From assembly GCA_001896725.1 (NCBI GenBank), contig MPPA01000032.1, positions 1 to 35,639 of the forward strand: 35,639 nt of DNA, written 5' to 3'. A model generated the notes under the pieces. It saw nothing but the letters and a program-made list of their open reading frames with translations, made no database searches and was not told where the DNA came from. Of this stretch, positions 1 through 35,639 are shown piece by piece; the first letter of the stretch is position 1, and the number at the start of each line of letters is the position of its first letter. Made by a program: the position numbers and the translations under genes. The stretch is from Methanococcoides sp. EBM-47 (GTDB lineage Archaea; Halobacteriota; Methanosarcinia; Methanosarcinales; Methanosarcinaceae).

Positions 1-1
1 A

Positions 2-1075
2 CTTAGCAACGGAGCAGAACATACTATAGCTATCGAAACTGTGGATACTTCAGGGAACATTAATACTGCACAGGTAAGTGATACAGCAACTACATTGAAA
101 TTGCCTGTGATCTCAAATGTCGCCGGTAGGAACATAAGGGCTACTTCGATCACACTGGAATGGGATGCTTCTGAAGATACTGCAACGGTACAAATAAGTG
201 TGAATGGCATTCTCCTTGATACTGTAACTGGACCAACATATGTCCATAACGGCCTGAATGAGTCTACAACTTACAATTATACCCTGGTCCCGTTCAATCA
301 AAATGGATTGAAAGGTGAAGCAATAAGTATTAGTCTTGCAACATCCTCTTCCAGCAGTGGTGGAGGAAGTAGTGGAGGAAGTAGCAGTAAAAAGAGTAGT
401 AGTAGTAGTAGTAGCGGTGGAGGAGGCGGTGCAGGCAGTGTTGAGGACTTTGCGAACGTTGCACTGAAAGATGTAGCTACGAGATATCTGAGAATGAATG
501 CTAATGCCACCTATGAGTTCACAAGAGAGGGCAATCCTATCCAGTCCATCAGCTTCTACTCCCTTAAGAACTCAGGTGAGATCACTTCCACTATAGAAGT
601 ACTGAACAACAGATCAAAGCTTGTATCTATGAACCCAGAAGGGTTGCTGTATAAGTATGTCAATATATGGGTAGGAAAGGCTGGATTTGCCACACCTGCT
701 AACATTGAAGATGCACAGGTGAGGTTCATAGTGAGCAACTCATGGATGGAAGAGATGGCAATAAGCGCTGATGACATAAGTTTGCAGAGGTATAATGGAA
801 GTGCATGGGAAATACTGCCCACTACCTTGGAAGGCAATAATACCGGCTATTCTATATTCAAAGCTCAGACACCTGGATTTTCTCCATTTGCGATCACAGC
901 GGGAAAGAAATTTGCTGCTTCTATCGATGGTACTGGTGAAAATAGTACTATAGAGGACATTGCATTGGAGAACACTAAAACTGAAAAATCAAGGATATGG
1001 ACATACATCATGGCCTTCCTTCTTGTCGGCATACTTGTAGTCGGATACGAATATATGAAGAGGTATAAAAGTTAA
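2..1075 (+). CDS. Cell-surface protein, C-terminal part (FN3-like domain, Ser/Gly linker, PGF-pre-PGF domain, C-terminal membrane anchor)
   Basis: The frame is open to the left edge, so the start lies outside the window; the GTG at 41 is just an internal valine. From N to C the visible part has an Ig/fibronectin-III-like module (around nt 100-340), a low-complexity Ser/Gly linker (nt 345-440, including six in-frame AGT repeats at 395-412), a PGF-pre-PGF domain (nt 450-910, with the motifs VNIWVGKAGFA and TPGFSPFAITA), and a last hydrophobic helix (IWTYIMAFLLVGILVVGY) followed by a basic tail. Family knowledge: such proteins are exported and displayed on methanosarcinal cell envelopes. No PGF-CTERM sorting motif is visible; a plain transmembrane anchor takes its place. 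The subtilase at 30909-34109 ends with the same linker, domain and anchor order. What the missing N-terminus does is unknown. Confidence 0.85.
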   Translation, partial: LSNGAEHTIAIETVDTSGNINTAQVSDTATTLKLPVISNVAGRNIRATSITLEWDASEDTATVQISVNGILLDTVTGPTYVHNGLNESTTYNYTLVPFNQNGLKGEAISISLATSSSSSGGGSSGGSSSKKSSSSSSSGGGGGAGSVEDFANVALKDVATRYLRMNANATYEFTREGNPIQSISFYSLKNSGEITSTIEVLNNRSKLVSMNPEGLLYKYVNIWVGKAGFATPANIEDAQVRFIVSNSWMEEMAISADDISLQRYNGSAWEILPTTLEGNNTGYSIFKAQTPGFSPFAITAGKKFAASIDGTGENSTIEDIALENTKTEKSRIWTYIMAFLLVGILVVGYEYMKRYKS

Positions 1076-1101
1076 AACAAAAATATCTAAATTGAACCAA
1101 G

Positions 1102-1134
1102 GGCAGCCATTAACCATGGCTGCCAATATTTTTA
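1102..1134 (+). terminator. Hairpin terminator after the surface-protein gene
   Basis: A perfect 9-bp stem (GGCAGCCAT at 1102-1110, ATGGCTGCC at 1116-1124) with a 5-nt loop is followed by AATATTTTT. It lies 27 bp past the stop codon at 1075. The rest of 1135-1368 is AT-rich and carries only TATA-like promoter candidates for the next gene, for example around 1277-1284 and 1325-1333. Confidence 0.6.
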
Positions 1135-1368
1135 AGATCGATGATCCTTTTAGATTAGTGTATTTCCTCGGATATGCAGCTTTATCTCACACAACCTTTG
1201 TGCTTATCCCCTTCACCAAGGGCGGCGTTCTAATTTATCTTTTATACCACATATTTTCATATTTTATAACACAATTTTTATACATCTTGGTGAAATTTTA
1301 TTGGATGTCCTCAACATCTTTTTATCATATAAACTCTTCCTCTGTCTATATTTAGTTGAGGTGAAAGA

Positions 1369-1911
1369 ATGAAGAGAATCTATTTAATTCTTATATTGGC
1401 CGTCATAGCCTTTTCAAGCGGTTGTGCAGACAACGGTCGGTCAGAAATAGTAGAAAAAGGTGACAATATCAGTGTGAACTATATAGGAATGTATGATAAT
1501 GGTACTGTTTTTGACACATCTTTGATCGATGTTGCAAAAAAGGCAGGAATATATGATACTTCAAGAAACTATGAGCCTCTTGTATTTGTTGTCGGGGCCG
1601 GGCAAATGATCAGTGGTTTTGACAACGGTGTACTTAACATGACGATCGGTGAAAACAAAACCTTAAAACTTTCACCTGATGAGGCTTATGGAGAGTATAA
1701 GGAAGAATATTTAGTCCCTGTACCCAGATCCGATCTTGAAAATAATAGTATAGTACCTGAAATAGGTAGGCAGATAGGAACACTAATGGGAATTGCAACC
1801 ATTGTAGACATCACAGATACTAATGTAACACTTGACTTTAACTCCCCACTTGCTGGCAAGAACCTGACATTCGATATTACAGTGGTTTCGATAGAGAAGG
1901 CTAAAAAATAA
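1369..1911 (+). CDS. FKBP-type peptidyl-prolyl cis-trans isomerase, lipoprotein
   Basis: This 180-aa protein starts with a short hydrophobic signal and a lipobox (FSSGC, Cys about residue 19), so it should be lipid-anchored outside the membrane. The FKBP fold follows: a GDNISVNYIGMYDNGTVFDTS strand region, an inserted segment, FVVGAGQMISGFDNGVLNM (matching the FKBP active-site region where the fold closes over proline), then a C-terminal insert-in-flap-like part as in archaeal SlyD-type FKBPs. The expected role is folding of exported proteins by prolyl isomerisation, possibly with chaperone activity. The start is fixed by a strong site GAGGTGA (1358-1364), 4 nt before the ATG. It stands alone between its neighbours; a T-run follows the stop. 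Family assignment is secure; the substrate is unknown. Confidence 0.9.
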   Translation: MKRIYLILILAVIAFSSGCADNGRSEIVEKGDNISVNYIGMYDNGTVFDTSLIDVAKKAGIYDTSRNYEPLVFVVGAGQMISGFDNGVLNMTIGENKTLKLSPDEAYGEYKEEYLVPVPRSDLENNSIVPEIGRQIGTLMGIATIVDITDTNVTLDFNSPLAGKNLTFDITVVSIEKAKK

Positions 1912-1928
1912 AAATAGAATTTACTAAC

Positions 1929-1938
1929 TCTTTTTTTT
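1929..1938 (+). terminator. T-run terminator after the FKBP gene
   Basis: Eight T residues (1931-1938) lie 20 bp past the stop codon of the FKBP gene. Archaeal RNA polymerase can terminate at such U-tracts without a hairpin. Support is only positional. Confidence 0.35.
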
Positions 1939-1972
1939 GAACACCTTGCACACAATATATTTAAATAATTAT

Positions 1973-2002
1973 AATTAAATTGAAGGTAATTAAATTAAAG
2001 GT
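1973..2002 (+). repeat. Tandem 15-bp repeat downstream of a TATA-like box
   Basis: Two adjacent 15-bp units, AATTAAATTGAAGGT (1973-1987) and AATTAAATTAAAGGT (1988-2002), differ at one base. They begin just after a TATA-like stretch (about 1954-1965) and so overlap the expected transcription start of the OB-fold gene. They may be an operator, or simple AT-rich slippage. Confidence 0.45.
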
Positions 2003-2070
2003 ACTTTTATTGAGAACGTGTGATTAGATGCTTAAGGAAGGTGTCGTAAATAGAAAAAGAAGAGAAGGTA

Positions 2071-2424
2071 ATGATAGTTTTACTTATGATGGTGCTTTTG
2101 TCTTTGTCCGTAGCCTACGTGACCTTTTATCTGGATGGAGCACAGATGCAGGAACTTAGTGGCTCTTCCAGACCAGGAGAAATAGTATATTTTGAGGGTA
2201 CCGTGGCATCCGAACATTTTACAAAAACCGGTGATCATTTACTGATAGATGTGGAGCGGGGTTCAGAGAGGATAAAGGTCTTTGTACCCAGAGATAAAGG
2301 AGCAAAGGAGATATCTTCTATTATTGCTGAAAATAGAAAAGTTCGGGTGATCGGCGAGGTCCAGGAATATCAGGGTGAGCTGGAAATCGTGGTGATGGAT
2401 GTGAACGGTGTTGAACTGCTTTGA
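2071..2424 (+). CDS. Membrane-anchored OB-fold protein
   Basis: The 117-aa product has an N-terminal hydrophobic helix (LLMMVLLSLSVAYVTFYL) followed by a small beta-rich domain reading like an OB-fold of the tRNA-anticodon/nucleic-acid-binding type: GEIVYFEGTVASEHFTKTG, a strand pair, then VRVIGEVQEYQGELEIVV. Such domains bind nucleic acid or oligosaccharide, but here the anchor would place it at the membrane, so the ligand is open. The listed start is the first ATG; its best upstream purine run is only 2 nt away. A better-placed site AGGTG (2039-2043) sits 6 nt before an in-frame ATA at 2050, which would add seven residues (I/M-EKEEKV) and give a normal charged N-terminus before the helix. 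The real start may therefore be the ATA. Confidence 0.75.
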   Translation: MIVLLMMVLLSLSVAYVTFYLDGAQMQELSGSSRPGEIVYFEGTVASEHFTKTGDHLLIDVERGSERIKVFVPRDKGAKEISSIIAENRKVRVIGEVQEYQGELEIVVMDVNGVELL

Positions 2425-2490
2425 TAAGGGAACAATACAATATTAAGCGTTTCCGGTAAACATATATGTAAAAAGTACATTCTAAAAAGT

Positions 2491-3645
2491 ATGAAAGCAT
2501 GTATCATGTGTGGCGGAGAGGGGACAAGGCTGCGCCCTTTGACCTTTGAACGGCCTAAACCAAGTATTCCTATACTGAACAAGCCTTCAGTAGTGCATCT
2601 TATTGAACATCTGGCTAACGAGGGATTTAATGATATAGTTATTACCCTTGGATATATGGCTGAAAAAATAGAAGAGCAGCTTGGAGATGGCCGGATATAT
2701 GGTGTACATATCAATTATGTATATGAAGATTCAAAGCTTGGTACCGCAGGTGGTGTAAAGAACGCTGAAAAGTATCTGAAAGGGGAACCGTTCATTGTAC
2801 TTGGTGGTGATCATGTACTAAACCTTAACCTAAGGGAGCTATACAGATTCCATGAACGGATGAATGCTAAAGTTACAATTGCCCTCCTATCTATCGATGA
2901 TCCGAGCGAGTTCGGTATTGCAGATATGGATGTGAACAACAGGATACACCGCTTCCTGGAAAAGCCCGGACCTGGTGAAATATTTAGTAATCTTGCAAGT
3001 ACCGGCATCTACATGTGCGATCCTGATATTCTAGACATGATACCTGAAAAAAAGGAATATGATTTTGCCCGTGATCTGTTCCCCAAGCTCCTTAAAAATG
3101 GGGAAAGGGTCAATGGGGTACTTGCCAGAGGAAACTGGACAGATGTAGGAAGTCCTGCTGCCTACAGACAGGCACAACGCTGGATGCTGGCAGAAATGCC
3201 TGGGACGATTATAGAAGGACGCTTTACCACCAAAGATGCCCGAATCAATGGCCCCTTACATCTTAGTCATGATGTGTCCGTTGGCTCTAATTCAGCGATA
3301 GTGGGACCTATAATTATAGGTGAGAACACAGTTATTGGGGATAACGTACTCATTGGACCGTATACTACCATTGGTGCCAATTGTACGATAGGTGATGATA
3401 GCAGGATATTATCGTCCTACATTTTCAATGATGTGACCATCGGAAAGAACACAAATGTATCTGGTAGTGTCATCGATAACCGCACAACAATAGGCAACGG
3501 TTGCAGCCTGGAAAATGGAACTGTCATAGGGCCCGATGTAATAGTAGGCAGTAGAGCTACAATACATTCTAATGTAAAGATCTGGCCAAAGCAAACAATT
3601 AAGGAAGGATCGGACGTCAAGGAAAATATTATCGGTCTCTTCTGA
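2491..3645 (+). CDS. Sugar-phosphate nucleotidyltransferase (NDP-sugar pyrophosphorylase) with left-handed beta-helix domain
   Basis: The 384-aa enzyme should condense a sugar 1-phosphate with an NTP to give an NDP-sugar and pyrophosphate. The N-terminal Rossmann-like domain begins with the signature GGEGTRLRPLTFERPKP (about residues 8-24) and carries GGDH (metal/nucleotide site, about residue 105), EKPG and WTDVG (about residue 217). From about residue 245 the hexapeptide repeats typical of a left-handed beta-helix follow (IVGPIIIGENTVIGDNVLIG and similar), which in this family assist oligomerisation or act as an acyltransferase-like domain. It resembles archaeal proteins annotated as glucose- or mannose-1-phosphate nucleotidyltransferases; the exact sugar cannot be read from sequence. 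The next gene begins 35 bp on, and its flippase-like product suggests a shared role in building a glycan or glycolipid. No strong ribosome site precedes the ATG. Confidence 0.9.
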   Translation: MKACIMCGGEGTRLRPLTFERPKPSIPILNKPSVVHLIEHLANEGFNDIVITLGYMAEKIEEQLGDGRIYGVHINYVYEDSKLGTAGGVKNAEKYLKGEPFIVLGGDHVLNLNLRELYRFHERMNAKVTIALLSIDDPSEFGIADMDVNNRIHRFLEKPGPGEIFSNLASTGIYMCDPDILDMIPEKKEYDFARDLFPKLLKNGERVNGVLARGNWTDVGSPAAYRQAQRWMLAEMPGTIIEGRFTTKDARINGPLHLSHDVSVGSNSAIVGPIIIGENTVIGDNVLIGPYTTIGANCTIGDDSRILSSYIFNDVTIGKNTNVSGSVIDNRTTIGNGCSLENGTVIGPDVIVGSRATIHSNVKIWPKQTIKEGSDVKENIIGLF

Positions 3646-3680
3646 CGTCTTTTTTGTTTCTTTCTTTGAGTTGTGCAAAC

Positions 3681-4721
3681 ATGAACAAATTTAAAAAATG
3701 GATCACAATATCACTTCTCATCGGCCTTATTTCAGGGATCCTGGTAATAGCATTAACTTTTGATGCCAGCACGCTGGAGGCTATCATTCAGATCAGAACT
3801 GAATACATTATCCTGGCTGTGCTATTACATTTATTTTCTTTATTCGTACAGGGCATCCGGATCAAAACGATGTGCGGGGCTTTAGGATATGACGTTAGTA
3901 TAAAGGAAGCTACAAAGATCGTCACCTCAAGCATGTTTATAGCAGCCATCACCCCCGCAGCAGTGGCAGGAGAGCCTTTACGTGTACATCTGCTAAACAG
4001 AAGATCAATCCCTCTTGGAAAGGCAACTGCTGTGATCCTTGGAGAAAGACTGATGGATGCACTTTTGATAATATCGCTTATCCCCTTTTCTTTATACGTG
4101 ATGAAAGAGTTTCTCACAGGTCCTGGTACGAACTCAATTATCGATACAGCCCTCATGATTTGCGAAGTGTTCCTTTTCTGTCTGTTCTCAATATTGATCT
4201 ACGGGCTTTGGAAGCCAAAACGAACCCATAAGGCCATGCATTTCTTTGTTCATCGTTTTAGCCGTTTATTTGGAAAAGAAATAGAAACTATGCTGCCCAG
4301 TATCCTGGACCGTGTTGATACAGAACTAGAACACTTACACAACAGTGTTGCAATATTTATAAGAGAGGGAAGAAAAGGTCTGCTTTTAGGAATGGGATGT
4401 ACCGTTATATTGTGGGCTTTGGACTTTGCAGTGCTCCCAGTACTTCTACTTGGACTGAACCAGCAGTTCCAGCCTCTTGTAACCTATGCTTCCCAAATAA
4501 TCCTAATGGTCATAATGGTAGTATCGATCACCCCTGGTGCTGGAGGAGTAGCTGAACTTGGTGCTTCTACATTGTTCTCTTTTTTTGTAGGGCCTTCAAT
4601 AATAGGAATTGTTGTTGTGGCATGGAGGGCGATAACATTCTACATGAACCTGGCATTAGGGGGTGTAGTTAGCCTGAAGATAATAAAAGACACCGATTAC
4701 ATCAAACGCATGTTCAAATGA
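3681..4721 (+). CDS. Flippase-like integral membrane protein (lysylphosphatidylglycerol synthase TM-domain family, UPF0104)
   Basis: The 346-aa protein is almost entirely transmembrane helices, beginning MNKFKKWITISLLIGLISG. Family marks include the conserved TPAAVAGEPLRVHLL region (about residues 92-106), GERLMDALLI, and the late segment SITPGAGGVAELG. The family (COG0392/TIGR00374) shares its fold with the membrane part of MprF, and its archaeal members are mostly uncharacterised; a role in moving lipids or lipid-linked sugars is inference. I chose the ATG at 3681: an in-frame TTG at 3654 would add nine residues that overlap the region just past the previous stop and do not fit a membrane N-terminus. 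The 35-bp spacing suggests co-transcription with the nucleotidyltransferase. Its stop is 9 bp from that of the convergent radical SAM gene. Confidence 0.85.
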   Translation: MNKFKKWITISLLIGLISGILVIALTFDASTLEAIIQIRTEYIILAVLLHLFSLFVQGIRIKTMCGALGYDVSIKEATKIVTSSMFIAAITPAAVAGEPLRVHLLNRRSIPLGKATAVILGERLMDALLIISLIPFSLYVMKEFLTGPGTNSIIDTALMICEVFLFCLFSILIYGLWKPKRTHKAMHFFVHRFSRLFGKEIETMLPSILDRVDTELEHLHNSVAIFIREGRKGLLLGMGCTVILWALDFAVLPVLLLGLNQQFQPLVTYASQIILMVIMVVSITPGAGGVAELGASTLFSFFVGPSIIGIVVVAWRAITFYMNLALGGVVSLKIIKDTDYIKRMFK

Positions 4722-4730
4722 ACCAAGGAC

Positions 4731-6410
4731 TTATATCTCAATATATCTCAGAATATCTGAATTAGCACCCGTTCTGGCAATTAGTTCCCAAGCATCATTA
4801 TAAGGTCTTTCCCTGAATATCTTTGCAGCCAGTGCTTTGCCTATACCAGGAACTCTTTGCAAAAGTTCCAGTTCTGCATTGTTGGCATCAAGAGGATATG
4901 GTATTGCAGTTACAGAACGGAATCCATGGTCAATCACCGTTACATCTATATAATGTCCTGTTGCCTGTTTTGTCGGAATGCCAATAAGTAAAGGATAGGA
5001 GCCCATCTGGCGTCCAAAGGTAGTATTACCATCATGTATTTCAAGCAATACATTTCGCAAAATTGTGTCTGCTGGAACTACTTTTCGAAGCATGGGAAGA
5101 TCTATTTCCTTCCTTACTTTCTCTTTGTAGCGCAGGAATGTTTTCTTATTCCTGGTTACTGCATCATCATTACCAAACATTGGAGTTCCTTCAAAAGATA
5201 TGACCTGGCGGATATTGATGCGGCGAAGCAATAGTTCTGAATCAAGTACCTTTTTAAGGAAATCATAATTGAGTCTGAAGGTTTCTTTTGTTTCCCCTAT
5301 CAATCCATGAACAAAATTAAGGCCAGGTAAAAGTTCAGGCAACCCACTTGCCCCTCTTTTTGCCCCGATCCCATTAATAAGCTCTATAGCATTGAACATC
5401 TCATCCGGTGATACTTTAAGACCATTTCTTCTGATCACTTCAGGATCAGCACTTTCCATACCCATGGCAGCCACATCTCCCGAGGTGTGGTATCTCACTA
5501 TGGTCCTAAGTATAGCCTCACTCTCTTTAGGAAAAACTGCCATTGTTGCAGGGTTGGCGTTATCCATGTGCAATACCCGTAAGCTAGGTGCCACATTACG
5601 TATTCCTCTATAAAGAGATTCAATTGCCATGGGGTCAGGAACAGGTAATTCCCCTCCCCTGTCCACTGCCTGATAAGATAATAGATCAGGCTGCCTCCCA
5701 ATGCGGAAATACCGGGCACCTTCCTCATATAGAGAGTGAACTTCTACGACCACATCGCTCACAGGCCTATGATCTGGTTTCCCATAGAAAGGTTCCGTGC
5801 AGAAAGAACAATGTTTTCTGCGCCCACATCCCCTGTAAGTCTCAAGCTCGCACATTACATCAGGATAATCCGTATGTTGCCTCACTATGAAAGCTCCTTT
5901 CTTTCCCCATCTTCCGATCTCCTGGACAGACCTGAACCTGTCTGTTACATTTTCAGGGTTTCCTAACTTTCCATCCGTTAGCAGATCATACACGAACGCT
6001 TCTACATCAGCTTTGCAACAATAGACATTTTCCAGCTCCGATAAACTGGATGCCTTCTTACCGCCCTCTGAGCTAAAACCTAATCTTATGGGACCTCCCA
6101 GCACCACCTTACCTGTTGCGGCGCGGCTTAGAATATGTAATTCTTCTAAGCTGATAGGCGTGGAGCGAAGGTATTTACCTGGCACGGTCATGCCGGCAAT
6201 GATCACAACAAGGTCTGCTTCCTTGATTATATTTTCATGGACCTTCGGGTTGAGCCTTATACTGTCGATAGCAGAATAGAAAATGTTCTGCATAGGGATG
6301 CCTTGCTCTCGCATTGCCCCTGCAATATATCTGATATAAGGAGAGATGTAAGGAGGAACACCAAAACAGGCTGGTTCGTCCACATAACCATCAATGATAA
6401 TTGCTTTCAT
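4731..6410 (-). CDS. Radical SAM protein with C-terminal helix-hairpin-helix (COG1031-type)
   Basis: The 559-aa protein has an N-terminal domain (about 1-180) resembling a B12-binding-like Rossmann region, then a radical SAM core. The iron-sulfur cluster motif is CGRRKHCSFC (about residue 196), that is C-x5-C-x2-C and not the common C-x3-C-x2-C. The core continues with GMESADPEVIRRNGLKVS and LNFVHGLIGET, typical of SAM-binding GG/GIP-like strands, and ends in a helix-hairpin-helix (LQRVPGIGKALAAKIF, about 515-530), a non-specific DNA-binding fold. Family knowledge: COG1031 is archaeal and uncharacterised; the combination suggests a nucleic-acid-linked radical reaction, which is inference. The gene faces ilvD head to head, and the two probably share the TATA region at 6482-6492. 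No clear ribosome site precedes the ATG. Confidence 0.88.
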   Translation of the reverse strand: MKAIIIDGYVDEPACFGVPPYISPYIRYIAGAMREQGIPMQNIFYSAIDSIRLNPKVHENIIKEADLVVIIAGMTVPGKYLRSTPISLEELHILSRAATGKVVLGGPIRLGFSSEGGKKASSLSELENVYCCKADVEAFVYDLLTDGKLGNPENVTDRFRSVQEIGRWGKKGAFIVRQHTDYPDVMCELETYRGCGRRKHCSFCTEPFYGKPDHRPVSDVVVEVHSLYEEGARYFRIGRQPDLLSYQAVDRGGELPVPDPMAIESLYRGIRNVAPSLRVLHMDNANPATMAVFPKESEAILRTIVRYHTSGDVAAMGMESADPEVIRRNGLKVSPDEMFNAIELINGIGAKRGASGLPELLPGLNFVHGLIGETKETFRLNYDFLKKVLDSELLLRRINIRQVISFEGTPMFGNDDAVTRNKKTFLRYKEKVRKEIDLPMLRKVVPADTILRNVLLEIHDGNTTFGRQMGSYPLLIGIPTKQATGHYIDVTVIDHGFRSVTAIPYPLDANNAELELLQRVPGIGKALAAKIFRERPYNDAWELIARTGANSDILRYIEI

Positions 6411-6481
6411 TTTTCCTCTGAAAATGCCAAAATGAATCTTTCCGGCAACAAATGCACTAATATGCTTAGACCTAGTTGCCT

Positions 6482-6492
6482 ATTTATATATC
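6482..6492. promoter_or_regulatory. Shared bidirectional TATA box
   Basis: The sequence ATTTATATATC reads as a TATA box on both strands. On the plus strand it would start ilvD transcription near 6513, 30 bp before the ATG. On the minus strand it would start the radical SAM gene near 6458. No other TATA candidate of similar quality lies between the two genes (6411-6542). Confidence 0.55.
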
Positions 6493-6542
6493 TTACACAT
6501 TAAACGTACTAGTTTTACAACCCAGGACCATGAGGTATTCAT

Positions 6543-8204
6543 ATGAGAAGTGATAAGACCAAAAAAGGAATAGAGCGCGCACCCAACCGTTCCCTGCTCA
6601 AGGCAACCGGCCTGACAGATGCCGAAATGGAAAGACCGTTCATTGCAGTGGTAAACTCATGGACCGAGCTGATACCTGGACACATTCACCTGGACAAGAT
6701 ATCAGAAGCAGTAAAGGCAGGTATAAGAAGTGCAGGAGGTGTTCCTTTTGAGTTCCACACTATTGGTATATGCGATGGAATAGCAATGGGCCATGAAGGA
6801 ATGAGGTATTCCCTACCAAGTCGTGAAGCTATTGAAGATTCCATTGAGCTCGTACTACAGGGACATCAGCTAGATGCGATGGTCATGATAACGGCATGTG
6901 ATAAGATCACACCCGGACACCTCATGGCAGCGGGAAGGCTCGACATTCCCACCATTGTAGTGACCGGCGGTCCCATGATGCCCGGATTTGTGGATGACGA
7001 ACATAGAGACCTTATATCGGTCTTTGAAGGGATTGGTGCATGCCGCTCTGAGAAAATGGGCGATGATAAGCTTCAACAACTTGAAGAGTGCGCCTGTTCA
7101 GGAGCCGGATCATGTGCAGGCATGTACACCGCCAACACTATGGCATGTATGACAGAAGCCCTTGGGCTGAGCCTTCCCGGCTGTGCTACAGCACATGCAG
7201 TAGATGCAAAGAAGATACGCTTGGCCAAAACTTCCGGTGAACGTATCGTGGCTATGGTAAAGGAAGGACTCACCTCTCGAAAGATAGTCACCATGGAAGC
7301 CCTTGAGAATGCCATCATGGTGGATATGGCAATTGGTGGAAGTACAAATACCACACTGCATCTGCCTGCCATTGCTCACGCTTTTGGAATGCAGCTCACA
7401 TTGGATACTTTTGATAAGCTTAGCCGCACTACACCCCATATTACATCCCTGAAGCCTGGTGGGATCAACTACATGCTGGACTTTGACAGGGCCGGGGGGA
7501 TACAGGCCATAATGCAAAAGCTTATGCCAAAACTGCACCTTGATCAGATGACGGTCACAGGGAAAACTGTTGATGAGAACCTGAAAGATTTTGTGATCCT
7601 TAACCCCAAGATGAACGCACAGGTCATTAGGACACTTGAGTCACCCTTCCATGAAGAGGGCGGGATAGCAGTGCTCAAGGGAAGTCTTGCACCAGATGGT
7701 TCTGTGGTCAAACAGGCAGCGGTCAGCCCAAAGATGCTAAAGCACAGCGGTCCTGCAAAGGTCTTTGACAGCGAGGAAACTGCAATGGAAGCTATCCTTG
7801 GAGGAAAGATCAAACCAGGGGATGTTGTTGTCATCCGCTATGAAGGGCCAAAGGGTGGACCTGGAATGAGAGAAATGCTCTCACCAACATCAGCGATAGC
7901 GGGAATGGGGCTCATAGAATCAGTAGCTCTTGTTACTGATGGCAGGTTCTCTGGTGGCACCCGTGGTCCATGCATCGGCCACGTATCTCCGGAAGCTCAG
8001 GAAGGCGGACCTATTGCGCTGGTAAAGGAGGGAGATATCATTGATATCGATGTCCCGGCGCGAAAACTTGATCTGAAGGTGTCCGAGGAAGAGCTAGCAA
8101 AAAGAAGAGAAATGTTCAAGCCTCCTGAAAAGAAGGTCACAGGTTATCTTGCAAGATATAGGAAATACGTCAGTTCTGCAAGCAAAGGGGCAATTTTTGA
8201 GTAA
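6543..8204 (+). CDS. ilvD: Dihydroxy-acid dehydratase
   Basis: This 553-aa enzyme dehydrates 2,3-dihydroxy-isovalerate and 2,3-dihydroxy-3-methylvalerate to the 2-oxo acids, the third step of valine and isoleucine synthesis. Length and colinearity are full for the IlvD/Edd family. Conserved pieces include [11 protein letters not shown] (about residues 78-88), the cluster cysteine in [12 protein letters not shown] (about 118), a second in [18 protein letters not shown] (about 183-200), [12 protein letters not shown], and the C-terminal [21 protein letters not shown]. These hold the iron-sulfur cluster and Mg2+. The ATG is preceded by GAGGT (6532-6536), 6 nt away. No other branched-chain synthesis gene is in the window. 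Assignment is secure. Confidence 0.97.
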
Positions 8205-8288
8205 TGTGCAGGATCGGGCTGCATTGTACCATATTTTTTTATATATGATCCATCATAAATTTCTGTGTAGAAAATTCTGAGGTAATTT

Positions 8289-8465
8289 ATGGAGATCACG
8301 GGTATCTGCAATGTATGCGGCATGGTCGGAAAAATGTACACTTGCCGTTTTTGTGGAAAAAGTGTATGTCCCCGGTGCTTTGATCATGATAAGGGGGTAT
8401 GCATCCAATGTACTGGCCCCGGCCGTTCCGGCCCTAATATCAATTATGGAGAAGGTCGCACCTGA
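8289..8465 (+). CDS. Small zinc-finger protein (58 aa)
   Basis: This short gene encodes 58 residues with four Cys-x2-Cys pairs: ICNVC (7, 10), CRFC (19, 22), CPRC (27, 30) and CIQC (38, 41), plus His33 between the third and fourth pairs. The spacing suggests two zinc sites in a treble-clef or cross-brace (HIT/B-box-like) arrangement. The start is well supported: GAGGT (8279-8283) lies 5 nt before the ATG, and a TATA-like ATTTTTTTATATATG precedes it near 8232-8247. Nine conserved metal ligands in 58 codons are hard to get by chance. The stop codon lies inside the hairpin at 8458-8475. Its partner, nucleic acid or protein, is unknown. It may be co-expressed with ilvD, 84 bp upstream, or have its own promoter. 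Confidence 0.8.
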   Translation: MEITGICNVCGMVGKMYTCRFCGKSVCPRCFDHDKGVCIQCTGPGRSGPNINYGEGRT

Positions 8466-8475
8466 ACACAGGTGC
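8458..8475. terminator. Hairpin between convergent genes, overlapping a stop codon
   Basis: A perfect 7-bp stem, GCACCTG (8458-8464) and CAGGTGC (8469-8475), has a 4-nt loop. It contains the TGA of the zinc-finger gene and ends 2 bp before the stop codon of the convergent RHH gene, so it could serve both strands. No T-run follows on either side, so termination by this hairpin is uncertain. Confidence 0.45.
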
Positions 8476-8476
8476 A

Positions 8477-9649
8477 TTAAGGCCTGAGCAGATATTCTAC
8501 CCCGTTTTCCACCTCTAACTGCAAGGAATGAACTGATACCATAAGATTAATCTCGTTATCAATTTCTTCTGCACTGAACTTCTTGGACACAAGCCCTTTA
8601 ATAATGGACCTTTTTATTCTTGCACCATGTGGCAGATACATAAGGATATTACCTTGAAGCCGCTCATTCATGGAACTACTGCCTGAGCTCACCTTAAAGC
8701 TGTCATTTTTCTGGGTTGGGCTTTGAAAGATATCTGGCCCACAAAGAGGTACATGCGCCATTTGCATCTCCGGGCCTGCTGCAGTAAATGAAGGGATTTG
8801 TATATCGTTTATTGAATCTGGCATAGGTGTAACAGGAGGTGTCTCAAAGGGAGATATATTAGGGTGTACGATATTTGAGAGTTCGGGTTGCACATAAGAA
8901 GGAGAGGAAGGAACAGAAGGTTCAGAAGAAGCTACATTTGGGGGAGCAAGAGTAGCAACGTCTGATAGATCAGGAATAATGAATGAAGGTGCAGAAGGAC
9001 CGTCTGCTTGGGCCGGGAAGGGGTCCTGAGGATTATCAACCGTGTTGGGAGTTATAAAGACCGGATCGACATGGGGTTCGTTGGTTTTTATAATAGGGCA
9101 AATGGGCTCTTTGTGTACCTCAACATTCACAACACTGCGAAATGGCATATTGTGTAGTTCATCAGTGTGAACGGGTAGGACCTTGTCATTCTCCTGTACA
9201 TATGGATCGGCCTGAATATCTGAAGCATTAGCGGGAGCATGATCCTGACCCTTGTCTGCAACGTCATTAGGCTCGCTGTCCATTGAACAACTGTCCATGA
9301 CATTGGTTTGAATAATAGGTGCTTCAATCCCATTTTCTGAAGAGGAAAGAAAAGGGATCTGGTAACTGACAATCTGATCCAACTCTAACTTATCTTTTGT
9401 AGGGAGGGGATTTGTCTTCATATCAGCAATTTGATCTTCAATTGACATCAATCTGGATGAGAGAGATCGTATTGCATGATGCAGATCCTCTATATCATCA
9501 ACCAAGGTCTCATAAGTAGCATCTGAGGAGTAAGTGATACCTTTGCGAAGCTCATCCTCAATAAGCTTCCTTATAAAGAGGCTCTTGTTCTCCACCTGGT
9601 CCAGTTTAGAAAAAAGTGCATCGGACATGCTGATAGTTAATCTTTTCAT
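8477..9649 (-). CDS. Ribbon-helix-helix protein with long Pro/Ser-rich linker and C-terminal winged-helix-like domain
   Basis: The 390-aa protein has three parts. Residues 1-36 read as a CopG/MetJ-type ribbon-helix-helix DNA-binding domain: a short strand KRLTISMSD and two helices with the turn NKSLFIRKLIEDEL. Residues about 45-75 form a likely coiled coil (DDIEDLHHAIRSLSSRLM). Residues about 80-315 are low-complexity, rich in Pro, Ser, Val and Asp, and probably disordered. The last 65 residues (about 325-390) look like a small winged helix: KRSIIKGLVSKKFSAEEIDNE. It is probably a dimeric transcription regulator with two DNA-binding ends; targets are unknown. I chose the ATG at 9649; a GTG directly before it is the alternative. 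A TATA-like stretch at 9676-9689 predicts a start near 9655, so the message may be almost leaderless. Confidence 0.75.
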   Translation of the reverse strand: MKRLTISMSDALFSKLDQVENKSLFIRKLIEDELRKGITYSSDATYETLVDDIEDLHHAIRSLSSRLMSIEDQIADMKTNPLPTKDKLELDQIVSYQIPFLSSSENGIEAPIIQTNVMDSCSMDSEPNDVADKGQDHAPANASDIQADPYVQENDKVLPVHTDELHNMPFRSVVNVEVHKEPICPIIKTNEPHVDPVFITPNTVDNPQDPFPAQADGPSAPSFIIPDLSDVATLAPPNVASSEPSVPSSPSYVQPELSNIVHPNISPFETPPVTPMPDSINDIQIPSFTAAGPEMQMAHVPLCGPDIFQSPTQKNDSFKVSSGSSSMNERLQGNILMYLPHGARIKRSIIKGLVSKKFSAEEIDNEINLMVSVHSLQLEVENGVEYLLRP

Positions 9650-9796
9650 CACATCGTCTCTGATATATTAAATATTATATATAAATATACAATACTAATA
9701 GATATATATTTTGGATTTAGTAGAATGAAAAAAATGATCAAACTGGAACCATTGATGATAAGAGATAATGCTCCAGCTAAAAAGCATTCTGATTTT

Positions 9797-10561
9797 TTAC
9801 ATCCTGGCTTTACATTGCAGGCATACTCTGCCTTTTGTTGTGGATATGAAAGCATGTTTTGCAGCTAGGTTATCACACCTTGGGCAAAGCTCTGCTTCTT
9901 TGAATATATTTTCCACGGCCTGCAGATCAGTTTCGTAGATGTGTGTATCCCATCCAGTGGCCGCTAATGATACTATCCTGTATGGCATAGCATTTTCTCT
10001 GAACACTTTCTTGAAACCTTCTACAATGGCTGGCAGATTAGCAGGGAAACCACCAAAAGCATCCCAGGACCGATACAAGATATATAGCCTTACATCAGTT
10101 TCGTTTAGTAGCTCCAGCTTGTAAGCTATCCAGCAGGGCTGGTCCTCGAACTTAGAAATGTGAACCTCGTTCTCCCATAGTACACCAACATGTCTCCTTG
10201 AACCCACCCGGAGGTTCTTCACATTCTCTGAAAGAGTATCATAAGCTGTTTCACCATAACGGAAAAGCTGTTTCGCATAACAGTAATCGAACTTCCTGCG
10301 ATCATCTTCGGGAAGTGATACATACCAATCAGCATATTCCTCAGTAAGTTCCTCCTTGTATTTCTTAATAAGGTTCTCCCCAAATGGGACAAAGGAGTTG
10401 ACCTGATCGGTATTAACATCATCAATGATAACTGTAGCATGCAATCTGCGAGTCCCCGTGCTGTAATCTGGCTTATGATATTCACCGTTCTTATATATCT
10501 CATATATCAATCGTGACCACGCAGAAGAGATCGTACCGCTTTCTATTAGTACTGCTTTCAT
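9797..10561 (-). CDS. Thymidylate synthase, methanogen type, with C-terminal zinc ribbon
   Basis: The 254-aa protein matches the divergent methanogen thymidylate synthases that methylate dUMP to dTMP using a folate or methanopterin C1 donor. The catalytic Cys is likely Cys143 in QPCWIAYKLELL, and YRSWDAFGGFPANLP (162-176) is the counterpart of the RSNDAFLGLPFNI substrate motif of bacterial ThyA. Residues 226-250 add a four-Cys zinc ribbon, CPRC with CLQC, not part of classical ThyA. The ribosome site GGGTGA overlaps the stop codon of mtxX, and the genes are 4 bp apart, so they form one transcription unit and are probably translationally coupled. The pairing with a methanogenesis marker protein hints that both touch tetrahydromethanopterin or C1 metabolism (inference). 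Confidence 0.85.
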   Translation of the reverse strand: MKAVLIESGTISSAWSRLIYEIYKNGEYHKPDYSTGTRRLHATVIIDDVNTDQVNSFVPFGENLIKKYKEELTEEYADWYVSLPEDDRRKFDYCYAKQLFRYGETAYDTLSENVKNLRVGSRRHVGVLWENEVHISKFEDQPCWIAYKLELLNETDVRLYILYRSWDAFGGFPANLPAIVEGFKKVFRENAMPYRIVSLAATGWDTHIYETDLQAVENIFKEAELCPRCDNLAAKHAFISTTKGRVCLQCKARM

Positions 10562-10565
10562 AATT

Positions 10566-11411
10566 TCACCCTTTACTTTTGTTCATATTAACAAGTGCAC
10601 CCGCAACCATGATAGCTTTTGAATAATGTCCTCCAACCCTTGAAGTGTCAACAAAAACATATTTGTCCATCAGGACCGGTGCTCCCATACCATCCCCGCA
10701 ACCCAAGAACACAAGTGTACGGAAGATCAGATTGCCAGAGATGCCATCCGGAGCAATGAGGAAATTAGCTTCTTTGATAGCATCTTCAATAAGGATGGTA
10801 TAATGTTTTGTCTTTATTCCTATATTGTTCAATTGATTGGCCATGAACTCCCCATCTGCCAGAGTACGGTCTACCCTGCTGTTACGACCCAGATCACCTA
10901 TCCTGCCCCCGGAAATAATTCCCAGCAAGGGCTCTATACCAAAACGGCGTATGTGTTCTGACCCAAGTTTTGCAAATTCTATCTTATCAGCAAGTTCCTC
11001 ACCTTCATCTATACCTACCGGAGCAATAAAGAAAGGAGTACCATCAGCCGTTGTAAGCAAGGCCATTCGATGAAGTTTTTCCATCTTAAGAACTTTCTTC
11101 AGATATGACAAAGTGTCAGATGCCCGGGCCGTCCCCCTTACAACAGCATCCACATGGCCAGAGGCCAATAGGTCCACCATCATCTTTTCAGGCTCATCGG
11201 TTCCTACTATTTCAAGAGAAGTACCTAAAGAAGTGATCTCCCGTTCATCACCTACCAATACCACCTCTGCAAAGCCCAGATCATGTGCTTCCTCTGCACT
11301 TGAGATGACCTTTTTGGTAGGGTCCCTGATACCAATGGCTACTTTTGCCCGGTTCTGAATAGCTTTCTTCTGGATAATATCCATAAGGTCTGGCGTGGTC
11401 TGGAGCGGCAT
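10566..11411 (-). CDS. mtxX: Methanogenesis marker protein 4 (MtxX, phosphotransacetylase-like)
   Basis: The 281-aa protein resembles phosphate acetyl/butyryltransferases (AKVAIGIRDPTKKVISSAEEA near the N-terminus; PDGISGNLIFRTLVFLGCGDG at 218-238) but belongs to the set found only in methanogens (methanogenesis marker 4, also annotated as methyltransferase subunit X). Its reaction is unknown; the older methyltransferase label is not supported by visible motifs. The start ATG at 11411 is preceded by AGGT. An 86-bp gap separates it from the divergent rfcL gene and must hold both promoters. The thymidylate synthase gene follows after 4 bp. Confidence 0.88.
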   Translation of the reverse strand: MPLQTTPDLMDIIQKKAIQNRAKVAIGIRDPTKKVISSAEEAHDLGFAEVVLVGDEREITSLGTSLEIVGTDEPEKMMVDLLASGHVDAVVRGTARASDTLSYLKKVLKMEKLHRMALLTTADGTPFFIAPVGIDEGEELADKIEFAKLGSEHIRRFGIEPLLGIISGGRIGDLGRNSRVDRTLADGEFMANQLNNIGIKTKHYTILIEDAIKEANFLIAPDGISGNLIFRTLVFLGCGDGMGAPVLMDKYVFVDTSRVGGHYSKAIMVAGALVNMNKSKG

Positions 11412-11497
11412 ATCATGTACCTACAATTATTAATATCAAGTAGAACCAACAAAGAGGTAAAAACATTAATTAGTTTCCCTCTATTGGATATGATGAA

Positions 11498-13000
11498 ATG
11501 ACCATACCGAAAGAATGGGCTGAAAAATACAGACCAAAAAGCCTTACCGATGTCGTGGGAAATTTGACCGCAACCAAACAACTGAGGTCGTGGGCTGAGA
11601 AGTGGATCAATGGTGCACCTGAACAAAAAGCAGTATTGCTTCATGGTCCGGCTGGTGTCGGAAAGACATCAACGGCCCATGCCCTCGCAACTGATATGGA
11701 ATGGGAAGTCATTGAACTCAATGCCAGTGATCAGCGCACAGCCGACGCCATCGAAAGGATAGCGGGTTCAGCTTCCAGAATGGGCACATTGGTGGGCATG
11801 GAATCAAAAAGGCTTATCGTACTGGATGAAGCCGATAATTTGCATGGTACAAGCGATCGTGGTGGCGCACAGGCAATTGGGAACATAATCAGATCAACCG
11901 GTCAACCTATAATACTGATAGCTAATGACGCCTATGGCATTCCATCGTCTGTCAGATCGAACGTACTGGAGATCAAATTCAATGCGCTTCAGACACGTTC
12001 TATAATACCTGCCCTGAAGCAGATAGCTCAGAAAGAAGGGGTGATGTATGGTGCGGGCATAATAGAGAAGATCGCAGAAAATGCAGATGGTGATATGCGC
12101 AGTGCCATCAATGACCTGCAGGCAGTTGCCGTGGGTAGAAGTGAGATCAACATAGAGGACATTGCCACTGCGGAAAGAGATAACAAGGATTCCATATTCA
12201 AGGTAATGGAAAGGATGTTTAAAGGAACTGATGCAAAAGCTGCCCTTGAGGCAACATACAACCTTGATGAAAGTCCTGAGGACCTTATCCACTGGATCGA
12301 TGAGAACCTTCCGATACAATATGCTGGCGAGGACGAGGGAATGATCACCGGCCCGATCCGAAAAGGATACGAGTACATATCCCGTGCAGATCTGTTCCTT
12401 GGAAGAGTGAAAAAGAGACAGAACTATATTATGTGGCGTTATGCAAGCGTGCTCATGACCTGTGGAACGGTCGTATCAAAAGCCCAACCAAAACGTGGTT
12501 TTGTGAAGTTCAATCCCCCTTCCTTGTGGCGTCGTATGGGACAACTGAAGGCCAGAAGGAACATGCGCAATAACATTGCTGCAAAGATAGCTGACCACTG
12601 TCATGAATCAATGAGGTACGCAGGTACAGACATAGCATCCATTTACAGTGTATTGCTTGAAGACCGGGATTATGCACCTGCGGTAGTAGCTGAACTGCAG
12701 TTGGACCTTGACGAACTTGCCTTTATGGCAGGTGCATCGAAAGTAACTAAAAAGCTTCAGAAGATCTATGATGATGCACAGGAGCTAAGAAAAGAGAAGA
12801 TAGAAACAGAAGTTACTTTTTTCAAAGTGAAAGAAAAACAAAAGATCAATGAAGACCAGAAGCAAACAAGACTTGCTGATGTGATCAACAATAAAGGTAA
12901 AGGTTCTGAAGAAAAGAATGGAAATAATGAACCCATTAAAGAAAATAATAAAAGAGAAGAAATAACAAAAAAACCACAGAAGACACTATTTGACTTTTAG
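11498..13000 (+). CDS. rfcL: Replication factor C large subunit
   Basis: The 500-aa protein is the large subunit of the archaeal clamp loader, which uses ATP to place the PCNA ring on primed DNA. The AAA+ module begins at EKYRPKSLTDVVGN. Walker A is GPAGVGKT (residues 50-57), Walker B LIVLDEAD (about 106-113), and sensor 1 lies in LIANDAYG. The domain-3 collar follows, and a Lys/Glu-rich charged tail (about 430-490) leads to a C-terminal PCNA-binding box QKTLFDF at residues 494-500, the expected final element. Length and order are typical for euryarchaeal RfcL. The small subunit is not in the window. A chromosomal accessory island begins directly after the stop. Confidence 0.96.
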   Translation: MTIPKEWAEKYRPKSLTDVVGNLTATKQLRSWAEKWINGAPEQKAVLLHGPAGVGKTSTAHALATDMEWEVIELNASDQRTADAIERIAGSASRMGTLVGMESKRLIVLDEADNLHGTSDRGGAQAIGNIIRSTGQPIILIANDAYGIPSSVRSNVLEIKFNALQTRSIIPALKQIAQKEGVMYGAGIIEKIAENADGDMRSAINDLQAVAVGRSEINIEDIATAERDNKDSIFKVMERMFKGTDAKAALEATYNLDESPEDLIHWIDENLPIQYAGEDEGMITGPIRKGYEYISRADLFLGRVKKRQNYIMWRYASVLMTCGTVVSKAQPKRGFVKFNPPSLWRRMGQLKARRNMRNNIAAKIADHCHESMRYAGTDIASIYSVLLEDRDYAPAVVAELQLDLDELAFMAGASKVTKKLQKIYDDAQELRKEKIETEVTFFKVKEKQKINEDQKQTRLADVINNKGKGSEEKNGNNEPIKENNKREEITKKPQKTLFDF

Positions 13001-13052
13001 ACTTTATATTAAAAAATAGATATGCTCCATGATGAGAAAATCTTTTGTAAAA

Positions 13053-13113
13053 AGTGGAGTATGAGCGGGGTGAGGAGTGGGGGGTTATTGTAAGAAAGAG
13101 GAGAATCCCGCTC
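13053..13113 (+). repeat. Structured G-rich repeat, copy 1
   Basis: This copy shares its first 32 bp with copy 2 (13247-13304) with about two mismatches. A 7-bp inverted repeat, GAGCGGG (13063-13069) and CCCGCTC (13107-13113), encloses a purine-rich loop (GAGGAGTGGGGGG). A TATA-like TTTATATTAAAA (13003-13014) could drive a transcript starting near 13035. It begins 52 bp after the rfcL stop. It may be a small RNA or a mobile-element end. Confidence 0.6.
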
Positions 13114-13246
13114 GATAAAAAAATAGGTATTAATGATATAAATAATTTATCATTATTCTCATCATTATGATGATGGTAAATACGACAAAAGCAATAATAA
13201 AGAAATGAAGAGATATTGACACTGGTCATTAAAAATAAGGATCAGG

Positions 13247-13304
13247 AGTGGAGTATGAGCGGGCTGGGGAGTGGGGGTTGTTATAAAAGAATCTGTACCC
13301 GCTC
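13247..13304 (+). repeat. Structured G-rich repeat, copy 2
   Basis: Second copy of the element, 194 bp from copy 1. The stem is longer here: ATGAGCGGG (13255-13263) pairs perfectly with CCCGCTCAT (13298-13306). The 5' arm and the G-rich part (GGGGAGTGGGGG) are kept while the rest of the loop has changed, which suggests selection on the stem and the G-rich stretch. AT-rich DNA with a weak inverted repeat lies between the copies (13114-13246), and no gene is visible there. Confidence 0.6.
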
Positions 13305-13368
13305 ATTATTATATAATAATGTAATAATTATATATAAATTTTGCTATAATAGGAAAATGGCTGTATAA

Positions 13369-13905
13369 CAAAGTCTTTTTATAAATGCTAAGCTTGACAA
13401 TCCCAACTTCCCGGTATGCAATATCAAAACAGAGTTCCATCACTCTGTCAAATCGTGCAGGATCACCAATTTCAGGGACATTCAGGAAGGCACCGAGATC
13501 CCGGAGCACTCCCTGTGGCGGTACATCAACCACTGGAAAGCCGAAGGCATCCTGGACACCGTAAGAAACCAGTGCACCCAGGTCTTTTTCAAGATCCGCT
13601 CCCTCTGGGAAGCCGCCTGAAAACTCTTCGTGGAACTGTGCAGTATCCTTAAGATCGGCTTCAAGAAGATCTTCGGCCAATACTTCGTAGACTCAGGCAT
13701 CATCCGATCCTTCCGAGAACGTAACAAGAACCTAAAACCGGTTAAACAGCATCAATACCCCACCGAACCCCCTCTCATATTCGAAACCTACCGGGAAGCC
13801 AACAGGCTCTCCAAAGAACTAAAAGAACTCGGTATATCCTGCAAGATCGCTGTAGTCTCAAACGGGAATACGATGAGGTATAGCCGTGTGATCGGGTGGA
13901 CCTGA
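13369..13905 (+). pseudogene. Broken gene of unknown function with in-frame TGA
   Basis: One frame is open from 13369 to the TGA at 13903-13905 except for a single TGA at 13618-13620. There is no ATG, GTG or TTG at the beginning, so the 5' end is lost or starts elsewhere. The first part reads like an amphipathic helical protein (EHSLWRYINHWKAEGILDTV); the second part contains FETYREANRLSKELKELG and ends RYSRVIGWT. A GTG at 13630 could start the second part, but no ribosome site precedes it. Its codons mostly end in C or G (ATC, CTC, TTC, AAG, GCC), unlike the AT-rich island genes around it, pointing to a foreign origin. I do not recognise the family. A shorter ORF on the opposite strand (13309-13680) is considered the shadow. 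Confidence 0.5.
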
Positions 13906-14031
13906 AGAGCTATGGCTCTCTAAAAGGGGAGATAATCCACTCAAAAGTCCCAAAATAAATAATTCTATACTTAAAAATATGGCTTAGTTACATAAAAAAT
14001 TACTCAATAAAAACTGAGCTATGGGTAAATA

Positions 14032-14766
14032 TTATGGAGCTGGTGCACAGTTCCCTTTATCTGTATCAGTATCTGATTTTTTAACCATCGGAATATAGAA
14101 ATTGTCTGATTTATCAAGCATTACTTGCTTATTTATCTTTTCCATAATATCTTTAATTGCTTGCTTATATGAGGCATCATATTCTATTGTCTTTAAACGA
14201 CTCATACCACGTACTAGTTCCAATATTTCTTCTAATATTTCTCTTTCACTACGTACAGGTAACTTCTCCCCACCTTCAATATGAATTTTGTTTAATTCAG
14301 ATTCAAGCTCTTTCCACATATGTCCAAATGTTTTTTCTAAAGTACGCTTTTCTAATTTTTCTTCACGTAAACTTTCATTCAAACTATCTAGAAGCTTAAA
14401 AGTCTCTTCTTTGTTTGCTTCTATCATTTGAAATTGGCTTAGAGGACCTGTAACTTGTGATTTTTCAACCTGAAACAAATAGGGACAAACTTCTGAGTCT
14501 CCTTTCATTGACTTTGCTAGTGCTCCGGCTTCAAAATGTATCCAATCAGATTTTAAATTATCACTTGTTAAACAAATTATCCCAAAACTTGTTTCTTCTA
14601 ATTCACTCTTAATTTCATCTGACCATCTACTTCCGGCCTTAATATCAAGCGAAGAAACCCAAGTATCAATAGCTTGAATTACAGAAGGTATCCATTCTTT
14701 TAAAGCTTCAGCCACTTTTTGACTGCTATCGCCTGACCAGCTTATGAAAACCTTCTTTTTAGCCAT
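14032..14766 (-). CDS. TIR-domain protein (candidate defence effector)
   Basis: The 244-aa protein begins with a TIR domain: KKVFISWSGDSSQKVAEAL (box 1), IKAGSRWSDEIKSEL, IICLTSDNLKSDWIHFEAGAL. Glu79 in WIHFEAGAL sits where the catalytic glutamate of NAD-cleaving TIR enzymes lies. Family knowledge: prokaryotic TIR proteins of this type often deplete NAD+ or make cyclic ADP-ribose derivatives in anti-phage systems. The C-terminal half (about 130-244) is charged and helical with no domain I recognise, perhaps for assembly or sensing. No second gene of a known TIR system (Thoeris ThsA, a CBASS cyclase or an Argonaute) is visible nearby, so it may act alone or with the nucleases downstream. The gene points away from them, so it is not in their operon. 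Confidence 0.8.
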   Translation of the reverse strand: MAKKKVFISWSGDSSQKVAEALKEWIPSVIQAIDTWVSSLDIKAGSRWSDEIKSELEETSFGIICLTSDNLKSDWIHFEAGALAKSMKGDSEVCPYLFQVEKSQVTGPLSQFQMIEANKEETFKLLDSLNESLREEKLEKRTLEKTFGHMWKELESELNKIHIEGGEKLPVRSEREILEEILELVRGMSRLKTIEYDASYKQAIKDIMEKINKQVMLDKSDNFYIPMVKKSDTDTDKGNCAPAP

Positions 14767-15229
14767 TTTCTTCCTCCAAGAGTTGCTAAATAAATAATTT
14801 AGATTTTACAATATAAAGATTTATCTTTGTACCTATAGTTCTCTTCTATAACAAATCTATGTTTGGGACTGCAATCACAAAATAGAATATGCACCATACA
14901 TGGCCTGTGAATATCGTTTCTCCTTTTTCCCATCCTCCAACAAATTCCCCACCTACCCCGCATTTGCGCCGCTTCGCGGTGACAGTAGCTTTTTTCATCC
15001 GTTCCCTTAGGTACACGATTAAGGACTGTTTGCCACAGATGGCATGCATCCCAATCTTACCCAGATCTTCCAAGCCCAAAAACTCTAGCGGAAATATACA
15101 TTTCCCATCCAAAAATTATAGAGCTCTGTAATCAAAAAAAATGGCAAAAGATATAAATAATATAATTATAATAATATTTTATATTTGCTCCATGTAAATT
15201 TACTTGATCAAAAAACGAAGGTGTGAAAA
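14767..15229. other. Intergenic stretch, no gene supported
   Basis: This 463-bp stretch between the divergent TIR and nuclease genes holds AT-rich promoter DNA at both ends (near 14790-14820, and 15140-15190 with several TATA-like runs). In the middle is a less AT-rich block (about 14930-15000) with CGCCGCTTCGCGG. A minus-strand ORF of 88 codons (14846-15112) and a plus-strand ORF of 80 codons (14889-15131) overlap here; neither has a ribosome site or a recognisable domain. It could be a gene remnant. Confidence 0.4.
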
Positions 15230-15715
15230 ATGGGTTTCCTTGGAGAATTACTTGAAGATGTGACAGGCAAAGCTAAAAGACCTGAAATCAAAGGCAGCAG
15301 GTTTGAAAGCTTTGTTTCTGAAGAGATATTCAACGATAAATTATTTGATCTCGTAGAGGCGACAAGAGATTTTAATTCAAATAAAGAGAGATTTGAAGAA
15401 CGAAGCATGAACCCTGATTTTTGTTTCAGGGATAAAAGGACCGGTGAAGAGTTCTGGATCGAAGCCAAATACCGAAACGGGCTTTTTAAAAATGATAAAG
15501 GACAGTTTGTCTGCGAGATCTGCAAACCCTGGCAATTAGACAGATATAAAGAAGTAGAGAAAAACAGCGGCAAAAATGTCTATATCTGCTTGGGTCTTGG
15601 CGAGGATCCCAGATATCCTGAAACGGTCCATCTGATACCTGTATATGGTGCTTATCCTCAATTGTTCCAAAGCAAACTCAAAGAGACATTGATCTGGAGA
15701 AATCCAGATATTTGA
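15230..15715 (+). CDS. PD-(D/E)XK-type nuclease-like protein
   Basis: The 161-aa protein has the layout of a small restriction-endonuclease-fold nuclease: an early acidic helix (KGSRFESFVSEEIF, Glu26), then NPDFCF with Pro62-Asp63, then FWIEAKYRNG with Glu78 and Lys80, forming PD...E-x-K, which would bind Mg2+ and cut DNA. KPWQLDRYKEV follows as a likely helix facing the active site. Related small proteins occur as stand-alone nucleases and in defence loci. The ATG has a GGTGTG-type site 5 nt upstream, and an AT-rich promoter lies before it. The Cas4-like gene starts 86 bp downstream on the same strand, but an AT-rich gap suggests that one may have its own promoter. The target is unknown. Confidence 0.7.
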   Translation: MGFLGELLEDVTGKAKRPEIKGSRFESFVSEEIFNDKLFDLVEATRDFNSNKERFEERSMNPDFCFRDKRTGEEFWIEAKYRNGLFKNDKGQFVCEICKPWQLDRYKEVEKNSGKNVYICLGLGEDPRYPETVHLIPVYGAYPQLFQSKLKETLIWRNPDI

Positions 15716-15801
15716 AAAGTTTGAATATCCTACTACTTAAATATTTTTTATAATATTAATTACTATATTTTAACTATAAATAAAATACTGTAGTTGATAG
15801 C

Positions 15802-16881
15802 ATGAATATTATCAATTGGGAAGATTCTTTAAGAAAGGGAGCGCAGCCTTGTAAATCTAAAATAAGATTTGACTTGTCTTATGTACCGATATCTCACTTT
15901 GCTAAACAGTATTTCTGTGAAAAACAACTAGATTATGAATATAGTGTTGGGAAAGAAACTTCAGAAAAAGAGATAGAAGGAACATTTATCCATGAAAACG
16001 TATTTGCCACTGAAGAAGTAGATTTAGAACAACTTATTGAATCGATTGCTAACAGTAGTTTTTATGCATGCGTTTTCCCTTTGTATTTTGAGATAAACGG
16101 AATTAGCTTTTGTGGTATTCCAGATGGAATAATTTTTTCAGAAGGTAAACCAATTTTGCTCATTGAATTAAAAACAACATCTGGCAATCCATATACTCTT
16201 TACAAAAACCAAACAATACAAGCAGAAGCATATGCTTTTGCTCTTGAAACCATGGGTTTTGATTGCAATAACTTATGCGTTGTCATAATCTCTATTAATA
16301 AACTAACAGCCATGTTATATGGAGAAGAATGCATAAATATTGTGACCAATGGGATTGAACAACTTATCACAAATAATCAAGTATTAAATGAAGCTTCTCT
16401 TAAAAAAATGCAAGAATATCTCCCATACGAAGCAGTCATTCACAGGATAGAATTAGATCACTCTCGTTTTCTCAAAGATGCTACATATTCAAGCATGTAT
16501 TGGAAGATGGAAAGAGATGCCAGACAAAAGGGATCTTTTTACAAATGTAAGCAATGTACATATTCTAAAGAATGCACGCACTATGATCAAAAGTGGTCAG
16601 TTGAAGAAAACAAAAAACTGGCTGAAGAGCATTCCAAAGGAACATCAATCGAAGAGATTGCAAAAATGCTTGGGAAAACAACTACATCCATAAATAACCA
16701 GTTGATACGTCAAAAATATCCAAAACATGGCCAGATTTGGTCTAAAAGAGATATAAACAGATTGGCCAAATTATTCTCACAAGATCTAGCTACATGGTAT
16801 ATAGCAGATGTCCTGAAGCGGAAACCTTCTGCTATTGAAAAGAAGCTAGTGGACTTAGGTCTTATTGAAAAAAACAAATGA
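15802..16881 (+). CDS. Cas4/RecB-like nuclease fused to two SANT/Myb-like helix-turn-helix repeats
   Basis: Residues 1-260 read as a Cas4/RecB-family PD-(D/E)XK nuclease: Cys39 in YFCEKQL, His64 in GTFIHENV, Asp108 in GIPDGI, Glu122 and Lys124 in IELKTT, and the Q-x3-Y box at Gln140-Tyr144. Cys249, Cys252 and Cys258 (CKQCTYSKEC) together with Cys39 match the four cysteines that hold a [4Fe-4S] cluster in Cas4. All catalytic residues look intact. Two further modules follow, KWSVEENKKLAEEHSKG (about 262-302) and IWSKRDINRLAKLF (about 312-357), which read as SANT/Myb-like helix-turn-helix repeats and should bind DNA. No CRISPR array or other cas gene is in the window, so this is probably not an adaptation gene. 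The island setting suggests defence or mobile-element biology. A decayed copy of the C-terminal part follows. Confidence 0.75.
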   Translation: MNIINWEDSLRKGAQPCKSKIRFDLSYVPISHFAKQYFCEKQLDYEYSVGKETSEKEIEGTFIHENVFATEEVDLEQLIESIANSSFYACVFPLYFEINGISFCGIPDGIIFSEGKPILLIELKTTSGNPYTLYKNQTIQAEAYAFALETMGFDCNNLCVVIISINKLTAMLYGEECINIVTNGIEQLITNNQVLNEASLKKMQEYLPYEAVIHRIELDHSRFLKDATYSSMYWKMERDARQKGSFYKCKQCTYSKECTHYDQKWSVEENKKLAEEHSKGTSIEEIAKMLGKTTTSINNQLIRQKYPKHGQIWSKRDINRLAKLFSQDLATWYIADVLKRKPSAIEKKLVDLGLIEKNK

Positions 16882-16903
16882 CAATTATCCATCAGCTGAA
16901 TAA

Positions 16904-17148
16904 GTGCGAAAGGGATTTCCAAAATATCTTACCCCATGGAACGAAGAGGATATTGTGAAATTAGTAGAAATGTTCCATGAAAAAAAAGTATCGATGAGAT
17001 TTCTCATATCTTACAACGAACCAAATATGATATAATAGCTAAACTGGAGAGATCGGGTCTTATAAAGTCAAATGCAACCAGTGTAAAAATATGCGATACT
17101 TGCAATTCTAGGAATAATTGCACATTGGACTTAAATAAAAGAATTTAG
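16904..17148 (+). pseudogene. Frameshifted SANT-like domain plus Cys cluster, relative of the upstream C-terminus
   Basis: From a GTG at 16904 one frame reads KYLTPWNEEDIVKLVEMFHEKK, then hits a run of eight A (16980-16987). Slipping back one base there gives SIDEISHILQRTKYDIIAK, LERSGLIKSN, and VKICDTCNSRNNCTLDL, ending at TAG 17146-17148. So a SANT-like repeat and a C-x2-C-x5-C cluster, like those of the preceding protein (CKQCTYSKEC), are split by a one-base shift in the A-run. It lies in a different frame from the upstream gene, 22 bp past its stop. It may be a decayed paralog, a sequencing error in a homopolymer, or a programmed -1 frameshift. Confidence 0.55.
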
Positions 17149-17186
17149 GCTTTGTAGAAAAGCTACTCTTGATTTTATTTTGACCT

Positions 17187-17317
17187 GGCTCTGTAGAAAT
17201 CGTTTTTTTTGATGAGCAAAAGAAATCTAAATTTTTAAATAATGTACCTGTATATATAGGTATAGAAATGATATTTCAGGCTAATGATACTGATTTTTAG
17301 AGGAATTCTACAGAGCC
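17187..17317. mobile_element. MITE-like element with terminal inverted repeats
   Basis: A 131-bp segment starts with GGCTCTGTAGAAAT (17187-17200) and ends with ATTCTACAGAGCC (17305-17317), inverted repeats matching over 12 bp. It encodes no transposase, and a small inverted repeat (TACCT 17245-17249, AGGTA 17258-17262) is inside. A variant of the same end, GGCTTTGTAGAAAA, begins at 17148, 39 bp upstream, possibly the end of an older insertion. No clear target duplication is visible. This fits a non-autonomous IS derivative. Confidence 0.6.
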
Positions 17318-17318
17318 C

Positions 17319-17508
17319 ATTTTAGACGCGTTTAAAAATTTATTGTCCGAACTAGAAGAGCGAAAAGTCAATAGAAGAGCTTGCTATTGAATTTGGGTAC
17401 AGAAATGTTTCTTTGAATTTAAAGAACTATGAGACAACTCTAACAGTATTCCTATGCCCTGCTTGTGAATATATAATTATGGACATGATCTTTGATTATC
17501 GTGCATAA
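17319..17508 (+). pseudogene. Gene remnant, possibly helix-turn-helix type
   Basis: Directly after the MITE end, one frame reads FKNLLSELEERK and, after a one-base shift near 17364, SIEELAIEFGYRNVSLNLK followed by VFLCPACEYIIMDMIFDYRA to TAA at 17506-17508. The SIEELA segment resembles the SIEEIAK and SIDEISH helices of the two SANT-like genes upstream, and CPAC recalls their Cys clusters. No start codon or ribosome site is seen. It is probably the decayed tail of another family member, cut by the MITE. Confidence 0.35.
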
Positions 17509-17525
17509 TAATAGAAGAAATCCAA

Positions 17526-18353
17526 TCAAAAAACACTCTTTTTATTTTTCTTATCTTTTATATAAATAATAACACTTTTATCCAAATCCTGCTGTTTTTT
17601 TCTGTCAATCTCGAAAAGGTCTATTGCTACTACAAGATCTCCAAGTTTTTTGTATCCATAACTTCTGGGATCGAAAGTAGAACTGCGTTTTATTATTTTA
17701 TCGCCTACTTCTGCTAGAGAAGCCCATCCATCCTCATTTGCAGAATCCTCCACGGCAGCTCTCAAAAGATTTACGAGCTTTGAGTCCCCTTTAAGTTTAT
17801 TGCTATCCTTTATGTCCGTTAATGATGGAGTTGATACCTCTATTACTTTAGCCTCTTCCCCTCGTAAGTTTTCAGTATAAATGAATTTATCACAGGCTGA
17901 AGCAAACGCAGAAGGCGTTTTTTTTTCCCCAAAGCCATAGACTTTAACGCCTGATTCTCGAATCCTTTGTGCAAGGCGTGTGAAATCACTATCACTTGAT
18001 ATAATGCAAAATCCATCAAATCTTTCTGTATGAAGCAGGTCCATAGCATCAATTATAAGAGCACTATCTGTTGCATTCTTACCATCGGTGTAGGCGAACT
18101 GCTGTATTGGCTGCATAGAATGATCAAGCAGTATTTTTTTCCATGAGTTCAGGTTTGGTTTTGTCCAGTCTCCATAGATCCTTTTCACAATTGCAATTCC
18201 ATAAATTGCAATCTCATCCATCAATCCTTCTATGATCGATGGCTGAGCATTATCTGCATCTATTAGCACAGCCAGTTTTTCATTAGTCCTTACGTAGTCT
18301 CTCAAGTCTCTCATAACACCATCTTTAGATCTATACTCAAATTCTGCCATCAT
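17526..18353 (-). CDS. NYN-domain ribonuclease-like protein with OST-HTH/LOTUS domain (LabA-type)
   Basis: The 275-aa protein has an N-terminal NYN (PIN-like) domain with acidic residues that would bind Mg2+: LAVLIDADNA, DGKNATDSALIIDAMDLL, and IISSDSDFTRLAQRIRESG. About residues 185-265 form an OST-HTH/LOTUS domain (KLVNLLRAAVEDSANEDGWA, then DPRSYGYKKLGDLV), a fold that binds RNA or G-quadruplexes. It is expected to cleave or bind RNA; bacterial LabA/DUF88 relatives are widespread and poorly defined. I chose the first of two adjacent ATGs; an in-frame ATG 45 bp further upstream (18398) is the alternative. A TATA-like TTTTTTATA (18404-18412) predicts transcription starting near 18380, favouring the shorter form. 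No ribosome site is visible for either. It points against the nuclease genes. Confidence 0.85.
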   Translation of the reverse strand: MMAEFEYRSKDGVMRDLRDYVRTNEKLAVLIDADNAQPSIIEGLMDEIAIYGIAIVKRIYGDWTKPNLNSWKKILLDHSMQPIQQFAYTDGKNATDSALIIDAMDLLHTERFDGFCIISSDSDFTRLAQRIRESGVKVYGFGEKKTPSAFASACDKFIYTENLRGEEAKVIEVSTPSLTDIKDSNKLKGDSKLVNLLRAAVEDSANEDGWASLAEVGDKIIKRSSTFDPRSYGYKKLGDLVVAIDLFEIDRKKQQDLDKSVIIYIKDKKNKKSVF

Positions 18354-18427
18354 GATGATTGATTTTGTACAGTTTAATGTTTTTTGGGCATTTAACATTT
18401 TCTATAAAAAAATACGGTTTGCTTTGT

Positions 18428-18585
18428 TCATTCAACCTTCAGTATTTCTCCATTTTTTAGATAAGATTTTATTGTGTCAATAGATTCAGTTACATTTTAA
18501 TATAATTTTTGCAATTCAGCTTTGGGTCAATGACTTCTAACCACGTTTTTACCGTTTCGTATTTATCCAATGTTTCCCATTTCAT
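18428..18585 (-). pseudogene. Short frameshifted remnant, possibly an integrase N-terminus
   Basis: From an ATG at 18585 the minus strand reads MKWETLDKYETVKTWLEVID and on to KNYIK; after a one-base shift it continues NVTESIDTIKSYLKNGEIL to a TGA at 18428-18430. The YETVKTWL start followed by a helix resembles the N-terminal SAM-like domain of archaeal tyrosine recombinases, but the catalytic domain is absent. The identification is weak. It lies at the right edge of the accessory island. Confidence 0.3.
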
Positions 18586-18608
18586 GCTTAACAACTCACC
18601 GTACGCAT

Positions 18609-18648
18609 CGGATCATGCAGAAATATCCGATCCGTAATATATAAATTA
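18609..18648 (+). promoter_or_regulatory. Inverted-repeat operator candidate with TATA box, upstream of the Lrp-type gene
   Basis: CGGATC (18609-18614) and GATCCG (18629-18634) form an inverted repeat with arm starts 20 bp apart, about two helical turns, so a dimer could grip one face. The TATA box TATATAAA (18638-18645) follows within 4 bp, so a bound regulator would block TBP. The predicted transcription start is near 18668, beyond the GGAGGG at 18649-18654, which complicates start choice for the gene. Confidence 0.5.
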
Positions 18649-18676
18649 GGAGGGATGATGTATTACCGTAGTTGGC

Positions 18677-18898
18677 GTGACCATGGTAAATGTGCTGCCT
18701 GGAAAAGAAAGGTCAGCTTACACAGAACTACAAAGCATTGAAGGCATCAAGGATATTTATCATGTTTTTGGAGAATACGACTTTGTTATAATTGTGGATG
18801 TTGAAGACCTCAGCAGATTGAACAGTATAGTCGATGACATCAGAGAAAACGAATTTGTTACAGCCACACAGACCATAGTTGGGGCCGAGCTGAAATAA
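18677..18898 (+). CDS. Stand-alone Lrp/AsnC effector-binding (RAM) domain protein
   Basis: The product is one alpha-beta RAM domain with no helix-turn-helix: TMVNVLPGKERSAYTEL, IEGIKDIYHVFGEYDFVIIV, then NEFVTATQTIVGAEL. Such short proteins form dimers to octamers and bind amino acids; they may modulate full-length Lrp regulators or neighbouring enzymes. The listed start is GTG 18677. The frame is open further up, and the strong site GGAGGG (18649-18654) stands 7 nt before an in-frame ATT at 18662, which would add TVVGV, completing the first beta strand expected of the fold. If instead the TATA box at 18638 is used, the message would lack that site and GTG or ATG 18683 would be near-leaderless starts. 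An inverted repeat precedes the gene, and autoregulation is possible. Confidence 0.85.
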   Translation: MTMVNVLPGKERSAYTELQSIEGIKDIYHVFGEYDFVIIVDVEDLSRLNSIVDDIRENEFVTATQTIVGAELK

Positions 18899-18981
18899 AG
18901 ATGGTGCAGTATATTTATATTTAGTTACTTTTTATATAATGAAAGGTTTTAGCTGACAGGCTTAACTAAGGATGATAGTAC

Positions 18982-20850
18982 ATGGAAATCCCAATTGCAG
19001 AAGAACTTGCAAAAAATCAGAGATCAATTAGTGTAGCTGAATTCTTTGAGAAGAACAGGCAAATACTTGGATTTGACTCAGCTCCCCGGAGCCTTATCAC
19101 CACTATAAAAGAAGCTGTGGATAACTCCCTGGACGCCTGTGAGGAAGCTGAGATACTTCCTGATATCCTCGTACAAGTGGAAAGGTCGGACAAAGACAGC
19201 TTAGTGATCATTGTTGAGGACAACGGACCAGGGATAATAAAGGAGCAAATACCAAATGTTTTTGCAAAGCTGCTGTATGGATCAAGGTTCCATGCTCTGA
19301 AACAAAGCAGAGGACAGCAGGGCATAGGTATATCCGCATCTGTACTATACTCTCAGTTGACTTCAGGCCATCCCACAAGGATCATATCAAAGATCGGGGA
19401 GGGAAAGCCTGCGCACTATTATGAGCTAATGATCAACACAGGTACAAATGAACCTGAGATACTGAAGGAGGAAATACTTGATTGGGACCGGCATCATGGA
19501 ACGCGTATCGAGCTGGAGATGGAAGCCTCTTATGTAAAGGGAAGAAGACAGTCAGTGACCGAGTATCTGAGATCAACGGCCATAGTAAATCCTCATGCAC
19601 GTATAAAGCTTATAGAACCTGACAAAAATGAGATCCTGTTCGAAAGGGCAACTGATAAGATACCAGAGGCTGCAAAAGAAATTCTTCCTCACCCGCATGG
19701 AATTGAACTGGGAACGCTCATGAAGATGCTCAGGTATACTGAGAGACAAAAACTGACACCTTTTCTGCGATACTCCTTTTCAAAGATAGGGCACCTTACA
19801 GCAGAAGAGATCTGTAAGGCTTCTGGTCTTGATGGAGAAATGGACCCCCATGAGATCAACAGGGACCAGGCAAAGAAATTGCTTGATGCCTTTGGCAAGG
19901 TAAAGATCATGGCCCCTCCTACCGATTGTCTTTCTCCTATAGGTGATGATCTGATCTTCAAAGGCCTGGAAAAGGAGTTCAATGTGGACTTTATTGTAAC
20001 TACCAGCAGAGCACCATCGGTCTATTCCGGAAATCCTTTTCTTGTGGAAGTAGGAATGGCCTATGGAGGTGACCTGCAGAAAGAAGACCGTGTGGATATC
20101 CTGCGCTTTGCCAACAGGGTACCCTTGCTGTACCAGCAAGGCGGGTGCGTGACCACACATGCCATAGAATCCATAAAGTGGAAACAATATGGCCTCAACC
20201 AGCCTGGGGGAGGGCTGCCCACTGGACCAGTCGCCATATTGGTTCACGTAGCATCAACAAATGTTCCTTTCACTTCTGAGTCAAAGGATGCCATAGCCAG
20301 TATTCCTGAAATAAAAAATGAGATCGAGCTGGCAATAAAGGAAGTCGGCCGTAAGCTCAACATGTATATGAATCGGCAGGAGAACCTGAAAAGACGCAGA
20401 GAGAAAGAGATAATAATTACCAAAATACTTCCAAAGATGGCAAAAAAACTTGCAGAAACACTGGATAAAGATGTGCCGGATATCGATCCTGTTGTTGCGA
20501 GGATTATGGGTAACCTGCTCGTGAGCAGAAAAATAAGCCGCAATGTTGATGATAGTGCAAGGATCTCTCTAATGATCAAGAATTTCTCAGGTAAGGCCAT
20601 GGAGTGTACCGTACACGAAATAGTCCCTTTCAAAATAAGAGAAACAATACCAGAACCCAAGGTAATAACCATGGGCAATGACTTTGATTATGTATGGAAG
20701 ATATCAGTCCCCTCTGGTTCTTCGAAGGCCATAAGCTATGTAGTGGATACATTATCCGATGCGGAAGCTGCAAAGTTTCCTGAAGTGATCGTGGAAGGAC
20801 TTGATGAAGAACTCGTAACAGGTGCAAAGGCTATCAGGGGTCTTGTTTGA
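18982..20850 (+). CDS. top6B: DNA topoisomerase VI subunit B
   Basis: The 622-aa ATPase subunit of the type IIB topoisomerase closes on DNA and drives strand passage to remove supercoils and decatenate chromosomes. GHKL motifs are clear: [17 protein letters not shown] (about residues 36-52, with the catalytic Glu and Mg-binding Asn), EDNGPGI (about 77-83), and [21 protein letters not shown] (about 109-129, ATP lid). A helix-two-turns-helix and transducer domain follow ([27 protein letters not shown]), with a C-terminal Ig-like domain. The ATG has AGGATGA 6 nt upstream. TATA-like boxes lie at about 18908 and 18930. The stop codon abuts the ATG of top6A, so the subunits are made from one message. 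Confidence 0.97.
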
Positions 20851-21960
20851 ATGACAAAGGAAATATCACAACAAAAAAAAGAACATGATGAGCTTGCAAG
20901 CAGTCGTCTTTATGGCCTGGCAAATGCAATATATAAACAGTTCCTGGATGGAGAAGTGCCATCTGTCAGCATGCCAACAAGGACCAAGAACAATATAGAG
21001 TACAACGATGACTCTGAGGTCTGGGTATATGGAGACCGGGAAAGCGAACGCAGTGCAAAGACCGTAAAGGGAGCTTTCCAGCTGCTTAAATCTGTACATA
21101 CTGTTGACTTCCTGATCAAGAACCATCTTTATCAGAACCGTGGATCCACATTAAGGGAACTTTATTACATCTCCGAGAACTGGGATATTGCCAAGTTCCG
21201 TGAACAGCCTGAAAGTGACAGGCTCATAGAAGACCTGGAGATCATTACAGGACTGCAGAGAGAATATTTTCACATGCGCCCAGAAGAGGATGGGGCCACC
21301 ATGTTCGGACCTATTAGGATCCGGGAAGATACTAAAAGGGGAGCAAGAACGATCCACTGCCAGGAAGACATCGGAGAAAGCGGGTATCAGATACCGTTCA
21401 ATGTGGAGAACATAGAGTTCCTTGAGCATGATGCTGATTTTATAATAGCTGTTGAAACAGGTGGTATGTATGCCAGGCTTATTGAGAACGGGTTCGATGA
21501 AAAATACAATGCTATACTTGTACATCTTAAAGGGCAGCCTGCGAGGTCCACCAGACGTATAATAAAACGCATGAACGAAGAGTTATCTCTGCCCGTTGCG
21601 GTGTTCACTGATGGGGACCCTTGGTCATACCGTATTTTTGCGTCCGTGGCATATGGTGCCATCAAAAGTGCACATCTTTCTGAACACATGGCAACACCTG
21701 GAGCAATGTTCATAGGGGTTCAGCCCTCAGATATCGTGGAATACGAACTATCCACTGATAAACTGACTGAAAAGGATGTGAACGCCCTTAGAAGCGAACT
21801 TAGCGATCCGCGTTTTGCTACAGACTATTGGAAAGAGCAGATCAACCTGCAGCTTGAGATCAATAAGAAGGCCGAACAGCAGGCATTTGCAGGTAAAGGT
21901 TTGGATTTCGTCACCGACAGATATCTGCCTGAAAGACTTACAGACCTAAAGATCATTTAA
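20851..21960 (+). CDS. top6A: DNA topoisomerase VI subunit A (Spo11-like)
   Basis: The 369-aa catalytic subunit cuts both strands through a tyrosine in a winged-helix (CAP-like) domain; [13 protein letters not shown] holds the candidate nucleophile at Tyr105 or Tyr106. The TOPRIM domain shows the acidic residues in [18 protein letters not shown] (Glu about 202) and [16 protein letters not shown] (Asp-x-Asp about 254-256) that bind Mg2+. Length and order fit archaeal Top6A, related to eukaryotic Spo11. It starts directly at the base after the top6B stop, without an intergenic gap, so translational coupling is likely. Confidence 0.97.
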
Positions 21961-21994
21961 ACAAAATATACCATCGGTATAAGGAACATTTATA

Positions 21995-23095
21995 ATGAAC
22001 GATAAGGCCTCTCTATATCTGAACAATTTATTGGGAACTCCTGCAGGATCATTTGAGTCACGCCTTGCAATATCCCTAGCTATAATGTTCTTATCTATTG
22101 TAATTGCCACAATCGCTGATTTTCTCTTTAAGAGGGGATTCCTATATTATACGGCAAAAACAAAATTCGAATCTGGTCCTCTCATTGTAGATGCACTAAG
22201 GAAACCGATGTATCTGACCATTATTATCAATGGTATGTTCTTCTCTTTGCATTATACGGGCCTTACAACTATCTATATGACAATATTTGATGGCATAGGC
22301 CTCACTTTGCTGTGCATTATCTGGATGATCACTTTAATCAGGATCAATAAGATCCTATTTGATAAGGTGTTCCCGCACCTGACACGTAAAACAGAAACCC
22401 GGGTCGATGATGAGCTGTTGCCTTTATTTAAAGGAATAATAAATGCAGCACTTGTGTTCATCGGAGCTTTAACGATATTGAATGTCATCTGGAACATTAA
22501 TGTCACACCCCTGTTCGCATCAGCGGGGATAGCAAGTATTGCCGTGGCATTTGCAGCACAGGACTCCATTGCACAGTTTTTTGGTGGTATCTCCATATAT
22601 TTCGATCAGCCTTTTATAAAAGGAGACAGGATCGAACTGGAAAGTGGAGAGATAGGTATCGTCCATGAAGTGGGTATAAGGACTACAAGAATAATGAACC
22701 TGTACAATAACATGATAATTATACCTAACAGCATAATTGCAAACAGCAAGATCATAAACTATACTTCACCTCAGTCTATAATGATGGTGAAGACGACTGT
22801 GGGTGTTGCCTATGGATCTGACGTGGAGAAGGTAAAAAAGGTCTTATATGCAATAATCCGGGATATAGACCTGGTCCTTGATGACCCTGCTGCTGCAGTA
22901 CGGTTAGAGAATTACGGAGATTCAAGCCTTAATTTCGGGATTTATATGTGGATAAAAAGTCCCTCTGACAAAATGAAGCTAATAGACACGGTCAATAGCC
23001 AGATTTCTGAAGAGTTTAAAAAAGAGAGCATAGAAATCCCCTTCCCGACTCGTACCCTTTATATAAAGAGAACGGAAGAGAATATGACGAACTAA
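21995..23095 (+). CDS. MscS-family mechanosensitive ion channel
   Basis: The 366-aa membrane protein should open under membrane tension to release solutes on osmotic downshift. Four to five hydrophobic segments fill residues 20-165. The pore helix and beta domain are diagnostic: FASAGIASIAVAFAAQDSIA, then FFGGISIYFDQPFIKGDRIE, and MNLYNNMIIIPNSIIANSKI. A C-terminal alpha-beta domain ends at TRTLYIKR. The ATG has AAGGA 9 nt upstream. It lies 34 bp after top6A and may be read from the same transcript. Its stop is 101 bp from the convergent ABC importer. Confidence 0.93.
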   Translation: MNDKASLYLNNLLGTPAGSFESRLAISLAIMFLSIVIATIADFLFKRGFLYYTAKTKFESGPLIVDALRKPMYLTIIINGMFFSLHYTGLTTIYMTIFDGIGLTLLCIIWMITLIRINKILFDKVFPHLTRKTETRVDDELLPLFKGIINAALVFIGALTILNVIWNINVTPLFASAGIASIAVAFAAQDSIAQFFGGISIYFDQPFIKGDRIELESGEIGIVHEVGIRTTRIMNLYNNMIIIPNSIIANSKIINYTSPQSIMMVKTTVGVAYGSDVEKVKKVLYAIIRDIDLVLDDPAAAVRLENYGDSSLNFGIYMWIKSPSDKMKLIDTVNSQISEEFKKESIEIPFPTRTLYIKRTEENMTN

Positions 23096-23196
23096 ATGTG
23101 GGAACACATGTATGATGTCCCTGCATAAAGATGCACATAGTGTACCCAGAATGAGGGATAAATTAAGACTGATTAGAAGGCATATTCTCCTCTTAG

Positions 23197-23808
23197 TTAA
23201 CCAGTATTTATATCAGATAGGTGCAGAACATCATGACATAATTTGTTTATTAGATTTTTATCATGGCTAACAACTAGAACCCCTATATTCAACTCTTCAA
23301 CTATGTTCAAAATACTCTCCCATATCTGAGCTTGAGTAATGGCATCAACCATTGTGGTTATCTCATCGGCTATTAAAAACTTAGTTCCTGGCCCTAAAGC
23401 CCTTGCAAGAGCAAACCTTTGGAGCTCTCCTCCGGAAAGCTCATTTGGCCATCTGTTTAACCAATTCTCCTTTATTCCAAAGGATTCTAAAAGCTCCTGT
23501 GAAACAATATGTCCTTCATTTAAGATATCTTTCATTTTCCATTTTGGATTTACAGCTTTTTCAGGGTGCTGAAAGATAAGCTGGACAGGATTATATATGC
23601 CTGATGGGATTTTTTTTCCATCAAGGCTTACAGTTCCATTATAATTAGTTTCATAACCAGACAGTATCTTACATAAGGTAGATTTACCACTCCCACTATC
23701 TCCGATGAGCCCTAGCACCTCTCCACTACCTAATGATATGTTCACATTCCTTAATATCCAATTGTCCTTTTTGTATCCAAAACTTATATTTTCAGCTTTA
23801 AGATACAT
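23197..23808 (-). CDS. Peptide/nickel-type ABC importer, second ATP-binding protein (DppF/NikE-like)
   Basis: The 203-aa ATPase carries Walker A GDSGSGKSTLCK (about 36-47), the Q-loop at LIFQHPEKAVNPKWK, the signature LSGGELQRFALARAL (about 123-137), and Walker B KFLIADEITTM, followed by the H-loop VVSHDKNL. It energises import with the first ATPase and the two permeases. It is shorter than many DppF proteins, which carry about 60 more residues at the C-terminus, here absent, though all nucleotide motifs are intact. Its ATG overlaps the end of the preceding ATPase gene by 11 bp and has a GGTGAGGTG site, so translation is probably coupled. It is last in the five-gene operon. Confidence 0.92.
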   Translation of the reverse strand: MYLKAENISFGYKKDNWILRNVNISLGSGEVLGLIGDSGSGKSTLCKILSGYETNYNGTVSLDGKKIPSGIYNPVQLIFQHPEKAVNPKWKMKDILNEGHIVSQELLESFGIKENWLNRWPNELSGGELQRFALARALGPGTKFLIADEITTMVDAITQAQIWESILNIVEELNIGVLVVSHDKNLINKLCHDVLHLSDINTG

Positions 23809-24775
23809 TGTTGCACCTCACCAGTCCCTCATTTATCATTTTCAACTGAGGAGTACCTTTTGAACAATGTTCGTCCCTTATGGAACACCTTTCATAGAAG
23901 AAACACCCGTCAATTACCTCATCCTGCATTGGCTGATGGCCTTTTATTGCCTGGAATTTGTTTTGGGGAAGGGCGTTCCACAGAGCCCGTGTATACGGAT
24001 GCCTTAAATTCTCTCCATCGTTTTTAAAGTCTTCAATATTAGCTTCCTCTAATATCGTGCCGGCATAGAATATTGCGATTTTATCAGAGATCTTTAATGC
24101 AGCTTCTATATCGTGAGTAATAAGTATCACTGCACATCCTTTATTTGCCATGTCCCTGAAGTAGCTCAGCGTTTCGTTCAGATTTTTTTCATCAAGTCCG
24201 GGGGTCGGCTCGTCTGCTATCACGAGTTTTGAGGAATTCATTAAGGCAGTAGAGACCAGGACCCTCCTGGCCATACCCCCCGATAGTTCATGGGGGAACA
24301 TTCTGTCAACATCTGACTTTAGATCATATTTATGAAAAATATCCCTCTGAAGCTCCTTCATTAATTTCTCACTTTTCTTTTCAACATTTCCTATTACCTG
24401 ATCAGATATCCTCATTAAAGGGTCCAGGTAGTTTACAGATTGAGGAATAAGAGCTATTTCATTACCCCTTAACTTTTCTTTTCTCTCCTGGGTCAGTTCC
24501 TGCCCTTTATACTCCATTTTGCCAGAAAGTTTTGCATTTGATGGCAGGATCCCTAATATAGCATGTGCCAGAAGACTTTTACCTGACCCACTTGAGCCTA
24601 CAACAGCTAAAACCTCCCCACTGTATGCTTCCATGCTTAAATTGGAGATCACTTTGATTTCAGTTTTTCTAAGTCCAGAAGTATATTGGGAGAAAGAAAG
24701 TGAGATATCCTTGACCTTTAATAAAGCCTCATCCCCCTTCGTTCTTTCAACAGTTATTTCAGCATTACTTGTCAT
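23798..24775 (-). CDS. Peptide/nickel-type ABC importer, first ATP-binding protein (DppD/NikD-like)
   Basis: The 325-aa ATPase shows Walker A GSSGSGKSLLAHA (about 59-71), Q-loop IALIPQSVNYLDPLMRI, signature HELSGGMARRVLVSTAL, Walker B KLVIADEPTPGLD, and H-loop ILITHDIEAAL. The C-terminal oligopeptide/nickel extension is present: HPYTRALWNALP, then CFFYERC with later cysteines, as in OppD/DppD proteins. It pairs with the shorter ATPase that overlaps it by 11 bp. An AGGGATG-type site precedes the ATG. The gap to the upstream permease gene is 66 bp. Confidence 0.93.
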   Translation of the reverse strand: MTSNAEITVERTKGDEALLKVKDISLSFSQYTSGLRKTEIKVISNLSMEAYSGEVLAVVGSSGSGKSLLAHAILGILPSNAKLSGKMEYKGQELTQERKEKLRGNEIALIPQSVNYLDPLMRISDQVIGNVEKKSEKLMKELQRDIFHKYDLKSDVDRMFPHELSGGMARRVLVSTALMNSSKLVIADEPTPGLDEKNLNETLSYFRDMANKGCAVILITHDIEAALKISDKIAIFYAGTILEEANIEDFKNDGENLRHPYTRALWNALPQNKFQAIKGHQPMQDEVIDGCFFYERCSIRDEHCSKGTPQLKMINEGLVRCNNVS

Positions 24776-24841
24776 ACTTCATCCCTTTCAGTTTAATATC
24801 CATATTCTATGATAAATTATGATCTGATCTCTAAAGGCCGT

Positions 24842-25696
24842 TTATTCATGAGCTTTTTTCGGGTTCATCAGTTTATCCAGGTTTTCCCCTATCATATCAA
24901 AGGACAGGACTACGATCAATAGTGATAATCCCGGGAAAAAGGCAAGCCACCAGTATCCTGCTGATAAATACCTCATAGACTCTGATAAAATTATACCGAT
25001 CGCTGGCTCATGCGGCGAAAGCCCAAATCCCAGAAAAGTGACCGAAGCCTCATGCAGGATAGCATGTGGGAACATTAAGATCGTACCTAAAATGAACTGA
25101 GGGATCAAATGAGGCATAAAATGCTTTACAGCTATCCACCATTTGGATTTGCCAAAATTTCTTGATACCTGGATATAACCCTGGGTCTTTAGCTGTTTGA
25201 TCTCTGCTCTTACAATCCTTGTCAAACTTGTCCAGTGAGTGAACGCAACTCCCATGATTACTCCTGTGGCGCCTCCGCCCAATCCAATGGAAATAAGGAT
25301 TATTAAAAGTAGATGTGGTATTGAAAGGAAAACATCCACCAGCCAGGACACAAAGGAGTCCTCTATTTTCCCCACACTTGAAAGTAAGCCCAGTATTATA
25401 CTCAGTATAGTACTGATAGTAGAAGCAATAGCTCCGATCATTATGCTTAAACCCAGCCCTCCGAGAGTTCTTATGAACATATCCCTCCCCATCCAATCGG
25501 TTCCAAAGGGATGATCAAAGGATGGAGCAAGGTTCTTTGACTCAAAATCAGTAGACATTGATCTATTATCTATAAAAAAATTGGAAGCTACGATTGCGAT
25601 CAGTAGTAGTGATATAAAGCTTGTTAACAAGATCGTTTTCTGCCTTAAATTGAATCCTCTGAACAAGCCCTTGCTGATCGTTCCAGAAGCTGTCAT
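24842..25696 (-). CDS. Peptide/nickel-type ABC importer, permease (DppC/NikC-like)
   Basis: The 284-aa permease has about six membrane helices, beginning with TILLTSFISLLLIAIVASNF. The family marks are DHPFGTDWMGRDMFIRTLGG (about 61-80), which is the DppC signature, and the EAA loop region around RNFGKSKWWIAVKHFMPHLI, which docks the ATPases. It overlaps the stop of the preceding permease gene by 4 bp (ATGA) and has an ideal AGGAGG site, so the pair is translationally coupled. Confidence 0.92.
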   Translation of the reverse strand: MTASGTISKGLFRGFNLRQKTILLTSFISLLLIAIVASNFFIDNRSMSTDFESKNLAPSFDHPFGTDWMGRDMFIRTLGGLGLSIMIGAIASTISTILSIILGLLSSVGKIEDSFVSWLVDVFLSIPHLLLIILISIGLGGGATGVIMGVAFTHWTSLTRIVRAEIKQLKTQGYIQVSRNFGKSKWWIAVKHFMPHLIPQFILGTILMFPHAILHEASVTFLGFGLSPHEPAIGIILSESMRYLSAGYWWLAFFPGLSLLIVVLSFDMIGENLDKLMNPKKAHE

Positions 25697-26682
25697 TGTG
25701 TTGCCTCCTGTTGTTTTATCCTGGGATCAATGAACTCGTATATGATATCAGCGATCAGGTTCCCTAAAAAGACAAACACAGTACTGACCAGAACAATCCC
25801 TAATAAAAGGGGAACATCTGATCTCAAACCTGCTGCTACTGTGGCCTGCCCTATACCAGGGTAAGAAAACACCTGCTCGACCAGAACTGCTCCTCCGAAC
25901 AATTCACTGAACCCTAAGAACTGGAGTGTAATGGCCGGAAGTGCCACATTCCTTACACCATGCCTCAGTACTAGATCTAATCCCTTCTCTCCCCTCGCTT
26001 TTGCAAATAATACATAATCACTTGAAAGGACCTCAATTAATTTTTCACGAGTGAACATTGCAATTTGGGCAACACCCAGTACGCTCAAAGTAAGGGTAGG
26101 AAGGATCAAATGCTGTATACGGTCAAACAGTGTAACTTCTTCAGCTGTAAGACCTATGGGTACACTTAAACCTACAGGGAACCAACCCAAATACACTGAG
26201 AATACAAGTAACAAGATCAATGCCAGCCAGAATGTTGGTGTGGCGATCAGAACATAACAATAGGTCTTTATTGCTTTATCTATCAGGCTGCCACTATTCA
26301 TTCCTGCTATTATCCCTAAAATGAAACCCACGACCCCTGATAAAAGCCATGAAGAAGCCATTAAAATCAGAGATGCTGTAAACCGTTCTTTAATTACATG
26401 AGTCACAGGCATTCTATAGATCAGTGAAACCCCAAAATCTCCATTGAGAAGGTTTTTTGCCCAGTTAAAGAACTTCTCATGTGAAGGAGTGTTAACGCCC
26501 CAATATTCCTCCAATAATGCCCTTTGTTCTGGTTGTATGCTCATCTCTCCGATATAAGCCCTGACAGGGTCTATCGGGGACTGTTCAATAAGCCAGAAAC
26601 TGGCAATACAAACAACCATTAAAAGGATAAGTAGCCTGATGATCTTTTTTCCAATGAATATCCCAAATTTCCTATGTTTCAT
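25693..26682 (-). CDS. Peptide/nickel-type ABC importer, permease (DppB/NikB-like)
   Basis: The 329-aa permease begins MKHRKFGIFIGKKIIRLLIL and has about six membrane helices. Family marks include ASFWLIEQSPIDPVRAYIG, NLLNGDFGVSLIYRMPV, the EAA loop with YVLFAKARGEKGLDLVLRHG, and EQVFSYPGIGQATV. I moved the start to 26682 because GGAAGGGC lies 5 nt upstream and the N-terminus is then family-like. A longer in-frame ORF to 26787 would run back through the terminator-like hairpin at 26743-26781. It is coupled to the DppC-like gene by a 4-bp overlap. Confidence 0.92.
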   Translation of the reverse strand: MKHRKFGIFIGKKIIRLLILLMVVCIASFWLIEQSPIDPVRAYIGEMSIQPEQRALLEEYWGVNTPSHEKFFNWAKNLLNGDFGVSLIYRMPVTHVIKERFTASLILMASSWLLSGVVGFILGIIAGMNSGSLIDKAIKTYCYVLIATPTFWLALILLLVFSVYLGWFPVGLSVPIGLTAEEVTLFDRIQHLILPTLTLSVLGVAQIAMFTREKLIEVLSSDYVLFAKARGEKGLDLVLRHGVRNVALPAITLQFLGFSELFGGAVLVEQVFSYPGIGQATVAAGLRSDVPLLLGIVLVSTVFVFLGNLIADIIYEFIDPRIKQQEATQ

Positions 26683-26742
26683 TTTTGCCCTTCCATTAAA
26701 TTTCAGATCATACTTCCTAAGAACATCTGCTGAATATAGCTT

Positions 26743-26781
26743 CCAAAAAAAAATAGTAACTGAGGGTTTGAATTCCCTCAG
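26743..26781 (-). terminator. Attenuator-like terminator inside the ABC operon
   Basis: On the minus strand, CTGAGGG and CCCTCAG form a 7-bp stem (26760-26781) with an 8-nt loop, followed by a run ending in nine T (26745-26753). It lies between the binding-protein gene and the DppB-like gene. A second stem, AAACCTT/AAGGTTT (26788-26806), lies just upstream. Partial termination here would give more binding protein than permease, as is common in ABC importers. Confidence 0.65.
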
Positions 26782-26837
26782 CCTCATAAACCTTTATAAA
26801 AGGTTTGTGCTAGAAACAGACATACCTGTTCCTGAAC

Positions 26838-28454
26838 TTACATGCGTTTCCATTCAAGGATATTCCCAAAAATATCAGCGCCATGAGGCTGTATTTTTGG
26901 AGTTCCCATGTCTATGTCCTCATCTACAATGTATACATAGTTGATAGTTGCCATCCACAACCAGGTAGCATCCCCTTTTGGAGAGAAACCTGTTTCTCCA
27001 TCCCAAGCAGCCAATTGCCAGTTCTCATTGGCAATGTTCTGATCAGTACTTGTTATTGCTTTTCTCAAGTATTGATCTACAACAGAATTATTATACATTA
27101 TTATATTATTATAACTTCCTGGATTGTAACTCTTGCTGTAGTATTTCAAGTACATGTCAGTAGGATCAAGCGACCCGTATCCAAAGACCACTGGAGTTGA
27201 ATGGGCAAGGGTATCGATCTTATCCCAGCTTGCACCCTCAGGTTTAATGTTTATACCAATCTTTTTGGCCTCTTCTGAAACAGAGACAGCCAATGCCTGT
27301 CTTTCCTGAGCACTTGGTGTGTATAGCACAGTAAATTCAGCTTTTTGTCCATCTTTCTCAACGATACCATCACCATCCGTGTCTACCCATCCGGCATCTT
27401 TTAAGATCTTCTTAGCCTCGTCGAGATCCCCATCTTTAAAAATAGCTTCCTTGTTTCCCCATGGAGCTTTATCCACACCGGTGAATTCCTCTTGGCCTTG
27501 TCCGTTCAATGCACCGTCGATCAGAGCCTGCCTGTCTATCCCTATGTTCAAAGCCTTTCTTATTGCAACATCAGAAGTTACATTATTTCCTATAACATAA
27601 CCATCCTTTGTTTTTTTACCTGTATTTGGCTGCATGGGGAAGCTTATTCCACGTGCATCAACAGAGTCTAAAGATACTACTTTCATCCCTTTTACTTTCT
27701 GATCAACATAAGAAGATGGAATTTCAGCCAGATCTATCTGTCCAGATTTTGCAGCTGCAAAGGCAGTATCTGCTTCCATATATACTATTGTAAGCTTCTT
27801 GAAGTATGGTTGCTGACCATAATAGTCCGGGTTTGCTTTGAGGATCACCTGCTGCCCTTTGTCCCATTGTACAAATTCATACGGACCCGAACCTATAGGA
27901 TTCTGACCATAAGCTTCGCTGTAGGCATGCTCTGGAACTATCCCGATCACAGAGAGTTTGTGAATGAATGTAGCCTGGTTATCATTCAATTTAAATTCAA
28001 CGGTATCCTCATTGATCGCCGTAGCTTTTTCCAGCATGGAAAGGTCCACGTCACCAGCTGCACCTGCTGCAGTGTTGAAAGTAAAGGCTACATCTTTGGC
28101 AGTCAGTGGTACCCCATCATGGAATTTAACATTGTCCCTTATCTTAACAGTCCAAACCAATCCATCCTCACTAACTGTGTAACCTGTAGCAAGATCGTTG
28201 ATCAGATCCGCATTACTGTCTTTTTTAAATAAAGTGCTCTGGATCAATGGTTCATGGTTATACCCCCATCCGGTAATAGGGTTAAAGCCTGCTGCAGGTT
28301 CTCCACCATGAGTTCCTACAGCTGCGGTCAATTCATCTGCACCTGTTACCTCTGTATCCGTTTCCCCTGCATTGTTATCTGTGCATCCGGATATCATAAC
28401 TGCACCAATTATTAGTATTCCCATCAATAAAAGACTCAACGATCTTTTCATCAT
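26838..28454 (-). CDS. Peptide/nickel-type ABC importer, substrate-binding lipoprotein (SBP family 5)
   Basis: The 538-aa protein starts with a signal peptide and lipobox (MISGCTDNN, Cys about residue 24), so it is tethered outside the membrane. The mature part follows family 5 binding proteins: GYNHEPLIQSTLFKKDSN, LATGYTVSEDGLVWTVKIRD, KFHDGVPLTAKDVAFTFN, PIGSGPYEFVQWDKGQ, and a middle lobe with VAIRKALNIGIDRQALIDGA. Members bind peptides, nickel complexes or opines; the ligand is not readable here. Nickel is a sensible guess for a methanogen, which needs it for F430 and hydrogenases, but this is inference. A GGAG site precedes the ATG by 4 nt. It is first in the operon, and an inverted repeat around its TATA box suggests regulation. 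Confidence 0.92.
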   Translation of the reverse strand: MMKRSLSLLLMGILIIGAVMISGCTDNNAGETDTEVTGADELTAAVGTHGGEPAAGFNPITGWGYNHEPLIQSTLFKKDSNADLINDLATGYTVSEDGLVWTVKIRDNVKFHDGVPLTAKDVAFTFNTAAGAAGDVDLSMLEKATAINEDTVEFKLNDNQATFIHKLSVIGIVPEHAYSEAYGQNPIGSGPYEFVQWDKGQQVILKANPDYYGQQPYFKKLTIVYMEADTAFAAAKSGQIDLAEIPSSYVDQKVKGMKVVSLDSVDARGISFPMQPNTGKKTKDGYVIGNNVTSDVAIRKALNIGIDRQALIDGALNGQGQEEFTGVDKAPWGNKEAIFKDGDLDEAKKILKDAGWVDTDGDGIVEKDGQKAEFTVLYTPSAQERQALAVSVSEEAKKIGINIKPEGASWDKIDTLAHSTPVVFGYGSLDPTDMYLKYYSKSYNPGSYNNIIMYNNSVVDQYLRKAITSTDQNIANENWQLAAWDGETGFSPKGDATWLWMATINYVYIVDEDIDMGTPKIQPHGADIFGNILEWKRM

Positions 28455-28494
28455 ATCGCTCCTAAATTGATTTCCACCATTTGTTTATTTTTAT

Positions 28495-28544
28495 GTTATA
28501 CTATATTGTCTATTTAAGATGAATATAAATCACAATATAATAAC
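28495..28544 (-). promoter_or_regulatory. ABC operon promoter with flanking inverted repeat
   Basis: TATATTG (28502-28508) and CAATATA (28533-28539) form an inverted repeat, with GTTAT (28495-28499) and ATAAC (28540-28544) further out. A TATA box on the minus strand (28522-28529) lies between the arms, giving a start near 28499, about 45 bp before the ATG. A bound dimer would compete with TBP. It does not match the textbook NikR operator. Confidence 0.45.
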
Positions 28545-28775
28545 ATACGTAATTTTATATCCATAAGTCCTAAATAAGCGTTTGATATACATAAAACCCA
28601 TTATTTAATACTTTTGATTTAATTTGTGCTACTAACCTAAGCGATCTTTTTGTGAAAATAAATTCCATCATGCAACAGATAATATTTTATTAAAAGTAAC
28701 ACATAAAAAGGAAAAACACTTCCTGATAGGCTAAAAAACATATTTTCAATTCAAGGATCTAAAAAAGTATTGTGT
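28545..28775. other. AT-rich intergenic region, no gene seen
   Basis: This region upstream of the importer promoter and downstream of the CutA stop has many short A and T runs. T-runs on the minus strand after the CutA stop may end that transcript. No open frame with a ribosome site and no strong hairpin is seen. Confidence 0.5.
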
Positions 28776-29090
28776 TCACTTTATTTTTTTTACACTTTCA
28801 GCGATCCATTCTACATATCTTATATATCCATCTACTGGCCACCATATAAGTGCTGGAAGTTCGTAACTATGCATGGAGAGTATAGTATTCCTCACACTTT
28901 CCAGCATTTCTGAGGTTGTCTTGATGGAAAGTTCGATCTCCCCTTCTTCTTCAATCTTATCTTCCCATTTATAGACAGAAGTTACTGGTCGCATATTGAC
29001 ACATGCTGCAAGACCATCACCTACAAGAACATTAGCAATGTTCTTAGCTTCATCCAAGTTAGCTGTGGTGGTATGTACAATAATTATCAT
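28776..29090 (-). CDS. cutA: CutA1-like divalent-cation tolerance protein
   Basis: The 104-aa protein spans the whole CutA1 fold, a trimeric PII-like barrel: MIIIVHTTTANLDEAKNIAN, GLAACVNMRPVTSVYKWEDK, EIELSIKTTSEMLESV, and HSYELPALIWWPVDGY. CutA proteins are linked to copper and other divalent-metal tolerance, and in eukaryotes to anchoring acetylcholinesterase, yet their molecular task is unsettled. GTGAGG precedes the ATG by 4 nt. It reads in the same direction as the downstream ABC importer, but over 300 bp and a separate promoter lie between; a shared link to metals is possible but unproven. Confidence 0.93.
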   Translation of the reverse strand: MIIIVHTTTANLDEAKNIANVLVGDGLAACVNMRPVTSVYKWEDKIEEEGEIELSIKTTSEMLESVRNTILSMHSYELPALIWWPVDGYIRYVEWIAESVKKIK

Positions 29091-29256
29091 TTATCCTCAC
29101 ATCTTACATACGTATATTATCATCTTTAAGTACATTGTTATCTTACCACTGCCTGCAAACCTTAATAGTTGTTATACAGTTCAGCCTTTTTTAAGGCATA
29201 TTCCTACCCTTACATCGATATTTGAAATGTAATGAAAAAATACCTTGTATTGAAGA

Positions 29257-30600
29257 TCAGGAAAGCTTTGATAGCAGATATTCTTTGAACATTTCATAGT
29301 CCGTGTCTAGGAAATCCATATGTTCTTCTTTTGATTCCACATCTTTAAGGCTATTTGGAAGGTCGGGATCAATACCTGTTATTGCTTCTACTTCTCTGGG
29401 AAATTTTGCCGGATGTGCAGTTTCCAGTGTAACTGCAAGCGTGTTGTCCTGATTGTTGGTCCTGTAGTCAGCCAAGCCCTTTATGCCTACAGCTCCATGA
29501 GGTTCAATGAGGATACCATACCGATCCAAATACTCCCTCATCGTTGCCTTTGTTTCTTCATCATTTACAGAAATAGAATGGATATCGTTCCTAAGCTGTA
29601 CCATATCCGGCATCTTGTTGATATTACCCTGCTCGTCCATCTGACCTCCATAAACTGCAATAAGTCTTGCCAGGTTGCTCGGATGGCCTACGTTCATGGC
29701 ATTTGAAATACAATTAACGGATGGAACTATCTTATGATATTCGCCACTGCTGAGGAAAGATGGAACTTCATCGTTCCTGTTCACAGAAGCGATGATCTTC
29801 TTTACAGGAAGACCCATTGTCTTTGCCAGTACACAACCCATCATATTACCAAAATTGCCAGAGGGTATGGAGAAAATGATCTCTTCAGGATGATCACATA
29901 GTTTGCAATAAGCGTAAATGTAGTACAGGGACTGGGGAATGAGACGACCAATGTTTATGGAATTGGCCGATGACAGGTTAAGATGTCTGAGCTGTTCATC
30001 TGAGAAAGCGCTCTTGACCATAGACTGACAATCATCGAACTTACCATCTATAGCTATTGCACTTATGTTCTCCTGAAGGGTGGTCATCTGTTTTCGCTGG
30101 CGGTCAGAAACTTCATTACGAGGAAAAAGCACGATGACCCTCACATTATCAAGCCCATGGAAGGCATGAGCAACTGCACTTCCTGTGTCCCCGGAAGTAG
30201 CAGTAAGGATGGTTATTTCCCTGTCCTCCCTTTTAAGATAGTATTGCATCAGCCTTGCCATCAGGCGTGCTGCAAAATCTTTGAAGGAAGCAGTGGGCCC
30301 GCGGTCCAGGCGCATGATATAGGTGTTCTCGTTCACCTTTTCCAGAGGTACATCGTAATTATAAGCATCGTAAGTTATCTCTTTTAGGGAAGGCTCATCT
30401 ATCTCCCCTTCCAGAACCTTGCGCAATACATGAAAAGCTACCTCTGGATAAGATCTATCTTTCAGGGACATGAGGTCATCCCCTGAGAAAAGAGGAAGAG
30501 ACCTTGGTAAATAAAGACCTTTGTCAGGGGCCTGACCTTCGATAAGAGCGGTCTCAAAGGACACTTCCGCTGCCTGGAGATTAGTGCTGTATAGTTTCAT
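29257..30600 (-). CDS. thrC: Threonine synthase
   Basis: The 447-aa PLP enzyme converts O-phosphohomoserine to threonine and phosphate. It is of the longer ThrC class found in E. coli and yeast: an N-terminal segment FETALIEGQAPDKGLYLP (the conserved GL-P region), the PLP lysine at Lys107 in GPTASFKDFAARL, TATSGDTGSAVAHAF (about 134-148) for phosphate and cofactor binding, and SIPSGNFGNMMG. Length is full. No ribosome site precedes the ATG; instead a TATA box at 30619-30628 sits about 25 bp before the ATG, so the message should be leaderless. Other threonine-pathway genes are not in the window. Confidence 0.95.
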   Translation of the reverse strand: MKLYSTNLQAAEVSFETALIEGQAPDKGLYLPRSLPLFSGDDLMSLKDRSYPEVAFHVLRKVLEGEIDEPSLKEITYDAYNYDVPLEKVNENTYIMRLDRGPTASFKDFAARLMARLMQYYLKREDREITILTATSGDTGSAVAHAFHGLDNVRVIVLFPRNEVSDRQRKQMTTLQENISAIAIDGKFDDCQSMVKSAFSDEQLRHLNLSSANSINIGRLIPQSLYYIYAYCKLCDHPEEIIFSIPSGNFGNMMGCVLAKTMGLPVKKIIASVNRNDEVPSFLSSGEYHKIVPSVNCISNAMNVGHPSNLARLIAVYGGQMDEQGNINKMPDMVQLRNDIHSISVNDEETKATMREYLDRYGILIEPHGAVGIKGLADYRTNNQDNTLAVTLETAHPAKFPREVEAITGIDPDLPNSLKDVESKEEHMDFLDTDYEMFKEYLLSKLS

Positions 30601-30616
30601 ATTGATCAGTGAATAG

Positions 30617-30630
30617 TTGATATTTATAGT
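30617..30630 (-). promoter_or_regulatory. thrC TATA box predicting a leaderless transcript
   Basis: On the minus strand ACTATAAATATC is a good TATA box centred near 30624. The usual 25-27 bp distance puts the transcription start at or within a few bases of the thrC ATG (30598-30600), which fits the lack of a ribosome site there. Confidence 0.5.
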
Positions 30631-30643
30631 ATTGATATTCTGA

Positions 30644-30784
30644 ATGGACAGTACTTATGACTTACTTTTGGATTATGAATGTTACTATTACAAAACCGCC
30701 CAAATGTTCATAATATCAGGGACGCTCAGGTTGATCTTCCTTATGTTTCTGTTTACTGCAACAGGATATCTCAAAAACCATTAA
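30644..30784 (+). CDS. Possible small membrane protein (46 aa)
   Basis: An ORF of 46 codons begins MDSTYDLLLDYECYYY and contains one hydrophobic helix, FIISGTLRLIFLMFLFTATGY. There is no clear ribosome site. It lies in the gap between divergent thrC and the subtilase gene. No family is recognised. It may be chance, since AT-rich intergenic DNA often yields hydrophobic frames; the remainder of 30601-30908 holds promoter-like AT-rich DNA. Confidence 0.25.
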   Translation: MDSTYDLLLDYECYYYKTAQMFIISGTLRLIFLMFLFTATGYLKNH

Positions 30785-30908
30785 ATATAAGAAAATAAAT
30801 ATATTAACTATTGTCGGCGTCATTGTTCTTGACTTCCATAGAGTATACAATATTCTTTAAAAAAACGGATGTGAGACAATTAAAAAGAATATCTTTTTCA
30901 TTTTATTT

Positions 30909-33900
30909 TTGAACATAACTTTATTATTCGCAACTGCAGGAATGGCCACATATTCAACTAATGGTGAGGATGATCAAAATTCCAATTTGGACATAACAAG
31001 ATCAGATACAATATATTCTAAATACAATTTAACTCATGTTCATTATGACTTGTCTAAGAGAGATGGAAAAAGGTACGCTCAAGGTCAGACAGATATAATA
31101 ATGCTGAAAGCAGGAAAAATACAAACAAGATCTGCTTCCAGACCACGGGTAAATTCAATGAATGTTCATAGTACTTCATCTACCGAACAGGCAATGATAA
31201 ATCCTGATGAATATAAATATTATATTATCCAATTCAATGATACTGTACAAGAGCTCTGGAAACAGGATATAGCCAAAGTGGGTGCAGAACTCTTTGATTA
31301 CATACCTGACAACGCATTTATTGTCAGAATGAACGGGTCAGCTGTGTCCACGGTCTCAAGACTTGAGCAGGTACAATGGATAGGCGAGTATTTTCCCGAA
31401 TATAAAATAGATCCTGCTCTTAGAGCAAAAATGGAAGAAAATATTTCCTTGGAGCTTATGGTTTCCTTCTTTGAGCCAGCAAAGGAAAGGGACATAAAAG
31501 AAAAAATAGCAAAGGAGATCGTATCTCTTGGAGGAACGATTCTGGATGAAGCTGGTAATGACAGGATACACCTCAATATCAAAAGTTCAAAGATAGCATC
31601 TCTTTCCATCATAAGAAATGTGAAATGGATAGAAGAATACGAACCGCTGATCGTATTCAATGATATTGCCCGGGGGATCATCAATGCCACTTATGTCACT
31701 GAGAATTACAATCTCACCGGAAAAGGACAAATAATAGCGATTGCTGATACCGGCCTTGACACCGGGGTCAATAATATATCAATGAGCCCTGATTTTTATG
31801 GACGCATATTAGATATCCGGTTCATAGGAGGTGATGGACCCCAGGACAGGAATGGACATGGTACCCACGTAGCCGGCTCCGCGGTGGGTAATGGGTCATT
31901 GTCCAATGGACAATACAAAGGTGTTGCTCCTGATGCACAATTAGTGTTCCAGTCAATAGGTCATGAGAATGGAACTGTGGTCTTACCTCCTAATCTGAGC
32001 GTGCTTTTCAAGGATGCCTATGAACTTGGAGCTCGCATCCATTCTAATAGCTGGGGTAGGAATGGAGCTAGCTCTTACACGACCTTATCTAAAGATGTGG
32101 ACCAATTCATGTGGACATATCCAGATATGTTGATCGTCTTTGCAGCAGGCAATTATGGAACTGACAGTGACCATGATGGCATAATCGACAGTAAGTCCAT
32201 TTCAGATCCAGGCACTGCAAAGAACTGTCTTACTGTTGGTGCATCTGAGAACAATAGAGAAGAAGTATCATATACCTGGGGATATATTGCCCCCTTGGGC
32301 TATCCAAAGGCACCAATAACTAATGACCCCATTGCCAACAATCCGAAAGGCCTTGCAGCATTCAGTAGCAGAGGGCCAACAGATGACGGGCGTATTAAGC
32401 CAGATATTGTTGCACCGGGTACTATGATCATCTCCGCAAGATCCAGTGTGTCCGATACAAAGGGGTGGGGAGAAGTAAGCAAAGACTGTAAGAATTATAT
32501 TTATATGTGTGGGACCAGCATGTCTGCCCCCATTGCAGCTGGCAGCCTTGCACTCATACGACAGAACTATGTGGACAATCTGAACATAACACCTTCTGCA
32601 GCTCTGTTAAAAGCTACGCTCATAAATGGTGCTAAAGACCTAAGACCTGGTCAATATGGCAATGATGTTACAACACATCCGGATTACAACCAGGGATGGG
32701 GACTACTTGATCTGAGGGCATCATTATACCCTGAAGGCATAACCACATGTTTTGCAGATAACGTAAAACTCTCCACAGGAGATGCCGTTGAAAAAAACTA
32801 TTATGTCAGCAGCAGTTCAAAACCATTTAAGGTCACACTTGTATGGACCGATTATTACGGTACAGAGACTGCACAAAAAAAGCTTGTGAACGATCTTACG
32901 CTTCTTGCAATGCAGCCTGATGGTACTGAAGTTGTAGTAAATGATACAATCAATAACGTAGAACAGTTGGTCTTTGAAGAACCTGAAACTGGCTGGTACA
33001 CTGTAAAAGTGATTGGTGAGTCTGTCCCAATGGGACCACAGCCCTGCGCCATAGTTGTCAGTGGAGCAGCTGATGCAATAGATTCCCTGAGTTTTACACC
33101 AGAGCAGACAATTTACTATACCGGAAGTCACACAACATTCAAAGCTGAAGCATTTGATGCGAACCACAATCCTATCAGTGCTCCGCTCAGATGGAAAAGC
33201 AGTGATCCTGCCGTTGCGACAATAGATAGTTCTACTGGGTATTTCAGAGCCCTTGAACAGGGGTTTACCAACATAACAGTATATGCCGGAACTTTGACAT
33301 CAACGGTCAGCATAAGTGTGGAAAAGCAAGCATCTTCTAGCTCCTCATCAGGTAGTGGAAGTAAGGGTGGTGGGGGTGGTGACGGAGGGGGAGGAGGGAC
33401 CAGCGGGGAAAGCCTTATGAATATAATTTTGAAGGAAACTGAAACCGTATTCATCAACAAGGACACTAACATAAAATACAAGTTCACTGAAGAAAAGAAC
33501 AATATAAGATATGTGGAGTTCACAGCTTTGAAGAACTCCGGTAAAATAACAGCTGTTGTAGAAACATTGAACGACAGATCATCTTTTACCAGAAGAGAGG
33601 CTCCCGGCAAGGTTTATCAGAATGTGAACATCTGGGTAGGTAAAACTGGTTTTGCTACAGAAAATAATATAGCTGATCCTGTGATCGGATTCAAGGTGCC
33701 AAGAACATGGATGGCTAATAATGATGTTGAAAAAGGATATATCAGACTGTACAGATACAGTTCTGGTACGTGGAATGAACTGCCTACAAGGATCATGAAC
33801 GAAGATGATAAATATGTATACTTTGAGTCAAAAACACCTGGTTTTTCACCTTTTGCCATCAGTGCGATTAAAGCAACGGAAGAGGTTAAAAATGAAGTAT

Positions 33901-34109
33901 TTGACATAGAGGTTGATATAGCTGATAATGAAATAAAATCTCTTGATCAAAGTGCTGTACTGACAACATGCTATACTGATATAGGTTCATTTGAAGACCA
34001 GAAGAGATCTTCTGTATGTAAATACAGGTACTTTTTAAAGTTCACTATGCTTTCTATAACATTGATGGTAGGAAAGATAGTGTATACCTATTATAGAAAA
34101 AGAAAATGA
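30909..34109 (+). CDS. Secreted subtilisin-like serine protease (S8) with Big_2, PGF-pre-PGF domain and C-terminal membrane anchor
   Basis: The large exported protease (1066 aa from TTG 30909) has a signal peptide, a propeptide-like region (about 95-245, with YYIIQFNDTVQELWK), and an S8 catalytic domain: Asp280 in IADTGLDTG, His317 in NGHGTHVAG, Asn380 in HSNSWG, and Ser537 in GTSMSAP. A jelly-roll domain follows, then a Big_2 Ig-like domain (about 723-805), a Ser/Gly linker, a PGF-pre-PGF domain (VNIWVGKTGFATENN, TPGFSPFAIS), and a terminal helix with a KRK-type tail. It should process or degrade proteins outside the cell. The frame is open upstream: GGATGTGA (30867-30874), one base off GGAGGTGA, stands 4 nt before an in-frame ATT at 30879, which would yield a textbook signal peptide starting KKNIFFILFL. 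The real start may be that ATT. Confidence 0.9.
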   Translation: MNITLLFATAGMATYSTNGEDDQNSNLDITRSDTIYSKYNLTHVHYDLSKRDGKRYAQGQTDIIMLKAGKIQTRSASRPRVNSMNVHSTSSTEQAMINPDEYKYYIIQFNDTVQELWKQDIAKVGAELFDYIPDNAFIVRMNGSAVSTVSRLEQVQWIGEYFPEYKIDPALRAKMEENISLELMVSFFEPAKERDIKEKIAKEIVSLGGTILDEAGNDRIHLNIKSSKIASLSIIRNVKWIEEYEPLIVFNDIARGIINATYVTENYNLTGKGQIIAIADTGLDTGVNNISMSPDFYGRILDIRFIGGDGPQDRNGHGTHVAGSAVGNGSLSNGQYKGVAPDAQLVFQSIGHENGTVVLPPNLSVLFKDAYELGARIHSNSWGRNGASSYTTLSKDVDQFMWTYPDMLIVFAAGNYGTDSDHDGIIDSKSISDPGTAKNCLTVGASENNREEVSYTWGYIAPLGYPKAPITNDPIANNPKGLAAFSSRGPTDDGRIKPDIVAPGTMIISARSSVSDTKGWGEVSKDCKNYIYMCGTSMSAPIAAGSLALIRQNYVDNLNITPSAALLKATLINGAKDLRPGQYGNDVTTHPDYNQGWGLLDLRASLYPEGITTCFADNVKLSTGDAVEKNYYVSSSSKPFKVTLVWTDYYGTETAQKKLVNDLTLLAMQPDGTEVVVNDTINNVEQLVFEEPETGWYTVKVIGESVPMGPQPCAIVVSGAADAIDSLSFTPEQTIYYTGSHTTFKAEAFDANHNPISAPLRWKSSDPAVATIDSSTGYFRALEQGFTNITVYAGTLTSTVSISVEKQASSSSSSGSGSKGGGGGDGGGGGTSGESLMNIILKETETVFINKDTNIKYKFTEEKNNIRYVEFTALKNSGKITAVVETLNDRSSFTRREAPGKVYQNVNIWVGKTGFATENNIADPVIGFKVPRTWMANNDVEKGYIRLYRYSSGTWNELPTRIMNEDDKYVYFESKTPGFSPFAISAIKATEEVKNEVFDIEVDIADNEIKSLDQSAVLTTCYTDIGSFEDQKRSSVCKYRYFLKFTMLSITLMVGKIVYTYYRKRK

Positions 34110-34377
34110 ACAAAGGATAATATGTTGTGCAAAAAGTTCTATTCTGCTGGGGAAAGTGTAAAGAGAAGCATTGTGAACAGATATTGATGCTCCTTACAAT
34201 AAACCGAACGAATACTTCAGACAGCTACCTGACCGCTAAGGCATGGTATGATCCTTAATCTATGAGACATAACACATTCGTATAACTGCTAATGAACGAT
34301 AGCCACACCTTTGCATACATAAGAGAAATCCATTTAAATAGAAAATATCTGCCATACAATACACACATCTGATCATG

Positions 34378-35169
34378 TTACATATTATTATCCAGCATTG
34401 AGTCCAGATATTTGTTCAGGTGAACATGAACAGCACTTATTTCACTGTTTTGCGGAAGAGTGGAGATCATTTTTTCAATATAGCCTCTTTCCTTTAAAAG
34501 TCTGAATGTTTCAATGAAGTTCAGATCGAATAACCAGGTAAGGCGGATCAAGTTCATATCATTGCAGTTTCTGACATCTTTTATGCTTGAGATCTTATTA
34601 TTGAGAATATCCTGTATCAAATGTGATGAATATCCCTCAGAATCAGATAATCCATGCTCAAGGACAGGATTTGGGGATATATCCTTTATAAGATAGAAAT
34701 CAGTTAAAACTTTATAAATATCTAATTTGTCCGCATCCCTCACCAGTTTCAAATGAAGGAGAGCTTTTCTGCCAAGTCCATCCGGGATCTTTTGCAGATT
34801 GTGATCTTCAATAGCTGCAAAAATAATCTCTCGTTCTTTTTGAGATAAAAATGAAAGAACCCCTGATGATCGCAGTACCCTTACACCCAGAAGAGCATGG
34901 TTCTCGGATTCAGAGTCATGAAATGTCCGATACTTGCTTATTTGTTCAAAACGGCCTATATCATGGAGAAGTGCAATTGTAACGGCAAGATAATAGTTTT
35001 CTTCATCAAGTTTTTCAGATATTGCTATCTGAGAGGAATTTTCACATACCCGGATGGTGTGTTCTTCTTTGAGCTTGATGTTTTGGAATATCAGCATATC
35101 TTCAGAATGAAAAGATCTCACATAATCTTTAAACCATGATCTCAAGTTAATAAATTCCTCTTTTTTCAT
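34378..35169 (-). CDS. HD-domain phosphohydrolase
   Basis: The 263-aa protein carries an HD metal-dependent phosphohydrolase domain: His37 in KEEHTIRV, the His69-Asp70 doublet in ALLHDIGRFEQ, a following HDSESENHALLG segment, AIEDHNLQ, and a late Asp in KLVRDADKLDIYKV. These would bind two metals and cleave a phosphate ester in a nucleotide or cyclic nucleotide; the substrate is not readable. The C-terminal 90 residues are helical with no known domain. No ribosome site precedes the ATG; a TATA-like TTCATATAG near 35204 predicts a very short leader. The neighbour is a divergent AT-rich gap on one side and the subtilase on the other; no functional link is apparent. Confidence 0.85.
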   Translation of the reverse strand: MKKEEFINLRSWFKDYVRSFHSEDMLIFQNIKLKEEHTIRVCENSSQIAISEKLDEENYYLAVTIALLHDIGRFEQISKYRTFHDSESENHALLGVRVLRSSGVLSFLSQKEREIIFAAIEDHNLQKIPDGLGRKALLHLKLVRDADKLDIYKVLTDFYLIKDISPNPVLEHGLSDSEGYSSHLIQDILNNKISSIKDVRNCNDMNLIRLTWLFDLNFIETFRLLKERGYIEKMISTLPQNSEISAVHVHLNKYLDSMLDNNM

Positions 35170-35429
35170 CGATATTCATAACATTTTTGAAAATATCAGC
35201 TTTTCTATATGAATACAAAGAATATGGAAAAAAAGCAAATGTAATGCTCCTTCTGATCATACCGGTGCTGATCCTGCTGCTTTAATATTGGCTCCTCATT
35301 AGAACGGTAAAAAACTTGTCACAGTGCTTACAGAAGCTGCCCATACTCCCACCTATTTGAAATTTCCAGATATGAAATCAGTTCATTGGGCTTATATCTG
35401 GTATCAAAAAAATAAGAAATGCTTTGCTC
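35170..35429. other. Intergenic region, no gene supported
   Basis: It holds AT-rich promoter DNA for the HD-domain gene and a very short plus-strand frame with TTG start (35187-35285, 32 aa) ending in a hydrophobic helix; no ribosome site precedes it. No RNA gene or repeat is recognised. Confidence 0.4.
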
Positions 35430-35477
35430 TTGAATAACAAAAAATAAAAAAGGATGGAGTGAAGCTGTTTTCACTCC
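35430..35477 (-). terminator. Strong hairpin terminator of the DNRLRE-type gene
   Basis: On the minus strand GGAGTGAA (35470-35477) and TTCACTCC (35456-35463) form an 8-bp stem with a 6-nt loop, followed by T-runs (complement of A-runs at 35432-35450). It lies about 57 bp after the stop of the partial gene at the right edge. Confidence 0.75.
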
Positions 35478-35533
35478 AAGAGCTGTTTTTAACTTACTTA
35501 TTTTTAGTCAGTGCGTGCCTCTTGGCTGGAGCC

Positions 35534-35639
35534 TTAAGCTGTTGAAATTGTTAACCTTGGTCTCTGTGCAGCATTTGGCCACTCTGAGCTGTAGAACGCA
35601 ATGTAATTGCCACTCTCTGTCCTTGCCTTGAGGAAGAAG
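35534..35639 (-). CDS. C-terminal end of a DNRLRE-domain (disaggregatase-related) surface protein
   Basis: Only the last 34 codons are in the window; the start lies beyond the right edge. The end reads LKARTESGNYIAFYSSEW followed by AAQRPRLTIST, which matches the closing strands of DNRLRE repeats of Methanosarcinales surface proteins (usual end: a GNYI-FYS-E segment, then RPKLTI-Y). Such proteins belong to the cell envelope or disaggregatase-related sets. A strong terminator follows at 35430-35477. Confidence 0.6.
   Translation of the reverse strand, partial: FFLKARTESGNYIAFYSSEWPNAAQRPRLTISTA

What the first reader, a model, noticed from the sequence alone, without database searches (positions are those of the whole stretch)
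15802..17148. Cas4-like nuclease fused to tandem SANT/Myb-like repeats, with a frameshifted downstream relative
Seen: intact PD-(D/E)XK residues (His64, Asp108, Glu122, Lys124, Gln140-Tyr144), four Cas4-type cysteines (39, 249, 252, 258) and two C-terminal HTH-like repeats in one protein. Known: Cas4 binds [4Fe-4S] and acts in CRISPR adaptation; SANT-like repeats are rare next to it. No cas genes or array are present. Inference: a DNA-guided nuclease in which the HTH array sets where it cuts, possibly in defence or mobile DNA control.
Basis: partly seen in the sequence, partly recalled or inferred. Interest (0 to 1): 0.68.

Follow-up and report, generated by a model that had tools for sequence, protein, structure and literature searches.

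The report
Truncated Exo5-like nuclease with Myb repeats
A methane-producing archaeon carries, in a small inserted island, a cut-short gene for an Exo5-type DNA-cutting enzyme (not Cas4, as first thought) joined to a row of DNA-gripping modules; this combination was found only in this genus, and what it does is untested.

Summary
It has a PD-(D/E)XK nuclease domain and two C-terminal Myb-like HTH repeats. Two readings change. (1) The nuclease is Exo5-type rather than Cas4. It carries the Exo5 first-cysteine motif (QxxCE) and YW..R-CX2CX5C in 4/4 relatives, as do 8/8 archaeal Exo5, whereas 0/27 Cas4/solo-Cas4 carry YW..R. Its best solved relative is Exonuclease V (E=1.8e-9), and Cas4 plus solo-Cas4 form a clade that excludes it (100/99). 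(2) The "frameshifted downstream relative" is the rest of the same gene. An intact 521-aa copy (L010) has four Myb-like repeats. The window copy is cut by a +1 indel, a nonsense codon and a -1 indel, then by an IS end and a MITE. The M. hollandica pMETHO01 copy is split by IS1 and ISH3, between type III R-M genes and viperin. In the window, the gene sits with a TIR-TM gene and a second PD-(D/E)XK gene in a 5.3-kb insertion absent from three congeners. Outside the genus only stand-alone relatives were found. Most likely: a DNA-tethered, Fe-S, end-resecting nuclease of a variable, defence-like gene set. Whether the truncated protein works is open.

The parts
15802..16881 (+). Truncated ORF (359 aa + stop): Exo5-like PD-(D/E)XK nuclease plus two Myb-like HTH repeats
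15802..16584 (+). Exo5-type nuclease domain (aa 1-261); H64, D108, E122, K124, Q140, Y144; putative [4Fe-4S] ligands C39, C249, C252, C258
16588..16704 (+). Myb-like HTH repeat 1 (aa 263-301)
   Evidence: HTH_38/Myb hits; three-helix bundle in AF2 model of the intact homologue
16732..16866 (+). Myb-like HTH repeat 2 (aa 311-355)
   Evidence: alignment of four repeats of L010, AF2 bundle
16867..17148 (+). Decayed remainder of the same gene (HTH repeat 3 and second Cys motif, to ancestral codon 448): +1 in an A-run near 16868-16874, TAA at 16901 in the ancestral frame, -1 in an A-run near 16980-16987
   Evidence: alignment to intact L010 gene
17148..17186 (.). IS-end-like 39-bp sequence (3 other copies in the genome at 90-97% identity) that ends homology to the intact gene
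17187..17318 (.). MITE-like element with GGCTCTGTAGAA / TTCTACAGAGCC inverted ends; 8 other full or partial copies in the genome
15230..15715 (+). 161-aa second PD-(D/E)XK protein (E26, D63, E78-x-K80, Q102), located directly upstream of the nuclease gene in all three copies
14032..14766 (-). TIR-TM defence-type protein in the same insertion
   Evidence: PADLOC TIR-TM E=1.2e-70
17526..18398 (-). NYN + OST-HTH/LOTUS protein in the same insertion
   Evidence: no match in five congeners
13349..18667 (.). 5.3-kb accessory insertion between rfcL and the asnC-like/top6B genes; absent from G140, G141 and G142

Best explanation
The gene belongs to a small family that joins an Exo5-type [4Fe-4S] PD-(D/E)XK nuclease to an array of four Myb/SANT-like HTH repeats, carried on a plasmid and a chromosomal insertion in Methanomethylovorans. 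Shown by sequence: domain order, catalytic and cysteine residues, Exo5-type motifs, the intact 521-aa form, truncation of the window copy, and accessory location. Inferred: like EXO5 it threads an open single-strand end and degrades it in a Mg2+-dependent way, while the Myb-like array holds the enzyme on nearby duplex DNA, raising processivity or choosing sites. Its likely role is turnover of foreign or damaged DNA ends as part of a variable defence set (type III R-M, SNF2 helicase and viperin on pMETHO01; TIR-TM in the window). In the window the array has been cut from four repeats to two by frameshift, and the rest of the gene is decaying.
For: Profile of window, L010 and two archaeal relatives finds Exonuclease V (7LWA) at E=1.8e-9, covering both the core and the cysteine cluster. 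All four members hit Pfam Exo5, best 6.5e-7. Exo5 signatures QxxCE and YW..R-CX2CX5C are in 4/4 'ours' and 8/8 archaeal Exo5, while Cas4/solo-Cas4 show CPR/CPK where a first-Cys motif is found and 0/27 YW..R. The D108-E122 spacing (14) and CX2CX5C equal those given for human EXO5 (D182/E196, C356/C359/C365; PMC8710748, PMC12004521). Cas4+solo monophyletic without ours, 100/99; AU rejects ours with CRISPR Cas4, p=0.0027. Four three-helix bundles in the AF2 model; Foldseek leads Reb1 Myb and Cbp1. Intact homologue and IS-split plasmid copy. dN/dS 0.26 nuclease, 0.22 HTH1-2 versus L010. Defence neighbours. Insertion absent from congeners.
Against: No biochemical data. Nuclease fold not confirmed by modelling (pLDDT mostly 20-59 across the domain). 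The Cas4 profile TIGR00372 also matches (1.9e-7, below its cutoff), so the domain sits between two related families, and 'sister to Exo5' rests on midpoint rooting. Defence neighbours differ between the two genomic sites, so the link is association only. All three known copies appear to come from one genus; two of three are disrupted, so the system may be dispensable.
Confidence: 0.6

Rival explanations
1. The window copy is simply a dead pseudogene: the whole gene is decaying after IS hits, and the 359-aa ORF is the part not yet broken. (This concerns the window copy only and is compatible with the best explanation for the intact family.)
For: Three disabling lesions plus IS/MITE insertions; the pMETHO01 copy is also broken by two IS elements; dN/dS in the decayed part (0.34, few sites) is not clearly different from the intact part, so decay is recent.
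Against: All three frame-disrupting lesions fall in the last ~280 of 1347 bp; chance about 0.009 if lesions were spread evenly (post hoc, three events only). Nuclease residues, cysteines and two HTH repeats are intact.
Confidence: 0.45
2. A housekeeping-type repair/replication nuclease of the host (EXO5/DNA2-like end resection at forks), with HTH repeats for chromatin tethering, not defence.
For: EXO5 acts at stalled forks (PMC8710748). The same HTH repeat type ends UvrD-like helicases and sits in RecQ in related archaea.
Against: Patchy: 5 of 186 genomes of the order match at all and only the same genus has the fusion; plasmid and insertion location; frequent disruption.
Confidence: 0.25
3. 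A plasmid/mobile-element function: the HTH array binds sites on the element and the nuclease processes ends during its transfer, replication or integration.
For: Intact-type locus lies on a 285-kb plasmid; nearby insertion sequences.
Against: Window copy is chromosomal without replication or transfer genes nearby (and gene survey); pMETHO01 is typed non-mobilizable.
Confidence: 0.12
4. A Cas4-family protein acting in CRISPR adaptation, with the HTH array recognising CRISPR repeats or leaders in the manner of Cbp1.
For: TIGR00372 cas4 1.9e-7; weak Cbp1 leads by sequence (E=0.007-0.02) and fold (2lvs, probability 0.93 but E=0.04); the genome has a CRISPR Cas4 elsewhere.
Against: Exo5-type motifs; trees exclude it from Cas4; no cas genes or repeats in the window.
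Confidence: 0.05

Closest known systems
Exonuclease V / EXO5 (PF09810; human 7LW7-7LWA)
   Same: PD-(D/E)XK core with D-X13-E-X-K, N-terminal Cys in QxxCE, YW..R before CX2CX5C
   Different: Fused to a Myb-like HTH array; a separate lineage from the archaeal Exo5 set in the trees; Exo5 family cutoff not reached by P0001 alone (E=0.056)
Cas4 / solo-Cas4 (TIGR00372, PF01930)
   Same: Superfamily, Fe-S cysteine arrangement, catalytic residues
   Different: Cas4 has a CPR-type first cysteine motif and no YW..R; separate clade; CRISPR context absent here
UvrD-Cas4-like fusions of pfam12705 next to type III R-M (PMC5704561)
   Same: RecB-like nuclease fused to a second DNA-handling module; type III Res/Mod nearby on pMETHO01
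   Different: Partner is an HTH array, not a helicase; nuclease is Exo5-type
C-terminal Myb-like HTH of archaeal UvrD-like and RecQ helicases
   Same: Same repeat type (E to 2e-9)
   Different: Single repeat on helicases, four on this nuclease
Cbp1 CRISPR repeat-binding protein (2lvs) and Reb1 Myb repeats
   Same: Tandem three-helix HTH units
   Different: Only weak similarity (Foldseek E above 0.001); no nuclease

Membership tests
Exo5 (Exonuclease V) | Catalytic D...E-x-K with Q-xxx-Y helix | tested here: met
   D108, E122, K124, Q140, Y144
Exo5 (Exonuclease V) | Four cysteines, one N-terminal in QxxCE, three C-terminal in CX2CX5C after YW..R | tested here: met
   4/4 ours, 8/8 archaeal Exo5, 0/27 Cas4/solo for YW..R
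Exo5 (Exonuclease V) | Score over curated Pfam cutoff | tested here: not met
   window 13.4 and L010 nuclease domain 21.4 vs 25 bits; hence 'Exo5-like', not filed as an orthologue
Exo5 (Exonuclease V) | Phylogenetic grouping with Exo5 | tested here: inconclusive
   On the Exo5 side of a 100/99 branch away from Cas4, but the archaeal Exo5 set is itself a supported group without it; root is midpoint
Exo5 (Exonuclease V) | [4Fe-4S] cluster and ssDNA exonuclease activity | not testable with these tools
   Needs purified protein
Cas4 | Clade membership / equivalog score | tested here: not met
   31.1 vs cutoff 65 bits; excluded from Cas4+solo clade 100/99, AU p=0.0027
Cas4 | CPR/CPK first-cysteine motif | tested here: not met
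   QYFCE instead
Cas4 | cas1/cas2 neighbours or array (CRISPR-associated form) | tested here: not met
   window
Tandem Myb/SANT-like HTH array | Repeated three-helix units with conserved W and L positions | tested here: met
   four bundles with local pLDDT up to ~80, repeat alignment; Pfam HTH_38 just below (P0001) or above (L010) cutoff
Anti-phage defence system | Located among known defence genes | tested here: met
   type III R-M, viperin, SNF2 helicase on pMETHO01; TIR-TM in window
Anti-phage defence system | Protects cells from viruses or plasmids | not testable with these tools
   Needs a host assay

The most novel reading that the evidence does not exclude
The pair (161-aa PD-(D/E)XK protein + Exo5-like nuclease with a Myb array) is an undescribed archaeal DNA-degrading defence module in which a tandem HTH array tethers an Fe-S exonuclease to target DNA, and the window's two-repeat form is a still-functional shortened variant.
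Probability: 0.18. Interest if true: 0.6.

Novelty: new variant of a known kind. Interest (0 to 1): 0.36.

Why it matters
Exo5-type nucleases are known mainly as single-domain repair enzymes, and solo Cas4/Exo5-like archaeal nucleases are largely uncharacterised. A version with a built-in DNA-binding array on a defence-rich plasmid would be a handle on how such nucleases are targeted. It also shows that cysteine and YW..R motifs, not the cas4 profile hit alone, should decide whether a stray archaeal nuclease is called Cas4.

Tried and rejected
AF2 models of the 521-aa homologue and of the nuclease domain alone (two-sequence alignments): HTH bundles usable, nuclease domain not; the predicted secondary-structure order (four strands 94-123, helix 130-150, strand 159-164) fits PD-(D/E)XK but is not evidence of fold. 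Viral contig scans with the nuclease alignment, P0001 and P0002: no relatives. Phage collection: only an ARV1 protein at E=0.01. Hits in G059 and G152 were an unrelated HTH protein and a Cas4-Cas1 protein beside CRISPR genes. PDB search with the P0002 family profile found nothing. CRISPR-adaptation role rejected (see rivals). The idea of two separate genes (16881 stop, then a relative) was rejected by the intact homologue.

Full report
What was checked. The window lies on contig C7 of a 2.18-Mb genome; a same-genus genome (G140) matches the plasmid record of Methanomethylovorans hollandica. The nuclease residues H64, D108, E122, K124, Q140 and Y144 are conserved down to ~28-32% identity, including the partial G007 copy; all four cysteines are conserved in the two full-length ~28% relatives from genomes of another class in the phylum.

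The gene is truncated. A contig in the genome collection, L010, carries an intact 521-aa version with four Myb-like repeats and a second CxxC-type motif. Against it the window is collinear through codon 448 at 77% identity, with a +1 change in an A-run near 16868-16874, a TAA at 16901 in the ancestral frame, and a -1 change near 16980-16987. Homology ends at 17148 at an IS-end-like sequence followed by a 132-bp MITE-like element whose ends are inverted repeats and which has many copies in the genome. So the 'frameshifted downstream relative' is the tail of the same gene. The pMETHO01 copy is interrupted by IS1 and ISH3, with what look like 8-bp and 5-bp target duplications. L010 is labelled a Methanofastidiosum MAG but is 98.4% identical to pMETHO01 over 3.45 kb, so it is probably a misbinned Methanomethylovorans plasmid contig (inference).

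Is the truncated form alive? dN/dS against L010 is 0.26 for the nuclease and 0.22 for the two retained repeats, with few sites giving 0.34 in the decayed tail. These values mostly reflect the time before truncation. All three frame-disrupting lesions lie in the last ~280 of 1347 bp, which even spreading would give with probability about 0.009. This suggests that the N-terminal part stayed under constraint, but the test is post hoc and uses three events.

What the nuclease is. P0001 alone gives sub-threshold hits to cas4 (1.9e-7, 31 of 65 bits), Exo5 and HSDR_N. A four-sequence profile finds only Exonuclease V in the PDB (1.8e-9, both core and cysteine cluster), and all four members match Pfam Exo5, best 6.5e-7. 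A motif comparison against sequences gathered from 197 genomes each for Exo5 and cas4 is clear: QxxCE and YW..R before CX2CX5C in ours (4/4) and archaeal Exo5 (8/8); where a first-cysteine motif is found in Cas4 and solo-Cas4 it is CPR/CPK, and none of 27 has YW..R. In trees Cas4 plus solo-Cas4 form one side of a 100/99 branch that excludes ours, and holding ours with CRISPR Cas4 is rejected (p=0.0027). Because the root is at the midpoint and the Exo5 set is itself a supported group without ours, 'Exo5-like' is the safe label. Published EXO5 facts used: single domain, [4Fe-4S] joining N- and C-terminal cysteines, D182/E196, 5'-3' resection of open ssDNA ends enforced by RPA (PMC8710748), ligands C92/C356/C359/C365 (PMC12004521). 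The window protein has the same D-E spacing and CX2CX5C.

What the array is. AF2 of the intact homologue gives four three-helix bundles, at 267-305, 315-351, 381-417 and 469-505, with local pLDDT about 60-80. Foldseek's leading, non-significant matches are Reb1 Myb repeats and Cbp1. In other genomes of the order the same repeat type is found at the C-terminus of UvrD-like helicases and inside a RecQ. It is therefore a reused DNA-binding module. No source showing an Exo5-HTH fusion was found in the library.

Where it lives. Between rfcL and the asnC-like/top6B genes the window has a 5.3-kb insertion (13349-18667) missing from G140, G141 and G142. It holds TIR-TM, the 161-aa PD-(D/E)XK protein, the Exo5-HTH gene and an NYN-LOTUS gene with no match in five congeners. 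On pMETHO01 the same two-gene pair sits between a type III Res/Mod, DUF4391 and SNF2-helicase block and a viperin. The 161-aa protein is widespread in the family and also occurs without the nuclease at 81-85% identity, so the pairing is not obligatory. Outside the genus the nuclease was found only as stand-alone, ~270-aa or broken genes.

Mechanism and confidence. Shown: architecture, residues, truncation, context. Inferred: ssDNA-end resection by the Exo5-like domain, tethering or targeting by the array, a defence-type role. The Cas4/CRISPR reading is disfavoured; 'pseudogene in the window' and 'host repair nuclease' remain serious rivals.

Noticed in passing
window 14032-14766 (-): TIR-TM defence-type gene (PADLOC E=1.2e-70) in the same insertion as the nuclease.
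   Followed up: partly
window 17526-18398 (-): NYN domain + OST-HTH/LOTUS protein, no match in five congeners; possibly an RNA nuclease belonging to the same insertion.
   Followed up: partly
window 15230-15715 (+): Member of a family-wide set of ~160-aa PD-(D/E)XK proteins with no solved relative and no Pfam match for this member; weak TnsA-like and PDDEXK_11 hits in others.
   Followed up: partly
window 17319-17510: After the MITE, a frameshifted stretch reads like another HTH unit plus CPAC motif (KSIEELAIEFGYRNVSLNLKNYE...CPAC) and does not match the intact gene's fourth repeat.
   Followed up: no
G000 C33:315390-315461: Short fragment 88% identical to residues 66-89 of the 161-aa protein, a second remnant in the same genome.
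   Followed up: no
L010 (LNGD01000095.1): Contig labelled Methanofastidiosum is 98.4% identical to M. hollandica pMETHO01 over 3.45 kb; probable misbinning.
   Followed up: yes
L054, L055, L057, L061, L064, L060, L063: Archaeal UvrD-like helicases (and RecQ) carry the same Myb-like repeat at the C-terminus or inserted; a recurrent helicase add-on.
   Followed up: partly
L012 8212-9100: A damaged stand-alone relative of the nuclease in another family of the order; its C-terminal cysteine part is separated from the core by about 250 bp.
   Followed up: partly
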